Shown here one piece after another: positions 1 through 63,255 of a stretch of 63,255 bases of DNA (position 1 is its first letter; each line of letters starts with the position of its first letter). The DNA is taken from positions 1 through 63,255 of the forward strand of contig JAPKZQ010000017.1 of NCBI GenBank assembly GCA_026393675.1, in the 5' to 3' direction. The position numbers and the translations under genes were made by a program. Below the pieces are notes generated by a model. The model did not search any database. It was not told where the DNA came from and saw nothing but the letters and a program-made list of their open reading frames with translations. The stretch comes from Acidobacteriota bacterium. GTDB lineage: Bacteria > Acidobacteriota > Vicinamibacteria > Vicinamibacterales > JAKQTR01.

Positions 1-410
1 CCATGCCAACCGCGGTGCGCCCATGCTAACGTTGCCCCACGCCGTGCGGGTGACCAAGGAAAAGTGTGCCACTACGTCAACGGCCTGGCTGCAAGTCCCT
101 CTCAGGGAGAGACTTACTGATCGGCAGTGTAGAAGACGGGCCAGACGCGTGTTCACCGTTCGCCGGGCGCGCGAAGAACGTGGTTCACGCCCGTCTTCCG
201 TCCGCCGACGCGTCGAACGGCGTCCTTCTCGGACCCGAGCTGCCGCGACTCGACGGCGAGCGCGTGAGTTTCAATCAGGAGCAGGGATATCTGGCGTTGT
301 GGGGGAGTCCGGTGGCGAAGTACGGGACCATCGGACTCGCCCTGGTCTGGAATCCCGAAGCCTTCCGCGGCCTGCACGAGGGCGAACGGGACCGGTTCGT
401 CCGCCTGTGA
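1..410 (+). pseudogene. Frameshifted 3' remnant, possibly DUF4861-like
   Basis: Two reading frames join into one protein-like string. Bases 1 to about 117 read on to HYVNGLAASPSQGETY and a stop. About 3 bases later another frame continues with a segment containing GYLALWGSP and YGTIGLALVWNP and stops at 410. The join looks like a frameshift in the 3' part of a gene that starts left of the window. The pattern of aromatic and glycine residues reminds me of the C-terminal part of DUF4861 (sugar-related) proteins, but this is recall from memory and weak. It lies just beyond the stop of the convergent TonB receptor gene. It could also be chance coding potential in GC-rich DNA. Confidence 0.3.
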
Positions 411-583
411 CCACGGCCGGACCGGAGCGCGACCTACCTCTCAGTTGGCGCATGGCATCGAGGCAGCGCGCCACCTCCGGCGTCCAGCCGGTATTTCCTC
501 CGATATCTCAACGCACTCGCGGCCGTCTTTCGCGCGCCGCTACGCGTCACACGTCGAACCTTTCCCGGCGCTCACCCATCGGA

Positions 584-3500
584 TCAGAAGCTGAATCGCA
601 CGCTGAACTGAAACTGCCGGGGCGCGAACGCCTGGGAGAGGGAGCCCGCCGCAACCGAGACCAGATCGGTGTCCAGCGAATTCCCATCGAAGTTCGTGTT
701 GTTCAAGGCATTGTATGCCTCGATTCGGACAGTCATCGTTCCGGATCGTCCGGCCTTGACCTGCTTCTGTAGGCCCAGGTCGAGACTCCGATAACCGGGC
801 CCCACGACGAGGTTCCGAGCAGAGTTGCCGAAGCGAAAACTGGCAGGTCCCGACGCCATGGGTAGGGAGAAGGCGCTCGTGTTGAACCACTGCTGAGGCG
901 AATGGAGCCCGGAATTGGGATCGCCCGTCAGGTCGGGCCGACCCGATCGGATGTCGATGTCAGGGTCGACAGTCGAGTAGCGGGGGGAATAGCGGAGGCC
1001 CGTCATCACGCGGGCGATTCCCGTGCAGCGCCATCCGCCCAGAATATGGCTCAGGGCCCCTTGCTGGAGCCATCGCTTGCCGGGGCCCACGGGAAGCTCG
1101 TAGACGAAGTTCACGTTGAACACGTGCCGGCGCTGGAAAGAGGCATCTGCCCACTCCGCTTCCAGGTCGTAGCTGTCCTGCGGCCGGAGATTGTCGCGTT
1201 CGGCCTGCGAAAGCAGCTTGGCCCACGTCCAATTGGCCTGCAGGGAAAGGCCGCCGGCAAGGCGCCGCCGAACCTCCAACTCTCCGGCATGGTAGGAGGA
1301 GCGGGCCGCAGAGCTGAGGACGTCGATCGCGGCGAACTTCGGGTCCAGCGTCACCAGTGTTGGTACACCGCCGGCGCCCGACACGAGCTTCGGCTGGTTG
1401 TAGTTCAGCCGGACGGGAAGGTGCGACCCTCTGTTGCCAACATAGGACAACCGCACCGCCGTCGACGCGCCCAGCAAGCGCTCGAGCGACATCGCCCACT
1501 GCTGGCTGAGGGCATCCTCGAAATCGGACTGCACGCCGATGAGCTGACTGGCCGGGGGCTGACTGACGGCTCCGACCAGGTCGGCCACCTGATCGAACAG
1601 GAGGGGATTGTTGTGATTGTTGTTGTTCACACTGGGCCGCATGATGAAGGGAGGATTCCGGCTCGACCCTATCAAGGGGAGCCGCAGCCGGAGGGGCGCG
1701 TAGAACCACCCATAGCCCCCGCGCACGATCGTCGAACTGTTCTCCGTCAACCGGTACGCCATGTCCACTCGAGGCATGAAGTTATTCGTGTCCGCAGTGC
1801 GCAACCCCCTTGGCAGTCCTGCCTGCTGGTTTGTCCGGATGGGAATCGGGGAACTGGCGCTCACATACAGGGGAAGCATGCCTTGGGGGAGTTTACCGTC
1901 CTTCGAAGACACGACGAGCCCCCCGGTGCTGAAGTCATAGGCGGAGAGCCGGTCGTTGATCTCGATCGGGACCGTATAGAACTCGTAGCGCAAGCCCAGG
2001 TTCAGCGTCAGTCTGGGCGTGACTCTCCAATCGTCCATCAGGTAGCCCGCGAAGTACGACCGCCGCATCTCGGGGACCCCGGCTCCGACGTCGATTAGAA
2101 TGTTGTACGGCATTCCCAGCAGAAAATCCCCCATGACGGAACCGGTGTGGAAATTGCGGAACTCGAATACGGGGCGCTGGCGCTCCACCGACGACATGGA
2201 GATTCGAGCGCGCAGGGCTTCGGCCCCGAATCGAATGGCATGGTTCCCCCGGCTGTAGGAGACGTCGTTCTTCAAGCTGAACGTCTCTGTGAGGTTGACC
2301 GACGGGTTGCGGCCAAGCTCCACGAAGCGGAACAATCCGCGCAAGTAGAGGTCGGGAAAACCGTATTGGGCTTCGGGCAGCGTGGAACCCAACGTCTTTG
2401 CGAAGCCGAGCTCGGAGACAATGTCGCGGTGCAGCTCGTTGAGGACATCTGACTCGTCCTTCAGCCAGGCGAAGCTGAATTGGTTGAGCCAGCGCGAGCT
2501 GATGATGTAGTCATGACGCACGGTTTGGGCGTGCGACCCGTCATCAAAGATCTGCCCTCCCAAGCCGGGAACATCGCCCGCCAGGAACGCGTCGCGCGTT
2601 CGCCAGCGCACCAGCCAGGAGAGCCGCTGTTTGCTCGAAAGGTTGTGATCCAACCGAACAGTGACCAGCGTCTCATCGTCGCGCTCGGGCAGGTTTGCGA
2701 AGTAGTTGTTGGCGACACCAGGGAGATTCGGCTCGGGGAGGTAGCTCAGCAACTTCAGGGAGGCGGCGTTGAAACGGTTGGCCGGGATCACGTTGCCCGG
2801 AAACGGCTGCCGGCCGTTGAAGGGGTCCAGCACGGTGATCCCACTGTTCCTGAAATCGCCGCGCCGCTCCTCCAGCGTGGGAACCGTTGCGAGGGACACC
2901 TTGTCGGTTCTGGACCGTCGATATTCGACGTTGGTGAAGAAGAAGGTCCGGTTCTTGAAGATCGGCCCACCCAGGCTGCCGCCGACCTGGTTCTTCATCA
3001 GATGGCCCTTCTTGGCGTCAACGGGCGTGAAGAAGTTGCGCGCGTCGAGGACGTTGCCCCGGAAGAAGTCATACAGCGACCCTCTGAGTTCGTTGGTGCC
3101 TGAGCGTATGGCCACCTCGACTTGTGCGCCCCCGAGCCCCGAATCCGCCGTTGCCACCCCGCTCTTCACAGTGAACTCTGCGACCGAGTCGATGGGCGGC
3201 ACCGCTGCGGCTCGGTTGTCGATCAGATTCTCGCTGGTGTTGCCCTCCACTTTGTAGTTGACGGCGCCGTCCCGACTGCCGCTCACCTGGTACGCGATGA
3301 TGCCTTCTTCACCCGCGATCCCGGCGTTCACGGATGCAACGCCGGTCGCCAGGGTCAACAACTCGAGGGGGTTCCGCGTGTTCAGGGGCATGTCGGCGAT
3401 CTGCTCCGCGAGGACCCGGTTCTCCAGTGAGCCTCGTTCGGTCTCGACCAGCGCGTGCCGCGCCTCGACCACGACCGAGTCTGTCAGTCCCGCGACCTTG

Positions 3501-3832
3501 AGGACCGCGTCCACGCGGACCTGGCCGCCGGCGTGCACTTCGACGCCGGCAACGACCGCCTTCTGGAAGCCCGGCATCTCGACGGTCACCTCGTAGACCC
3601 CCCGCGGGAGCCCGTTCACCAGGTACTCGCCACGCTCGTTGGTCACGGTGTCCCGGCGACTCCCGGTGTTCACCTCCGCGACCGTGACCGTAGCGCCGGG
3701 AAGGACGCCCTGGGTGGTGTCGGCGACCTTGCCCACCAGCCGTCCCGTTGATTGCGCTGCGGCGTGCCCGGCGATGCCCAGGGCCATGAGCACAAGAACC
3801 GCCGTCACCAGGGTGTTGCGCCGAGTGTTCAT
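584..3832 (-). CDS. Oar-like TonB-dependent outer-membrane receptor with carboxypeptidase-regulatory-like domain
   Basis: About 1082 residues. A signal peptide (MNTRRNTLVTAVLVLMALG, cleaved after AHAAAQ) is followed by a carboxypeptidase-regulatory-like beta-sandwich (about residues 28-110, with GKVADTTQGVLPGATVTV). A plug domain follows (about 120-260, with an RNPLELLTLATGV stretch and a TNELRGSLYDFFRG segment), and then a long beta-barrel ending in aromatic FQFSVRFSF, the usual outer-membrane C-terminus. This architecture is the large Oar/SusC-like receptor typical of Acidobacteriota, presumed to import oligosaccharides, peptides or chelates across the outer membrane. The substrate cannot be read from sequence. 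I chose the start at 3832 because GGAGGGAGG sits just upstream on the coding strand; an in-frame ATG at 3892 would put 20 residues before the signal peptide. The gene appears intact and monocistronic. Confidence 0.93.
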   Translation of the reverse strand: MNTRRNTLVTAVLVLMALGIAGHAAAQSTGRLVGKVADTTQGVLPGATVTVAEVNTGSRRDTVTNERGEYLVNGLPRGVYEVTVEMPGFQKAVVAGVEVHAGGQVRVDAVLKVAGLTDSVVVEARHALVETERGSLENRVLAEQIADMPLNTRNPLELLTLATGVASVNAGIAGEEGIIAYQVSGSRDGAVNYKVEGNTSENLIDNRAAAVPPIDSVAEFTVKSGVATADSGLGGAQVEVAIRSGTNELRGSLYDFFRGNVLDARNFFTPVDAKKGHLMKNQVGGSLGGPIFKNRTFFFTNVEYRRSRTDKVSLATVPTLEERRGDFRNSGITVLDPFNGRQPFPGNVIPANRFNAASLKLLSYLPEPNLPGVANNYFANLPERDDETLVTVRLDHNLSSKQRLSWLVRWRTRDAFLAGDVPGLGGQIFDDGSHAQTVRHDYIISSRWLNQFSFAWLKDESDVLNELHRDIVSELGFAKTLGSTLPEAQYGFPDLYLRGLFRFVELGRNPSVNLTETFSLKNDVSYSRGNHAIRFGAEALRARISMSSVERQRPVFEFRNFHTGSVMGDFLLGMPYNILIDVGAGVPEMRRSYFAGYLMDDWRVTPRLTLNLGLRYEFYTVPIEINDRLSAYDFSTGGLVVSSKDGKLPQGMLPLYVSASSPIPIRTNQQAGLPRGLRTADTNNFMPRVDMAYRLTENSSTIVRGGYGWFYAPLRLRLPLIGSSRNPPFIMRPSVNNNNHNNPLLFDQVADLVGAVSQPPASQLIGVQSDFEDALSQQWAMSLERLLGASTAVRLSYVGNRGSHLPVRLNYNQPKLVSGAGGVPTLVTLDPKFAAIDVLSSAARSSYHAGELEVRRRLAGGLSLQANWTWAKLLSQAERDNLRPQDSYDLEAEWADASFQRRHVFNVNFVYELPVGPGKRWLQQGALSHILGGWRCTGIARVMTGLRYSPRYSTVDPDIDIRSGRPDLTGDPNSGLHSPQQWFNTSAFSLPMASGPASFRFGNSARNLVVGPGYRSLDLGLQKQVKAGRSGTMTVRIEAYNALNNTNFDGNSLDTDLVSVAAGSLSQAFAPRQFQFSVRFSF

Positions 3833-3919
3833 CGTCCGCCTCCCTCCAGTTGTGAGTTGCCGCCCTCGCCGATATCTCTGACAATGTTTCAATTCATAAA
3901 CAACAGTTCGTACGAGTGG

Positions 3920-3948
3920 AACATACCCGTACCAGTTCTGCTTGTCAA
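3920..3948 (-). promoter_or_regulatory. Sigma-70-type promoter for the TonB receptor
   Basis: On the minus strand a perfect TTGACA (3948-3943) is followed after 17 bases by TATGTT (3925-3920). It lies about 90 bases upstream of the receptor ATG, leaving a short 5' leader. It is a sequence match only; no operator is recognised around it. Confidence 0.6.
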
Positions 3949-4162
3949 TCCAGATTGTTCAGCGAGACAACAGGTTCTCGCCGAGCAGGTCGAAACGCGC
4001 GCCAGGGCGGCCACGGTCGGAGTCTTCTTCCAGGGCCGGCGCGTCGCCTCCCACGCCCGCTCGCTCGGCCGGCACGCACCAGGCGGTGACCGATCAGGCG
4101 CATGTGCCGCCTCCAGCGGACGACTGCCCCAATGCGACCGTGAGTTATGCTCGGGAACACCA

Positions 4163-4725
4163 TTGACAACGAATTCCCTGCCCGATGTCGCTCGAGCCCC
4201 AACGGCCTTCACCATCAGGGCCGCGGTTTGCTTGGCCGTGCTGGCACTGTGTGGCTGGGCGGCGGCGATTCCAATGAGGGCGCAGTCTCCCGATGCCGCA
4301 GCATACTGGCCACAATGGCGGGGACCGCTTTCGACGGGTGAAGCGCCGCACGGCAACCCTCCGGTGCGTTGGGATGAGCGAACCCATGTCCGCTGGAAAA
4401 TCGCCATCCCCGGACTGGGGCACGCGACGCCCGTGGTGTGGGGAGATCGGATCTTCGTCCAGACGGCCGTCCCGGCCGTCGAGGAGCCGCGAGACCGACG
4501 GGGGCTGGTTGGGCGCGTGCCGGATGTCCTTGGCCCAGGGGTGTTCCGGTATGACATTCTGGCGCTGAGCCGCGCAGACGGCCGGCTGCTCTGGCGCAGG
4601 ACTGCCCGCACGGAGGCGCCGCACGAGGGGCGCCACGAGGACGGGAGCTGGGCTTCGGGTTCGCCGGTGACTGACGGCGAGCATCTCTTTGCGTACTTTG
4701 GCTCCCGAGGGCTGTACTGTTACGA
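4163..4725 (+). pseudogene. 5' part of a PQQ-like beta-propeller protein, truncated by an IS4 element
   Basis: The frame encodes a hydrophobic export signal (AAVCLAVLALCGWAAAI) and then YWPQWRGP, VRWKIAIPGLGHATPVVWGD, LALSRADGRLLWRR and a GSPVTDGEHLFAYFGSRGLYCYD blade. These are the first blades of a secreted PQQ-like (BamB/quinoprotein-type) WD-like propeller of the kind common in Acidobacteriota and Planctomycetes. The frame runs into the left end of the IS4 element at 4726, and nothing resembling the remaining blades follows the right end at 5955, so the 3' part is gone. No ATG or GTG precedes the signal in frame close by; TTG at 4163 is the likeliest start. This is a dead fragment of unknown former substrate. 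Confidence 0.72.
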
Positions 4726-5955
4726 CCCTGAGAGATCCCCTCATTAAATGCTGGTAATTCTGAGGGTTGGAGATCATCGTAGTGGGGCATGAACCGAAAC
4801 GTGATCACCGTCAAACGCGCTGGCCGCCTGATCGACTGGGTGGCCGGCGAGAGTCTGCACGCCAAGCGGGTCCAGTCGGTGACGAACGCCGTGGTCGGCG
4901 TGGTCAACGCCTTCTCGCTGTCCATTCACGCGATTGGCGCGGGCCTGGCCCAGACGAGCGGGCTGCACACCAAGCACGCCATCAAGCAAGTGGACCGGCT
5001 GCTGAGCCATCCCGCGTTCAACGTCTGGGAGTTGTTCGCGCACTGGGTCCCGTATGTCCTGGCCGCGACCCAGGAGATCGTCGTCGCGCTGGATTGGACC
5101 GATTTCGACGCCGACGGGCACTCCACGATTGCTCTGTACCTGGTCACGGCCCACGGCCGGGCGACCCCGTTGGTGTGGATGAGCGTCAAGAAAGCGCAGC
5201 TCAAGGGACAGCGGAACCTCTACGAAGACACCGTGCTCCTGCGCCTGCACGAAGTCCTGCCACCCGGGGTGAAGGTCACGATCCTGGCGGACCGTGGGTT
5301 TGGCGATCAGCACCTGTATGCGCACCTCACCGACCTGGGCTTCGACTTCATCATCCGCTTTCGCGGGGACGTCATGGTGCAGAGTCGCGACGGCGAGGTG
5401 CGGCTAGCCCACGCGTGGGTGCCGCCCAACGGCAAGACCCGGCAGTTGAAGGACGCGCGGGTCACGGCCGACCGCTACTCGGTCGATTCGGTGGTGTGCG
5501 TCAAGGCTCACGGCATGAAGGACGCGTGGTGCCTCGCGGTGGGCGGGGGCACCCGCACGGGCGCGACGGCCGTGAAGCTCTATGCCCGCCGATTCACCAT
5601 CGAGGAGACCTTCCGCGACACCAAAGACCCGCGGTACGGCTTGGGCTTGTCGGCCACGCACGTGCACGACGTCCGACGCCGCGACCGCCTCCTCCTGATC
5701 TGCGCGATGGCGATGACCTTGCTCACCCTGCTCGGCGCGGCCGGCGAGAGCCTGGGCATGGACCGGATGCTCAAAGCCAACACGGTGAAGACACGCACCC
5801 ACTCGCTCTTCCGCCAAGGCTTTCACTACTATGCGGCGATCCCGGCCATGAAGCAGGAACTGCTCGAGCCGCTCGTGCAGCGATTCGGTGAATACGTCCT
5901 CGGGCAAGCGGTCTATGTGCATGCGTTCGGTCTGAAATGAGGGGATGGCTCAGGG
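4726..5955 (+). mobile_element. Complete IS4-family insertion sequence, about 1230 bp
   Basis: The ends are imperfect inverted repeats: CCCTGAGAGATCCCCTCATT at 4726-4745 and its counterpart at 5936-5955, matching at 18 of 20 positions. Between them is one full-length transposase gene. I see no convincing target-site duplication: left flank TGTTACGA, right flank TTAACATA. With the missing 3' half of the interrupted gene, this suggests that a deletion or rearrangement followed insertion at the right end. Confidence 0.88.
4789..5940 (+). CDS. IS4-family DDE transposase
   Basis: 383 residues, the usual size for IS4-family enzymes. The RNase H-like catalytic core is visible: first aspartate in VVALDWTDFD (about residue 102), second in ILADRGFGD (about 168), and glutamate in the signature YARRFTIEETFRDTK (about 265-279). 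That last motif fits the IS4 Y-(2)-R-(3)-E-(6)-K pattern exactly, in line with hairpin-type cut-and-paste transposition. The gene fills the element and its stop overlaps the right inverted repeat. No frameshift or internal stop is seen, so the enzyme is probably functional. Confidence 0.92.
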   Translation: MNRNVITVKRAGRLIDWVAGESLHAKRVQSVTNAVVGVVNAFSLSIHAIGAGLAQTSGLHTKHAIKQVDRLLSHPAFNVWELFAHWVPYVLAATQEIVVALDWTDFDADGHSTIALYLVTAHGRATPLVWMSVKKAQLKGQRNLYEDTVLLRLHEVLPPGVKVTILADRGFGDQHLYAHLTDLGFDFIIRFRGDVMVQSRDGEVRLAHAWVPPNGKTRQLKDARVTADRYSVDSVVCVKAHGMKDAWCLAVGGGTRTGATAVKLYARRFTIEETFRDTKDPRYGLGLSATHVHDVRRRDRLLLICAMAMTLLTLLGAAGESLGMDRMLKANTVKTRTHSLFRQGFHYYAAIPAMKQELLEPLVQRFGEYVLGQAVYVHAFGLK

Positions 5956-6058
5956 TTAACATATGACCCGCTATCGGACGCCGTCGCCCGGGCACAGGGC
6001 CGATTATGACCGCTGCGGCCGAGGTGTCAGTGTCAAGGGGCATTCGCGCGGCATTCGC
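5953..6058 (+). repeat. 106-bp direct repeat, copy 1 (left of sdaA)
   Basis: Begins GGGTTAACATATGACCCGCT and matches 8437-8542 at 104 of 106 positions in the same orientation; the differences are A/G at base 6 and G/A at base 24. It starts within the last three bases of the IS4 right end. No recognised gene is encoded on either strand. Together the two copies bracket the Tat stub and the serine dehydratase gene. Confidence 0.9.
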
Positions 6059-6163
6059 CTCCGCCATCAAGACCAGACGTCGGCACGCGGCGAACGAGCT
6101 TGACCCGCGTTTGGCGCGGCGACTACTGTGGGCGGTAATATCGCACAGGAGGCCACGCCACCC

Positions 6164-6346
6164 ATGCAGACATCCCGTCGCTCGTTTCTCCGTACCGCCG
6201 CGGCCGGCGCGGCGCTGCCGGTCTTCGGTCCCCGTGTCCTCGATGCGCTCGAACGACGCCTCGATCCGTTCGACCAGCTCTCACCGGCCGGTGCCGCGAT
6301 CGACGAGGCGTTTCTTTGCAATCTACCCACCGCCGTCGCCCCGTGA
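6164..6346 (+). pseudogene. N-terminal stub of a Tat-exported protein (class V aminotransferase-like)
   Basis: 60 codons starting MQTSRRSFLRTAAAGAALP, a twin-arginine signal (RRSFLRT) followed by a hydrophobic stretch, with an AGGAG ribosome site at about 6146. The following residues (ERRLDPFDQLSPAGAAIDEAF) resemble the start of Tat-signalled PLP-dependent class V aminotransferases that I know from Acidobacteriota. The frame then ends after CNLPTAVAP with no catalytic domain, and no continuation is seen downstream. Most likely it is the 5' end of a deleted gene. The family assignment is from memory and tentative; the Tat signal is plain. Confidence 0.5.
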
Positions 6347-6466
6347 TCTACAACGCGCACGTCGTGTGACGCGGCCACACTTCAAGGCACGGTCTGGCGC
6401 GCGCTAGATCAACGATGACAGAATCATAGGTGTCTGGAGACGGTGTAGACATCGATGGAGATCCCG

Positions 6467-8038
6467 ATGGTTGCAGGTCCTCGTGTCACTCGCGTCAGCA
6501 TCCTCAACGATGTGCTCGGGCCCGTGATGCGCGGGCCGTCGAGTTCGCATACCGCCGGCTCGTTCCATATCGCGAAAATGGTGACGGGGTTGCTCGGCGC
6601 GGCGCCGGTGGCCGTCGAGTGTGCCTTTGACCCGAACGGATCGTACGCACAGGTCTACAGGCAGCAGGGTGTCGATCGGGCTCTGGCCGTTGGCATGATG
6701 GGATGGAGCCTGACCGATGATCGTTTCTTTGCGGCGCTCGACATGGCCGCTGCGAGTGGCCTCGTGATCCAATTCTCCGTCCGGCCACTTGCAAAACCGG
6801 ATCACCCGAATACCGTCGAGATCACGATGCGTGCGGCCAACGGGCGTCGACTGGCCGCGTGCGCCCGCTCGATTGGCGGAGGCGCCATCGAGGTGGTCGA
6901 GGTGGAGGGATGGCCGGTCCGACTCACCGGATACACCCACGAGGTGCTGGTCGACGGGCCACGCGCGGTGGCCAGCGCGGTGGTCGCGGCGCTCTCGGCT
7001 GACGGGCACGTGGACGGCGTCCCGGAGATTCTCGATCGCGGCGGGCGCGTGCTGGTCGATGCGCGCCGGTTCGTCGCGATCGACCAGCGGGCGCGGGCTG
7101 CGTTGGCAGCGCTTGGCGACGACGTGATCGTGCGCGAAGCACCGCCGATTGCGTTCGTCAAACGGGGCCCGCAACTGTTCCAGAGCGCGGCCGAGATGCT
7201 GACGCTGGCCGAGTCGAAGGGCTGGTCGCTTGGCCGCGTTGCGCTGGCCTACGAAGCCTCCCTGCTGGGGCTTCCGGAACACGAGATCATAGACGAGGTC
7301 GCTCGCCGTTTCGACATCATGCAGACCGCCGTGCACCTCGGCCTCGGCAAGGACGCGCCGTCGATGCAGTTGCTGGCGCCGAGCGCCCGCGCGATCTTCG
7401 AGGCCGACGCCGCCGGACGGTTGCCGCTTGGCGGCTTGCACACGCGGGCTGCGGCGCGCGCGATGGCCGTGATGCACGTCAACGGCGCGATGGGCGTCGT
7501 CTGCGCCGCGCCAACCGGCGGATCCGCCGGAGCCGTGCCCGGTGTGGTCGTGACCCTGGTGGAGGAGCGTGCGCTGTCGAGGGAACGCGCCGCAATGGGG
7601 TTGCTGGCGGCGTCGGCCATCGGGGTCATCCTGGCGGCACGCGCCACGTTCGCGGCGGAAGTGGCTGGCTGCCAGGTGGAGATTGGCGCGGCGGGTGCGA
7701 TGGGGGCTGCTGCGGTGGTTGAAGCGGCCGGCGGCACCGCCGCCCAGGCGGCCAACGCCGCGGCCATCGCATTTCAGAACTCGATGGGGTCGGTGTGCGA
7801 CCTGGTCCGCGGAATCGTCGAGATCCCCTGTCACACGCGCAACGCGGTGGCCGCATCGAGCGCCTTTGTCTGCGCGGATCTCGTGGTGGGCGGCTACGCG
7901 AATCCCATTCCTCTCGACGAGACCATTGACGCGGTGTACGCCGTGGGCCGGATGATGCCGAGCGAACTGCTCTGCACGTCGAAGGGTGGCCTGGCCGTGA
8001 CGCCTTCGGCCCTACGGCTGGTGAGCACGCCCCGGTAA
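6467..8038 (+). CDS. sdaA: L-serine ammonia-lyase (iron-sulfur, single chain)
   Basis: About 523 residues. Converts L-serine to pyruvate and ammonia in the cytoplasm. The N-terminal beta-domain carries the family signature GPVMRGPSSSHTAG (about residues 18-31). The C-terminal alpha-domain has HVNGAMGVVCAAPTGGSAG, GCQVEIGAAGAMGAAA and CDLVRGIVEIPCHTR, whose cysteines match the [4Fe-4S] ligand positions of bacterial L-serine dehydratases. The fused beta-alpha order is that of single-chain SdaA. I prefer ATG 6467, preceded by GGAG at 6457 with good spacing; ATG 6455 would add four residues. No neighbour shares the pathway. The gene sits between two 106-bp direct repeats beside an IS, so it may have been relocated. 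Confidence 0.92.
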   Translation: MVAGPRVTRVSILNDVLGPVMRGPSSSHTAGSFHIAKMVTGLLGAAPVAVECAFDPNGSYAQVYRQQGVDRALAVGMMGWSLTDDRFFAALDMAAASGLVIQFSVRPLAKPDHPNTVEITMRAANGRRLAACARSIGGGAIEVVEVEGWPVRLTGYTHEVLVDGPRAVASAVVAALSADGHVDGVPEILDRGGRVLVDARRFVAIDQRARAALAALGDDVIVREAPPIAFVKRGPQLFQSAAEMLTLAESKGWSLGRVALAYEASLLGLPEHEIIDEVARRFDIMQTAVHLGLGKDAPSMQLLAPSARAIFEADAAGRLPLGGLHTRAAARAMAVMHVNGAMGVVCAAPTGGSAGAVPGVVVTLVEERALSRERAAMGLLAASAIGVILAARATFAAEVAGCQVEIGAAGAMGAAAVVEAAGGTAAQAANAAAIAFQNSMGSVCDLVRGIVEIPCHTRNAVAASSAFVCADLVVGGYANPIPLDETIDAVYAVGRMMPSELLCTSKGGLAVTPSALRLVSTPR

Positions 8039-8436
8039 TCCGCCTTCGCGATGTCCAGGACGACATCTCTGCTCGGCCGGGACGACCCGTCGTCGTGCGA
8101 GGACGTCTCGACCAAGCCGATTGACGAACTCCGTCGTGTCCTGTTTCCCGCTTGCCAGCCTCGCCCGCGGCGTGCAACAGTGACAAGATCACTCAGTTCA
8201 GCCTGTGAAATCAGCAGATAGCAAACCACAAAGCGCGTCGGCACGTGGGTGGGTGTGGCGCCTCCTGATCCCCCAGCCCCTCGCAGGCCTCGATCTGGCC
8301 CCAGTCGCGGCGGGCCTGCAGATCCTGATTTCCGTCGCCTGCCTGATTCCGATCGCCCTTGCGCTGGCGATGCCCGGCACCTACATGCGCGACGATAGGA
8401 CGCATTAGAGCGGTCTCCGCTCGCCTTCCGCTCGGC
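8039..8436. other. Intergenic, no gene recognised
   Basis: About 400 bases between sdaA and the second 106-bp repeat. A 67-codon GTG-started frame (8205-8408) has one hydrophobic stretch but no ribosome site and no family I recognise; I do not call it. No promoter or terminator stands out. Confidence 0.5.
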
Positions 8437-8542
8437 GGGTTGACATATGACCCGCTATCAGACGCCGTCGCCCGGGCACAGGGCCGATTATGACCGCTGC
8501 GGCCGAGGTGTCAGTGTCAAGGGGCATTCGCGCGGCATTCGC
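8437..8542 (+). repeat. 106-bp direct repeat, copy 2 (right of sdaA)
   Basis: Same orientation as 5953-6058 with two mismatches. It begins GGGTTGACATATGACCCGCT and ends at GGCATTCGC, after which the two loci diverge. The following 100 bases up to the IS91 remnant hold no recognisable gene. Confidence 0.9.
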
Positions 8543-8818
8543 GCGGATCATGCCTCACCAGCAGTGCGTGCGGTGCGTCCGGCGGTTGCCCGCGCGACGA
8601 TCGAGCGTACCTCCGGCGAGGCGGCACGTGCGCACGCGGATCACGCGCATGCGTTGAACACAACGATGTCCGTGTCCTGGTTGAACGAGCAGGTCTCAAG
8701 CAACGGCGGCGCCCGCCCGGGGCGGGGTTCTGGGGCGACGGTGGGCACGTGCAGATGGCGCAGAATGCGCTCGATCACCGAGGCCTCTTCGATCAGCGCG
8801 ATCAGCCGGAAACGCCCG

Positions 8819-8909
8819 CCATCCCTCGACCTTGCTCGGGATGGTCCTGAGCAGAGTCGCCGTTCGACCAGGCTCACGGCGACCCTGAGGTTCTCGAAGG
8901 GTCGAAGGG
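8819..8909 (-). repeat. CCCTTCGAC...GAGGG element, 88 bp plus 3-bp duplication, inside the IS91 gene
   Basis: On the coding strand the transposase codons for CPRCG|GRF are split after TGTGG by an insert beginning CCCTTCGACCC and ending AAGGTCGAGGGATGG, after which CGGGCG resumes. The ends CCCTTCGACC and GGTCGAGGGA are near-perfect inverted repeats. TGG occurs on both sides, as expected for a 3-bp target duplication. The 91-base net insertion shifts the frame. Its right third is closely similar to the element at 10088-10133. Confidence 0.75.
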
Positions 8910-9978
8910 CCACAGCGCGGATAGGCCAGGACGTCGATCCCGAACGTCCGGCGCATTAGGTCCGCCCAGAGCCGTGCCTCCTCGCGGGGCGGTCGCCTCT
9001 CGCGACCGCAGGGCGGATCGGGCGGGGGCTCGGTGGCTCTGGCCTCACTGGGGTCGGCGCGCTCTCTGGCTGTGGCCGCGTCGGTGGTGTTCCCGAAACC
9101 CACGACGAGCGACCGCCACGCCGCCCGTGGCCCCAATACGCCATGATACAAAATGAGGTTAATGCGGGGCCGCGGGATCAGGACGGCCAGCCGCTCCAGC
9201 AGTTCGAGGGGATCCAACAGGAGGTGCGTGGTGCCATCCGACCACGGGTGCCGGAGCTGCAGCACCACCTGCCCCTCGGCCGTCAACTGGAGCCGGTCCT
9301 GCGCGACGGTCGGCCGCAGCGCGGACCGGCAGAGCCGCTCGAGGCGGTCCGGCTGCTCGGCCGGGACCTTCACGCCGGCCTCGAGGTCGAACCCCTCCTG
9401 GCGCGCGGTTCGACGGGGCTCACCGCAGGCGTGACAGCGTTCGAGTCCGGGCACCTGGCCCTCGCGCACCTGGTCCTCAACTGGCACCGCCCCGCAGGGA
9501 CGCGCGCGCTTGCCTGCCCGGGGGCCGAGCGCGAACGTCCCCTGCACGGACGCCCCCGCCATACCGGCCAGCACCGGCGCGTCCTCTGCCCACTCGTCCG
9601 CCGCGCTCGCCCCCTCGTCGCCATCTCCGAGGCCCCGCCGTTCGAGCAGGCGCCTGACGCGCGGCACGATCGTCGCGAGCACATCCGCGACATCCGCCGC
9701 CGTGAGCAACGGGGCGGGACAGAAGCGCATGTCCGCGCCGTCTCTTGCAAACACCCCGTCCATCACAAGTGCGTGAGCATGAACATTCAAGTTCATCGCC
9801 CCGCCGAAGCGCTGGACGATCGCGACCGCACCGCCGCGGCCGTCACGACCCCGGCCAAGTGAGCCACGTGGCGCAGGAAACCGAGCACGGTCCGAACGGA
9901 AACACCCACGACGGCACGACACAGGTCGTGATCCCACGCCAGCCGGTACCGAAGGCTGTGCGGGAACGTCAAGACCCA

Positions 9979-10017
9979 CTCCACCCCAGCGCGGCTGCCG
10001 CGCTGGGGACCCCGGCA
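9979..10017 (-). repeat. 39-bp palindromic insert in the IS91 gene
   Basis: Contains the palindrome CCCCAGCGCGGC / GCCGCGCTGGGG (9984-10008), which would form an 11-12 bp hairpin. Relative to the remembered IS91 consensus (VPVRQWVLTFPH), it adds 13 codons in frame between VPVRQ and WVLTFP. The insertion call rests on that consensus. Confidence 0.55.
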
Positions 10018-10087
10018 CTGTCGCACCGGCACCGCCGGGAACACGTGGTCTACCAGGTGCGCGGCGCGTTCCGCCATCCGGCGCCCG

Positions 10088-10133
10088 CCGTCCCTCGGCC
10101 TTGCTCGGGACGGCCCTGAGCCATGTCGAAGGG
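10088..10133 (-). repeat. CCCTTCGAC...GAGGG element, 43 bp plus 3-bp duplication, inside the IS91 gene
   Basis: On the coding strand CASCG|GRRMAE is split after TGCGG by an insert starting CCCTTCGACATGGCTCAGG and ending AAGGCCGAGGGACGG, then CGGGCG resumes. CGG flanks both sides. It is the short form of the element at 8819-8909 and entered the same local target sequence, GCTGYGG^CGGGCG, in the same gene. The net 46 bases cause a frameshift. Confidence 0.75.
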
Positions 10134-10261
10134 CCGCAGCTCGCGCAGACTGCCCTCCCTTTACACGAAAACGGGACGAGCCGATCCAGCCCACAGTCAT
10201 CACAGCGAAAGCGCGCAAAGCCGCCCGCCAGGCACCCGCAGCGCAGCAACTCGCGAAACTC

Positions 10262-10316
10262 CCGCCTCCGCCAAGGCTTCGGCGTGGCACGCCGTAGCGC
10301 TTCGCGCGAAGGCGGC
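10262..10316 (-). repeat. CCGCC...GGCGG element, 55 bp, inside the IS91 gene
   Basis: Splits FVEQ|EFRELL of the transposase on the coding strand. It begins GCCGCCTTCGCGCGAAGCGC and ends GCCTTGGCGGAGGCGG. The same ends occur at 58328-58377, so this is a dispersed element unlike the CCCTTCGAC type. The length of 55 shifts the frame by one. Confidence 0.7.
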
Positions 10317-10749
10317 CTGCTCGACGAACCGGGGCAGCCCTTCCCCGTCGCGCAGACCGGCGGCCTGCGCGCGGAAGGTTTCGAAGTGATCGCGGACCAC
10401 CTGGTACACGACGCCCTGCGACGGCATCCGCGGCTCATAGGTCGGCGAGGGTTGGGACACGCCTCCGTGTACGGCGAATCGCGTGCCACATCCCACACGC
10501 GCCGCAGACGCGGCGCCGGTTGGATCCGGCTAGAACAGACGAAGCCTCGAAACGTATTGTCTGGCAGGCACTTGACGCCGGTCAGCACACTCGCGACGTG
10601 ACGATCTCTTCCTCACAAGCCTGAACAGTGCAATTCGGCAGGTGGCCGTTTCTGCACACAAGCGGGCAAGCGAACGTGGCAGATCTTGCTACACCATGAC
10701 CGGCAGGCTGCGCTGTGCGGAGTCCGCTGGCCCGGGCCCTCTGTTCATC

Positions 10750-10976
10750 AACCGGATCCGCGCATCGAAGACGACGCGCACGACCTCGGGCCGGTCGCGC
10801 GCCATGCGCGCCGGCACGCGCAGCAGGCTCCCGCGATCTGGGAAGACGTGGAAGGCCGCGCCTTCGCGCCACGGCCTCGGTTCCTGCCCAGGAGTTCGAT
10901 GGGGAAGGCGCTCACGTACTTCATCGACGAGTACGACGCGCTGGTCGGACATCTCAGCGACGGGCGCTTTGAATGA
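10750..10976 (+). pseudogene. IS66-family transposase remnant
   Basis: The frame ending at 10976 contains RFLPRSSMGKALTYFIDEYD and ALVGHLSDGRFE. This is the conserved IS66 segment that normally continues into the D-N-N-A-E catalytic motif, and here it stops right after GRFE. Only about 70 codons remain. Upstream and downstream parts are absent, and the next recognisable sequence belongs to a different IS family. Confidence 0.7.
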
Positions 10977-10977
10977 C

Positions 10978-11106
10978 GAGCATCGGGGATTCGTCTACGG
11001 CACGGTGCGCTTCAACACGCGAGCCGGCCGGGTGGCGCTGACGATCGGCATCCACCCGCATGCACGTAACCGCCCACGCTGTTCGGGATGCGGCCATCGC
11101 GGCTGA
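10978..11106 (+). pseudogene. ISL3-family transposase N-terminal remnant
   Basis: The frame reads HRGFVYGTVRFNTRAGRVAL and ends NRPRCSGCGHRG. It matches the N-terminal zinc-finger start of ISL3 transposases (RP.CSGCG). A stop follows directly and no helix-turn-helix or DDE part is present. It abuts the IS66 remnant on one side and a leuD remnant in the same frame on the other. Confidence 0.6.
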
Positions 11107-11415
11107 CCAACGTGCTCGCCGGCGGTGGCGGCCGCGCTCAAGGGACATGCGCTGGTTCTGGTCGCCCGTGGCTTCGCGAGGATCTTCCTGCAGAACTCCT
11201 GCAACCTCGGCCTGCGCACGGTGATCTGTCCGACCATCGAGGCGGATCTCGGCGACGACCTCGACATCACGGCCACCGCCGTCCGCAATCTGACGAAGGG
11301 CCGCGACTTCCCCATCGTCCCGCTGCCGCCCGCACGGCAGGCCATCATCGACGCCGGGGGCCTGATCGCCTACACGCGCCGGCGACTGACGGAGAGAGAC
11401 GGGACTCGGGAGTAA
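11107..11415 (+). pseudogene. leuD: 3' fragment of isopropylmalate dehydratase small subunit
   Basis: Encodes AAALKGHALVLVARGFARIF followed by LQNSCNLGLRTVICP, VRNLTKGRDFPIVPLPP and AGGLIAYTRRRL. This is the C-terminal half of the LeuD/aconitase swivel domain. The N-terminal half with the conserved G-x-SSRE loop is missing and the ISL3 remnant lies in its place. An ATG at 11125 exists but would make only a 96-residue truncated subunit, so I treat it as dead. No leuC or leuB is nearby. Confidence 0.6.
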
Positions 11416-11423
11416 GGGTTTCC

Positions 11424-11567
11424 GCCTTCGCCCTGAGCGTCGTCGAAGGGCTTTGGCGGACAAGCGGGGTCGGGCTTCGGACGGACCTGGTGGCGGGTGA
11501 ATGCCTGGGATCGCCGGGCTCTAGCCCGGCATCCGTCCTGGCCACGCTGGAGCGTGGCGATCCCGGG
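11424..11567. repeat. Repeat cluster: CCGCC...GGCGG-like unit and a REPIN (11504-11567)
   Basis: 11424-11462 is a CCGCCTTCG...TTTGGCGGA palindromic unit. 11504-11567 is a REPIN, two oppositely oriented hairpins: CCTGGGATCGCCGGGCTCTA on the left and CCACGCTGGAGCGTGGCGAT then CCCGGG on the right. The GGGATCGCC tag outside each hairpin is the same as at 18511-18576, 32640-32808 and 62012-62038. Fills the gap before the Hsp20 gene. Confidence 0.8.
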
Positions 11568-11621
11568 CGGACAGTCTGGGCGGTAGCCTCCGCCCGACCT
11601 CTCGTGCGATCATGGTCGGGT

Positions 11622-12092
11622 ATGCGCCAGATCGACACCATGCTGCCGCTTGACGACGTCAGGGATCTGGCCGACGAAGTCCAGCGGCTGTTCGCGGATC
11701 TCGACCGCGCGCGGCCACTCGATGAGCGACTGCTGCCCGGCGTCTTCTCACCAACACTCGACGCGCTGGAAACGGCGGACGCGTTCGAAATCGTCGTCGA
11801 TCTCCCGGGAGTCGCCATCGACGATGTGCGTGTGCTCCTGAAAGACGACATCGTCCTCATCGCAGGCGGCAAGATGCCGCCCGATCCCGGCCAACGGACC
11901 GATGCGAGCTTTCACCTGGTCGAGCGCGATTTTGGCCGCTTCGCGCGCGCCGTTCGCGTGGGCGGCGCGCTGAATGCCAGTCAGGCGTCGGCCACGCTCG
12001 GCAACGGCGAACTGCGCGTCCGGATTCCGAAGATCGAAAACCGCCGGGGCCGGGACATCCTGGTACCCGTCACGCGCGCGCCAGGCGGGTAA
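11622..12092 (+). CDS. Hsp20/alpha-crystallin small heat-shock protein
   Basis: 156 residues. The alpha-crystallin domain begins around residue 45 (LDALETADAFEIVVDLPGVA) and runs through DVRVLLKDDIVLIAGGK and FHLVERDFGRFARAVRVGGAL to NGELRVRIPK. The last carries the usual hydrophobic-x-hydrophobic element near the C-terminus. It is an ATP-independent holdase for unfolding proteins in the cytoplasm. The N-terminal arm of about 44 residues is rich in acidic and leucine residues. The start at 11622 has no clear ribosome site; ATG 11640 is possible. The gene is alone, 39 bases before the ymdB-like gene. Confidence 0.88.
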   Translation: MRQIDTMLPLDDVRDLADEVQRLFADLDRARPLDERLLPGVFSPTLDALETADAFEIVVDLPGVAIDDVRVLLKDDIVLIAGGKMPPDPGQRTDASFHLVERDFGRFARAVRVGGALNASQASATLGNGELRVRIPKIENRRGRDILVPVTRAPGG

Positions 12093-12131
12093 CCCGGCGA
12101 GATTTCAGGTCGTTGCCATGCACGCCACATC

Positions 12132-12965
12132 ATGAAAATCCTGTTCATCGGCGATGTCGTCGGGCGGCCGGGCCGGGACTTGGTCCGGCGAGGAGTGCCT
12201 CTGGTCGTTGATCAATTCGGGATCGACCTGACGATTGCCAACGTCGAGAATGCCGCCGCCGGTGCGGGCATCACCCGGGACAGCGGCGATGCGCTGCTGT
12301 CGTACGGCGTCGACGTGATGACCACGGGCAACCATGTGTGGGACAAGCGGGAGGCGCTCGCCTATATCGGTGCAGAGCCGCGTCTGCTGCGCCCGCTGAA
12401 CATGTCGGCCCAGGCGCCAGGACGGGGTTCCTTCGTGGCACGCGCGTCCAACGGCATGATGGTCGGCGTTATCAATGCGATGGGACGCGTGTTCATGCCG
12501 CCGGTCGACAATCCGTTCCCTGCGGTCGTCGCCGAAGTCGAGCGACTGCGTCAGGAGTGCCGGTTCCTGGTTGTCGATGTGCACGCAGAGGCCACGGCCG
12601 AAAAAGTCGCCCTGGGCTGGTACCTGGCCGGCAAGGTCACCGCGGTGGTGGGCACACACACGCATGTGCCGACGGCAGACGCGCGCATCCTCGAAGGCGG
12701 CACGGCGTATATCACCGACGTGGGCATGACCGGTCCGCACGACTCGATTATCGGCGTGGAGAAGGCGGCGGCGCTGTCACGCTTCCTCACGGGTCTTCCG
12801 GCGCGACTGGAACCGGCGAGCGAGGGCCTGCGCCTCCAGGCCGTCATCATCACGGCGAACGACCAGAGTGGGCGCGCCGAGGCGATCGAACGCCTCGACT
12901 GGACGCTTGACGACATCACGCGAGCCGGACGCGAAGCCGGCAGCGACCGCGACGACGACGCATGA
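12132..12965 (+). CDS. ymdB: YmdB-family metallophosphoesterase (TIGR00282 type)
   Basis: 277 residues, normal for the family. The dinuclear metal site is visible: MKILFIGDVVGRPG (Asp 8), NVENAAAG (Asn/Glu near 38-41), TTGNHVWD (Asn/His near 67-68), VDVHAEAT (His near 151) and VGTHTHVPTAD (His-x-His near 176-178). Homologues (YmdB) are cytoplasmic phosphodiesterases acting on 2',3'-cyclic nucleotides, tied in Bacillus to RNase Y function. Here rny is 16 kb away. The last four bases overlap the xseA start (ATGA), which implies translational coupling in an operon. Confidence 0.9.
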   Translation: MKILFIGDVVGRPGRDLVRRGVPLVVDQFGIDLTIANVENAAAGAGITRDSGDALLSYGVDVMTTGNHVWDKREALAYIGAEPRLLRPLNMSAQAPGRGSFVARASNGMMVGVINAMGRVFMPPVDNPFPAVVAEVERLRQECRFLVVDVHAEATAEKVALGWYLAGKVTAVVGTHTHVPTADARILEGGTAYITDVGMTGPHDSIIGVEKAAALSRFLTGLPARLEPASEGLRLQAVIITANDQSGRAEAIERLDWTLDDITRAGREAGSDRDDDA

Positions 12966-14410
12966 GCGATCCCTTCGACCTGCCGTTTGACGACGACGAT
13001 CCGGAACTGCTGGAGGAGGCCGTCGAGCCCGACCGCCCCCGCCGCGTCTTCACCGTGACGGAGGTGACCGCGGAGGTTCGTCGCCTGATGGAGTCGGCGT
13101 TTGCTGAGGTCTGGGTCGAGGGCGAGATTTCGAACTGCCGTCCCTGGACGACCGGCCACGTGTACTTCACGCTCAAGGATCCGTCGGCGCAGTTGAAGGC
13201 CGTGATGTGGAAGTCGGCCGCCCGGCTCGTCAAGTTCAAACTCGAAGACGGCCTGCAGGTGGTGGCCCGCGGACGACTGACGGTGTACGAGCCAAAGGGC
13301 GAGTATCAACTGGTCTGCGACCAGATCGAGCCCAAGGGCCTCGGGGCGCGGCAACTGGCGCTCGAACAACTGAAGAAACGCCTGCAGGCGGAAGGATTAC
13401 TTGACGCAGCCCGCAAGCGTCCGCTCCCGACACTTCCGCGCAAGATCGGCATCGTGACGTCGCTTGATGGCGCCGCCCTGCGCGACATCATCAAGGTGCT
13501 CGGCCGCCGGTACCCAAACGCGCACCTGGTCATCGCGCCGACGCGCGTGCAGGGCGAGGGGGCGGCCGTGGACATCGCGCGGGCGCTCGGCAATATCGGA
13601 CGCGTCGAGGGCGTCGATGTCGTGATTGTCGGGCGCGGAGGCGGCTCGATTGAAGATTTGTGGGCGTTCAATGAGGAGCCGGTCGCCCGCGCGATCGCGG
13701 GTTGCCCGGTCCCCGTGATCTCGGCTGTCGGTCACGAAGTGGACGTGACACTCTCGGATCTGGTGGCCGATCTGCGGGCACCTACCCCGTCGGCCGCCGC
13801 CGAGGTGGTGGTGGCCGCGAAGAACGAATTCGTCGGCCACATCGACAACCTGGCGGACCGGCTTGCCTCAGCCGCCGGACGCCGGGTGCAGAACGGCCGC
13901 CACGTGCTGCAGCGGATTGAGGGACGACCGGCCTTTGCCGGCTTCCCGTCGCGGCTTGCGTTACGCGGCCGCCACGTCGCCGAACTGCTCGGTGATCTGC
14001 AGCGGTCCGGCCGCGGCACGATCGCCCGGCGGATGCGCGCCTATCAACTGCTGCGCGATCGCCTCGAGGCGCTCGACATCAGACGCACGATCGCCCGCGT
14101 GCAGAAGAGCCTCTCTCTGGCCGACGCGAAACTGGCGGCCGGCATCATGGGTCGCTACCACGCCGCCGATGCCACGCTCGGCGCGCTGGCCGCGCGTCTC
14201 GACGCGCTGAGCCCGCTCGCCGTGCTGGGCCGCGGCTATGCGGTCTGCTGGGACGCTGCGCGGCACGCCATTGTCGTCGACGCGGCCACGGTTGAGCCGG
14301 GAGCGGGCGTGCGGGTGACGCTCCACAAAGGAGAGCTCGCGTGCGTGGTCACCGAACGCACGCTCGCCGACGAGCCGGGATCCGACGCCTCGCAGGCTAG
14401 ATCAAAATAG
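12962..14410 (+). CDS. xseA: Exodeoxyribonuclease VII large subunit
   Basis: 482 residues. An OB-fold DNA-binding domain comes first (about 25-125, FTVTEVTAEVRRLMESAFAE and the VEGEISNCRPWTTGHVYFTL region). The catalytic domain follows, with the conserved PRKIGIVTSLDGAALRDI, GRGGGSIEDLWAFNEEPVAR and ISAVGHEVDVTLSDLVADLRA. A coiled-coil C-terminal region then ends in SPLAVLGRGYAVC. With XseB it degrades single-stranded DNA to oligonucleotides. The N-terminus is acidic (DLPFDDDDPELLEE). The start is fixed by the 4-base overlap with the upstream gene. xseB follows after 17 bases. Confidence 0.96.
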   Translation: MSDPFDLPFDDDDPELLEEAVEPDRPRRVFTVTEVTAEVRRLMESAFAEVWVEGEISNCRPWTTGHVYFTLKDPSAQLKAVMWKSAARLVKFKLEDGLQVVARGRLTVYEPKGEYQLVCDQIEPKGLGARQLALEQLKKRLQAEGLLDAARKRPLPTLPRKIGIVTSLDGAALRDIIKVLGRRYPNAHLVIAPTRVQGEGAAVDIARALGNIGRVEGVDVVIVGRGGGSIEDLWAFNEEPVARAIAGCPVPVISAVGHEVDVTLSDLVADLRAPTPSAAAEVVVAAKNEFVGHIDNLADRLASAAGRRVQNGRHVLQRIEGRPAFAGFPSRLALRGRHVAELLGDLQRSGRGTIARRMRAYQLLRDRLEALDIRRTIARVQKSLSLADAKLAAGIMGRYHAADATLGALAARLDALSPLAVLGRGYAVCWDAARHAIVVDAATVEPGAGVRVTLHKGELACVVTERTLADEPGSDASQARSK

Positions 14411-14427
14411 ACCGTCGCAAGGGAGCA

Positions 14428-14724
14428 ATGATGGACGTCAACATCAAGGACTTCGAAGCCGCCATCGCCGAACTGGAAGGCATCGTCAAGAAACTCGAGG
14501 ACGGCGACCTGGCGCTCGAGCAGTCGCTCGAACTCTACGAGCGCGGCGTGCGGCTCTCGCGATACTGCCACGCCAGGCTCGAAGAAGCGGAGCGGCGCAT
14601 CGAGATCCTGGGCGAACGCGGCGATGTGCAGCCGGCCCCGCCCGGGCTGGCCGCATCGGCCGCCGCCGACGACGAACAGCGGTCGGCGCGCGCGGATCGG
14701 GACGAGAAGGGACGGAAATCGTGA
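14428..14724 (+). CDS. xseB: Exodeoxyribonuclease VII small subunit
   Basis: 98 residues. The core FEAAIAELEGIVKKLEDGDL, then ALEQSLELYERGVRLSRYC, is the XseB signature, two helices that pack on XseA. The C-terminal 30 residues are a low-complexity Ala/Asp/Arg tail. AGGGAG lies just upstream. The second ATG at 14431 is an equal alternative start. The stop overlaps the GTG start of the next gene (GTGA). Confidence 0.94.
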   Translation: MMDVNIKDFEAAIAELEGIVKKLEDGDLALEQSLELYERGVRLSRYCHARLEEAERRIEILGERGDVQPAPPGLAASAAADDEQRSARADRDEKGRKS

Positions 14725-15662
14725 ATGCGCCCTCTCCGCTCGCGCTGCGCGACTACGTCGCGTCACTGCGGAGCGAGGTCGAGCGCGAGCTGACCATTGT
14801 GCTGCCCGGCGTCCCGGCGTGCCCCGCCGTGATCGCCGACGCGATGCGCTACAGCCTGTTTGCCGGCGGCAAGCGCTTCCGGCCGATCCTGACGCTGGCG
14901 GCGGCCGAAGCCGTTCGGCCCCACGCGGCCACGACGCGCGCGCTGGCGATGCCCGCCGCGTGCGCGATCGAGATGATTCACACCTACTCGCTCATCCACG
15001 ACGACCTGCCCGCGATGGACAACGACACGATGCGGCGCGGCAAGCCGACGCTGCACGTCGTCTACGGCGAGGGGATGGCGATTCTGGCCGGCGACGCCCT
15101 GCTCGCCGAGGCGTTCGCGCTGCTCGCCAGGCTGCCGGTCGATGCCGGCGACGGGGTCGTGGCCCTCCGCAAACTGGCCGCGATCAACCGCATCGCCGAG
15201 GCTGCAGGGTCGCTTGGCATGGTCGGCGGCCAGGCGATCGATCTGCTGGCCGCGGGACATGCCGCTGATGCCTCGGCCATGGATGCCGACGGCCTCCGCG
15301 ACATGCACGCGCGCAAGACTGGCGCGCTCATCCGCGCATCGGCGGTCGCGGGCGCCATCATGGCCGGCGGATCGCCCGAACAGATTGGTGCGGTCGACCG
15401 GTACGCCACCGGCCTTGGTCTCGCCTTCCAGATCGTCGACGATGTGCTCGATGTCGTGGGGGATGGCAGCGAGCTTGGCAAGACCGTGGGCAAGGACGCG
15501 GCAGCCAACAAACCCACGTACCCGGCGATGTTTGGCCTCGACGAATCGAAGCGTCTCGCCGGTCAGGCCGCCGATGCCGCCGTCGGCGCACTCGCCGGCG
15601 CGCATCTGCACAGCGGCCGCCTCGCCGAGATCGCACAGTGGGTCGTCTCGCGCACCTCGTAG
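14721..15662 (+). CDS. ispA: Polyprenyl synthetase (farnesyl/geranylgeranyl diphosphate synthase type)
   Basis: 313 residues, GTG start overlapping the xseB stop. Both aspartate-rich motifs are intact: the first in SLIHDDLPAMDND (about residues 93-98) and the second in AFQIVDDVLD (about 236-240). GGKRFRPIL near residue 50 binds isopentenyl diphosphate. It condenses isopentenyl diphosphate with allylic diphosphates to make C15-C20 prenyl chains for quinones and undecaprenyl carriers. The xseB-ispA order is widespread and supports the short-chain (IspA) assignment; chain length itself cannot be read directly. Confidence 0.92.
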   Translation: MNAPSPLALRDYVASLRSEVERELTIVLPGVPACPAVIADAMRYSLFAGGKRFRPILTLAAAEAVRPHAATTRALAMPAACAIEMIHTYSLIHDDLPAMDNDTMRRGKPTLHVVYGEGMAILAGDALLAEAFALLARLPVDAGDGVVALRKLAAINRIAEAAGSLGMVGGQAIDLLAAGHAADASAMDADGLRDMHARKTGALIRASAVAGAIMAGGSPEQIGAVDRYATGLGLAFQIVDDVLDVVGDGSELGKTVGKDAAANKPTYPAMFGLDESKRLAGQAADAAVGALAGAHLHSGRLAEIAQWVVSRTS

Positions 15663-15674
15663 GTACCAGCGCCC

Positions 15675-16415
15675 ATGGCCGCGAAGCCGCGATCACGTCT
15701 GGACGTCCTGCTCGCCGAGCGTGGCCTGGTCGCGTCACGTGAGCGGGCGCGCGCCCTGATTCTCGCCGGGCGCGTGCGGGTGAACGGCACGCCCATCAGC
15801 AAGGCCGGATCACCGGTGCCCGTCGATGCGGTCCTCGAACTGGATGAACCCGACATGCCATGGGTCGGGCGAGGTGGCCTCAAGCTGGTTCACGCGCTCG
15901 ACACGTTCCATATCGACCCTGCTGGATGCGAGGCGCTTGATATCGGCGCATCGACCGGCGGCTTCACCGATGTGCTGCTCAGCCGCGGGGCCGCCCGCGT
16001 GGTGGCGCTCGACGTCGGACACGGCCAACTCGACTGGAAGATCCGGCAGCATCCCCGTGTCGTGGTGCTCGAGCGGCGCAATGCCCGCGAGATGGTGCCG
16101 GAGTGGCTGCCCGCGCCGGTCGACATCGTGACCATTGACGTCTCGTTCATCTCGCTCCGGCTGATTCTGCCTGCGGTGCCGGCGGTGATGAACCCCGGAG
16201 GGCATGTCGTGGCGCTCGTCAAACCACAGTTCGAGGCGGGCCGCGACGAAGTGGGCCGCGGCGGACTCGTCCTCGACACGGCCGTACATGAGGCCGTCCT
16301 CGCCCGCGTGACCGAGGCGGCCGGCGCCTGCGGCCTCACCAGAGTTGCGATGACGCCATCGGCGATCACCGGTGCGACCGGCAACCAGGAGTATTTCCTG
16401 CACCTCAGGGTATAG
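15675..16415 (+). CDS. tlyA: TlyA-family rRNA 2'-O-methyltransferase
   Basis: 246 residues. An S4 RNA-binding domain (about 6-66, SRLDVLLAERGLVASRERAR) is followed by a Rossmann-fold FtsJ-like methyltransferase with the SAM motif ALDIGASTGGFTDVLLSRGA (about 86-105), then ALDVGHGQLDWKIR, IVTIDVSFISL and VALVKPQFEAGRDEVGRGG. TlyA proteins methylate ribosomal RNA (16S and/or 23S). 12 bases after ispA and 26 before nadK, so it is in the same operon. The ispA-tlyA-nadK order is common (dxs, often present, is absent here). Confidence 0.93.
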   Translation: MAAKPRSRLDVLLAERGLVASRERARALILAGRVRVNGTPISKAGSPVPVDAVLELDEPDMPWVGRGGLKLVHALDTFHIDPAGCEALDIGASTGGFTDVLLSRGAARVVALDVGHGQLDWKIRQHPRVVVLERRNAREMVPEWLPAPVDIVTIDVSFISLRLILPAVPAVMNPGGHVVALVKPQFEAGRDEVGRGGLVLDTAVHEAVLARVTEAAGACGLTRVAMTPSAITGATGNQEYFLHLRV

Positions 16416-16441
16416 AATCTGCGGGCACGGACCGGTGACCT

Positions 16442-17380
16442 ATGCAACGCGAACCGAACACGCTCTCTCCAGGCGCTGGCACGCCGAACCCGGATGGTCC
16501 AGCCCGCATCATCCGGGTCGGCATCGTCGCCAAGCCCGGACTCACCGACACGGCGGTCGAGTTGACGGCGGTGACCGCGTGGCTCGATGCGCGTGGTATC
16601 GAGTCGGTCGTGGAAGACGAAACCTCGAAGATGGCCGACCTGCGGTCCCGGCCGAAAGCATCGCGTGACGACCTGCCCTACCGGGTCGATCTGATGCTGG
16701 TGTTCGGCGGAGACGGGACCTTGCTCGGCATGGCTGATCGGATTGCCCAAGCCGATCGCGAGATCCCGATTCTGGGCGTGAACTTCGGCAGCCTGGGATT
16801 CCTGACCGAGATTGCGGCGTCCGAACTGTTGCCGTCGCTTGAGGCAGCGCTGGACGGCACCGCGGTGATTGAAGCCCGCATGATGCTCCGGTCGAGGGTG
16901 GACCGGGCGGGACGCACCTACGTGGATCGCATCGTGCTCAATGACGTGGCCGTCACCGGCGGATCGCTCTCCCGGATTGTCGAGTTCTCCGTGTCCGTCA
17001 GCGGCGACTTCGTCGCACGGTTCAACGCCGACGGCCTCATCATCTCGAGTCCAACCGGATCGACGGCGTACAATCTGTCGGCGGGCGGCCCCATCGTGCA
17101 CCCGGCGGTCGATGCGATGGTGCTGAATCCCATCGCGCCGCACACGCTCACCAACAGGCCCGTCGTCATCCCGGCCGACGCGGAGGTGGCCATCCAGCCC
17201 GTGCTGCAGCGTCCTGGCGACGAGGCCTTCGTGACGTTTGACGGCCAATCCGGCGTGCAACTCGAAAACGGGGACATCGTCCACATTCAGCGGGCGCGCC
17301 GGCCGATGCGGCTGGTGCGAGGGTCGGCCCACAGTTACTACGAGGTCCTGCGCAAGAAGTTGAGGTGGGCCGAACGCTAG
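16442..17380 (+). CDS. nadK: NAD kinase
   Basis: 312 residues. The diacylglycerol-kinase-like catalytic motif LVFGGDGTLLGMAD (about 82-95) is intact, with LGVNFGSLGFLTE and the NAD-binding NADGLIISSPTGSTAYNLSAGGP (about 198-220). It phosphorylates NAD to NADP. An extra 20-residue N-terminal tail (MQREPNTLSPGAGTPNPDGP) precedes the usual start. Its last four bases overlap the last four of the convergent mltG gene (stop codons share CTAG at 17377-17380), so no terminator separates them. Confidence 0.95.
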   Translation: MQREPNTLSPGAGTPNPDGPARIIRVGIVAKPGLTDTAVELTAVTAWLDARGIESVVEDETSKMADLRSRPKASRDDLPYRVDLMLVFGGDGTLLGMADRIAQADREIPILGVNFGSLGFLTEIAASELLPSLEAALDGTAVIEARMMLRSRVDRAGRTYVDRIVLNDVAVTGGSLSRIVEFSVSVSGDFVARFNADGLIISSPTGSTAYNLSAGGPIVHPAVDAMVLNPIAPHTLTNRPVVIPADAEVAIQPVLQRPGDEAFVTFDGQSGVQLENGDIVHIQRARRPMRLVRGSAHSYYEVLRKKLRWAER

Positions 17381-18480
17381 TGTCGGCTGATCGATCGCGG
17401 TGACCGCGCCGGGCTCTTGCGCGGCGGCGCCACGCCGCGGGCCACCTCTTCTTTGGCCCGCTGGTCCCTGAAGAAATCGACCTGGTACTGCTGCACGTTG
17501 CGGGTGTGCTCGTCGAGCGTGGCCGCGAAGGCATGCGAGCCGTCGTTGCGGCTTACGAAGTAGAGGTAGTTGACCGGGGCGGGCCGGACGGCGGCCTCAA
17601 GCGACGCACGCCCTGGCGATGCGATCGGTCCGGGCGGAAGGCCGGCGTAGCGGTACGTGTTGTACGGCGAATCGAAGCTGAGATCCGCGTGGGTGAGATG
17701 GCCCGTGTAGCGGCCAGCGCGCTCGAGGGCGTAAATGACGGTCGGATCGCACTGCAATCCCATCCGCACCTGGAGCCGGTTCTGGTACACGGCCGCCACG
17801 ATCGGGCGTTCGTCAGGGCGGGCGGTTTCCTTCTCGACGATCGAGGCAAGAATGACGGCTTCGCGCGGTGACATGCCGAGCGAGGCGGCCGCGTCACCGA
17901 GCGCCGGCGAGAATACCGTCTCGAAACGCGCCACCATCGTGCGGACCACGTCCACCGCCGTGGCGCGGCGGGGCAACGCGTAGGTGTCGGGAAACAAGTA
18001 GCCCTCGAGATCGCGCGCGGCCGGATCGATGCGGGAGACGAGCGCCACATTGGTCGCCGCCTCGGTGAATGCCGACGCCGTACCGAATCCCGCGCCCTCA
18101 TACAGCCGCGCCATCTGGCGAATGGTCAGACCTTCAGGAAAGGTCAGCGACCGAAGGTAGACCTCGCCGCGCGCCAGCCTGCGAATCACCTCGTCGACCG
18201 TCATCTCGCGATCGAAGCGGTACTCGCCGGCCTTGAGCCGCGTCGCCTCCCCGCTCCACCACAGCGCCACGCGCCACGTCAGCGTGTCGCTCACAACGCC
18301 GCTCTCCAGGAGCAGCCGGCCGATCGTCTGCGGCCCGGTCTTCGGCGGCACGTCGACAAACTGCTCCGCGCCGGCGTAGCCCTTGAAGGGCTCGCTCAAT
18401 CGGGCATAGCCCGCCATGGAGTAGACGGCCATGATGCCGACGACGGCGAGCAACAGGAGGATGATGATGAATCGTCGCAT
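17377..18480 (-). CDS. mltG: Endolytic murein transglycosylase MltG
   Basis: 367 residues. A single N-terminal membrane anchor (RRFIIILLLLAVVGIMAVYS) is followed by a LysM-like segment and a YceG domain. The catalytic glutamate lies in VILASIVEKETA (about residue 220), and the family motifs FPEGLTIRQMARL, EGYLFPDTYALPR, QNRLQVRMGLQCDPTVIYAL and SPYNTYRYAGLPPGPIASPG follow in order. It cleaves nascent glycan strands at the inner membrane to end polymerisation. ruvX lies upstream on the same strand, 252 bases away with only repeats between. The basic, Ser/Pro-rich C-terminus (KSPARSPRSISRH) may be disordered. Confidence 0.95.
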   Translation of the reverse strand: MRRFIIILLLLAVVGIMAVYSMAGYARLSEPFKGYAGAEQFVDVPPKTGPQTIGRLLLESGVVSDTLTWRVALWWSGEATRLKAGEYRFDREMTVDEVIRRLARGEVYLRSLTFPEGLTIRQMARLYEGAGFGTASAFTEAATNVALVSRIDPAARDLEGYLFPDTYALPRRATAVDVVRTMVARFETVFSPALGDAAASLGMSPREAVILASIVEKETARPDERPIVAAVYQNRLQVRMGLQCDPTVIYALERAGRYTGHLTHADLSFDSPYNTYRYAGLPPGPIASPGRASLEAAVRPAPVNYLYFVSRNDGSHAFAATLDEHTRNVQQYQVDFFRDQRAKEEVARGVAPPRKSPARSPRSISRH

Positions 18481-18510
18481 GGTGATCGATTGAAATCGCT
18501 AGTCATGCTC

Positions 18511-18576
18511 CCCGGGATCGCCACGCTCCAGCGTGGCTCACACCCCGGGGCCGGGCTGGAGCCCGGCGATCCCAGG
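18511..18576. repeat. REPIN: two inverted GGGATCGCC hairpins
   Basis: CCCGGGATCGCCACGCTCCA then GCGTGGC forms the left hairpin; GCCGGGCTGGAGCCCGGC then GATCCCAGG forms the right. The two hairpins face away from each other with a 16-base spacer, the arrangement of a REPIN. It sits between ruvX and mltG and may affect transcript stability. Confidence 0.85.
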
Positions 18577-18580
18577 CCCC

Positions 18581-18750
18581 CGGTCCCTAATCCCGAACCC
18601 CGAATCCCGTCTTTCTACCGACTACCGACTACTGGCTTCTGTCTACCTTCTTGCGTCGTGCTTCTGTCGTGTTCGAGGGGCCGCTCCGGAAGCCGTTCTC
18701 CAGCCTTCCCGTCCCTCCCGAATCCCGAATCCCTAATCCCCAATCCCGTC
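18581..18750. repeat. Heptamer-type arrays (AATCCC units) flanking a dispersed fragment
   Basis: Two runs of the 7-base unit, CCTAATC/CCGAATC/CCCAATC, at 18581-18612 and 18717-18750. Between them (18671-18697) is a fragment of the dispersed GTTCGAGGGGCCGCTCCGGA module also found at 48548 and 58239. The second run covers the last codons and the stop of ruvX (Gly-Ile-Gly-Asp-stop). Confidence 0.8.
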
Positions 18751-19188
18751 AGGCATCGCCGTGCGATGCCCATCCAAATACTCCTGCAGAATCACCGCGG
18801 CGGCGGCAGCATCCAGCCGCCGCTTCCGCTCGCGCCAGTCGCGCTCGTGCATCGCCAGCAATCGGTCGGCCTCGTGGCTGGTGAGCCGCTCATCCTGGAG
18901 CACCACCGGACGTCCGGCCCGCGCTCGAAGCAGCTCCGCGAACGCTTCGACGCGTGGCGTCTGCTGGTTGGCCGACCCGTCGAGCCGGCGCGGCAGGCCC
19001 ACCACGACCAGTGACACAGGCTCGTCGTCCTGCTCGAGCTTCGCCACCTGCTCGATGACCCGCGCCACCGCGATGGCCTGGTTCGCATCGCCCGGAATCG
19101 CCCCGACGGGCCGCGCAAGCGTCCCGGTGGGATCGCTCACCGCGATCCCGATCCGACGCTCGCCGTAGTCGATGCCCAGGACGCGCAT
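18733..19188 (-). CDS. ruvX: RuvX/YqgF-family Holliday-junction resolvase-like / pre-16S rRNA nuclease
   Basis: 151 residues. The RNase H-like acidic residues are in GIDYGERRIGIAVSD (start), VVVGLPRRLDGS (middle), VVLQDERLTSHEAD and DAAAAAVILQEYLDG (end). Bacterial YqgF acts in maturing the 5' end of 16S rRNA, and related enzymes process branched DNA. The final five codons (GIGD-stop) are formed by the GGGATT heptamer array, so the original C-terminus may have been replaced. It is transcribed ahead of mltG, a common pairing. Confidence 0.93.
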   Translation of the reverse strand: MRVLGIDYGERRIGIAVSDPTGTLARPVGAIPGDANQAIAVARVIEQVAKLEQDDEPVSLVVVGLPRRLDGSANQQTPRVEAFAELLRARAGRPVVLQDERLTSHEADRLLAMHERDWRERKRRLDAAAAAVILQEYLDGHRTAMPDGIGD

Positions 19189-19251
19189 TTCGAGTCGAAG
19201 AGTACTACATTCGTCTCCTGGGTTTCTGCCTCCGCTGAGTGTCGGAACCTC

Positions 19252-19384
19252 GGGCCGGGCTGTCCGCCTCCGCGCGTAGCGCTACGGCGAGACCTCGACG
19301 AAGCTCAACGAGCGAAGTCGGGGAGCCCGTCCTTCGGCGTTGCTCAGGACGCCCCGAGCACGGTCGAGGGGCGGCGATCCCAGG
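19252..19384. repeat. 133-bp dispersed repeat, copy A
   Basis: Matches the reverse complement of 32640-32772 at all but one of 133 positions by direct comparison. Contains GTAGCGCTAC and the CCTTCGGCG...GGTCGAGGGG unit related to the CCCTTCGAC elements, and ends GGCGATCCCAGG, the REPIN tag. It lies between ruvX and the lipoprotein gene, where no ORF is credible. A short heptamer run follows at 19399-19424. Confidence 0.9.
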
Positions 19385-19511
19385 GGTGTCCAACTCCGTG
19401 CTTCCCGAATCCCCAATCCCGATCTGCCGACCGGGTCCCCGCACGCGGGCGGCTCGCTAGAACCGGTACGCTATACTGCGAAGAGGCCAACCGAAACCTA
19501 GGAAGATCACT

Positions 19512-21572
19512 GTGAAGTCAGCCACCGTTGTTGTTCTTGCCGGCGCAATTGCACTCGGTGCGGTCCACTGCGGACGCTCCACGCCGGCCGAGAAGTTCAA
19601 GCAGAAGATGGTGATCCTCGGCTACGACGGCATGGACCCCGTGCTGACGGAACGCTGGATGGCCGAAGGCCGGCTGCCGAATCTCGCGAAGCTCGCGGCG
19701 CAGGGTGGCTTCTCGCGCCTCGGCACGAGCCACTCGCCGGAGTCGCCGACGTCCTGGTCGTCGTTTGCGACGGGGACCAACGCGGGGAAGCACAACATCT
19801 TTGATTTCCTGGTGCGCGACCCGAAGACGTACATGCCCGATCTGGGCATCGTCAGGAAGGTGCCGCCCGAATTCCTCTTCAACTACATTCCGATCAAGAA
19901 GCCGGAGATTCATTCGATCCGCGGCGGCACGTCGTTCTGGGTCACGGCCGGTCAGGCCGGCGTGCGATCCAGCCTGCTGACCGTACCGATCACGTTTCCC
20001 GCGGAGCACGTGGAAAACGGCGAACTGCTGTCGGGTCTTCCAGTGCCGGACATCCGCGGCACCATCGGCACGTTCTACTATTTCGCGTCCGACCTGTCGC
20101 GGTACGAAGAAGGCAACACCGAGATGGGCGGCATCCTGAAGCGGCTGGTCTTTGATCAGAACGTGGCCCGCAGCGAACTCATCGGCCCGCCCAATCCGAT
20201 CGTCAAGGCCCAGCAACGCAAGATCCAGGCAAAGGGCCCCGCGATCTCCGACGGTGACACGGCCGAACTGGCTGGATTGGCGGCCCGCGAGGATATCCGG
20301 ATCCCGATCACGATTCGCTGGAATCGCCCGGAGCGCAAGGCCACGATCGACATCCAGGACACGACCATCAGCCTGGCCGAAGGCGAGTGGAGCAAGTGGG
20401 TGACGATCGAGTTCCGCGTGAACTACCTCGTGCGGCTCCACGGCATGGCACAGATGTACCTGGTGGGTGCCGACAAGGACCTCCGACTATACGTCTCGCC
20501 GGTCAACTGGCGACCCGATAATCCGCCATTCCCGATTTCGTCGCCCGCGTCGTTCTCGAAGGATCTCGACAATCGCCTTGGACACTTCAGGACGCTGGGC
20601 TGGGCCGAAGCCACCTGGCCGCTCAACGAAGATCGCATCGACGAAAAGACGTTCATGGACGATCTGTTCCGCGCCTTCGACGATCGCGCGCAGGTCATCA
20701 TGCACCGTCTCGACGCGCGCGGGTGGGATCTGCTCATCGGCGTGATCGAATCCACCGACCGCGTGAGCCACATGATGTGGCGGTTCGAAGATAAGACGCA
20801 CCCGATGTACAACGCCGAGGCCGCCGCCAAGTACGGCGACTCGATCCTGCGCGTGTACCAGCGCGTGGACCAGATGGTCGGCGAGGTCGTCAAGCGCGTC
20901 GGTCCCGACACGCAGGTCATCGTCATGTCGGACCACGGGTTCCATTCGTTCCGGCAGGCCGTCAATCTCAACACCTGGCTGGTGAACGCGGGATACCTGG
21001 CGATCAAGGGACAGCGGACCGAGCAGAAGAACCTGAGCAATCTGTTTCTGGGAAGCGGCGAGTTCTGGGAAAACGTGGACTGGTCGCGGACCAAGGCGTA
21101 CGCGATGGGGCTTGGCCAGGTCTTCATCAATCTGAAAGGCCGGGAGGGCCAGGGCGCGGTCGATCCGGCCGACTACAAGACGGTCGTCGACGATCTGGCG
21201 GCCAGGCTGCTGACGGTCGCCGACCCGTCCAACGGCGCGCGCATCATCAGCGCCGTGTACAAGCGCGACGAGATCTACTCTGGCGAATACCTGAAGAACG
21301 CCCCCGACCTGCAGGTCGGCATGGTCGATGGCTACCGCGTCTCCTGGCAGACCACCCTCGGGGGATCGCCGCCGGGGAGCATCGTATATCCCAACATGCG
21401 GAAGTGGAGCGGCGATCACTGCGGATTCGACTACAAGACGATCCCGGGCCTGCTCATCTCGAACCGCAAGGTCACGGCCGTTGATCCGAACATCGTTGAC
21501 ATCGCCCCATCAGTGCTCAAATATTTCGGCATCGCCATCCCGAAGGACATCGACGGCCGGCCGCTGTTCTGA
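19512..21572 (+). CDS. Alkaline-phosphatase-superfamily (type I phosphodiesterase/nucleotide pyrophosphatase) lipoprotein
   Basis: 686 residues from GTG 19512 (AGGAAG upstream). The N-terminal signal ends in the lipobox AVHC (Cys about 20), so it is probably anchored in a membrane facing the periplasm. The metalloenzyme fold is clear: first metal aspartate in MVILGYDGMDP, candidate Thr/Ser nucleophile in SPESPTSWSSFATGTNAGKH, then DRVSHMMWRFED, VIVMSDHGFHSFRQAVNLN and WSGDHCGFDYKTIPG (metal-binding Asp/His pairs). About 250 residues inserted between the first and later motifs are less typical. The substrate, a phosphoester or phospho-lipid/sugar, is unknown. TATACT at 19472 is a plausible -10 element. 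The LytM protein starts 5 bases after the stop, so these are likely co-transcribed. Confidence 0.85.
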   Translation: MKSATVVVLAGAIALGAVHCGRSTPAEKFKQKMVILGYDGMDPVLTERWMAEGRLPNLAKLAAQGGFSRLGTSHSPESPTSWSSFATGTNAGKHNIFDFLVRDPKTYMPDLGIVRKVPPEFLFNYIPIKKPEIHSIRGGTSFWVTAGQAGVRSSLLTVPITFPAEHVENGELLSGLPVPDIRGTIGTFYYFASDLSRYEEGNTEMGGILKRLVFDQNVARSELIGPPNPIVKAQQRKIQAKGPAISDGDTAELAGLAAREDIRIPITIRWNRPERKATIDIQDTTISLAEGEWSKWVTIEFRVNYLVRLHGMAQMYLVGADKDLRLYVSPVNWRPDNPPFPISSPASFSKDLDNRLGHFRTLGWAEATWPLNEDRIDEKTFMDDLFRAFDDRAQVIMHRLDARGWDLLIGVIESTDRVSHMMWRFEDKTHPMYNAEAAAKYGDSILRVYQRVDQMVGEVVKRVGPDTQVIVMSDHGFHSFRQAVNLNTWLVNAGYLAIKGQRTEQKNLSNLFLGSGEFWENVDWSRTKAYAMGLGQVFINLKGREGQGAVDPADYKTVVDDLAARLLTVADPSNGARIISAVYKRDEIYSGEYLKNAPDLQVGMVDGYRVSWQTTLGGSPPGSIVYPNMRKWSGDHCGFDYKTIPGLLISNRKVTAVDPNIVDIAPSVLKYFGIAIPKDIDGRPLF

Positions 21573-21577
21573 CGCCC

Positions 21578-22792
21578 ATGACCGCCGCGACCGCGCGACC
21601 GCGACCAGGGTTCCCCCGTCACTCCTCTTGGGCGGGGCGCGGGCTCTGGACCGCGGTAGCGGTGTGCGCGCTGGCGGGGATCGCGACCAACGCGCAGGCC
21701 CCGGCGGCCGACCAGGCACAGGTGCAGGAGTTGGCCAGGCGGGCCGCCGCACGCATCAGCGCCCTGCAACGGGAGGCCGACGCGCTCGCGGCGCGCGAGC
21801 GGACACTGCTCGACGATTTGCGCCGGCTCGAAGTCGAGCGCGACCTGCGGACCGAGCAGTACGCGCAGGGCGAACGGGACCTCGCCACCATCCAGGACGA
21901 TCTCCGCACGACCGCGACGCGCATCGATCAGATCGAGGCGCGGGCGCGGGCGCAGGCACCGGCGCTGTCGTTCCGCATGGTCGAGTTGTACAAGCTCGGC
22001 AAGGCAGGCTACGCCCGGCTATTGCTCAGCGTCGACAACCTGCACGAGGCAGGGCGTGCCTACCGCTTCGTCTCGGCGCTGCAGCAGTTGGATCGGCAAC
22101 GCGTGGCCGAGCACGGCCGCACGCTCGCGGACCTGCAACGCGCCCAGGCCTCGCTGGAAGACCGGCGGCGGCAACGCCTCGTCGTCCAGGAACAGGCAGG
22201 TGTCGCCAAGGCGGCCGCCGCCAAGGCGGCGACCGCACTGGCCGCGCTCATCCAGCAGATTGATCAGCGCCGGGACCTCGCCGCCCAACTGATGGGCGAA
22301 CTGCAAACAGCCCAGCAGAACCTGCAGCGCCGGCTGGCCGGATTCGAGCAGGGCGGGCGCGCCGGAGCGGCTGGCGCGGTGGCCTTGCCACTCCGGCCGT
22401 TCCGTGGCGACCTCGACTGGCCCCTCGACGGGCGCATACTCGCGTCGTTTGGCCGGCAGCGCTATGAGCGGTTCAACACCGCGATCGTCAGCAACGGCAT
22501 CCGCATCGCGGCGCCCCCTGGCGCCCCCGTGCGGGCCATTCACGAGGGCACAGTCGTGTTTGCCGAGCCATTCACCGGGTTCGGCAATCTGGTGATCGTC
22601 GACCACGGCGGACAGGCATTTACGATGTACGGCACCCTGTCCACCATGACGGTCGCGGCCGGCACGCACGTGATCAGGGGCCAGAACGTTGGCACGGCCG
22701 GGGCGTCACCCGACGGCGTCCCCTCGATTTATTTCGAACTGCGCGTCGACGGCAAGCCGGTCGATCCACTACAATGGCTCAAGAAGAAATAG
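21578..22792 (+). CDS. EnvC-like murein hydrolase activator with degenerate LytM domain
   Basis: 404 residues. An export signal (LWTAVAVCALAGIATNAQA) is followed by a long coiled coil (about 47-270, rich in Ala/Arg/Gln/Leu heptads) and a C-terminal LytM/M23 fold (about 290-404: DLDWPLDGRILASFG, GIRIAAPPGAPVRAIHEGTVVFA, GFGNLVIVDHGG). The zinc ligands of active M23 enzymes are not conserved: the His-x-Gly-x-Asp position reads NGIRIA, and the YGH position reads YGTLS. This fits EnvC-type proteins, which do not cut peptidoglycan but activate amidases through the coiled coil and LytM groove. It is followed 16 bases later by an S41 protein, the classic envC-ctp pairing. Confidence 0.88.
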   Translation: MTAATARPRPGFPRHSSWAGRGLWTAVAVCALAGIATNAQAPAADQAQVQELARRAAARISALQREADALAARERTLLDDLRRLEVERDLRTEQYAQGERDLATIQDDLRTTATRIDQIEARARAQAPALSFRMVELYKLGKAGYARLLLSVDNLHEAGRAYRFVSALQQLDRQRVAEHGRTLADLQRAQASLEDRRRQRLVVQEQAGVAKAAAAKAATALAALIQQIDQRRDLAAQLMGELQTAQQNLQRRLAGFEQGGRAGAAGAVALPLRPFRGDLDWPLDGRILASFGRQRYERFNTAIVSNGIRIAAPPGAPVRAIHEGTVVFAEPFTGFGNLVIVDHGGQAFTMYGTLSTMTVAAGTHVIRGQNVGTAGASPDGVPSIYFELRVDGKPVDPLQWLKKK

Positions 22793-22808
22793 TCGAATCC
22801 CCTTCATC

Positions 22809-23975
22809 ATGACTACGCGCACCCGCATCGCTGTTGTCCTGATCTCAGCCCCCGTCCTGGCATTTGCCGTGGTGGGCAGTCTGCTGGGCCGGACATCAGC
22901 TCGTCAGGAAACCTATCCTCACCTGCGGGTGTTCGACGACGTGTTCAGTCTGACGACGGGCAATTATGTCGAACCGGTCGACGTCGACAAGCTGATGCAC
23001 GGCGCGATGCACGGCCTGGCGGATTCGCTCGACGCCGACAGCGCGTTCCTCACAGCCGACGAAGTGAAGGCCGTTGAATCCGGCGCGCCGCTGCCGGCGG
23101 GCGATGTTGGCGTGGATCTGACGCGGCAGTACTACCTCCGGATCATCGCCGTTCGGGACGGATCGCCGGCCGCCAGGGCTGGCCTGCGCTCGGGGGACTT
23201 CGTGCGCCTGATCGATCGACAGCCGACCCGGGAGATGTCGGTCTGGGAAGGCATACGCAAACTGCGCGGCACGCCGGGCACGCCGGTGAGCGTCACGATC
23301 ATCCGGGGGAATGCGGCCGATCCGCACGTGGTCAGCCTCACGCGCGAAGCGATGACGCCGGCTCCGCTGACCTCGAAGATGGCGGGCCATGGTGTGGGCG
23401 TCATTCGGATTGCCGAGTTCACGGACCAGACACCATCGGCGCTGCGCACCTCTATCGTGCAACTGCAGAAAAGCGGAGCGAAGGCGCTCGTCCTCGACCT
23501 GCGCAACACGGCGCGGGGTCCGCTGCTCTCCGGCATTGCGACGGCGCGGCTGTTTGTCGCGTCGGGCACGCTGGCGATGCAGGACACGCGTGGCACGAGC
23601 CGCCAGACGATGGTGGCCGCAACGGGCGACGGCAGCCTGGCCGTGCCGCTGGCGCTGCTGGTGGATATCGGTACCACCGGTGCGGCGGAGTTGTTTGCCT
23701 CGGCGCTGGCCGGGCAGAAACGCGCGGAGCTGTTCGGCGAGCGAACCGGAGGCCGGGCCGCGCAGCAACGGCTGTTCGCGCTGCCCGACGGCAGCGCGCT
23801 GTGGATGTCCTACGCCTGGTACCTGACACCGGCCGGGAACCCGATCCACGAACGCGGACTGCAGCCAGACGTGGCGATTGAACAGCCCGATATCGAGTTT
23901 GGCGCGGAGCCTCCAGCTGCTGATGCGACGCTCGACAAGGCGGTCGAGCGGCTTGGCAGCCGGCTATCGTCGTAA
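22809..23975 (+). CDS. S41 (CtpA-like) protein with apparently inactive active site
   Basis: 388 residues. An N-terminal signal/anchor (IAVVLISAPVLAFAVVGSLL) is followed by a CtpA N-terminal helical segment, a PDZ domain (about 110-185, with RIIAVRDGSPAARAGLRSGDFVRLID) and an S41 core (about 195-350). In active CtpA/Prc the nucleophile lies in S-A-S-A-S-E and the lysine 25 residues later in FGKG. Here those positions read TTGAAEL and TGGRAAQ, so Ser is Gly and Lys is Arg. The fold otherwise follows the family, with GERTGGRAAQQRLFALPDGS, YLTPAGNPIHERGLQPDV. It may be a pseudo-protease scaffold for the neighbouring LytM protein. The start at ATG 22809 gives a proper signal. Confidence 0.85.
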   Translation: MTTRTRIAVVLISAPVLAFAVVGSLLGRTSARQETYPHLRVFDDVFSLTTGNYVEPVDVDKLMHGAMHGLADSLDADSAFLTADEVKAVESGAPLPAGDVGVDLTRQYYLRIIAVRDGSPAARAGLRSGDFVRLIDRQPTREMSVWEGIRKLRGTPGTPVSVTIIRGNAADPHVVSLTREAMTPAPLTSKMAGHGVGVIRIAEFTDQTPSALRTSIVQLQKSGAKALVLDLRNTARGPLLSGIATARLFVASGTLAMQDTRGTSRQTMVAATGDGSLAVPLALLVDIGTTGAAELFASALAGQKRAELFGERTGGRAAQQRLFALPDGSALWMSYAWYLTPAGNPIHERGLQPDVAIEQPDIEFGAEPPAADATLDKAVERLGSRLSS

Positions 23976-23980
23976 ATCGC

Positions 23981-24009
23981 TTGACACGCCAGTACACGTT
24001 GCGTATAAA
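23981..24009 (+). promoter_or_regulatory. Strong sigma-70-type promoter for HU
   Basis: TTGACA (23981-23986), a 17-base spacer and TATAAA (24004-24009), both near consensus, lie 54 bases upstream of the HU start. One of the best promoter matches in the window, as expected for an abundant nucleoid protein. Confidence 0.75.
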
Positions 24010-24068
24010 CGCGACGGCGCAGTGGGAGCGGTAATCCCACCCCAGCAGGGTCCAGTTGAGGAGGACAG

Positions 24069-24341
24069 ATGAACAAGCAGGAGTTTATTGCCAAGCTCGT
24101 GAAAGAGACGGGCGCGACCAAGGCGGCTGCCGGCAAGATGCTGGAAGCCACGCTCGCCACGATTAAGATCGCGCTGAAGAAGGGCGACACCGTGTCGTTC
24201 GTGGGCTTCGGCACGTTCAAGACGTCGCAGCGCAAGGCGCGCACCGCCCGCAACCCGCGCACCGGCGCCCCCATCAAGATCGCGAAGCGCCGCGTGCCGC
24301 GCTTCTCGGCTGGCAAGGCCCTGAAAGACGCCGTCAAATAA
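24069..24341 (+). CDS. hup: HU-family DNA-binding protein
   Basis: 90 residues, the standard size. MNKQEFIAKLVKETGATKAA starts the helical dimerisation region, GDTVSFVGFGTFKTSQRKAR leads into the beta-arms, and ARNPRTGAPIKIAKRRVPRF carries the DNA-intercalating proline region (RNPRTG). It bends and compacts DNA as a dimer. TTGAGGAGGACAG provides a strong ribosome site. It has its own promoter and is not part of the S41 operon. Confidence 0.95.
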   Translation: MNKQEFIAKLVKETGATKAAAGKMLEATLATIKIALKKGDTVSFVGFGTFKTSQRKARTARNPRTGAPIKIAKRRVPRFSAGKALKDAVK

Positions 24342-24456
24342 CGGCGTTGCGCTGCAGCGTTCGGGACACCCCGGTCCTGCCGGTTCGGGCCCACAACGGG
24401 TCCATCCAGCACTGGTCGGCAGGGCCGGGAACCCACCTCGAAGCCCCTCCTTCGCG

Positions 24457-24486
24457 TTGACTGATCTGCAAGCCGGTTGCTATACT
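24457..24486 (+). promoter_or_regulatory. Promoter for tRNA-Val
   Basis: TTGACT (24457-24462), an 18-base spacer, TATACT (24481-24486). The tRNA begins 34 bases after the -10. It may also serve thrS, whose start is 84 bases after the tRNA. Confidence 0.65.
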
Positions 24487-24520
24487 GGCTGGTCCGGTAA
24501 GCCTTGTCTTTCCGATGATT

Positions 24521-24597
24521 AGGCGCGTAGCTCAGCTGGTTAGAGCGCCTGCTTGACACGCAGGAGGTCAGCGGTTCGAGTCCGCTCGTGCCTACCA
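24521..24597 (+). tRNA. tRNA-Val (GAC)
   Basis: 77 bases with encoded CCA. The acceptor stem AGGCGCG pairs with CGTGCCT. The D-arm is AGCTCAGCTGGTTAGAGC, and the anticodon arm CCTGC-TTGACAC-GCAGG has anticodon GAC. The T-arm is AGCGG-TTCGAGT-CCGCT. All arms fold without mismatches apart from one G-T wobble in the acceptor. Confidence 0.97.
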
Positions 24598-24603
24598 TTT
24601 CCC

Positions 24604-24669
24604 CACGTCCTTGTGGCAGACAGGTCGACTGGGGTGAGGAGCCGGGCCCCTCGCAAGGGGCGGGACGTG
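24604..24669 (+). promoter_or_regulatory. Possible structured 5' leader of thrS
   Basis: CACGTCC (24604-24610) pairs perfectly with GGACGTG (24663-24669), enclosing a smaller hairpin CCCC-TCGCAA-GGGG (24647-24660). The purine-rich GGGGCGGGA just upstream of the thrS start falls inside the paired region. Known thrS genes in Escherichia coli are controlled by a tRNA-like leader; any such role here is only inferred. Confidence 0.3.
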
Positions 24670-24680
24670 CCGATCAATTG

Positions 24681-26609
24681 ATGGATCAGATTACGGTTAC
24701 ACTCCCGGACGGATCGAGCCGGGGAGTCACACGAGGCACTCGCATCAGCGAGTTTGCGGCATCGATTTCGCCGAGGCTGGCGAAGTCTGCCCTGGCCGCA
24801 GTTGTCGACGACCGGCTCGTCGACCTGTCGAGCGCGATCGAGGCCGACCAGTCGATCCGGATCGTGACGGCGGACAGCCCGGAAGCGCTCAACCTGTACC
24901 GTCACTCGACCGCGCACCTGATGGCCGCTGCGGTGACCAACCTGTTTCCGGGCGCCCAGTGCGGCATCGGACCCGCCACCGACGACGGCTTCTTCTACGA
25001 TTTCGTCGTGGATCGCCCGTTTGTGCCCGAGGACCTCGAGGCCATCGAAGCGAAGATGCGGGAGTTCGCCTCGCGCGACCTCCGCTACCAACGACAGCTG
25101 CTGCCCAAAGACGAGGCCAAGGCGTACTTCGCCCAACGCGGCGAACCGCTCAAGGTCCAGCTCATCGAGGAAAAGGGCGGCGCGACGGTGTCCTGCTACG
25201 CCATCGCCGATGTGTTCACCGATTTCTGCACCGGCCCGCACGTCCCGTCCGCGAACAAGCTGAAGGCGTTCAAGCTGCTGAGCACCTCGAACGCGTACTG
25301 GAAGGGCGACGCGTCCGGCCAGCCGATGCAGCGTATCTACGGAACGGCGTTTTCGAGCGACGCCGACCTGAAGGCGTACCTGCTGCGGATCGAGGAAGCG
25401 AAGAAGCGCGACCATCGCAAGCTCGGCCGCGAGCTGGGACTGTTCACCTTCCACCCGTGGGCGCCGGGCGCGGCGTTCTGGCTGTCGAAGGGCACGACGC
25501 TCTACCACCAACTCGCCAACTACATGCGCGAAGTGCTGTTCCCCGCCGGCTATGTCGAGGTCAAGACGCCGCTCATCTATAACAAGGCGCTCTGGGAAAC
25601 CTCCGGCCACTGGCAGCACTACCGGGAGCACATGTTCCTGGTCGAATCCGAAGGCCAGCAGATGGGCGTCAAGGCGATGAACTGCCCGGGCCACATGCTC
25701 GTGTTTGGCACCGGCACGCGCAGCTATCGCGATCTTCCGCTGCGCCTTCACGAGCAAACCCCGCTGCACCGCAACGAACCGTCGGGCGTGCTCTCCGGAC
25801 TGACTCGCGTCCGGCAGTTCGCGCAGGACGATGCGCACATCTTCGTGATGGAGTCGCAGATTGGCGAAGAGGTCGAGCGGCTGCTGCGACTGGTGCAGCG
25901 CGTGTACGGCGACTTCGGGTTGACCGTGCAGATGAAGCTGTCGACGCGGCCCGGGCAGTTCCTGGGCGAAGTGGCCACCTGGGATCACGCCGAGTCCGAG
26001 CTCAAGCGGGCGCTGGATGCGGTTGGACTGCCCTACGACATCAATGCGGGCGACGGCGCGTTCTACGGGCCGAAGATCGACTTCGATGTGATGGATGCGA
26101 TCGGCCGCAAGTGGCAGTGCGCCACTATCCAGCTCGACTACCAGTTGCCGCAGCGCTTCGACCTGAAGTACATCGGGGCCGACAACACCGAACACTGCCC
26201 GGTGGTGATCCACAGGGCGATCTTCGGCAGTTTCGAGCGCTTCATCGCCTTGTTGATCGAGCACTATGCCGGCGCGTTCCCGCTCTGGGTGGCGCCGGTG
26301 CAGGCCATCGTGCTGCCGATCGCGGATCGGCACATGGCGTACGCTGCCGGCGTGCGGGATACACTGGTGGCGGCCGGGCTACGCGTGGAGCTGGACGACC
26401 GCCAAGAGAAGATCGGGTACAAGATCCGCGAGGCGCAGCTGCAAAAGGTGCCCTACATGCTCGTGGTCGGCGATCGCGAGATGGCCGAAGGCACCGTGGC
26501 GGTGCGAAGTCGCGCCGCCGGAGACCTGGGTCCGCGCGCTCTCGACGCGTTTGTCGACGCGGCCCGGGAAGAAATCCGCCGCAAGGGGCACGAGCCCCAG
26601 GCATTGTAA
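24681..26609 (+). CDS. thrS: Threonyl-tRNA synthetase
   Basis: 642 residues. An N-terminal TGS domain (MDQITVTLPDGSSRGVTRGT) is followed by the editing domain with YRHSTAHLMAAAV (zinc-like HxxxH) and CYAIADVFTDFCTGPHVPS. The class II catalytic core has motif 1 in the GYVEVKTPLIYNKALWE region, motif 2 FRNE-equivalent HRNEPSGVLSGLTRVRQF, zinc ligands MNCPGHM...H, and motif 3 FGSFERFIALLIEHY. An anticodon-binding domain closes (VQAIVLPIADRHMAYA). The start at ATG 24681 gives the exact TGS start but has no clear ribosome site; the leader can fold (24604-24669). infC follows 12 bases after the stop, the thrS-infC-rpmI-rplT order. Confidence 0.97.
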   Translation: MDQITVTLPDGSSRGVTRGTRISEFAASISPRLAKSALAAVVDDRLVDLSSAIEADQSIRIVTADSPEALNLYRHSTAHLMAAAVTNLFPGAQCGIGPATDDGFFYDFVVDRPFVPEDLEAIEAKMREFASRDLRYQRQLLPKDEAKAYFAQRGEPLKVQLIEEKGGATVSCYAIADVFTDFCTGPHVPSANKLKAFKLLSTSNAYWKGDASGQPMQRIYGTAFSSDADLKAYLLRIEEAKKRDHRKLGRELGLFTFHPWAPGAAFWLSKGTTLYHQLANYMREVLFPAGYVEVKTPLIYNKALWETSGHWQHYREHMFLVESEGQQMGVKAMNCPGHMLVFGTGTRSYRDLPLRLHEQTPLHRNEPSGVLSGLTRVRQFAQDDAHIFVMESQIGEEVERLLRLVQRVYGDFGLTVQMKLSTRPGQFLGEVATWDHAESELKRALDAVGLPYDINAGDGAFYGPKIDFDVMDAIGRKWQCATIQLDYQLPQRFDLKYIGADNTEHCPVVIHRAIFGSFERFIALLIEHYAGAFPLWVAPVQAIVLPIADRHMAYAAGVRDTLVAAGLRVELDDRQEKIGYKIREAQLQKVPYMLVVGDREMAEGTVAVRSRAAGDLGPRALDAFVDAAREEIRRKGHEPQAL

Positions 26610-26621
26610 GGGGAGGCGCAT

Positions 26622-27371
26622 ATCGCTTTTGAACGTTCTGGTCCGCGCCGTGAAGAACGCACCCGTACCAACGAACGCATCCGCGTCCGCGAAATCCGGG
26701 TGATCGACGACACCGGCGCTCAGTTGGGCATCATGCCTCCGCCGCAGGCGCTGGCGCTGGCGCGCTCCAAAGGTCTGGACCTGGTCGAGGTGGCCGCAGC
26801 GGCCACCCCGCCGGTGTGCCGAATCATGGATTTCGGGAAGTACCAATACCAGGAGCAGAAGCGCACCCGCGAGGCTCGGAAGCACCAGAAGGTGATCGAG
26901 GTCAAGGAGATCAAGTTCCGTCCCAAGGTCGACGAGCACGACTACCAGTTCAAGAAGAAGCACATCGAGAACTTCCTGGCGGACGGCGACAAGGTGAAGG
27001 CCACGATCTTTTTCCGCGGCCGCGAGATGGCGCACCCCGAGATCGGGCTGCGTATCCTCGAACGGCTGATCGAGGAGTTGGGTCACGAGGCCGTGGCCGA
27101 GAACATGCCTCGGCGAGAGGCCAACACGATGCACGTGATTCTGGCCAGGCGCGCGGGCAGCGGACCCAAGCAGGCCGCCGCCCCACGACCGGCCCCCCGC
27201 CCGGCGGCGGTCCAGGCCGAAGCCGTGCCGATCGTCGAAGCCGTGCCGATCGTCGAAGCCGCGCCGGTCGTCGAAGCCGCGCCGGTCGTCGAAGAGGTGC
27301 CGGTCGTCGAAGACGTGCCGGCCGAAGCCGGGGTGGAGCCCAAATCCGAGGATGTCGGTCCGGACGCATAG
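26622..27371 (+). CDS. infC: Translation initiation factor IF-3, apparently AUC-started, with a repeat tail
   Basis: 249 residues counting the AUC as start. The frame from the thrS stop (TAA 26607) reads GGG GAG GCG CAT ATC GCT, so no ATG, GTG or TTG exists before the conserved [23 protein letters not shown] at 26622 lies 5 bases after GGGGAGG. The next in-frame GTG (26700) would delete the conserved N-terminus. The N-domain runs to about residue 105 and the C-domain ([17 protein letters not shown]) to about 190. A 55-residue extension holds six near-perfect hexapeptide units [20 protein letters not shown]-3 checks start codons in the 30S subunit, and rare starts such as AUU in infC permit autoregulation. 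Confidence 0.93.
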
Positions 27372-27384
27372 TGCTTCGACTCGC

Positions 27385-27402
27385 GAATACCGTTGCGTAT
27401 TC
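27385..27402 (+). promoter_or_regulatory. Hairpin in the infC-rpmI intergenic leader
   Basis: GAATAC-CGTTGC-GTATTC is a perfect 6-bp stem at 27385-27402. The 165-base infC-rpmI gap also has CTCAG-CACGACGTC-CTGAG at about 27434. Ribosomal L20 represses rpmI-rplT by binding leader structures in other bacteria. The hairpins are real; the function is inferred. Confidence 0.3.
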
Positions 27403-27536
27403 TGGCGAATCGATTAAGTGAATCATGCTCGCTCAGCACGACGTCCTGAGTGAATAAGTTCGTTGCCGAGCTTATGAATCGAAGGGCATAGGCGGGCGGG
27501 CCACCAATCGTCAGACGACAGGAGAGTAGAGACGTT

Positions 27537-27734
27537 ATGCCGAAGATCAAGACCCATCGCGGCGCCGCCAAGCGGTTCAAGAAGACGGCGTCTGGCAAGT
27601 TCCTGCGCCACTCCGCATTCAAGCGTCATTTGCTGGGGAGCAAGACGACCAAGCGCAAGCGGCAACTGTCGAAGGCCACCGTGGTCTCGGAAGCCGACCA
27701 CGCGACGCTGGAGAAGATGCTGCCGTACAAGTAA
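27537..27734 (+). CDS. rpmI: 50S ribosomal protein L35
   Basis: 65 residues. [40 protein letters not shown] and the terminal MLPYK are the full L35 signature. A good ribosome site (ACAGGAGAG) precedes the ATG. Lies between infC and rplT as in most bacteria. Confidence 0.97.
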
Positions 27735-27878
27735 GCGCAGGGCGCACGCAGAGTTGGGGCCGCATCTTTGACTCGGGGTTGCCACCCCCCGCGATCGATG
27801 TCGGTCCTGTAACGGGCTGGGGCCACCGATGCCCCGCCCATGGTCCACTGAACATGTAGTGGCTGAAGAGAGGCAATA

Positions 27879-28328
27879 ATGCCGAGAGTCAAGCGTGGCA
27901 CCGTCCGGAGAGCCAAGCGTAAACGGCTACTGGGACGCGCCAAAGGGTTCTTCCTCAACAAGAGCAAGCTGTACCGAGCCGCCAAAGAGGCGGTCGACAA
28001 GGCCCTGGGATACGGGTTTGTCGGTCGTCGCAACAAGAAGCGGGATTATCGCCGGCTGTGGATCGTCCGCATCAACGCCGCGGCCCGCGAACACAACTGG
28101 ACATATCGGGAACTGGTGCATGGACTGACGCTGGCCGGCATCACGATCGACCGGAAGCACCTCGCGGAGCTGGCGGTCAACGACAAGCCCGGCTTCAAGA
28201 CGGTGCTCGATCAGGCGCGCCGCGCGTCGGACGCCGCGCCCAAGCCGGCAGCAGCGCCCAAGCCTGCGGCGCCGGCGAAGCCGAAGGCCACCACGGCGAA
28301 GGCGAAGACCACCAAGGCGAAGGCATAG
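27879..28328 (+). CDS. rplT: 50S ribosomal protein L20 with Ala/Lys/Pro-rich C-terminal extension
   Basis: 149 residues against about 118 for typical L20. The conserved body runs MPRVKRGTVRRAKRKRLLGR, ALGYGFVGRRNKKRDYRRLW, IVRINAAAREHNWTYRELVH to FKTVLDQARRA. The last 33 residues are a low-complexity APKPAAAPKPAAPAKPK / TTAKAKTTKAKA tail, likely disordered and RNA-contacting. L20 is essential for 23S assembly and often autoregulates its operon. 144 bases separate it from rpmI. pheS and pheT, which often follow rplT, are absent; a zapB-like gene follows instead. Confidence 0.96.
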   Translation: MPRVKRGTVRRAKRKRLLGRAKGFFLNKSKLYRAAKEAVDKALGYGFVGRRNKKRDYRRLWIVRINAAAREHNWTYRELVHGLTLAGITIDRKHLAELAVNDKPGFKTVLDQARRASDAAPKPAAAPKPAAPAKPKATTAKAKTTKAKA

Positions 28329-28356
28329 CGCCGAAACGACAGGCGGCGGAGCAGCT

Positions 28357-28632
28357 ATGGCAAAGACAGAACGGCCGGTCGTCACCGAGGCGCTCGATCG
28401 GCTTGAAGACAAGGTGAGATTGCTCGTGGCTCTGGTCGGCCGGATGCGCAGCGAACAGGCGCAGACGGCCGACGCGCTCCAACGGGCCACCCGCGAACTC
28501 GACGAAACCAGGACCCGCCTCAAGGAGGCGGGCGAGGCCAGCGCCGAGATCGCCGCGCTCAAGGACGAGCGCGAGGTGATTCGCACGCGCGTCAGCTCGC
28601 TGTTGGCGCAGATCGAGGACCTTAACCTGTAG
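28357..28632 (+). CDS. Small coiled-coil protein, ZapB-like
   Basis: 91 residues, predicted nearly all helical, with heptads of Leu/Val and many Glu/Arg (LDRLEDKVRLLVALVGRMRS, DETRTRLKEAGEASAEI, SSLLAQIEDLNL). The C-terminal LLAQIEDL pattern and its position 5 bases before zapA suggest a ZapB-type divisome coiled coil. ZapB binds ZapA at the Z-ring in Escherichia coli. Sequence similarity in coiled coils is weak evidence, so the assignment leans on context. Confidence 0.65.
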   Translation: MAKTERPVVTEALDRLEDKVRLLVALVGRMRSEQAQTADALQRATRELDETRTRLKEAGEASAEIAALKDEREVIRTRVSSLLAQIEDLNL

Positions 28633-28637
28633 CCGCC

Positions 28638-28925
28638 ATGGCTGATGTCGTGGTACCCGTCGAGATTCTCGGGCAGCGGTACCCGATCCGCGGCACGCTG
28701 GATGCCGCGTACATCCAGCAGCTTGCCAGTTTCGTGGACGAGAAGATGCGGGCGGCCGCCGGCATGACGTCGGAAACCGATTCGGCGCGCGTGGCCGTCG
28801 TGGCCGCCCTCAACATCGCCGACGAGGTGTTCCGGCTCAGGGGCCCCGCCGAGAGCCACGAGGCCGAAGTGGCCGCGCGGCTGGCCAGCCTGGAACAGTT
28901 AATAGACGAAACGCTCGCCGGCTGA
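28638..28925 (+). CDS. zapA: Cell division protein ZapA
   Basis: 95 residues. VVVPVEILGQRYPIRGTLDA and AYIQQLASFVDEKMRAAA are the ZapA N-terminal beta-hairpin and helix. VAVVAALNIADEVFRLR is the family's conserved helical core, followed by a coiled coil. ZapA crosslinks FtsZ protofilaments. A candidate 6S RNA follows directly, the zapA-ssrS arrangement known from many bacteria. Confidence 0.9.
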   Translation: MADVVVPVEILGQRYPIRGTLDAAYIQQLASFVDEKMRAAAGMTSETDSARVAVVAALNIADEVFRLRGPAESHEAEVAARLASLEQLIDETLAG

Positions 28926-28940
28926 AGCGGTACGGGGCGC

Positions 28941-28969
28941 TTGACCCCCACCTCCCCCCGTTCTAAGAT
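28941..28969 (+). promoter_or_regulatory. Promoter for the 6S RNA
   Basis: TTGACC (28941-28946), a 17-base spacer and TAAGAT (28964-28969). Transcription would start near 28976. Placed exactly between the zapA stop and the candidate 6S RNA. Confidence 0.6.
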
Positions 28970-28976
28970 CCATCCA

Positions 28977-29169
28977 GACTTGAACTTGGGTGCCCTGCTT
29001 TGTGCGTGATGGTCGGAGGCTCGTTTGAGCCAACGTTTCACACAAGGAGCTGCGATGCCGAGCGGTGTGCATGCCTCTGCGAGAGGAAGCCTGAAGCCCG
29101 GCTCTCATAGCGGTTCCACCTGCTAATGGCAGGTTCATCGACCTCTCCACACGGCAAAGCGGGGCCTTT
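28977..29169 (+). ncRNA. ssrS: 6S RNA (candidate)
   Basis: The terminal stem GCCCTGCTTTG (28992-29002) pairs with CAAAGCGGGGC (29155-29165), giving a rod of about 174 bases followed by CTTTTA. The interior shows features I associate with 6S RNA: GAGCCAACGTTTCACACAAGG on the 5' side, a GCATGC-containing centre, GAGAGGAAGCCTGAA, and CCTGCTAATGGCAGG as a small 3' hairpin. Location downstream of zapA and upstream of rny, its own promoter and length all fit. 6S RNA mimics an open promoter and sequesters sigma-70 RNA polymerase in stationary phase. No covariance search was possible. Confidence 0.75.
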
Positions 29170-29277
29170 TATCCATCTAGCCCACCACGGCTGCCATCGC
29201 CGCGGGGTTGCCACACCCGCCAGGGCGCGTAGCCCCCGCGAGATCCCCGCCCCCGGGGGATCTCGAAAGGACGCGGC

Positions 29278-30849
29278 ATGAATGAAGTGTTCTGGTTCGT
29301 CAACGCCTTGATTACCGCGGCGGTTGGCACGATTTGCCTGTTCGTGTGGTTCGGGAATCGGAAGCGTGCGGCCGTCGAAATCGTGGGACGCGCCGAGGAA
29401 AAGGCGGCCAGCCTCGTGCGGGACGCCGGGCGCGAGGCCGAGAACAAGAAGAAGGAAGCGCTGCTCGAAGCCAAGGAGCGGACGCACGAACTGGTGGTCG
29501 AGGCCGAGCGTCAGGCGCGCGAACGCCGCCAGCAGTTGGCCGGGATCGAGCAGACGCTCAATCGCCGCGAGGAAAAGCTCACCGAACGGGCCACGCTCCT
29601 CGAACATCGGGAGAAGGAACTTCGCACACAGGAGCAGGCGCTGCAAAAGCGGGACAAGGCCAGCACCGAGGCGGCCGCGAAGTACCAGGCGCTGGTGGCG
29701 GATCAGCAGCGCGAATTGCAGCGTGTGGCCGGGCTGACAGCCGACGAGGCCCGCGAGCTGTTGCTCAAGCAGATTGAAAGCGACGCGAAACGGGACGCCG
29801 CCAACCTGGTGAAGCGCCTCGAGGCCGAAGCCCGCGAGAGCGCCGCGGCGAAGGCCCGCCAGATCATCACCGAAGCGATCCAGCGGAGCGCCGCCGAGCA
29901 CGCCGTCGAAACCACCGTGTCGGTGGTCGACCTGCCGAGCGACGACCTCAAGGGACGCATCATCGGCCGCGAGGGCCGCAATATCCGGGCACTGGAGATC
30001 GCCACCGGCGTCGACTTGATTGTCGATGACACGCCGGGCGCGATCATCCTCTCGGGCTTCGATCCGTACCGGCGCCAGATCGCCAAGCGCGCCATCGAGC
30101 GCCTGATCGCCGACGGCCGCATCCACCCGGCACGGATCGAGGAGGTGGTCGAGAAGGTCAAGGCCGAGCTCGATGAGGAAGTCCGGCGCGAGGGCGAAGC
30201 CGCCGCCTTTGAACTCGGCCTGCACGATCTGCACCCCGAGGTGCTGAAGCTGATGGGCCGGCTGAAGTACCGGACCAGCTACGGACAGAACGTGCTGGAC
30301 CACTCGAAGGAAGTGGCCTTCCTGGCTGGCACGATGGCCCGCGAAATCGGATTGCGCACGCCGCTGACGGTGCGTGCGGCGTTCCTGCACGATATCGGCA
30401 AGGCCATCGATCGGGAGATGCAGGGCACGCACCTCGAGATCGGGCTCGAGTTCCTCCGCAAGCACGGCGAACAGCCGGCCGTGCTCGACGCGGTGGCCGC
30501 GCACCACATGGACGTCGACTGGCCGTCGCTCGAAGCGATGATCGTCCAGGCGGCCGACGCGATCTCGGCCGCGAGGCCTGGCGCCAGGCGCGACATTCTC
30601 GAATCGTACGTCAAGCGGCTCGAGAAGCTCGAAGGCATCGCCGATTCGTTCAAGGGCGTGTCGAAGGCGTTTGCGCTGCAGGCCGGCCGCGAGATCCGGA
30701 TCATGGTCGAAAGCGAAAAGATCACCGACGAGGAAGCGATCTGGCTCTCGAAAGACATCGCGCGGCGCATCGAAAACGAACTCGAGTACCCAGGCCAGAT
30801 CAAGGTCACCGTCATTCGAGAGACCCGGGCCGTTGAGTACGCCAAATAG
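29278..30849 (+). CDS. rny: Ribonuclease Y
   Basis: 523 residues, full length. An N-terminal membrane anchor (EVFWFVNALITAAVGTICLF) is followed by a long charged coiled coil (about 30-200), a KH domain (about 210-275, GRIIGREGRNIRALEIATGV) and an HD domain (about 335-430, with AAFLHDIGKAIDREMQGTH and AVAAHHMDVDW). It is an endoribonuclease that starts mRNA decay at the membrane. Since rng is also present (36.8 kb), the organism has both RNase Y and RNase G type enzymes. The end overlaps the thiL start by 17 bases. Confidence 0.97.
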   Translation: MNEVFWFVNALITAAVGTICLFVWFGNRKRAAVEIVGRAEEKAASLVRDAGREAENKKKEALLEAKERTHELVVEAERQARERRQQLAGIEQTLNRREEKLTERATLLEHREKELRTQEQALQKRDKASTEAAAKYQALVADQQRELQRVAGLTADEARELLLKQIESDAKRDAANLVKRLEAEARESAAAKARQIITEAIQRSAAEHAVETTVSVVDLPSDDLKGRIIGREGRNIRALEIATGVDLIVDDTPGAIILSGFDPYRRQIAKRAIERLIADGRIHPARIEEVVEKVKAELDEEVRREGEAAAFELGLHDLHPEVLKLMGRLKYRTSYGQNVLDHSKEVAFLAGTMAREIGLRTPLTVRAAFLHDIGKAIDREMQGTHLEIGLEFLRKHGEQPAVLDAVAAHHMDVDWPSLEAMIVQAADAISAARPGARRDILESYVKRLEKLEGIADSFKGVSKAFALQAGREIRIMVESEKITDEEAIWLSKDIARRIENELEYPGQIKVTVIRETRAVEYAK

Positions 30850-31840
30850 CGTCGCGGCGACCGGCGAGCACGCGCTGATCGATCTGATCCGGACGCGTGT
30901 GCCTCCGGCCCCGTCGTGGGTCACGCTCGGCATTGGCGATGACGCCGCCGTGGTCGAGCCCGAGCCGCGCTCGCTGGACGTGTTCACGACGGACGCGCTT
31001 GTCGACGGCGTCCACTTCGATCGGGCGTTTACCCCGCCCGACGCCATCGGTCATCGTGCGCTGGCCGTCAACCTGAGCGACCTGGCCGCGATGGGAGCCC
31101 GCCCGCGTGTGGCGCTGCTCTCGCTGGTACTTCCGGCGGACCTTCTACTATCCGATCTGACGGCCATCGTCGATGGCCTGCTGGCACTGGCCGCCCGGCA
31201 CAAGGTGGCCTTGGTCGGCGGCAATATCACCAGAACACCTGGTCCGCTCTGCATCAGTATCACCGCCGTGGGTTCGGTCCATCGGAGGAAGTTCCTGACA
31301 CGGTCGGGTGCGCGCTCCGGAGACGAGGTGTGGGTCAGCGGTCAGGTGGGCTCGGCCGCAGCGGGGCTGGCCTCGCTCGCCTCGGGCGCGAGAACCGCCC
31401 ACGCGATGACCGCGTGTGAAGAGGCCTACCTCCGGCCCGAACCACGGGTCCGCCTCGGACTCCTGCTCGCCAGCAACGGCGCGGCGTCGGCATGCATCGA
31501 TCTAAGTGACGGACTGGCCGATGGCCTTCACCAACTCGCGCTCGCCTCGGAGGCAGGCCTTGTCGTCGACGGACAGGCCCTGCCGGTGGCGGCTGACGCG
31601 CGCGAGTGGTTTGTGGCGCACCAGGCCGATCCCGTCATCGCAGCCATCCGCGGCGGCGACGATTACGAACTGCTGTTCACGGTCAATGCCCGCCAGCGCG
31701 CGAGGCTCAGGTCCGTGCGGCAAACGCTCGGGCCTCTGGCATTGACCCGGATCGGCACGGTCACCGCGTCCCGGACGGTCCGCCTGAAAACGGCCTGGGG
31801 CGAATCGCCGGTGCCGGCCGGGTACGAGCACTTCAGATGA
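30833..31840 (+). CDS. thiL: Thiamine-monophosphate kinase
   Basis: 335 residues. It phosphorylates thiamine phosphate to thiamine diphosphate with ATP. Motifs in order: TGEHALIDLIR, GIGDDAAVVEP, FTTDALVDGVHFDRAF, AVNLSDLAAMGARPRVAL, LVGGNITRTPGPL, CIDLSDGLADGLHQLA and GGDDYELLFTV (metal-binding aspartates). No ATG precedes the conserved start in frame. TTG 30833, behind GAGAGACCCGGG, is the likely start, placing the first 17 bases inside rny. The end overlaps the next ATG (ATGA). No other thiamine genes are near. Confidence 0.93.
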   Translation: MSTPNSVAATGEHALIDLIRTRVPPAPSWVTLGIGDDAAVVEPEPRSLDVFTTDALVDGVHFDRAFTPPDAIGHRALAVNLSDLAAMGARPRVALLSLVLPADLLLSDLTAIVDGLLALAARHKVALVGGNITRTPGPLCISITAVGSVHRRKFLTRSGARSGDEVWVSGQVGSAAAGLASLASGARTAHAMTACEEAYLRPEPRVRLGLLLASNGAASACIDLSDGLADGLHQLALASEAGLVVDGQALPVAADAREWFVAHQADPVIAAIRGGDDYELLFTVNARQRARLRSVRQTLGPLALTRIGTVTASRTVRLKTAWGESPVPAGYEHFR

Positions 31841-32103
31841 TCCACGTCGCGCGCGCCCTGCTCCGCAAGTGGATCGAAGCGCTGCTGCACATTCACGACT
31901 CGCCGCAGCGGACGGCGGCGGCCTTCGCGGTCGGCGTGTTCTGGGGCTTTTCCCCGTTCTTCGGCCTGCACACCATCCTTGGCCTCATCGGCGCCGTACT
32001 GTTGGCCGCCCTGGCGTATCTAATGGCGCTGCCCGCCATCGTCGCCGGCCGAACACACCTTCATCTGCGGACGCACGCGGTCGCGTCGACGGAGTCGCGC
32101 TGA
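31837..32103 (+). CDS. DUF2062-type membrane protein, shortened
   Basis: 88 residues. The segment LHIHDSPQRTAAAFAVGVFW then GFSPFFGLHTILGLIGAVLL is the start of a DUF2062 membrane domain (usually about 150 residues). After it the sequence becomes AALAYLMALPAIVAGRTHLH and ends in a polar tail with no second DUF2062 half, so it looks like a truncation or internal deletion. The start shares ATGA with the thiL stop, and the stop touches the next ATG, so it is still translated in the operon. Function unknown; the family is often near lipid or polysaccharide genes. Confidence 0.6.
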   Translation: MIHVARALLRKWIEALLHIHDSPQRTAAAFAVGVFWGFSPFFGLHTILGLIGAVLLAALAYLMALPAIVAGRTHLHLRTHAVASTESR

Positions 32104-32606
32104 TGCTGTCGCGATCGGGCTGGCAGAAGATCGTCGTCACCGCGCTCGCCGCGTTCTTTTTCGTCGCGGTGTACGAGGTCACAATCTTCGACTCCCGCTA
32201 TGCCGCCAGGCAGGCGGTACTTCGCGAATCGACGGCGTTGCCCGCGGCAGGCGCGAGGCTGCGGTTCAGCGCCACGGCCTATTGCCAGGGCGCCCTGACG
32301 GCCTCTGGCGTATGGCCCCGCACCGGGATCGCCGCCGCCGACCCGGTGCTGCTGCCTGTCGGATCGGTCATCCAAATGCTGGCCGAGCCGCCCTACTCCG
32401 GCGTCTACACCATCATGGACACAGGCCCCATGATCCAGGGACGCCACATCGACATCTACATGTGGAGTTGCACGGAAGCCCTGCGCTTCGGCCGCCGCTC
32501 GGTGGAAGTCACCATCATCCGCCTCGGGTGGAACCCTCGCGACAGCACGACTGATGTGCTGCCGTCGCATCCGCTCCCCCTCGGCGAACTCGAACGCCTC
32601 AAGTAA
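32103..32606 (+). CDS. Secreted/anchored 3D-domain protein
   Basis: 167 residues. An N-terminal signal/anchor (IVVTALAAFFFVAVYEVTIF) is followed by a 3D domain (about 60-135): FSATAYCQGALTASG, GIAAADPVLLPVGSVI, VYTIMDTGPMIQGRHIDIYM. The three conserved aspartates that name the family (AADP, MDTG, IDIY) are present. 3D domains occur in MltA, Rpf/YocH-like cell-wall enzymes and RlpA-like double-psi barrels, so peptidoglycan cleavage or binding is likely, but the exact reaction is not determined. It starts 1 base into the previous stop and ends the thiL operon. Confidence 0.8.
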   Translation: MLSRSGWQKIVVTALAAFFFVAVYEVTIFDSRYAARQAVLRESTALPAAGARLRFSATAYCQGALTASGVWPRTGIAAADPVLLPVGSVIQMLAEPPYSGVYTIMDTGPMIQGRHIDIYMWSCTEALRFGRRSVEVTIIRLGWNPRDSTTDVLPSHPLPLGELERLK

Positions 32607-32639
32607 AGCCCTTGTCTCACGGATTGTGGCAGGCGTTTT

Positions 32640-32808
32640 CCTGGGATCGCCGCCCCTCGACCGTGCTCGGGGCGTCCTGAGCAACGCCGAAGGACGGGCT
32701 CCCCGACTTCGCTCGTTGAGCTTCGTCGAGGTCTCGCCGTAGCGCTACGCGCGGAGGCGGATAGCCCGGCCCAAGAAAGAGCCACGCTGGAGCGTGGCGA
32801 TCCCAGGG
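32640..32808. repeat. 133-bp dispersed repeat, copy B, plus REP hairpin
   Basis: 32640-32772 is the inverted counterpart of 19252-19384 with one difference. A REP hairpin, GCCACGCTGGAGCGTGGC then GATCCCAGGG (32781-32808), closes the unit, so the whole stretch is bounded by inverted CCTGGGATCGCC tags. It fills the gap between the plus-strand thiL operon and the tail of the minus-strand cell-shape operon. Confidence 0.88.
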
Positions 32809-32872
32809 TGCAAGCCTATCCCGTCGCCTCCGACTGGCCGATACTGCTCTCATGAGGGGGGAGTGTTCCCGT

Positions 32873-33202
32873 ATGCGTCTGTCATGGGCCTGCGGCCTGC
32901 TGATTCCGCTGGTCGTCGCGGCTGCGATACCGGCATCCGCCCAGATCGACGAACCGAACAAGGGCAGCATCGCTGTTGGCGGCGATTCCCGTGAAGGCCT
33001 GGGTGGTTCGGCGCAAAGCCTCCATGTCTTCAGGACTTCCCGCTCGACCCAATCTGGCGCCGCCGCTCCTGCCAATATCGTTTCATCCGTTCGGACACGG
33101 CGTTTCTTGCTGCAGCGCTCATCTTCGCAGTTGGGGTCACCCGTCGGCGCCCAGCGGCCGTCGCCGACGGTTTCGACCGCTTTGGTGGTTCTGCAGGCGT
33201 AG
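32873..33202 (+). pseudogene. Signal-peptide ORF running into the antisense of the SWIM gene
   Basis: A strong ribosome site (GAGGGGGGAG at 32854) precedes ATG 32873, which encodes a convincing export signal, MRLSWACGLLIPLVVAAAIP-ASAQ, and then IDEPNKGSIAVGGD. From about 33030 it runs antisense to the SWIM gene and becomes low-complexity. It looks like the 5' end of a lost secreted-protein gene. No family recognised. Confidence 0.35.
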
Positions 33203-34046
33203 GGCTGACGGACGATTTGGCTCCAGCCGGCCCACTCTTCCGACCGATTTGGTCCGACGACTTCGCGGCCTGCGTCGTCTTCGGTGCCCGGCTGCGCCGT
33301 AGTGCCTGGATCGGCGCTGCTCGTGCCAGTTCCACCCCGAACACCCCGGCCACATCCTCGTCAGCCAGTATCTTAGACGAGGCCGGCCGCATCTTCGAGA
33401 GCGGCACATCGGTGCCGGCCCGTGCGAGCAGATCCTGCTCGTCGACCTGGCGCAACCGGAACAACAGCGCCGGCTGATGGTCAAGTCGCGCGCCGACGCC
33501 ATAGAGCACCGCGGAGACGTGCTTGCACATCGATGCCCAGTCTGGACAGCTGCATGTGAATTCGATCTCGTGCGGCGTGGGAAACAGTCCCGTACCCTGT
33601 TTACAGAGATGCTCCATCACCGCCGTGGACAGCCGTCCCTGCAGCAGTTCGACCAGCGAATCGATCCCGCCGGCGCAGTGGCGGCAGATGGTCTTCCACC
33701 GCGAGGCCGGCACTTTCGCCACCGTCACCATCACGGAATAGACGTCCGATCCGCTGACGAGAGCCGTCACCTGACCGGCGGCGATCTGCAGATCGATGAC
33801 CGAACCATTGCGCACGTAGGTACGCCCGCGCGGCAGCCGGTTGGCAAAATCGCTGTAGCGCTCGAGGTTGTCGCACCACGCGCCGCCCCAGAATGTGGTC
33901 GCGATCCTGCGCCCGACGATCTCGATCGGCGAGACGGCCTTCCCGGACTTACGCAAGGCCTTCTGTGTCCGAAGCGCCTGTCGACGCCGTTCCGCCCGTG
34001 TCACGTACGGCCGCCACCCGTAGTCGTCGTAGTCGTATCGCGCCAC
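33030..34046 (-). CDS. SWIM zinc-finger protein, partner of the SNF2 helicase
   Basis: 338 residues from a GTG at 34046 preceded by AAGGAGGG, overlapping the last base of the helicase stop. The N-terminus is aromatic (VARYDYDDYGWRPYVTRAER). The FWGGAWCDNLERYSDFANRL block and the SWIM motif FTCSCPDWASMCKHVSAVLY (CxCx(n)CxH, about residues 183-202) are intact. The C-terminal third is a basic, Ser/Pro/Ala-rich disordered tail. SWIM proteins of this kind occur next to SNF2 ATPases in many bacteria (for example the ywqA-ywqB pair) and are thought to bind DNA or help the helicase. Function unproven. Confidence 0.87.
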   Translation of the reverse strand: MARYDYDDYGWRPYVTRAERRRQALRTQKALRKSGKAVSPIEIVGRRIATTFWGGAWCDNLERYSDFANRLPRGRTYVRNGSVIDLQIAAGQVTALVSGSDVYSVMVTVAKVPASRWKTICRHCAGGIDSLVELLQGRLSTAVMEHLCKQGTGLFPTPHEIEFTCSCPDWASMCKHVSAVLYGVGARLDHQPALLFRLRQVDEQDLLARAGTDVPLSKMRPASSKILADEDVAGVFGVELARAAPIQALRRSRAPKTTQAAKSSDQIGRKSGPAGAKSSVSPTPAEPPKRSKPSATAAGRRRVTPTAKMSAAARNAVSERMKRYWQERRRQIGSSGKS

Positions 34047-36817
34047 TATCCCTCCTTGAGCGCCGCGTTGACGTCGAGTGCGACAAGCCGCAGCAGTTCT
34101 TCGTTGTTCATTTCGGTGAGCAGCAGATCGCCGCCGCCCTCCAGCAGGTCCCTGGCGAGCCCGCGTTTTGACGCGATCAACTCGTCGATGCGTTCCTCGA
34201 CCGTTCCGCGGCACACGAACTTGTGCACCAGCACGTTACGCGTCTGGCCGATTCGGAACGCGCGATCGGTGGCCTGATCTTCAACGGCCGGATTCCACCA
34301 ACGGTCAAAATGTACCACGTGTGAAGCCGCCGTAAGGTTGAGTCCACTGCCACCCGCCTTGAGCGACAGCACGAAGAACGGCACGGTTTCATCGTCCTGG
34401 AACCGTGTCACCAGATCGCGTCTGGCTCTTACCGGTGTGCCGCCATGCAGGACCAGGCCAGGTCGCCCGAACACTGTCCCAAGGTGCGCAGCGAGTGGCG
34501 CCGTGATCTCGCGGAACTGGGTAAAGATGAGCACCTTCTGCTGGCGCGCCGCCACGACCTCAGCAATTTCGGTCAGCCGGGCCCACTTGCCGCTGTCGGC
34601 TGCGTTCCAGGCCCCGTCGCCCAACCATTGCGAGGGATGATTGCAGATCTGTTTGAGGCGCATCAGCGACGCGAGCACGAGCCCTCGACGCGCCATGCCA
34701 TCGGCCCGCTCGAGGCCGTCGCGCAGGTCGCGCAGCGCCTGCTCATAGAGCGCAGCCTGCTTCCGGCTGAGAAGGGCATATGCATTCACTTCGGTCTTCT
34801 CGGGCAAATCCGAGATGACCGACGCATCGGTCTTCAACCGGCGAAGGATGTAGGGCCGCACCAACTCGCGCAGTGGACCGTACGCGTTGTGCGGCCGGTC
34901 GGCGAGGCGCTTGGTGAGTGCGGTGAACTGTTTCGCGGAACCCAGCAACCCGGGGTTGATGAAATCGAAGATCGACCAGAGATCGCCCAGGCGATTCTCA
35001 ATCGGCGTACCGGTGAGGGCGATGCGCGTACGCGCGTGCAGCGCCTTGACGGCCCGGGTCTGTTTCGCCTCAGGATTCTTGATCGCCTGGGCTTCATCGA
35101 TGATCACCATGTTCCAATCGGCAACGGCCAACCAGGGCAGCGCTCGGACCGATCCGTAGCTGGTAATGACCACGTCCGCCTTGCGCAGTCGGGTCTGGTC
35201 AATCGACTTCAACTCGTCGGGCAGCATGGCAGACGGGTGGGCGATGATGGCCGTCAGCGTCGGCGCGAATCGCGCGATCTCGGCGGCCCAGTTGGCCAGC
35301 AGCGATGCGGGTGCAACGAGCAGGCTGGGGCCGTCACCCGAGACGGACCCGGCGTGTCGCTTCAGCACGAGCAGGAGTGCCAGCACCTGGATCGTCTTGC
35401 CGAGTCCCATGTCGTCGGCGAGGCACGCCCCGAGGCCGAGCGACGACAGCAGGTGCAGCCACCGTAGACCCACCTGCTGGTAGGGGCGCAGCGTGCCGCG
35501 CAGATCCGTGCCCGGGTTTATCCGCGCGAGCGCCTCCGGCCCGCTCAAGGTCTGAAGCGTGTGCGCAAGCCACGGACCCGCGACGACGCCCGCCCACTCA
35601 CCGCCGTCTGCCCTGGCGCTCTCGCTGGCCGGCGCGCCGGTTCCCGCGAGCAGACGCATGGCCTCGGCGAAGGTGACCCCGTTTGTGCTGGCCGCGCGAT
35701 CGATCCGGCGGAACTGGTCAATCATGCCGCGCAGGCGTTCGCGATCGACCTCCACCCACTTGCCACGAAGAAGCGCCAGCCCCTCCACACCATCGAGCAC
35801 CGCACGAATCTCGGCCGGCGTCAGGGGCTCACCATCGAGCGTCACCTCCATCTGGAAATCGAGCAACGCGTCCAGGCCGAGGCCACCGGGCGCCTTCGCG
35901 CCCACCGTGGCGGTCACCTGAGGGCGCGGCGGCCGGCCGCTCTTCCAGTTCGCCGGTACGCGGACCACGACGCCGGCTTGTTCCAGCGCCTCAACGTCGC
36001 GAAGGAAGGTGACCGCCTCGCGCGGCGTCCAGCGCAGCGGGTGAAAGATCTCGCCCTGGTCGACCATCGACTTCAGCCACGCGCATCGTTCGGCGGCGCG
36101 CTGGACGGGTAGCAGCAGCGAGAGCAGGCGCGTCTTGTTGGCCGCACCGGCGTACTCGCGCAATGCCTGGCCGAGCGGGAGATGCTGGGGTTTCGCCTGA
36201 GCGGATAGGCCGTGTGTGTAGGTGGCGAGAAACGCGAAGGGCGCTTCCGGGTCCTTGCGATTTTCGGCGAGGTGGAAGCACACGCGGCCAACGGTGTTCC
36301 AGGCGGGGTTGAACACCTGCAATGCGTCCTGGATACTGGTGGTCGTCGTGGCGATCCGGCGGGCAAACGCTGTCTCGATGGCGCCCCACAGGCTGCGGAG
36401 CACCGTGGTCGTCAGATACTCGGCGCCCGCCATCGGCGGCGCTGCGGCGACGATATTGCTGAGGACGACGTCCTCTGGCGTCGCAATACCAAACCGGCCA
36501 GCCGCCGCGTCGTCTGGAGCGTGATCGTTATCGGCGCGTTGACTGACGTGCGCGTCAGGATGCGCACAGATCGCTGTGACGAACTGTGTGGCGAAATCCC
36601 GCCAGTAGGCCAGCACGGGGGACAGTGTCGTCCCGACTTCTCCGGCTCCGAGCTGCAGGAGTCCCTCACCCGATCCTCTGCTGAAGGCATCGAGCAGTCG
36701 CGTGGCGACATCGCGGTCCGTGCCTGGTGGCTCGCCACCCTCTGTCAGCAACAGGTGACCGCGTGGTGTCAGGACGGGCGCCAGCAACGCGAGGGCGGTT
36801 GACGATGGCGGGGTCAC
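34046..36817 (-). CDS. SNF2/Rad54-family helicase
   Basis: 923 residues. The N-terminal half (about 1-420) is a divergent bacterial SNF2-associated region. The ATPase starts near 445: LRPYQQVGLRWLHLLSSLGL, Walker A ADDMGLGKTIQVLALLL, MVIIDEAQAIKNPEA (DEAQ, Walker B), RIALTGTPIENRLGDLWSIF (motif III), IFTQFREITAPLAAHL (motif IV), LSLKAGGSGLNLTAASHVVH (motif V) and DRAFRIGQTRNVLVHKFVCR (motif VI). All are intact. A dsDNA translocase acting on nucleoprotein or RNA polymerase is likely; the client is unknown. It begins 1 base after rng on the same strand and the SWIM gene overlaps its stop by one base, so both ride the cell-shape/RNase operon. Confidence 0.92.
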   Translation of the reverse strand: MTPPSSTALALLAPVLTPRGHLLLTEGGEPPGTDRDVATRLLDAFSRGSGEGLLQLGAGEVGTTLSPVLAYWRDFATQFVTAICAHPDAHVSQRADNDHAPDDAAAGRFGIATPEDVVLSNIVAAAPPMAGAEYLTTTVLRSLWGAIETAFARRIATTTTSIQDALQVFNPAWNTVGRVCFHLAENRKDPEAPFAFLATYTHGLSAQAKPQHLPLGQALREYAGAANKTRLLSLLLPVQRAAERCAWLKSMVDQGEIFHPLRWTPREAVTFLRDVEALEQAGVVVRVPANWKSGRPPRPQVTATVGAKAPGGLGLDALLDFQMEVTLDGEPLTPAEIRAVLDGVEGLALLRGKWVEVDRERLRGMIDQFRRIDRAASTNGVTFAEAMRLLAGTGAPASESARADGGEWAGVVAGPWLAHTLQTLSGPEALARINPGTDLRGTLRPYQQVGLRWLHLLSSLGLGACLADDMGLGKTIQVLALLLVLKRHAGSVSGDGPSLLVAPASLLANWAAEIARFAPTLTAIIAHPSAMLPDELKSIDQTRLRKADVVITSYGSVRALPWLAVADWNMVIIDEAQAIKNPEAKQTRAVKALHARTRIALTGTPIENRLGDLWSIFDFINPGLLGSAKQFTALTKRLADRPHNAYGPLRELVRPYILRRLKTDASVISDLPEKTEVNAYALLSRKQAALYEQALRDLRDGLERADGMARRGLVLASLMRLKQICNHPSQWLGDGAWNAADSGKWARLTEIAEVVAARQQKVLIFTQFREITAPLAAHLGTVFGRPGLVLHGGTPVRARRDLVTRFQDDETVPFFVLSLKAGGSGLNLTAASHVVHFDRWWNPAVEDQATDRAFRIGQTRNVLVHKFVCRGTVEERIDELIASKRGLARDLLEGGGDLLLTEMNNEELLRLVALDVNAALKEG

Positions 36818-36818
36818 A

Positions 36819-38366
36819 TCAAATCGCCATCACGTCAAACTGCTCGTGATGCAGGTGGAGGTCGGGCTTGATCGACACGGTCTTGCCGAGCGTGTCCTGC
36901 AACTCGCGCAGCACTGCGGACTCCTCCTCCCGGAGGGCCTTGGCGATCTCCGGATTGACCCGCAGCACCAGCCCCGGACCGTCCAGTTCGGCGCCGACCT
37001 TCCGCACCTCATCGAGGATCTCGTAGCAGATCGTCGCGGCAGACTTGATCACGCCGGTGCCCGAGCAATAGGGACACGGATCGGTCATGACGCGTTCGAG
37101 GCTCTGTTTGACCCGCTTGCGCGTGATGATGATCAACCCGAAATCCGACACCTGCACGGCCTTCGACGGCGACCGGTCGCGCCGCAACTCCTGGTCGAGC
37201 GCCTGCGCCACTTTCGTGCGGTTCTTGCGCTCCTCCATGTCGATGAAGTCGAGCACGATGATACCGCCCAGATCGCGCAACCGAACCTGCCGGACAATCT
37301 CTTTCACCGCGTCCAGGTTCGTCTTGACGATCGTGTCCTCGAGCCGATCGTTGCGCTTGCCGACGAATCGACCCGTGTTGACGTCAATCGCCACGAGCGC
37401 TTCCGTCTGATTGATGACGATGTAGCCGCCTGATTTCAGCCAGACCTTGCTGCGCAGCGCCTTGTCGATTTCTGACTGGACGCCGTATTCCTCGAAGATC
37501 GGAAAGTCCTTCGTGTAGTGTTTGACGCGCCCGGCCAGCGCCGGCATGAAGCGCTGCACCTGTTCCTTGACGTTCTGGAACTCGGCGGGGTCGTCGACCC
37601 GGATGGCGGAGTACTCGTCGGTCAGCAGGTCGCGAACCAGCTTCGACACGAGCCCCTGCTCCCGGTACACCACCGCCGGACAGCGAGACGAGTCGACGCG
37701 CTGACGGATTTCGCCCCAGATCCGCTGGAAGTACACCAGATCGTTCGTCAGATCCTCCTGCGGGCGGCCGGCGGCCGCCGTGCGGATAATCACGCCACCA
37801 GTGAAGCCTTCCTTCTCGCGGAACTGCTTGACGATGCCCCGCACGCGCGACCGCTCGTCGCGCGACTCGATCTTGCGCGACACGCCGATATGGTCGACGG
37901 TCGGCATGAACACGAGAAACCGTCCCGCCATGGTCGCGTGCGAGGTGAGCCGTGCGCCCTTGGTGCCAAGCGGCTCCTTGACGATCTGGACCAGAATCTC
38001 CTGCCCTTGCTTGAGCAGGGTCTCGATCTTCGGCGTCTCGCCGCGCTCATGCTCCTTGCCCTGGTCGCCCCCGCCATCCTCGCGAGCCCCCTCGTCTCCG
38101 TCTTCGGCGTCGACGCCGAGGCGCTCGAAGGCCTCCATGGTGTCGACGACGTCGGACACGTACAGAAAGCCATCGCGCTCGAGACCGATGTCCACGAACG
38201 CCGACTGCATGCCGGGAAGCACCTTCGACACACGGCCCTTGTAAATGTTGCCGACGACCCCGCGCTGTCGTTCGCGTTCGACCGACACTTCCATAACCTG
38301 GTCGTCCTCGAGAATGGCCACCATGGTCTGATGGCCGTTCGAGGTGATGATCATTTCCTTGTTCAC
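36819..38366 (-). CDS. rng: Ribonuclease G/E family endoribonuclease
   Basis: 515 residues. An S1 domain lies at about 35-130 (GVVGNIYKGRVSKVLPGMQS, with an acidic insert AEDGDEGAREDGGGDQGKEH). The RNase H-like catalytic region carries metal-binding aspartates in ALVAIDVNTGRFVGK and GGIIVLDFIDMEERKNR, and the zinc-link CPYCSGTG near residue 430. There is no long C-terminal scaffold, so it is RNase G-like. It cuts AU-rich single-stranded RNA in rRNA/mRNA processing. The mre/mrd/rng linkage is known widely (rng was once cafA, a cell-shape-linked gene). The end overlaps nothing; the start overlaps the rodA stop by 4 bases. Confidence 0.95.
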   Translation of the reverse strand: MNKEMIITSNGHQTMVAILEDDQVMEVSVERERQRGVVGNIYKGRVSKVLPGMQSAFVDIGLERDGFLYVSDVVDTMEAFERLGVDAEDGDEGAREDGGGDQGKEHERGETPKIETLLKQGQEILVQIVKEPLGTKGARLTSHATMAGRFLVFMPTVDHIGVSRKIESRDERSRVRGIVKQFREKEGFTGGVIIRTAAAGRPQEDLTNDLVYFQRIWGEIRQRVDSSRCPAVVYREQGLVSKLVRDLLTDEYSAIRVDDPAEFQNVKEQVQRFMPALAGRVKHYTKDFPIFEEYGVQSEIDKALRSKVWLKSGGYIVINQTEALVAIDVNTGRFVGKRNDRLEDTIVKTNLDAVKEIVRQVRLRDLGGIIVLDFIDMEERKNRTKVAQALDQELRRDRSPSKAVQVSDFGLIIITRKRVKQSLERVMTDPCPYCSGTGVIKSAATICYEILDEVRKVGAELDGPGLVLRVNPEIAKALREEESAVLRELQDTLGKTVSIKPDLHLHHEQFDVMAI

Positions 38367-39466
38367 GAGTTGGTAAACCTCCGCATCCTCACATTGAGGA
38401 TGAGCCCGAAGCCGGCAAGCGTCGCGATCAGGGACGAGCCGCCGTAGCTCATGAGCGGCAGCGTGAGTCCCTTGACCGGCGCGAGTCCCGCCGACATCGA
38501 AATGTTGTAGAGCACCTGGAACGTGAAGCTCGACAGTACACCCACGACGAGATAGGTACCCAGGCGGTCGTTGGCGAGCCTGGCCGTCTCGATCGACCGT
38601 ACGACGATGAAGAGGTACAGGCCGAGGACAGCCAGCACGCCGACAAAGCCGTGCTCCTCCGCCAGCACCGAGAAAATGAAGTCATTGTGGCGCGCCGGCA
38701 GGAAGCTGAGCTGTCCCTGCGTACCTTTTCGGAAGCCCTGCCCCCACAGCCCGCCGGCGCCCACGGTGATCTGTGCCTGGATCTGTTGATAGCCCTTCCC
38801 GCGGGGATCACGCCACGGGTCGAGGAACGTCACGACGCGCGCCTTCTGATAGTCCTTGAGCGCGTAGTTCCAGACGATGGGCGCGGTGACAATCGCCAAT
38901 GCCAGCAGCACGCCTGCCACGCGCAGCCGCATGCCGGCGACATACGCGATGCCCAACAGCACCGACACCAGCGTGACCGGCGTGCCGAAATCGGGCTGCG
39001 CCCAGATGAGCAGCAGCGGCACCGCCGTCATCACTCCGCCCACCACCAGGTTGCCGGTGGACGGGATTCGCTTCTGGTTGGCCGCGAACAGCCTGGCCAG
39101 CAGGAGCGCCACCACAATCTTGGCGAACTCGGACGGCTGGAGATTGAACAGCGGCAGCGGAATCCAGCGTCGGCCGCCGCCCCGCACGACGCCAAAGATG
39201 AGCACGTAGACCAGGAACCCAAGCAGAATCGCGTAGATCACCTGCGCGCGATCGGCCAGTGACCGATAGTCGACACTCAGGCAGATGACAAGGGCGACCG
39301 TCCCGATCAGGATGGCGTAGATCTGCACGAGAAACAGGCGCGCCATGGCCGCGCGCGCCGCGTCGCCTGTCGTGCTGTAGATCATCAGCACGCCAATGAC
39401 GCACAGCGCGTACACGGCCGCCACGAGCGGCCAATCCAGATGCCGGTAGAAACGCCGATCGAACAT
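38363..39466 (-). CDS. rodA: RodA, SEDS peptidoglycan glycosyltransferase
   Basis: 367 residues from ATG 39466. About ten membrane segments. SEDS motifs: GGGRRWIPLPLFNLQPSEFAK (includes the W-I and QPSE-K elements), LIWAQPDFGT (catalytic Asp region), GAGGLWGQGFRKGTQGQLSF, PARHNDFIFSVLAEEHGFVG and the final GLTLPLMSYGGSSLIATLAG. It polymerises lipid II into glycan strands in the elongasome with PBP2 (mrdA, just upstream). I rejected longer in-frame starts, which would extend into mrdA. The stop overlaps the rng start by 4 bases. Confidence 0.95.
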   Translation of the reverse strand: MFDRRFYRHLDWPLVAAVYALCVIGVLMIYSTTGDAARAAMARLFLVQIYAILIGTVALVICLSVDYRSLADRAQVIYAILLGFLVYVLIFGVVRGGGRRWIPLPLFNLQPSEFAKIVVALLLARLFAANQKRIPSTGNLVVGGVMTAVPLLLIWAQPDFGTPVTLVSVLLGIAYVAGMRLRVAGVLLALAIVTAPIVWNYALKDYQKARVVTFLDPWRDPRGKGYQQIQAQITVGAGGLWGQGFRKGTQGQLSFLPARHNDFIFSVLAEEHGFVGVLAVLGLYLFIVVRSIETARLANDRLGTYLVVGVLSSFTFQVLYNISMSAGLAPVKGLTLPLMSYGGSSLIATLAGFGLILNVRMRRFTNS

Positions 39467-39486
39467 TACTGGCCGATGGCCTCCCT

Positions 39487-41385
39487 CTAGTGCGGACGAT
39501 CCTGCCCGGCGACACCAGGTGCCGCGGCCTTGATCGGCGGCGGTTCGGGCGGAGCCAGCACCGGCAGCGGCCGCCCCGCCTTTTTTGCGAAATAGGTTTC
39601 GATGATGTGCCGGGCCAGCGGCGCCGCGTTCGACCCGTGCCCCGCGTGCTCGGCGAACACGACGCCCGCCACCTCGGGGTTGTCCTTGGGCGCGAAGAAC
39701 GCAAACCACCCGTGATCGCGCAGGTCCATGTCGGTTCGGCCTGCGGCCTGCTTCCCGCCCTGCAGCGAAATCACCTGCGCCGTGCCGGTCTTGCCGGCGA
39801 CATCGTAGCCGACCAGGCGCGCCCGTCCGCCCGTCCCGGCGCCGTTGACGACCAGAAACAGCCCGTCGTGCAGCGCCGCCACGGTCTCCGGTTTCAACAC
39901 CTGGCCGACGACGGCGTCTGCGGCGGGTGGCGTCTTCCATCCAGAACCGTCATTGACGGCGCGCACCAATCGCGGCGTGAGCCGGGTACCGCCGTTCGCC
40001 ACCGAGGCGTACGTCAAGGCCAGCGACATCGGCGTCACCGACACCTGGCCCTGTCCGATAGCGACCGAAATCGTCTCGCCCGAATACCAGCGCTCGCCGG
40101 TATGCGCTCGCTTCCACGCGCTCGACGGCACGAGGCTCTCGGCTTCGTTCGGCAGGTCGATCCCGGTCTTGCCCGTCAGGCCGAGGGCCTCCGCCCACTT
40201 GTGGATCTTGTCGATGCCCACCATATTGCCGACGGTGTAGAAGTACACGTTGCACGACTGCTCGATGGCGTGGCGCAGATCGACGGTGCCGTGCCCGCTC
40301 TTCACACTGCACTGAAAGAACCGGTCAAAGAACGTCGCTCCACCGTGGCACGTCACCTTGAAATCCGGCGTGATGATGCCTTCCTCGAGCGCCGCGGTCG
40401 CGACCACGACCTTGAAGGTCGAGCCCGGCGAGTAGCGGCCCTGTGTGGCGCGATTCTGCAGCGGCCGGAGTCGATCGGTATTGAGCCGCTTCCAGGTGGC
40501 CGGGTCGATCCCGGCCGCGAAGACATTCGGATCGTAGGACGGCACGCTGGCGAGCGCCAGAACCTCCCCGTTTCTCGGATCGAGCACGACGGCCGCTCCC
40601 GCGTATCCGGACACGCGGAAGGCGTCCTCGGCCGCCTGCTGCAGGTCGTAATCGATGGTCAGTTGAATCCGACGCCCCTCGGCCGCAGGCGCTTCGGCCA
40701 GCGTCGTGATCTCGCGGCCCACGTTGTTCACCATCACCCGCCGCTCGCCGTCGGTGCCCATCAACAGCTTGTTGTAGGCCTTCTCGACACCAGACTGCCC
40801 CACCATCGATCCGCTGCGCAACCCTTCAGACGCCATCTGCGCTTCACTGATTTCGCCCACGTACCCCAGCAGGTGAGCGGCAAGCCCGCCGGACGGGTAC
40901 CGCCTGGTCGGCACGCGCTGGACGACAACCCCGGGCAATTCGAAGTCCAGCCGCCGCGCCAGCACGGCTGACACCTGCGCCAGCGAGGCGTCCTCGATGA
41001 CGACGATGGGCTGGTAGCGCGGTGTGCTCATGTGCCGCGCGACCGTGTCTCGCACCCGCGACTCGGCAACCCCGGTGGCGGCGGCCAGCAACTGCATGGT
41101 CTGATCGAGATTCTTGCTGTGCTCGCGGAGAATCGAGATCACGTAAGCATCGCGGTTCTCGACCAGCACGCGACCGCTGCGATCGAACAGGATCCCACGC
41201 GGTGCGCGCAGCGCCATGCGCCGCTCGGTATTGGCCTCCGCCATCTCCCGGTACATCTGGTTGTGCAGCACCTGGATGTACCAGAAGCTCACGCACAGCG
41301 CGGCGAAGCACACACTGACCGCCACCGAGAACACGGTGAGTCGCAGAGCCGTTCGACGCCGGCCATCGGCCGTTCCGGTCACCAT
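39487..41385 (-). CDS. mrdA: Penicillin-binding protein 2 (elongasome transpeptidase)
   Basis: 632 residues. An N-terminal transmembrane anchor (LTVFSVAVSVCFAALCVSFW) is followed by a dimerisation domain (APRGILFDRSGRVLVENRDA, PSGGLAAHLLGYVGEIS) and a transpeptidase domain with SPGSTFK (Ser-x-x-Lys, about 322), SCN (about 375) and KTGTAQ (about 540). It crosslinks peptidoglycan along the side wall in complex with RodA. The C-terminal tail is Pro/Ala-rich (PVLAPPEPPPIKAAAPG). 6 bases separate it from mreD. Confidence 0.95.
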   Translation of the reverse strand: MVTGTADGRRRTALRLTVFSVAVSVCFAALCVSFWYIQVLHNQMYREMAEANTERRMALRAPRGILFDRSGRVLVENRDAYVISILREHSKNLDQTMQLLAAATGVAESRVRDTVARHMSTPRYQPIVVIEDASLAQVSAVLARRLDFELPGVVVQRVPTRRYPSGGLAAHLLGYVGEISEAQMASEGLRSGSMVGQSGVEKAYNKLLMGTDGERRVMVNNVGREITTLAEAPAAEGRRIQLTIDYDLQQAAEDAFRVSGYAGAAVVLDPRNGEVLALASVPSYDPNVFAAGIDPATWKRLNTDRLRPLQNRATQGRYSPGSTFKVVVATAALEEGIITPDFKVTCHGGATFFDRFFQCSVKSGHGTVDLRHAIEQSCNVYFYTVGNMVGIDKIHKWAEALGLTGKTGIDLPNEAESLVPSSAWKRAHTGERWYSGETISVAIGQGQVSVTPMSLALTYASVANGGTRLTPRLVRAVNDGSGWKTPPAADAVVGQVLKPETVAALHDGLFLVVNGAGTGGRARLVGYDVAGKTGTAQVISLQGGKQAAGRTDMDLRDHGWFAFFAPKDNPEVAGVVFAEHAGHGSNAAPLARHIIETYFAKKAGRPLPVLAPPEPPPIKAAAPGVAGQDRPH

Positions 41386-41391
41386 AATACG

Positions 41392-41913
41392 TCAGTGAAA
41401 CCGCACCTTCCGGCGACGCTCGCGCCGGTTCCGCCAGCGTTCGGGCAGGCCCGGCAGGGTCTCGACGAGACCGAAGAGCACGATGCCCACGACTGCGTTG
41501 ACCAGGGCCCGCACCGTCAGGTCCAGGTACGGCTGGTCGAACTGGCGCAGGCCGAGCAGTTGATAGAGCCCCATGAACACCGCGCCGTGCACCACTGTTG
41601 CGCCGGCAAATAACAGGAACCGCGGGATCGTCTGCGTCACGATGAACTGCGTCCCGATGTAACCCGCCAGGAATCCCGCCAGGCTCAACGCCATCCCGCC
41701 AATGCCCATCACGCCGCCGACCAGCCCATCCTGCGCCAACCCGGCCAGCGTGCCGCCGAGCAATCCGGCAACCCGGCCGTAGAGGAGCGCCGTGGTGACC
41801 ACCGCCACCAGGACCAGATCGACCGGCAGACGAAACGACCCCGTCATCCGAGCCAGCACGCTCTGCAGCATGAGCGCGATCACCACGGCCGCGATGGTGC
41901 GCACGGCCTTCAT
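41392..41913 (-). CDS. mreD: Rod shape-determining protein MreD
   Basis: 173 residues with five or six hydrophobic helices (TIAAVVIALMLQSVLARMTG, VDLVLVAVVTTALLYGRVAG, FLLFAGATVVHGAVFMGLYQ, ALVNAVVGIVLFGLVE). RLPVDLVLVAVV and the GLAQDGLVGGVMGIGGMALS loop fit MreD. The C-terminus is basic (RWRNRRERRRKVRFH). The start at ATG 41913 overlaps the mreC stop by 4 bases; longer in-frame starts would run inside mreC. Confidence 0.92.
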   Translation of the reverse strand: MKAVRTIAAVVIALMLQSVLARMTGSFRLPVDLVLVAVVTTALLYGRVAGLLGGTLAGLAQDGLVGGVMGIGGMALSLAGFLAGYIGTQFIVTQTIPRFLLFAGATVVHGAVFMGLYQLLGLRQFDQPYLDLTVRALVNAVVGIVLFGLVETLPGLPERWRNRRERRRKVRFH

Positions 41914-42755
41914 TGTCTGACCTGCGCGTCTGCCGGCGGACGCACCGGCGCTGGCTGGGGCGCCGGCTCGACGACGATCAGCACGGATTCGAGGCTCGTG
42001 AAATCCACGGCCGGCCGCAGAATCACGATCCGGCCGACCCGCTCGACGTACCCGACCACGATCCCCTTCTGATAGACACCGTCGACACCGGCCGTCACCA
42101 CCTGATTGCCCCGCTGCACAACGGCGGAAGACGCCAGGTAGTCGAGCCTCAGCGTGCCATCGCCGTTCCCGAGCACCACGCACTGTGCCCGGGACGGTTC
42201 CACGATCACGGCCGCCGCCGCACTCTTGTCCACGATGAGCTGCACGGTCGCCGCGTGCGCGCTGGGCCACACCACGCGTCCGACCAGCCCCGCCGGCGTG
42301 ATCACCGGCATGTCACGACGCAGCCCGGCATCGCTGCCGCGATCAATCACGATCGACCGGAACTCAGGCGACACGCTGCCGCCGATGACGTCGGCCCCGG
42401 TCGTCTTCCACGTGACACGGGCGCGCAGGTCCAGCAGCGCCCGCAGACGCTCCACGGTCTGCGACGCGGCCCGCTCCTGCTGAAGCTGCACGCGCAGATC
42501 CGCCAACTCCTGGCTCAGCCGCTGGTTGTCCGCCCGGACACCCCACAACGCGACATAGCCGTCCCAGACGGCCTGCCCGGCGCCGACAACGGCCCAGGCG
42601 CCCCGCTGCGTTTCGGTGAGTCCGGACGCCAGCGCCGCCTGCAGCAGCGACACGCCGGATCGCGTACTGACCTGCGTCGAGATGAGCAGGATATGACCCA
42701 CCATGACCGCTATAAACAGATAGCGGACGCGGTGGCGGGTGTCGGGAAGGGCCAT
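41910..42755 (-). CDS. mreC: Rod shape-determining protein MreC
   Basis: 281 residues. One N-terminal membrane segment (VRYLFIAVMVGHILLISTQV) is followed by a coiled coil (about 72-105, NQRLSQELADLRVQLQQERA) and a beta-rich periplasmic domain with RSIVIDRGSDAGLRRDMPVI, GLVGRV, VQLIVDKSAAAAVIV and GYVERV. It bridges MreB/MreD to PBP2/RodA in the periplasm. The C-terminal Pro/Ala tail is short. 69 bases downstream of the mreB stop. Confidence 0.94.
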   Translation of the reverse strand: MALPDTRHRVRYLFIAVMVGHILLISTQVSTRSGVSLLQAALASGLTETQRGAWAVVGAGQAVWDGYVALWGVRADNQRLSQELADLRVQLQQERAASQTVERLRALLDLRARVTWKTTGADVIGGSVSPEFRSIVIDRGSDAGLRRDMPVITPAGLVGRVVWPSAHAATVQLIVDKSAAAAVIVEPSRAQCVVLGNGDGTLRLDYLASSAVVQRGNQVVTAGVDGVYQKGIVVGYVERVGRIVILRPAVDFTSLESVLIVVEPAPQPAPVRPPADAQVRQ

Positions 42756-42824
42756 CTATCGCCGCCCGCGGTACCGACGGCGCCCGAGCCACGCTCGGCC
42801 GGGCGCCTCGGGCCAATCGTCGTG

Positions 42825-43855
<1,031 letters not shown>

Positions 43856-43859
<4 letters not shown>

Positions 43860-44962
43860 TCCTTGCGGCCTTCCTCGTTCTGCGAGGCCAGGCGAATACC
43901 GTTCTTGCCGTTCTCCTTGACGCGGTACATGGCGAGATCCGCGGCATGGAGCAAATCCTCGGGGGTGGTCGCATCACCCGGCAGCGTCGCGATGCCGACC
44001 GACGCCGTCAGCCGCACACTGAGCTGGTGCGCCGCCAGGAACGCGTACGAGGCCAGCCGCTGGCCCACGCGCCTGGCGACGACCACCGCGCCGGGACTCG
44101 CCGTCTCGGGCAGCACCACCACGAATTCGTCACCGCCATAGCGGGCGACCACATCGCTCTCGCGCGCGCACCCGCGGATCACCATCGCCGCCTCGACCAG
44201 CGTCCGGCTCCCGAGCAGATGGCCGTGCCGGTCGTTCACCATCTTGAAGCCATCCAGATCGATGAACAGCACCGACAGCGTGCGGCCGTACCGGCCCGCC
44301 CGCTTCGTCTCGCGGATCAAGGCCTCCTTGAGGTACCGCGAGTTGTACAGCTCGGTCAGGTCATCGGTCACCGACAGCGCCTCGACCCGCTGAATCCGCT
44401 GCGCCTGGTCGATGGCCACCGCAACCGGCTCGAGGACCTGCTGCAGCAGTGGCAGAACCCCCGCCCCGAATCGTGGAACCAGGCGGCTGGCGGTCCGATC
44501 GAGGCCAACCAACGCGCCAATGGTCCGTCCCCGAGCCAGAAGTGGAAACCCGATGACCGTCGCCACCACCGGCTGATTCACGCGCGGATCGGAACTCAGA
44601 TCGCGCGTGAAGAACTCCTCGCCATGGTCGGTGATCCACGCGCCCACGGTGTGGAACGCCGCCAGTGAGCCATCGTCTGCATCGGTCGACGCCACAAGGG
44701 ACACCGACCCGGGCCCCTCGTTGAGGACGACGCCCCAGATGGGCGCCGGCATCCACCGGCTGACGCGCTCGATCAACACCTGGGCCGCCGTCGCCGGGCG
44801 ATTCTCGCCGTGCGAGGCGCGCACCACCTCGACGAGCGTGTCGTTTCGTCGCAGACACGCGCGCAGATCTGGCTGTACACGCCAAAGCCGATTCGACAGA
44901 TCGGACGCCGCGGCGCCCGCTTTCCGAACGGTCTTCACCGGTGACACTCGAGGGACCGCCAA
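43856..44962 (-). CDS. GAF-GGDEF diguanylate cyclase at the head of the mre operon
   Basis: 368 residues. A GAF-like sensor region lies at about 50-195 ([38 protein letters not shown]), followed by a GGDEF domain at about 205-360: [40 protein letters not shown], active site [14 protein letters not shown], and [20 protein letters not shown]. An inhibitory I-site RxxD (RESD) stands five residues before GGDEF. It should make cyclic-di-GMP and be product-inhibited. No transmembrane segment is seen, so it is cytosolic. It is the first gene of the shape operon, coupled to mreB by a 4-base overlap. The promoter lies in 44963-45095, where a TATATT-like -10 on the minus strand is visible. Confidence 0.93.
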
Positions 44963-45082
44963 TCGATGAAGCGGGCCGGCCCGCTAAGTTCCTCAGTCCT
45001 CAGCAAATATAGCACAGCGCCAGCCCCTGGCACCTCCAGATCCAACCGGCTGGATAGTCACCATTTTAGGGGTCTGGCAGGA

Positions 45083-45088
45083 TAGAAT
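45083..45088 (+). promoter_or_regulatory. -10 element for the arabinose operon (possible leaderless start)
   Basis: TAGAAT at 45083-45088 ends seven bases before the ATG of the symporter, so transcription would start at or next to the A of ATG. No Shine-Dalgarno lies between them. No good -35 is visible at 17 bases, which may mean activator dependence. Confidence 0.4.
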
Positions 45089-45095
45089 CTGCCGC

Positions 45096-46808
45096 ATGAG
45101 AACGCTCGCCTCAATGCTGCCACCGGTTCCCGACCGTCTGCTGGCGCTGGCACCGGTCGATATGGCGATTATCGCGCTGTATTTCGCCGCGGTGATCGCG
45201 ATCGGGTTCTACCTGAAGCGGTACACGAAGACGGGAGACGACTTCTTCCTCGCGGGCCGCGAAATGACCGCGTGGGTCGCCGGCCTGAGTTTTCTGGCCG
45301 CCAACCTCGGCGCGCTCGAGTTGATGGGCTGGGCCGCGGCCGCGTATCAGTACGGCATTCTCGCGACGCACTGGTACTGGATTGGCGCGATCCCCGCGAT
45401 GCTGTTTCTCGGCCTCGTGATGATGCCGTTCTACTACATCTCGAAGACGCACTCGGTGCCGGGGTATCTCAAGCTGCGCTTCGGCGAGCCGTCCCGCGCG
45501 CTGTCGGCCGTGTCGTTCGCGCTCATGACGGTGTTGATGAGCGGCATCAACATGTACTCGATGGCGCTGGTGATGAAGGTCGTCCTCGGCTGGGACATTA
45601 ACTTCAGCATCTGGGTGTCATCGCTGACGGTGGCGCTCTATGTCTGCCTGGGCGGATTGTTCTCGGCCATCTTCAACGAGGTGTTGCAGTTCGTGCTGAT
45701 CTGGCTCGGCGCGCTGCTCATCCCGATCCTGGGCATGGTGGAAACAGGCGGATGGAACGGCATGGTCACCCGCATCTCCCAGAACTTCCCCGGCCAGGAC
45801 TACACCCACATGTGGCGCACGATGGGATCGTTTACCGACAATCCGATGGGCATCCACTGGACCGGCATCGTGCTCGGCTTGGGGTGGGTGATCTCGTTCG
45901 GCTACTGGACGACGGATTTCCTCGTCGTGCAGCGCGTGCTTGCCGCCAAAGACTTGCGCTCAGCCAGGATGGCGCCGATCATCGGCGCCGGCTTCAAGAT
46001 GATGGTGCCGTTGATTGTCATCCTCCCGGGCCTGCTCGGCCTCGCGCTGCTGCCGATGAAGCTGACGGGCGAGGCGCAGGCGATCGCCAGCGGCGGCCAC
46101 AGCTACAACGAAGTGCTGCCGCTGATGCTGGCCCGGTACTGCGGGCCGGGCCTGCTGGGCCTCGGCATCACGGCGCTCATCGCGGGGTTCATGTCGGGCA
46201 TGGCCGGCAACGTCAGCGCGTTCGCGACGGTGTGGACCTACGACCTTTACAGGGCGCTGATCCGCAAAGACGCCAGTGACGCCCACTACGTCTCGATGGG
46301 CCGATGGTGCACCATCCTGGGCGTGCTGGTGAGCATCGGCACCGCGTACCTGGTGATGCAGTTCTTGAGCATCATGGACTACGTGCAGGCGCTGTTCTCG
46401 TTTTTCGTCGCGCCCCTGTTCGGCACGGTACTGCTCGGCATGCTGTGGAAACGCGCGACGCCTGCCGGAGGATTCTGGGGGCTGCTGACCGGCACGCTGT
46501 CGTCGATCGGCATGTGGGCCTGGGTGAAGCTGGATCCGAGCGCGCTCCACTACATTGCGTTCTCGAGCAACGCCAGGGACATGGCCGAGAACATGTACCG
46601 CGCGCTGTGGTCGTGGATCGTGTGCGTCGTGGTGACCGTGGTGGTGAGCCTGGCGACGCGACCGAAACCGGAGGCCGAGCTGAACGGGCTGGTTTACGGC
46701 TGCACGACGGTTCCCCATGACCGCGACCTGCCGCTCATCAAGCGCCCGGGATTCTGGGCGGTTGTCGTGGGCATCGTGTTCGTCCTGCTCAACATCATCT
46801 TCTGGTAG
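45096..46808 (+). CDS. Sodium/solute symporter (SSS family), probably L-arabinose
   Basis: 570 residues, about 14 membrane helices. The core begins VDMAIIALYFAAVIAIGFYL, and the SSS motifs include GDDFFLAGREMTAWVAGLSF then LAANLGALELMGW, and GIHWTGIVLGLGWVISFGYW followed by TTDFLVVQRVLAAKD. That last motif resembles the family's sodium-site region in helix 8-9. It should bring in a sugar with Na+. The downstream isomerase, AraB and AraD point to L-arabinose or a related aldopentose. A -10 sits right before the ATG. The ninth base after its stop begins a small membrane protein. Confidence 0.9.
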   Translation: MRTLASMLPPVPDRLLALAPVDMAIIALYFAAVIAIGFYLKRYTKTGDDFFLAGREMTAWVAGLSFLAANLGALELMGWAAAAYQYGILATHWYWIGAIPAMLFLGLVMMPFYYISKTHSVPGYLKLRFGEPSRALSAVSFALMTVLMSGINMYSMALVMKVVLGWDINFSIWVSSLTVALYVCLGGLFSAIFNEVLQFVLIWLGALLIPILGMVETGGWNGMVTRISQNFPGQDYTHMWRTMGSFTDNPMGIHWTGIVLGLGWVISFGYWTTDFLVVQRVLAAKDLRSARMAPIIGAGFKMMVPLIVILPGLLGLALLPMKLTGEAQAIASGGHSYNEVLPLMLARYCGPGLLGLGITALIAGFMSGMAGNVSAFATVWTYDLYRALIRKDASDAHYVSMGRWCTILGVLVSIGTAYLVMQFLSIMDYVQALFSFFVAPLFGTVLLGMLWKRATPAGGFWGLLTGTLSSIGMWAWVKLDPSALHYIAFSSNARDMAENMYRALWSWIVCVVVTVVVSLATRPKPEAELNGLVYGCTTVPHDRDLPLIKRPGFWAVVVGIVFVLLNIIFW

Positions 46809-46816
46809 GAGGCGTC

Positions 46817-47041
46817 ATGCGTGAAGGACATGGACGGCTGTCGATCTGGTTTTTCGTGGGCCTCCTGTTGTTCGCTTACGGTCTGCTGATTCTGGGCGTC
46901 AGTCTCTACGAGCTCTACGTGCCGCCGGCGCGGGAGGTGGTGCTGGGCGAATTGCACATGGGCATCTGGTGGGGGGCGCTGCTGGTTGGACTCGGGTCGC
47001 TGTATACCCACTTCTACCATCCCCGGAGGTATCGCTCATGA
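46817..47041 (+). CDS. Small two-helix membrane protein paired with the symporter
   Basis: 74 residues with two hydrophobic helices (SIWFFVGLLLFAYGLLILG, WWGALLVGLGSLY) and a basic C-terminus (THFYHPRRYRS). AGGAGGCGTC gives a strong ribosome site. It lies 8 bases after the symporter stop and its own stop shares ATGA with the isomerase start. Small proteins of this sort often follow SSS sugar symporters in Acidobacteriota and Bacteroidota and may be accessory subunits. No enzymatic motif. Confidence 0.8.
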   Translation: MREGHGRLSIWFFVGLLLFAYGLLILGVSLYELYVPPAREVVLGELHMGIWWGALLVGLGSLYTHFYHPRRYRS

Positions 47042-48468
47042 GCGCAGCCGCACACACTCGCCCCATGCTCGGCATCATCGTCGGCAACCGCGGATTCTTT
47101 CCCGATCACCTCGCCAGGACCGGCCGCGAAGACATGCTGGCCGCCCTCGAACGGGCCGGCATCTCCGCCACGGTCCTCGGGCCAGACGACTCGAAGCACG
47201 GCGCGGTGGAGACCTACGAAGAAGCCAAGCGCTGTGCGGCGCTGTTCGCGTCGCACCGCGATGACATCGACGGCATCATCGTCACGCTACCGAACTTCGG
47301 GGACGAACGGGCGGTGGCCGACACGCTTCGGCTGGCCGGCTTGCGCGTGCCCGTGCTGGTGCAGGCGACGCCGGATTCGGCCGGCCGGATGCTCATCGCC
47401 GACCGGCGCGACAGCTTCTGCGGCAAGATGTCGGCCTGCAACAACCTGACGCAGTACGGCATTCCCTACTCGCTGACGACGCTGCATACCGAGTCGCCCG
47501 AGTCGGAGACCTTCCGGCGGGACCTCGAGTGGTTCGCCGGCGTCTGCCGCGTCGTGCGCGGGATGCGGAACCTGCGCGTCGGCGCGATTGGCGCGAGGCC
47601 AGCGGCATTCAACACCGTGCGCTACAGCGAGAAACTGCTCGAAGCGAGCGGCATCACGGTGGAAACGGTCGACCTGTCGGAAATCCTCGGCCGGGTGGAT
47701 CGGCTGAAGGAAGATGATCCGATGGCGCAGGCCAAGCTCGGTGCCATCACCGCCTACGTGCCGGTCTTCGACACACCGAGGGCCGCGCTCATCAAGATGG
47801 CCAAGCTCGGCGCCGTCATCGACGGATGGATGAAGGAGACCGGCGTCTCGGCAAGCGCCTTCCAGTGCTGGACGGCGCTCGAGACGTACTTCGGGGTGGT
47901 GCCGTGCACGGTGATGAGCATGATGAGCAACGAGCTGATGTCGAGCGCGTGCGAGGTCGACATCTGCGGCACGATCGCCATGCACGCGCTCCGGCTCGCC
48001 TCCGGCACGCCGAGTGCGCTGCTCGACTGGAACAACAACTACGGCGAGGATCCCGACAAGGCCGTCTGCTTCCATTGCAGCAACCTGCCGAGGACGTTTT
48101 TCACGGAAGCGCGGATGGATTACCAGGCCATCATCGCGGGCACGGTCGGCAAAGAGAACACGTTCGGCACGTGCGTCGGCCGCGTCAAGAGCGGGCCGAT
48201 GACCTTCGCGCGCGTCTCGACAGACGACCGCGCGGGCAGAGTGTGCGGCTACGTCGGCGAGGGCGCATTCACCGACGATCCGCTCACGACGTTCGGTGGC
48301 GCCGGCGTCGTGCACATCCCGCGGATGCAGCAGTTGCTGCGATTCATCTGCGAACGCGGCTTCGAGCACCACGTTGCGGCCAACCTCTCCTCGACCGCGG
48401 CCATCGTGCACGAAGCGGCCACGAAGTACCTGGGCTGGGAGATGTACTGGCACGGGGTTGGGGATTAG
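47038..48468 (+). CDS. L-fucose/L-arabinose isomerase-family protein
   Basis: 476 residues from ATG 47038. Fits the L-fucose/L-arabinose isomerase superfamily: N-terminal Rossmann-like MLGIIVGNRGFFPDHLARTG, IDGIIVTLPNFGDE, DSFCGKMSACNNLTQYGIPY, a middle domain with RVGAIGARPAAFNTVRYSEK, and a C-terminal part CWTALETYFGVVPCTVMSMM, ACEVDICGTIAMHALRLASG, DWNNNYGEDPDKAVCFHCSN. With AraB- and AraD-like neighbours it probably does the AraA step (L-arabinose to L-ribulose), but the family is not AraA proper, so a related sugar is possible. The last codons (Gly-Val-Gly-Asp-stop) come from a GGGATT heptamer array. Confidence 0.85.
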   Translation: MSAAAHTRPMLGIIVGNRGFFPDHLARTGREDMLAALERAGISATVLGPDDSKHGAVETYEEAKRCAALFASHRDDIDGIIVTLPNFGDERAVADTLRLAGLRVPVLVQATPDSAGRMLIADRRDSFCGKMSACNNLTQYGIPYSLTTLHTESPESETFRRDLEWFAGVCRVVRGMRNLRVGAIGARPAAFNTVRYSEKLLEASGITVETVDLSEILGRVDRLKEDDPMAQAKLGAITAYVPVFDTPRAALIKMAKLGAVIDGWMKETGVSASAFQCWTALETYFGVVPCTVMSMMSNELMSSACEVDICGTIAMHALRLASGTPSALLDWNNNYGEDPDKAVCFHCSNLPRTFFTEARMDYQAIIAGTVGKENTFGTCVGRVKSGPMTFARVSTDDRAGRVCGYVGEGAFTDDPLTTFGGAGVVHIPRMQQLLRFICERGFEHHVAANLSSTAAIVHEAATKYLGWEMYWHGVGD

Positions 48469-48500
48469 GGGTTAGGGATTGGGGATTCGGGGTTCGGGAG
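48455..48500. repeat. GGGATT-type heptamer array
   Basis: GGGGTTGGGGATTAGGGGTT, then AGGGATTGGGGATTCGGGGT and TCGGG: six to seven units of the 7-base pattern GGGRTTN. It overlaps the stop codon of the isomerase gene. Confidence 0.85.
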
Positions 48501-48547
48501 CAACCCGCACCGGCGCACAGTCGTGCCGACGGGAGGACGGCTTCCGG

Positions 48548-48720
48548 AGCGGCCCCTCGAACCAAGCCGACAGCGAAGTCCTGAGCGAAGTCGAAGGGCG
48601 GCAGTCTGCAAAACGTGCCGTGAGGGCCAAGACAGGCGTGGGGATGGGGGTCCCCACGCGACATCGGCGACACACCCCGGCAAGGCGCGTTTTGCCGGCT
48701 TGCGTGAGCGGGGACGCGGA
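48548..48720. repeat. Dispersed two-module repeat in the arabinose operon
   Basis: Module B (48548-48615) is the inverted copy of 58172-58239: AGCGGCCCCTCGAACCAAGC and onward to the CGAAGGGCGGCAG end. Module A (48689-48720) is the inverted copy of the GTCCCCGCTCACGCAAGCCG segment that makes up the 73-bp tandem array at 57832-58087. The two modules are 73 bases apart here. They separate the isomerase from araB, so the operon's second half may depend on read-through. Confidence 0.85.
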
Positions 48721-48764
48721 GGAACCGTCCTCCCGCCGCGAGGATCAGGGTTAGGAGTAACACT

Positions 48765-50348
48765 GTGACCGTTGTCGCCGGCGTGGATTTCGGCACGTTG
48801 AGTGTCCGCGTCTCGATCTTCGACGATACGCGCGGACGGCTCGGGGCGGGCACAGCCGACTACCCGCTCCAGCGGAGCAAGGACGATCCGAACCTCGGCA
48901 CGCAGAAGCACGACGACCAGATGCGCGCCCTCGAAGCGGCCACGGGTCGCGCCATCGAAGAGGCGGGGATCGACGGCCACACGATCGCGGCCATCGCCTT
49001 CGATACGACCGGGTCGAGTGTCGTGCCGGTCGGCGAGGGTCTGGTGCCGCTCGACCAGTATTACCTGTGGTGCGATCACCGGGCGTGGCAGGAGGCCGGC
49101 GAGATCACCGCCACCGCCCACGAGAAGAAGCTGCCTGCCATCGACTGGTGCGGCGGCGTCTATTCATCCGAATGGGGATTCTCGAAGCTCCTGCACTGGC
49201 TCCGCCACAATCCCTCGAAGCGTACGAGCTTTGTCACCGCGCTCGAGCACTGCGACATGGTGGCCGCAACGCTCTGCGGCATCACGGACCCGGACGCCCT
49301 GCCGCGCAGTGTCTGCGCGATGGGTCACAAGTGGATGTGGAACCCGGCCTGGGGCGGCCTGCCCGATGAGGAATTCCTCACCGCCGTGGATCCGCTCCTC
49401 GCTGGCGTGCGAGCCAAGATCCGCGGTCGATTCAGTACGTCCGACCAGATCGCGGGCCGTCTGACTCCAGCCTGGGCCGCCCGGCTGGGCCTCGCGGCCG
49501 GCACGCCGGTCCCGGTCGGCGCCTTCGACGCCCACTGGGATGCCATCGGCGCCGGCGTCAGGCTTGGCGATGTGGTCAATGTGATCGGCACGTCGACCTG
49601 CATCATCGCGATAAGCGAACAGGCGGACCTGATTCCGGGAGTGTGCGGCGTCGTGCCTGGATCGGTTCATCCGAACTACACGGGCATCGAAGCTGGATTG
49701 TCGGCGACTGGTGACATCTTCGAAGCGATCGCGCGGCGCGCCGGCACGACCGTGACGGACCTGTCACAACATCTCGGCGCGTACCGCGCCGGCCAGACCG
49801 GTCTGCTTCGCCTGACGTGGGACAACGGCGACCGCACGGTGCTCGTCAACCCGGAACTGGGCGGCATCACGCTCGGCTGGAACCTGACCCACACGGCGAC
49901 AGACGAGCTCTTTGCGGCCATTGAAGGCACGGCGTTCCACACGCGTGTCATTTTCGAACGCATGGAGCAGCACGGCGTCCCGATCCGCCGGATCATCAAT
50001 GCGGGAGGCATTCCCCGCAAGAACCCGGCGCTCAATCAGATCTACGCGAACCTGCTCGGCAAGCCCATTCTGGTGCCGACACGGGAATCCACGAGTCTGG
50101 GCGCGGCGATTTTCGCCTTCATGGCCGCCGGCGCGTTCAAGACGATCGAGGAAGCGCAGGACCGGTTGTGTCCGTCCTACGACGTGATCGAGCCGCAATC
50201 CAGCGCCGTCGACACGTACAACCAGATGTATCCTCTGTACCGGGATCTCTACTTCGCGCTCGGCCGGCGTGGTGCCGATGCGGTGCCACTCGGGCACGTG
50301 CTGCCGAGATTGCGAGAGATCGCGGCACAGGCGAGGGCCACACGATGA
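48765..50348 (+). CDS. araB: L-ribulokinase
   Basis: 527 residues from GTG 48765 behind AGGAG. FGGY-kinase fold: phosphate-binding VAGVDFGTLSVRVSIFDDTR, AIAFDTTGSSVVPVGEGLVP, active-site VGAFDAHWDAIGAGVRLGDV, and the ribulokinase-type NVIGTSTCIIAISEQADLIP then GVCGVVPGSVHPNYTGIEAG, followed by IINAGGIPRKNPALNQIYAN. It phosphorylates L-ribulose with ATP. The SxxGDIF part (SATGDIFEAI) is also typical of AraB. The stop overlaps the araD ATG by 4 bases. Confidence 0.93.
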   Translation: MTVVAGVDFGTLSVRVSIFDDTRGRLGAGTADYPLQRSKDDPNLGTQKHDDQMRALEAATGRAIEEAGIDGHTIAAIAFDTTGSSVVPVGEGLVPLDQYYLWCDHRAWQEAGEITATAHEKKLPAIDWCGGVYSSEWGFSKLLHWLRHNPSKRTSFVTALEHCDMVAATLCGITDPDALPRSVCAMGHKWMWNPAWGGLPDEEFLTAVDPLLAGVRAKIRGRFSTSDQIAGRLTPAWAARLGLAAGTPVPVGAFDAHWDAIGAGVRLGDVVNVIGTSTCIIAISEQADLIPGVCGVVPGSVHPNYTGIEAGLSATGDIFEAIARRAGTTVTDLSQHLGAYRAGQTGLLRLTWDNGDRTVLVNPELGGITLGWNLTHTATDELFAAIEGTAFHTRVIFERMEQHGVPIRRIINAGGIPRKNPALNQIYANLLGKPILVPTRESTSLGAAIFAFMAAGAFKTIEEAQDRLCPSYDVIEPQSSAVDTYNQMYPLYRDLYFALGRRGADAVPLGHVLPRLREIAAQARATR

Positions 50349-51043
50349 AACTGCGTCGGCTGCGCGACGAGGTCTGCGACGCCAACCTCGAACTGGTCCG
50401 GCGCGGACTGGTGATGGAGGCGTTCGGCAACGCCAGCGGCATCGACCGCCCATCGGGGCTGGTCGTGATCAAGCCCAGCGGCGTCGACTACGCGCGACTC
50501 ACGCCGGCCAGGCTGGTCGTCACTGACCTCGACGGCCGCGTGATCGAGGGCACATTGCGGCCATCCTCCGATCTGCCCACCCACCTGGTGTTGTACCGGG
50601 CGTTCCCCGGTGTCGGTGGCATCGTCCACACGCACTCGAGAATGGCGACCGCCTGGGCGCAGGCCGGTCGCGAGGTGCCTTGCCTGGGGACGACGCACGC
50701 CGACTACTTCCCCGGCCCGATCCCGATCACGTTGCCGATGACGCCACGCGAGATTCGCCAGGCGTACGAAGTCAACACCGGGCACGTGATCGTCCGCCGC
50801 TTCGCCCGGCTGGATCCGCAAGAGGTTCCGGCGGTCCTCGTGCACGGCCACGGCCCGTTCTGCTGGGGGCCGTCCGCCAGTTCGGCGGTCCACACGGCGT
50901 GTGTCGTCGAAACGCTGGCCCACCTGGCCTACGGCACGTTGTCCCTGAATCCCAACGCGCGAGCCATCTCGTCTGCGCTCCTCCAGAAGCACTTTTCCCG
51001 GAAGCACGGCCCCGAGGCCTACTACGGACAGGCGAAGGACTGA
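50345..51043 (+). CDS. araD: L-ribulose-5-phosphate 4-epimerase
   Basis: 232 residues. Class II aldolase/epimerase family. The substrate phosphate-binding GNASGIDR and KPSGVDYA are near the start. The zinc ligands stand in IVHTHSRMATAWAQAG (His-x-His) and, later, HGHGPFCWG and AVHTACVVETLAHLAYGTLS. The acid Asp lies in GTTHADYFPG. It makes D-xylulose 5-phosphate, ending the L-arabinose route into the pentose-phosphate pathway. No AraC/GntR-type regulator is seen in the cluster. Confidence 0.95.
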   Translation: MKLRRLRDEVCDANLELVRRGLVMEAFGNASGIDRPSGLVVIKPSGVDYARLTPARLVVTDLDGRVIEGTLRPSSDLPTHLVLYRAFPGVGGIVHTHSRMATAWAQAGREVPCLGTTHADYFPGPIPITLPMTPREIRQAYEVNTGHVIVRRFARLDPQEVPAVLVHGHGPFCWGPSASSAVHTACVVETLAHLAYGTLSLNPNARAISSALLQKHFSRKHGPEAYYGQAKD

Positions 51044-51118
51044 TCAGGGATTGGGGATTAGGGATTGGGGATTGGCTAATCCCTAACCGCTAACCCCTAA
51101 TCCCTAACTGACCGGGGA
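51042..51118. repeat. Inverted pair of GGGATT heptamer arrays
   Basis: Four GGGATTR units on one strand (GGGATTGGGGATTAGGGATT and so on) are followed directly by four in the opposite sense (CTAATCCCTAACCGCTAACC, CCTAATCCCTAAC), so the transcript can fold into a long imperfect hairpin. It starts at the araD stop and could act as a transcript-end structure. Confidence 0.88.
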
Positions 51119-51130
51119 TTCGCTAAGTGC

Positions 51131-51160
51131 TTGCAGACGCTTCGACCTGGACGATACACT
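51131..51160 (+). promoter_or_regulatory. Promoter for the PpiD-like gene
   Basis: TTGCAG (51131-51136), an 18-base spacer, TACACT (51155-51160), 33 bases before the ATG. A moderate match. Confidence 0.5.
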
Positions 51161-51193
51161 TAGAAGTTCTACTTCCTGGAATGGATTAGCACT

Positions 51194-53116
51194 ATGACGA
51201 TGCTCGATCGCATGCGGCGTCACAAGGGCTGGCTCAAGTGGAGCCTGGCCCTGGTGTGTCTTACCTTTGTGGTGTTCTATATCCCCAGTTTCCTGGGCAA
51301 CGGCGACGGCACCTCTTCCAATGACGAAGTGGCGCGGGTGGATGGCACCAGCATCAACGTCTCGGAGTTCCGCCGGGCGTACCAGAGCCAGGTCGCGGCG
51401 TACCGCCAGGCCTACGGTGCCGGCATCAGCGAACAATTGCTGAAGCAGCTCGGATTCGAGCAGCAGGTGCTGCAGCAGTTGATCAACGAGCGCGCGATGG
51501 TAGCCGAAGCCGGACGCCTCGGCATCACCGTGACCGATGAGGAAGTGGGCCAGCGCATCGTGTCGATGCCGGAGTTCCAGGAAAACGGCAGGTTCGTCGG
51601 CGAGCAGCGCTACCAGATCACGCTCAGGAACGCCCGTCCGCCCCTCTCCCCGCCCGAATTCGAGGCGAGCCTCAAGCGCCAGTTGCTCATCCAGAAGCTG
51701 CAGGCCGTGGTGACCGACTGGGTGAGCGTGACCAACACCGAAGCCGACGCGGAGTATCAGCGCCGCAACGAGAAGGTCAAAGTGCAGCTCGTGCACATCT
51801 CCGCCGATACGTTCCGCGCCCAGGCGACGGCGACCGACGCCGAGATCGCGGCCGCCTTCGAGAAGAACAAAGAGAAGTACCGCATCGGTGAGCGCCGGAA
51901 GGTGAAGTACCTGCTGATCGATCTCGATGCCCAGCGCAAGGGCGTCATAGTGCCCTCGCGCGAGGTGGAGCGGTTCTACAACAACAACATCGAGACATTC
52001 TCGACGCCGGAGCAGGTGCGCGCGAGCCACATCCTCCTCAAGAGCGAAGGCAAGGACGAGAAGGCCGTGCGGGCCGAGGCGGAGAAAGTACTGGCCGAAG
52101 CCAAGAAACCGAACGCCGATTTCGCGGCGCTGGCCAAGAAGTACTCCGAGGACGAGCCGACCGCCAAGCAGGGCGGCGACCTCGACTACTTCGCAAAAGG
52201 CCGGATAGGCCCGGAATTCGACGAGGTCGCGTTCGCGCTCGCGCCCGGCACGATGAGCAACGTGGTGAAGACCAGCGTCGGTTTCCAGATCATCAAGGTC
52301 GTGGACAAGAAGGCGGCCACCACCCGAACGCTCGAGCAGGTGCGGGCGCAGATCACCGAGCAACTGGCGATGGAAAAGGCGCAGAAGGCCGCTGATGGCC
52401 TGGCCGATCAGCTGGCGAAGGAACTGAAGACGCCGCCGGATCTCGACAAGGTCGCGGCGTCGCGCGGATGGAAGGTCCAGGAGACCGGGTTCTTCACGCG
52501 TGAAGAGCCGCTGCTCAGCCTCGGCGGATCGCCGCAGGTGTCGGCCGAAATCTTCCAGCTTGGCAACAACGAAGTCAGCGGCGCCTTGCGAGTGGGCCGC
52601 GGGTACGCGTTTGCGGCGGTCTCGGGTCGCGAAGATCCACGAATCCCCACGCTCGACGAGGTGAAGGACAAGGCCCGCGACGATGTGATCAAGGAGAAGG
52701 CGAGCAAGCTGGCGTCTGAGAAGGCGGCTACGCTGGCGGCGGCCCTCAAAACGGCGATCGATTTCGTGGCAGCCGCCAAGAAGGCCGGGATCGAGGCCAA
52801 GACGAGCGATCTCGTCGCGCGCGGCACCGCGCTGCCGGATGTGGGCATGAACGCCACGGTGGAGAAGGCCGCGTTTTCACAGGCCATCGGCGCCGTGAGT
52901 GATCCGATTGCGACACTGGATGGCACGACGATCCTGAAGGTCATCGAGCGGAAGGACATCGCCCCGAGCGAAGCCGCAGGCGCGCGGGAGTCGATCAAAC
53001 AGGATCTGCTCGGCCAGCGGCGCAATCAGTTCTTCAACGCCTACATGATAAAGGCGCGCCAGAAGATGAAGATCCAGATGAACCGCGAGGCCCTCGATAG
53101 GTCGACCGGCGCGTAA
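51194..53116 (+). CDS. ppiD: PpiD/SurA-like periplasmic peptidyl-prolyl isomerase, membrane anchored
   Basis: 640 residues. A cytoplasmic N-terminus (MTMLDRMRRHKGWLKW) and one membrane helix (SLALVCLTFVVFYIPSFLG) are followed by a SurA-N-like chaperone region (about 45-260, VARVDGTSINVSEFRRAYQS, LINERAMVAEAGRLGITVTD). A parvulin domain follows (about 270-365, VRASHILLKSEGKDEKAVRA, FAALAKKYSEDEPTAKQGGD, DLDYFAKGRIGPEFDEVAFA, VGFQIIKVVDKK), then a second helical region. It helps proteins folding at the periplasmic side of the inner membrane. The parvulin domain keeps the usual H-I-L and F-x-x-x-A-x-x-x-S pattern, so it may be catalytic. It has its own promoter. Confidence 0.92.
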   Translation: MTMLDRMRRHKGWLKWSLALVCLTFVVFYIPSFLGNGDGTSSNDEVARVDGTSINVSEFRRAYQSQVAAYRQAYGAGISEQLLKQLGFEQQVLQQLINERAMVAEAGRLGITVTDEEVGQRIVSMPEFQENGRFVGEQRYQITLRNARPPLSPPEFEASLKRQLLIQKLQAVVTDWVSVTNTEADAEYQRRNEKVKVQLVHISADTFRAQATATDAEIAAAFEKNKEKYRIGERRKVKYLLIDLDAQRKGVIVPSREVERFYNNNIETFSTPEQVRASHILLKSEGKDEKAVRAEAEKVLAEAKKPNADFAALAKKYSEDEPTAKQGGDLDYFAKGRIGPEFDEVAFALAPGTMSNVVKTSVGFQIIKVVDKKAATTRTLEQVRAQITEQLAMEKAQKAADGLADQLAKELKTPPDLDKVAASRGWKVQETGFFTREEPLLSLGGSPQVSAEIFQLGNNEVSGALRVGRGYAFAAVSGREDPRIPTLDEVKDKARDDVIKEKASKLASEKAATLAAALKTAIDFVAAAKKAGIEAKTSDLVARGTALPDVGMNATVEKAAFSQAIGAVSDPIATLDGTTILKVIERKDIAPSEAAGARESIKQDLLGQRRNQFFNAYMIKARQKMKIQMNREALDRSTGA

Positions 53117-53152
53117 GCGAACGCACGGCTTCTTCAAACCCTGGAGGTTGAC

Positions 53153-53476
53153 GTGCTGAGTCCTTCGGTGCACAAACACGGCCACGCACTTGTGCCCTCA
53201 GGACTCAGTGCTGAGGGAGCAACTGCGGCCCATGCGCTCGAAAACGAGACGCGGCCGCACTTGCGACTCGAAGCGCTGAGGCAGGCCACGAAGGCGACAC
53301 AGTTGGTGGTGGCTGTGTGCGCCACGCTGGTGATGACAGCAGGAACACTTGGCGCCGAGCGCCACACCCAGTCTTACCAGCAGCTACGACCCGTGGGTGC
53401 GCGCGGCTCGACCCCCCACGCGGATCTGTGCCCAACTTGTATCGACGCTGTTCTTTCTCTAATATCGGAATCATGA
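53153..53476 (+). CDS. Hypothetical small protein (uncertain)
   Basis: 107 residues from GTG 53153, with GGAGG 5 bases before it. A single hydrophobic stretch (LVVAVCATLVMTAGTLGA) lies in the middle; no family is recognised. The 356-base gap 53117-53472 contains nothing else visible. It ends overlapping the next gene's start by 4 bases. Base use is less GC-rich than its neighbours. It could be chance. Confidence 0.28.
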   Translation: MLSPSVHKHGHALVPSGLSAEGATAAHALENETRPHLRLEALRQATKATQLVVAVCATLVMTAGTLGAERHTQSYQQLRPVGARGSTPHADLCPTCIDAVLSLISES

Positions 53477-54384
53477 ATGACTCGACCATCGTTGTGGCGG
53501 GAGCTGCTGGTAATCTCGGCGGACGCATCGCGAGAGCTTTGCTCGAACGGGGAGCCAGCGTAAGAGCGCTTGTTCGCCACGGCACTGCGCGAGACAAGAT
53601 TGAGCGACTGCAGGAGCTCGGCGTAGCGATTGCCAGTGTCGACTTGAGCAGCGCTTCCGAAGTGACACCGGCATGCTCGGGTGCGTCCTGCGTGGTGTCC
53701 GCGCTGCAGGGATTACGGGACGTGATCGTAGAGACGCAAACGGTTCTGCTCGACGCTGCGATCAAGGCTGACGTGCCACGTTTCATTCCGTCCGACTACT
53801 CGATCGATTTCACCAGGTTTCCACCCGGAGAGAATCGCAATCTCGATCTGCGCCGAGACTTCCACAAGCGCCTGGATAAGACGTCGATTTCAGCGACCAC
53901 GATCTACAACGGTGCGTTTGCCGATATGCTGACCGGTCAGATGCCGCTCATTCTCTTCAAACTGAAGCGCGTCCTCTATTGGGGGAATGCGGACCAGCGC
54001 ATGGACTTCACGACGATGGACGACACGGCCGCCTTCACGGCGAGCGCGGCTCTTGATCCGTCCACTCCTCGCATTCTACGAATCGCTGGCGATCAACTCA
54101 GCGCCCGGGAGCTGACAGCGGTCGTGAGTGAGGTGACCGGAAAGAAGTTCCGCCTGTTCCGCGCCGGAGGTCTGGGCATGCTCGGCACGCTTATCAAGGT
54201 CGCGCGCACGATCGCTCCCGGAGAGAAGGAACTTTACCCGGCATGGCAGGGCATGCAGTACATGCGTAACATGTTCGACGGCCGGGCAAAGCTAGAGCCG
54301 CTCGACAACGATCGCTATCCCAACATGCGTTGGACGACTGTGCGGGATGTGCTCTCAGCGCGTCAAGTGAGGCGCCCATCGTGA
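53473..54384 (+). CDS. NmrA/isoflavone-reductase-like NAD(P)-binding protein
   Basis: 303 residues. The N-terminal dinucleotide-binding motif is VVAGAAGNLGGRIARALLER (GxxGxxG). It is followed by SVRALVRHG, ASCVVSALQGLRDVIVETQT, VPRFIPSDYSIDFTRFPPGE and NADQRMDFTTMDDTAAFTAS, all typical of atypical short-chain dehydrogenases of the NmrA type. The substrate is unknown; such proteins are often redox sensors or quinone/phenolic reductases. Its lower GC and lack of a linked pathway suggest it may have been acquired. The 234 bases to sppA hold no gene. Confidence 0.85.
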   Translation: MNDSTIVVAGAAGNLGGRIARALLERGASVRALVRHGTARDKIERLQELGVAIASVDLSSASEVTPACSGASCVVSALQGLRDVIVETQTVLLDAAIKADVPRFIPSDYSIDFTRFPPGENRNLDLRRDFHKRLDKTSISATTIYNGAFADMLTGQMPLILFKLKRVLYWGNADQRMDFTTMDDTAAFTASAALDPSTPRILRIAGDQLSARELTAVVSEVTGKKFRLFRAGGLGMLGTLIKVARTIAPGEKELYPAWQGMQYMRNMFDGRAKLEPLDNDRYPNMRWTTVRDVLSARQVRRPS

Positions 54385-54618
54385 GTGCTGTTGCCATCTT
54401 TCGCCGGGCATGATCTAACGTCAGGGTGAAGCGCAACACGGAACTTGAAGCCGAGCTGGTGGCGAAGTACGCCGTGATCGCGCCTGCGTTCAGGCATGCC
54501 ATACCACGTCCCCCTTGCATAAGGTCAGCACGTAGCCATCAGCACCTGGCGATCTCCACGCGTCGTGTCGCGATGTGCGCGCGCCACATCCTGGAGGCGC
54601 TCTGGCTCCGTCGTCGTC

Positions 54619-56385
54619 CTACTGCATGTAGCCCATGGGCATGAGCGCGAGTGGCTCGCCCCGGCGGAACAGACGAAGTGGGGCCGTCAAGGCCGCGATG
54701 GCTTTCCGATCCGTGAATCCCAGCAGCGCGGCCACCTCCGCGCGTCCGTCCACTCCCCCGCCGAACGACTCGCTCAGCACATCAAAGAGGCTTCTGCGCG
54801 GCGGATAGGTGACGAGTTCGACATTCTGGGATGGCTCGATCTTCGCGCGCTCCTTGGCCACGGCAATCGCACGGTCGAGTCCGCCGAGCACATCCACCAG
54901 GCCCAGGTGTTTCGCCTGCCGCCCGGTCCAGACACGGCCCTGCGCGATCGCATCGACGGCCTCGGGCTTCATCTTGCGCGACTCGGCAACCTTCTCGACG
55001 AACTGGTCGTAGAACGCCTGAAGCTGTTCTTCCAGCTTCTGGCGTTCCGACTCATTGAACGGGCGGACCGGCGAGTTCATCTCGGCGTTCTTGCCCCGGC
55101 TGATGGCCTCGATGTTTATCCCGAGTTTCTCGTACGTGCCGCCGGTCACAATCTTGCCCCCGTAGATGCCGATCGAACCGGTGAGCGTCCCGGGCTGCGC
55201 CACGATGTCGGGCGCCGCCATCGCGATGTAGTAGCCGCCTGATGCCGCCAGATCAGACATCGACGCGACCACCGGGCAGGGATGGGTCCCCGTGCGTGCG
55301 AGCATCAGTTCCCGCCAGATGACGTCGGAGGCGATCGTTGAACCGCCGGGACTATCGATCCGCAACACGATTGCTCGAATCGAACTATCCTTGCGCGCCT
55401 TGCGGATATATTCGACGATCGTGTCGGAGCCGACCACGGGGCCGTTGAGGGGGTCGTAACCACTCCGGCCGGAATTAATGAGGCCGATCGCGTAGATGAC
55501 CGCGATGCGGGGCCCCTTGCCCAGGCCGACCGATTCCAGGCTGACCTTGCTGTAGGCATCGGCCTCGAGGCGCGAGAAGGTCTTCGTCTTCGACAGCTTC
55601 ACCTTCTCCTCGATCTGGTCCTCGTACGCCACCTCGTCCACCAGGCCGGCGTGCAAGGCGTTTTCCGGAAGGTACGGCCCTTCGTCGATGAGCGCCCTCA
55701 CGTCTTCGGGCCGCTTTTTCCGGCTCTCGGCCACGGCCTGCACGAGCTGCTCGAAGAAGTCGTTGTTGAGCGATTCTTCCATCTCGCGGTGCGCCGGCGT
55801 AAAGGTCTTCTCGGTGAGCTGATTGGGCGCCGTCTTGTAGTCGCCGATGTGGTAGAAGTCGGCCGTGGCGCCGATCTTGTCGAGCGTCCCGCGCAGGAAG
55901 AGCGCGTAGCTGGCGAGGCCGCTCAAGTCGAGCGGGCTGGCCGGCGCCAGAAAGACGCGATCACACCCGGTCGCGACGTAGTACTCGCGCGTGCCGCCGT
56001 ATTCGAGGAAGCCAATGGCCTGTTTGCCCGACTTCCTGAAGTCCAGGATCGCGTCGCGCACTTCCTGCAGCTTGGCCCAGTAGGCCGAGGTGAGGTTGCC
56101 CGGCCTGATGATGACGCTCGAGATCCGGGTGTCGACCTTCGCTTTGCGGAGGTTGTCCACGAGACCGCGCACCGTCGGCCGCTTCGTTGAGACAAGATTT
56201 CCAAACACGTTGTCGGAGGTAATCTCGTCGAGGTCGCCCTCGACTCGCAGCGTGAGCACAGAATTGCTGACGACGGTCGGCTCCCGGCCGACCAGCATCA
56301 GCATCAGGAGCATGCCGCCCACCGAGATGGTGATGCCCAGAATCAGGATCGTAAGTACCAAGCCAACGCCGCGCCGAATTGCCAC
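54619..56385 (-). CDS. sppA: Signal peptide peptidase SppA, long (67K) type
   Basis: 588 residues from GTG 56385, preceded by GGAAGGAGG. An N-terminal membrane anchor (VGLVLTILILGITISVGGML) is followed by two S49 domains. The catalytic lysine is in FYHIGDYKTAPNQL (N-terminal domain) and the serine in SMSDLAASGGYYIAMAAPDI (C-terminal domain), with GTLTGSIGIYGG behind. These match the Ser-Lys dyad of Escherichia coli SppA. It degrades signal peptides in the inner membrane, active site toward the periplasm. TATACT on the minus strand at 56414-56419 is the likely -10. A longer in-frame ORF reaches 56763, but those residues are not SppA-like. Confidence 0.93.
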   Translation of the reverse strand: MAIRRGVGLVLTILILGITISVGGMLLMLMLVGREPTVVSNSVLTLRVEGDLDEITSDNVFGNLVSTKRPTVRGLVDNLRKAKVDTRISSVIIRPGNLTSAYWAKLQEVRDAILDFRKSGKQAIGFLEYGGTREYYVATGCDRVFLAPASPLDLSGLASYALFLRGTLDKIGATADFYHIGDYKTAPNQLTEKTFTPAHREMEESLNNDFFEQLVQAVAESRKKRPEDVRALIDEGPYLPENALHAGLVDEVAYEDQIEEKVKLSKTKTFSRLEADAYSKVSLESVGLGKGPRIAVIYAIGLINSGRSGYDPLNGPVVGSDTIVEYIRKARKDSSIRAIVLRIDSPGGSTIASDVIWRELMLARTGTHPCPVVASMSDLAASGGYYIAMAAPDIVAQPGTLTGSIGIYGGKIVTGGTYEKLGINIEAISRGKNAEMNSPVRPFNESERQKLEEQLQAFYDQFVEKVAESRKMKPEAVDAIAQGRVWTGRQAKHLGLVDVLGGLDRAIAVAKERAKIEPSQNVELVTYPPRRSLFDVLSESFGGGVDGRAEVAALLGFTDRKAIAALTAPLRLFRRGEPLALMPMGYMQ

Positions 56386-56641
56386 CGACGGCCTCCTTCC
56401 CACCAAAATTGCGAGTATAGCACTTGCCCCAATGGCTCCCGGCCGGGGCCCCCGACGCGGCACCCGCGTTGGGGTGGCGGGCACAGCCGCGGGCCGGTCG
56501 ACAGGATGCGCCTTCAGCCGAAACCCTGTCGCAGCGGTGAACTTGCGGGCGCCGGTGTCCGTCAATACTGACTGAAGGCAACGAATGGACCGTTCCGGCG
56601 ACGCGAAGGCCCGACCGCCGCGAGGATAGACGAGAAGACTC

Positions 56642-57775
56642 ATGCAGACCACCGCACCAGGCGCGCCAGACGACCCCAGGCTCTGGGACCAGTTGAAGCA
56701 GGATTTCCGGGGTTTTGGAGACGATGTCCGGAGTGGCGGATTCTGGGCGGCGATTCGTCGCACGTTCGACGATCTGGAATCGTTTTATCTGTCTGACGAG
56801 TACCGCCTGCGCCTGCAGGAGATGTCGCGGGTCAAGCGGTTCTTCGTCCGGCTCTGGTGGCTGCTGAAATCGCTGTTCCTCAAGTTGACGCCGGCGCGGC
56901 GTGTGCTGCTCATCTTCGCGCTGTGCATTCTGTCGTTTCGCGCGAGCACTTCGACTCAAGGCAGTCATGGCGGCGCGAGTATCGATACTCCCGTGCTGGG
57001 CGCCGGCCTGCTGCTCCTGCTGCTGATGCTGGAACTCAAAGACAAACTGGTCGCCCGGCACGAACTGGCTGCGGGCCGTGCCGTGCAGCGGGCATTGATG
57101 CCGGAGGGCAACCCGACGGTGGCGGGTTGGGATGTGTGGCTCTACACCATGCCGGCCAATGATGTCGGCGGCGACCTGGTGGATCACCTCGAGGTCGAGC
57201 CGGGCCGGCACGCCCTGGCGTTGGCCGACGTGGCCGGCAAGGCCCTGCCGGCCGCGTTGCTGATGGCCAAGGTCCAGTCCACGCTGCGCGCGTTGGCAAC
57301 CGTTGCGACGTCGCTGACCGACCTGGCGTCACGCGTCAATGCGATTCTCTGCCGCGACGGCCTGCCCAACCGGTTCGTGACGCTGGTGTATCTCGATGTG
57401 CACGCCGACAGCGGCCGGATCACGCTGGTCAATGCCGGGCACATGCCGCCAATTGTCGTGACCCCAGCCGGATTCCACGACCTGCCTCGCGGCAATATGG
57501 CCATGGGGTTGATGCCGCGGACCTCGTTTGAGGAGCAGCAGGTCGAGCTCCAGCCTGGCGAGATGCTCGTAGTCTACTCGGATGGTCTGACCGACGCGAT
57601 GAATGCCAGCGGCGACTTCTATGGCGACGAGCGTCTGAGGGCGTTGATGCCCGGACTCTCGGCGCTCACGGCGGCCGATGCCGGCGCGCGCCTGCTCTCG
57701 TCGGTCAACGCCTTCATTAACAACGCCCGTCCGTACGACGACATCTCGCTCGTCATTCTCAAGCGCATGGCCTGA
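56642..57775 (+). CDS. RsbU/SpoIIE-type PP2C phosphatase, membrane attached
   Basis: 377 residues. An N-terminal cytosolic segment is followed by two hydrophobic stretches (RVLLIFALCILSFRAS, TPVLGAGLLLLLLMLEL) and a PPM/SpoIIE domain from about 140: RAVQRALMPEGNPTVAGWDV, ANDVGGDLVDHLEVEPGRHA, LADVAGKALPAALLMAKVQS, NRFVTLVYLDVHADSGRITL, VNAGHMPP, VVYSDGLTDAMNASGDFYGD and RPYDDISLVILK. The metal aspartates (GGDL, ADVAGK, SDGLTD, YDDIS) are present. Such enzymes dephosphorylate anti-sigma-factor antagonists in stress signalling. No linked STAS or HPK gene is seen in the window. It runs divergently from sppA; 256 bases separate their starts. Confidence 0.9.
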   Translation: MQTTAPGAPDDPRLWDQLKQDFRGFGDDVRSGGFWAAIRRTFDDLESFYLSDEYRLRLQEMSRVKRFFVRLWWLLKSLFLKLTPARRVLLIFALCILSFRASTSTQGSHGGASIDTPVLGAGLLLLLLMLELKDKLVARHELAAGRAVQRALMPEGNPTVAGWDVWLYTMPANDVGGDLVDHLEVEPGRHALALADVAGKALPAALLMAKVQSTLRALATVATSLTDLASRVNAILCRDGLPNRFVTLVYLDVHADSGRITLVNAGHMPPIVVTPAGFHDLPRGNMAMGLMPRTSFEEQQVELQPGEMLVVYSDGLTDAMNASGDFYGDERLRALMPGLSALTAADAGARLLSSVNAFINNARPYDDISLVILKRMA

Positions 57776-57831
57776 AACGTTCCGCGTCGGAGGCGACCGG
57801 CGATCCCAGCGGGTGCGAGGCGACGCGCCGT

Positions 57832-58087
57832 TTCGCTCCGCGTCCCCGCTCACGCAAGCCGGCAAAACGTGCCCTGTTCGAGTCCGCCGCACGTGACGTG
57901 GCGATTCGCTCCGCGTCCCCGCTCACACAAGCCGGCAAAACGTGCCCTGTTCGAGTCCGCCGCACGTGACGTGGCGATTCGCTCCGCGTCCCCGCTCACG
58001 CAAGCCGGCAAAACGTGCCCTGTTCGAGTCCGCCGCACGTGACGTGGCGATTCGCTCCGCGTCCCCGCTCACGCAAGCCGGCAAAAC
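57832..58087. repeat. 73-bp tandem array, 3.5 units
   Basis: Units start at 57832, 57905, 57978 and 58051, the last partial (37 bases). The unit begins TTCGCTCCGCGTCCCCGCTC and ends CACGTGACGTGGCGA. Copies differ at one or two positions (ACGCAAG versus ACACAAG). A near-copy of the first 40 bases also occurs inverted at 48689-48720. It lies just after the RsbU-like gene, with no spacer sequence between units, so it is not CRISPR. Confidence 0.9.
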
Positions 58088-58171
58088 ACGTTTCCGGCCG
58101 GAGGCGGGCCGCTCGACGCCGGCTGCCGCTCCGCGGTCGAAAACGCCGGCTGATCCCTTTGGCCTGCAACG

Positions 58172-58377
58172 CGTTTTGCAGACTGCCGCCCTTCGACTTC
58201 GCTCAGGACTTCGCTGTCGGCTTGGTTCGAGGGGCCGCTTCGCGAATCGTCCCGTCACCTGTGCGCCGCAGGGGCGCAAGGAGCAGGGATTGGAGGCTGG
58301 GTCTTTCGCACTGGAGGCCGGGTCTTCCGCCTTCGCGTAGAGCTTCGGCGGACCGCCGTAGCCTTGGCGGAGGCGGT
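58172..58377. repeat. Dispersed repeats: module B and CCGCC...GGCGG unit
   Basis: 58172-58239 is module B, inverted at 48548-48615, which contains a CCCTTCGAC...TTCGAGGGG element flanked by CCG on both sides (58186-58237). 58328-58377 is a CCGCC...GGCGG unit (CCGCCTTCGCGTAGAGCTTC to GCCTTGGCGGAGGCGG) like the one inside the IS91 gene. With the tandem array they fill 57776-58493, 718 bases in which I find no gene. Confidence 0.82.
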
Positions 58378-58490
58378 CAGACCCGGCACTCAGGCGTCGG
58401 CGGCGGCCCCCCTTGGCACGCCGAAGCCGCAGGCGAAGGCGGCCGTGCCCGCCCTGTGAACATGGGGTAAGATCCGCCCGCGGAGGCTGA

Positions 58491-61862
<3,372 letters not shown>

Positions 61863-61865
<3 letters not shown>

Positions 61866-62038
61866 GGTTTGGGGGTTGGGGATTGGGGATTCTGGACCAG
61901 GGATTCGGGGTTCGGGATTTGGGATTCCCGCCTTCGCCGGCTGCCGGCAATACCGGCTTCGGCGTGGCGGGCGGGTTCGGAATTCGGGAGATCAGCGTGA
62001 CAGCGGGCTCCCCTGGGATCGCCGGGCTCCAGCCCGGC
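61863..62038. repeat. Heptamer array and REP hairpin downstream of beta-galactosidase
   Basis: 61863-61927: TAGGGTTTGGGGGTTGGGGA and on, seven or more GGGRTTN units that begin in the stop codon of the beta-galactosidase. 61926-61975 is a CCGCC-type palindrome. 62012-62038 is a single REP hairpin, CCTGGGATCGCCGGGCTCCA then GCCCGGC. Confidence 0.82.
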
Positions 62039-62050
62039 CCGTGTCGCCGC

Positions 62051-62257
62051 CTACGGCGTGATCGGCCAGGGTTTTTCCCACGAACGTAGCGGCCGCCGTC
62101 GCGCGATGAGCGGAACGTCCTGCCGTTGCAGTTCGAGCAGGATGCGCACCTTCTCCTTGAGCGGCAGGCGTGCCTGCGCCCGATGCCACTCGGCTTTTGC
62201 GTCAAACAGGCGCTGGACGACGGCGTCGCGAACGGCGTTCTCGTGGTTATGCGCCAT
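62051..62257 (-). CDS. Hypothetical small protein
   Basis: 68 residues. MAHNHENAVRDAVVQRLFDA, HRAQARLPLKEKVRILLELQ, then a basic IARRRPLRSWEKPWPIT tail. The KEKVRILLELQ...RRRPLRSWE pattern is one I recall in short uncharacterised bacterial proteins, sometimes near nucleotidyltransferase or toxin genes, but I cannot name a function. Its ATG lies within the previous tiny ORF (11-base overlap), so translation could be coupled. Confidence 0.55.
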   Translation of the reverse strand: MAHNHENAVRDAVVQRLFDAKAEWHRAQARLPLKEKVRILLELQRQDVPLIARRRPLRSWEKPWPITP

Positions 62258-62342
62258 CGAGTATCTCCGTTGAGAGGCCGTGACGGGTAAGGAGATCCCG
62301 CAGCCGGTTGATCGCGGAGAAAACGTCTTCGAGTGAGCTCAT
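62247..62342 (-). CDS. Tiny ORF upstream of and overlapping the 68-residue gene
   Basis: 31 residues: MSSLEDVFSAINRLRDLLTR, then HGLSTEILDGA. Amphipathic, hydrophobic residues spaced as in a helix. The stop lies 11 bases into the next gene (ATGGCGCATAA shared), a layout seen with coupled small genes. TACAAT on the minus strand about 15 bases upstream could be a -10 for a nearly leaderless transcript. No family recognised. Confidence 0.4.
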   Translation of the reverse strand: MSSLEDVFSAINRLRDLLTRHGLSTEILDGA

Positions 62343-62356
62343 GGTCTACGGAGGTA

Positions 62357-62385
62357 TTGTAGCGGCAAGCTTCGGCTGCTATACT
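62357..62385 (+). promoter_or_regulatory. Promoter for tRNA-Leu
   Basis: TTGTAG (62357-62362), 17 bases, TATACT (62380-62385); the tRNA begins 27 bases later. The opposite strand here carries the putative promoter of the tiny ORF pair, so the region may be bidirectional. Confidence 0.6.
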
Positions 62386-62411
62386 TTTTGTTCCTGCCTG
62401 TCTCTTCGTGT

Positions 62412-62498
62412 GCGGAAGTGGCGGAACTGGCAGACGCGCAAGCCTCAGGAGCTTGTTGCCGCAAGGCAGTGGAGGTTCAAATCCTCTCTTCCGCACCA
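62412..62498 (+). tRNA. tRNA-Leu (CAG)
   Basis: 87 bases with a long variable arm, as expected for Leu, and encoded CCA. The acceptor GCGGAAG pairs with CTTCCGC. The anticodon arm is CAAGC-CTCAGGA-GCTTG, anticodon CAG. The variable arm is TTGCCGCAAGGCA, and the T-arm GGAGG-TTCAAAT-CCTCT closes in the usual way. Confidence 0.96.
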
Positions 62499-62550
62499 GC
62501 CTTCGCTCACCCTCAGCTTGCACCATCCTCGGGTGAGCTTCGGCTGGCAA
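62497..62550. repeat. Imperfect palindrome after tRNA-Leu
   Basis: CCAGCCTTCGCTCACCCTC pairs with CGGGTGAGCTTCGGCTGG across a 16-base loop, overlapping the tRNA's terminal CA. It could be a transcription-end hairpin or a small mobile palindrome. From 62551 to 62963 I see only further short palindromes (for example GTTATCGGCG / CGCCGATAAC) and no gene. Confidence 0.5.
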
Positions 62551-62963
62551 GCCCAGTACTCGCGAAGGCTGTCCGCCATAGCAACGCGCCTGCGACGCCG
62601 TAGCTCGAAGAGCGAAGGCGCGAGGAGTCCTTCGCGCCGCAGCTCTACTGGGTGAGGTGTCTGCTGGACCCGGCGATGCCTCGACTGTCCGAAGAGAGAG
62701 TCCAGAATCCAGCTCTCTGCGTTATCGGCGGAGTTATCGGCACGACCCGATCGAGCGCCGATAACGATTCAATAGACACAACGGGTTGCAGCAGTCGATT
62801 GGGCACCTATTGGGTCTTTCCCGGGTTCCACCCAAATCGCCTGGCCGAACGGCGACCCAGCCTGCCGCTCGGGTCACACCACCAGGCTCGCCCCTCGGCG
62901 GCATGGCCGTCCGCATCGCACGCGCGACTGGGGTAGCGGAAGATCCTCGACCGGACAATGCCT

Positions 62964-62992
62964 TTGACAACATATGTCTTTGAGTGCATACT
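62964..62992 (+). promoter_or_regulatory. Promoter for the HigB-like gene (leaderless)
   Basis: TTGACA (62964-62969), 17 bases, CATACT (62987-62992). The GTG that best fits the toxin start is at 62999, about where transcription should begin, so the mRNA would have essentially no leader. Confidence 0.5.
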
Positions 62993-62998
62993 CCGGAC

Positions 62999-63232
62999 GT
63001 GACTTGGACAGCTGATTTCCATGACGACTTCGTCGCCGAGTATCACGCCTTGCCCAGGGACGTCCAAGACGAGTTGTTGGCGTGCGTCACCTTGCTTGAA
63101 CAGTTCGGCCCATTGCTAACGAGGCCATGCCTCAGACCTTCGAGCATGTCTGGAGCGGAGGGTCTCGTCGCACGGTCTGAGGCAGGCCTCGTTAGAGAAT
63201 TAGGGGAGCTCCCAGGCACCGGGAGGGGTTGA
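62999..63232 (+). pseudogene. higB: HigB/RelE-type toxin gene interrupted by an 80-bp hairpin element
   Basis: From GTG 62999 the frame reads VTWTADFHDDFVAEYHALPR then DVQDELLACVTLLEQFGPLL, the N-terminal half of a HigB-like (Gp49/DUF891) mRNA interferase. At 63116 the inserted hairpin element begins and the frame turns into unrelated residues (CLRPSSMSGAEGLV...) that stop at 63232. The expected C-terminal KELR-type active-site part is not seen before the window ends. No HigA antitoxin is visible in the 23 bases left. Confidence 0.7.
63116..63195. repeat. 80-bp MITE-like hairpin element
   Basis: Terminal inverted repeats CTAACGAGGCCATGCCTCAG (ACC follows) and GGTCTGAGGCAGGCCTCGTT (AG follows) match over 22 bases with a single one-base bulge. 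The interior 35 bases are unique. No clear target-site duplication (left flank CCCATTG, right flank AGAATTA). No ORF inside. Confidence 0.8.
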
Positions 63233-63255
63233 TTCCTCCGCCGAAGTATTAGACC

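Follow-up and report, generated by a model that had tools for sequence, protein, structure and literature searches.

Small mobile two-hairpin elements with an inverted copy of the flanking target between their hairpins

How very small palindromic repeats spread in bacteria is described as an open question in the introduction of PMC8266576, and the 63,255-nt stretch of Acidobacteriota DNA analyzed here (the window) raises it in a concrete form. An IS91-type transposase ORF on its minus strand (8696–10588; PF04986, Y2_Tnp, E 1.8e-20; PF14319, Zn_Tnp_IS91, E 8.8e-10) is interrupted by two short palindromic inserts, and this ORF is the only Y2_Tnp match in the source genome, a draft of 3.25 Mb in 46 contigs. 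What are these inserts, and how did they enter the gene? The original prediction held that inserts of 43 and 88 bp split the transposase at GCTGYGG^CGGGCG between CGG/CGG and TGG/TGG, as members of a mobile palindromic family that duplicates 3 bp of its target.

Both inserts are borne out by their coordinates and by homologues without them. Read along the minus strand, the sequence is GCTG CGG [43 bp] CGG CGGGCG at site 1 and GCTG TGG [88 bp] TGG CGGGCG at site 2. Element 1 (10091–10133, 43 bp, minus strand) consists of hairpin 1 (10114–10133), an inner CCG (10111–10113), and hairpin 2 (10091–10110). Its left target copy CGG (10134–10136) is part of the transposase gene, as seen from the sequence and the homologous empty sites, and its right CGG (10088–10090) is the duplicated triplet. 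Element 2 (8822–8909, 88 bp, same strand) lies between a left TGG at 8910–8912 and a right TGG at 8819–8821. The peptides flanking each insert were sought in 29 fetched homologous loci, the window's own excluded. At site 1, both peptides were found in 17 of the 29 homologues, and all 17 lack element 1 and have a gap of 12 nt, compared to 58 nt in the window (12 + 43 + 3), an excess of 46 = 43 + 3. At site 2, where both peptides were found in 21 of the 29, 19 homologues have a gap of 6 nt and the other two have gaps of 7 and 43 nt, compared to 97 nt in the window (6 + 88 + 3), an excess of 91 = 88 + 3. The insertion points thus hold against intact IS91 homologues, each insert adding its own length plus 3 bp. 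At these sites, the left copy of the target word (X) was already present in the target, and the insertion exceeds the element by one X.

The IS91 gene has been hit elsewhere too. The 43-nt gap at site 2 belongs to locus L254 (genome G053), which carries a different palindrome of 37 extra bases near the local motif at which the 88-bp insert of the window sits; unrelated palindromes thus strike this spot as well. Genome G033 has a further copy of the gene with a related, larger 88-bp compound of its own at site 1 (gap 103), flanked by CGG on both sides. Several two-hairpin elements also occupy differing positions in IS91-type genes at the G033 loci L061 and L084–L087, which suggests that the IS91 copies are frequent targets in this genome.

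Two features of the inserts were overlooked in the original prediction, namely an inner copy of the target and the nested makeup of the 88-bp insert. The latter is a 43-bp outer element, with hairpin 2 at 8822–8841 and an inner CCA at 8842–8844, whose first hairpin is broken by a 42-bp element plus 3 bp. The nested element (8860–8901, minus strand) has hairpin 1 at 8883–8901, an inner TCG at 8880–8882, hairpin 2 at 8860–8879, and a CGA duplication of its own at 8902–8904 and 8857–8859, one of the two CGA copies belonging to the host hairpin. It has close relatives at two places in G033 and a looser relative in G037. The three insertion events of the window all follow one layout, X-hairpin1-X'-hairpin2-X, in which the spacer between the hairpins repeats the duplicated target as its reverse complement (CGG/CCG/CGG, TGG/CCA/TGG, and CGA/TCG/CGA). 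The G033 compound has CGG/CCG/CGG where the window has TGG/CCA/TGG; this difference does not prove a rewriting of the inner triplet upon movement of one element, since separate entries of the nest into different host elements may also account for it. A third G033 compound (L281, on G033:C366) is a hybrid whose left target copy differs from the right one and whose flanks resemble two different parts of the IS91 gene; it looks like the product of a deletion between two elements.

The source genome holds four further copies, each within another member of the repeat and each with an inner word that is the reverse complement of its flanks: L034 and L046 (both GCT/AGC/GCT), L038 (CGA/TCG/CGA), and L051 (= L026), the left copy of which is changed by one base. 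L034 sits in the GCT of a repeat unit that is uninterrupted in 19 other copies. In the window itself, a two-hairpin element with X = CG (19330–19371, plus strand; left 19328–19329, inner 19350–19351, right 19372–19373) lies within a larger repeat, a second copy of which carries the same element at 32653–32694 on the minus strand; the flanks are identical there and on contig C12 (L030). A lone family hairpin at 11430–11451 (minus strand) has neither a second hairpin nor matching flanks. Among 25 single hairpins viewed, several are doubles with altered partners, and no consistent duplication around the 25 was seen by eye. The locus originally proposed as a third copy flanked by CCG/CCG (58186–58237) is not an independent insertion. 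Comparison of 19 copies in loci fetched from the source genome places 58189–58234 (plus strand) in a dispersed repeat whose conserved part extends to both sides. The upstream triplets of these copies are ACG (12), CCG (6), and GCG (1), the downstream ones CCG (17), TCG (1), and ACG (1). Since this sequence is part of a dispersed repeat with triplets agreeing in only 5 of 19 copies, it has no bearing on target duplication. A 73-bp tandem array of 3.5 copies (57832–58087) stands just before it. An exact search of the window for a form of the originally proposed sequence pattern gave no match, and Rfam found only a 6S RNA gene (28989–29169) and two tRNAs in the window.

Does the relation between spacer and target hold beyond this genome? 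The first census pattern fixed both hairpins and left spacer and flanks free, so the rule was not built in. It matched 56 places in 24 of 149 genomes of the window's order, compared to none for a reversed control pattern in the genomes listed. All 56 places were fetched, giving 55 distinct rows and 36 flank clusters. When X was taken together with the outermost hairpin base, agreement with the spacer was found for the right flank in 29 of the 36 clusters, for the left flank in 31, and for the two together in 28; shuffled flanks gave this joint agreement in 4.5 clusters on average and 11 at most (2000 shuffles). For X alone, all three copies are equal in 30 of the 36 clusters. The family can be written in the general form X-[S4 TCGAC NNN GCTC S4']-X'-[S4 GAGC NNN GTCGA S4']-X, where S4 is a 4-bp clamp, X the target, and X' its reverse complement. 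Its constant part is the TCGAC NNN GCTC core, and the clamps vary yet remain paired (CCCT, CCCC, TCCC, TGGT, TCCT, CACT, and others). Counting in this form required at least 6 of 8 clamp pairs, which kept 46 of 49 Omnitrophota clusters (three dropped) and 51 of 56 others (five dropped), the latter comprising every locus not listed as Omnitrophota (mostly loci of the order, plus viral contigs, a single locus from Nitrospirae, and a few more). All three copies of X are equal in 24 of the 46 Omnitrophota clusters (shuffles: mean 0.48, maximum 4) and in 37 of the other 51 (mean 6.9, maximum 13). Altogether, the 97 clusters comprise 61 with three equal copies and 36 without full equality, of which 19 have three different copies and 17 a single odd one. 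From genome to genome, spacer and flanks vary together, and we regard the structural rule, that the spacer is an inverted copy of the flanking target, as well supported and very probably correct.

The same searches outline the distribution of the family. A core pattern matches in 31 of 285 Omnitrophota genomes. Outside the order, one of 267 other genomes in the phylum sample matches the core-pair pattern, as a pattern match alone. Among named genomes, the strict form occurs in 60 stretches: 50 titled Acidobacteria, Acidobacteriota, or Vicinamibacterales, seven titled Omnitrophota or Omnitrophica, one titled Nitrospirae, and two from one MAG titled Cyanobacteria. The latter two (L117 and L140) match at positions identical to those in G026, a genome of the window's order, and their title is probably wrong in the records. 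Plasmids gave one weak partial match. Viral contigs gave none with the strict pattern and five with a loose one, which were scored only within the general-form count. Nesting recurs at the CGA, TCGA, or GCT of sibling hairpins (L038, L046, L051/L026, L059, L072, L076, and L174), and the host unit of L076 is uninterrupted in L053 and L082. The family consists of mobile, non-coding two-hairpin elements of about 40 nt, which have entered the IS91 gene and numerous further sites in certain bacteria of soil and groundwater. The predicted mobility with target duplication is supported by the empty homologous sites, the empty paralogous sites, and the census of many genomes. The fixed duplication length of 3 bp is not general, as X measures 2–4 nt in clean cases.

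These target words share a simple composition. X is usually one or more pyrimidines followed by one or more purines: its first base is a pyrimidine and its last a purine (4-nt words having to conform in both halves) in 22 of 24 clean Omnitrophota cases and 35 of 37 others, 57 of 61 in total, as raw counts not set against genome background. The preference for G-rich targets that had been proposed is therefore not general. X is 4 nt long in all 24 clean Omnitrophota cases, and 2 nt in 25, 3 nt in nine, 4 nt in two, and 1 nt in one of the others. Both length and sequence vary within single genomes, as in the window's genome (GCT, CGA, CGG, TGG), G033 (TGG, TG, CG), and G156 (TCGA, CTCA/TGAG). In many cases X is itself palindromic (CG, TCGA, TTAA), and inverted and direct copies are then indistinguishable. 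The inner copy is direct rather than inverted in four Omnitrophota clusters (L292, L307, L308, and L323), where the inner word would be flipped if the two inverted hairpins underwent an exchange. At the three variable loop bases, G-N-A is favored on the GAGC strand (Omnitrophota, 55 of 92; elsewhere, 30 of 102). In single-stranded DNA, loops of the C-GNA-G type are very stable. DNA energy models give single hairpins that are not stable (about −1 kcal/mol), and of four full-length strands folded, the best structure of three pairs hairpin 1 with hairpin 2. A role for GNA-loop stability is only an idea at present, because the modeled energies do not support stable single hairpins.

Which enzyme might move such elements? 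The original prediction had cited movement in trans as established for REP/MITE elements. We examined the flanks of 32 Y1_Tnp loci (two of G000 and 30 of the 72 matches in genomes of the order) and found no RAYT gene flanked by the repeat and no enrichment in the flanks: the repeat core has seven matches in 98 kb near these loci, or 0.71 per 10 kb, compared to a background of 0.89. Of the 24 genomes of the order that bear elements, seven gave no Y1_Tnp match; four of these seven are less than 90% complete, and drafts may miss genes. In Omnitrophota, Y1_Tnp is present in 29 of 31 genomes with elements compared to 203 of 254 without (p 0.085, read off lists). Presence therefore yields no firm association with RAYT, and REP-type movement in trans by a known enzyme finds no support in the loci and genomes covered. 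In locus L001 (G000:C30), a Y1 transposase gene is flanked by another palindromic repeat of the GGGATCGCC...GGCGATCCC type, and the two are perhaps a REP system of their own.

The reading that we prefer over an inherited guide, at close to an even chance, is that the inner copy is made from the target at insertion, for instance by fold-back synthesis on two hairpin-capped ends. Insertion would leave a staggered break with short overhangs X; one hairpin would be joined to each 3' end and fold back, and the hairpin's own 3' end would copy the overhang to give X'. The two ends, now bearing X' and X, would pair with each other and be filled in, producing X-h1-X'-h2-X in one step. Such a one-step fold-back would explain both the inverted-pair units and the equality of the three copies. 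The likeliest kind of enzyme for cutting and hairpin attachment would be a structure-specific single-strand nuclease or a transposase acting at the lagging strand. More tentatively, this may amount to a new mode of insertion, in which hairpins cap a short staggered break, copy its overhang, and join through it, so that every insertion writes the inverted target into the middle of the element. No insertion in progress is present among the copies seen.

The main rival, which we hold to be possible although doubtful, is an inherited guide as in IS200/IS605: a carried X' would pair with the cleavage sites, and the element would leave and enter single-stranded DNA after a matching X, with the right X brought in by the element and no duplication made. 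The window gaps equal element plus 3 nt, but sequence alone cannot tell a carried right copy from a duplication. The X'-hairpin-X topology corresponds to an IS200/IS605 right end, and according to PMC8266576, guides 5' of the palindromes choose cleavage sites by pairing there, while E. coli TnpA-REP cuts at CT; CG, CA/TG, and CT all occur as X in the present family. The nested 42-bp element has also kept its inner TCG in the three places with close copies. In contrast, X varies in length and sequence inside one genome, and Y1_Tnp matches are missing from the seven genomes of the order noted above and from two of 31 in Omnitrophota. A guide that tolerates imperfect targets predicts an excess of target-side errors, whereas late correction of the spacer predicts an excess of inner errors. 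Elements were oriented before odd copies were counted. In the 17 one-copy deviations, the odd copy is the left in six, the right in five, unoriented in two, and the inner in four; among single-base deviations, the left in four, the right in one, unoriented in one, and the inner in two. The single-base cases thus lean slightly to the guide, the near-equal left and right totals point away from it, and the oriented count does not speak clearly against it. Per position, there are 13 changes in the inner copy compared to 28 and 35 in the unoriented flanks, counts for the flanks being inflated by shifted alignments. The way in which the copies have decayed does not fix the order of events, and the numbers are too small to exclude a guide, although they speak against late spacer correction. 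Four of the 97 clusters (L292, L303, L309, and L085) have equal flanks and a different inner word, which suits a duplication and would not be allowed by a carried copy.

Late correction presumes a conventional insertion with a short target duplication, after which the spacer is brought into agreement with the flanks by template switching at the hairpins during replication, as in quasipalindrome correction. Template switching is known to homogenize imperfect inverted repeats; uncorrected copies with equal flanks and another inner word would however be expected to be common, and their restriction to the four clusters named makes this route improbable. We consider a replication-only origin more improbable again. 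Iterated fold-back template switching without a transposase would produce a tiny inverted triplication (DUP-INV-DUP), and small inverted triplications in yeast and cancer, which have the same layout, are explained in PMC13334657 by 3' flaps folding back before they rejoin the template. Here, a 12-base core and paired clamps common to two phyla indicate hairpins that come from a donor rather than being generated from the target. That there is no mobility at all, with long hairpin stems kept by compensatory change and the flank matches as mere stem extensions, is scarcely credible: the pairing of each X with the inner copy is indeed what an extended stem would show, but the same inner bases pair with both flanks, which two separate hairpins would not need, and homologues lacking the whole insert at both sites refute this explanation for the window sites.

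Several known systems resemble the family in part. REPINs or REP doublets and BIMEs (PMC3116915, PMC3733652, PMC2817692) are likewise small non-coding palindromes in inverted pairs, dispersed between and inside genes and thought to move in trans. Inverted doublets of palindromes, a REP/REPIN trait, are present in the family here, but their unpaired GTAG or CGTC tag is absent, the bases beside the hairpins being the variable X, with neither tag among the clean X words. The family also differs from REPINs and BIMEs in that no repeat-flanked RAYT was found, the spacer goes with the target, and a target copy is added. By layout, the nearest enzyme family is TnpA of IS200/IS605 and REP systems: in IS200/IS605 ends and TnpA-REP (PMC8266576, PMC6006769), the hairpin has a short sequence before it, and this sequence pairs with the cleavage site on the far side. 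The IS200/IS605 family does not generate larger target duplications, according to PMC2817692, whereas here X stands twice around the insert and the pairing sequence changes from copy to copy with the target. MITEs are expected to have terminal inverted repeats and a target duplication of family-specific length; here, the 12-base cores are inverted and a target copy is added, but X measures 2–4 nt in clean cases. The small dispersed repeats (SDR) that Elhai described from Nostoc in 2008 are reportedly mobile hairpins of 21–27 nt that are often nested in one another, a likeness in general form; to our knowledge, no inverted inner target copy has been described for them. Small inverted triplications share the direct-inverted-direct order and a fold-back model with the elements studied here, but those of PMC13334657 comprise about 150 bp of local sequence and no mobile insert, compared to 2–4 bp with two conserved hairpins between. 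A search of largely open literature on small dispersed repeats, REP/RAYT, nested palindromes with target duplication, Rickettsia palindromes, and quasipalindrome switching led to REP/REPIN work, and no inner inverted target copy was found there. Variants of the core sequence led to no paper.

The inserts in the IS91 gene thus belong to a real mobile two-hairpin family, the target signature of which the original prediction had caught in part. Because intact copies record their target three times, the mechanism of insertion becomes readable from sequence and testable. Should insertion itself write the inner copy, the transposition pathway would be unlike those of IS200/IS605, DDE transposons, and REPIN models, and the element would be a natural recorder of the sites it has entered; if the inner copy is an inherited guide, the family would represent a very small element with sites selected through pairing of 2–4 bases.
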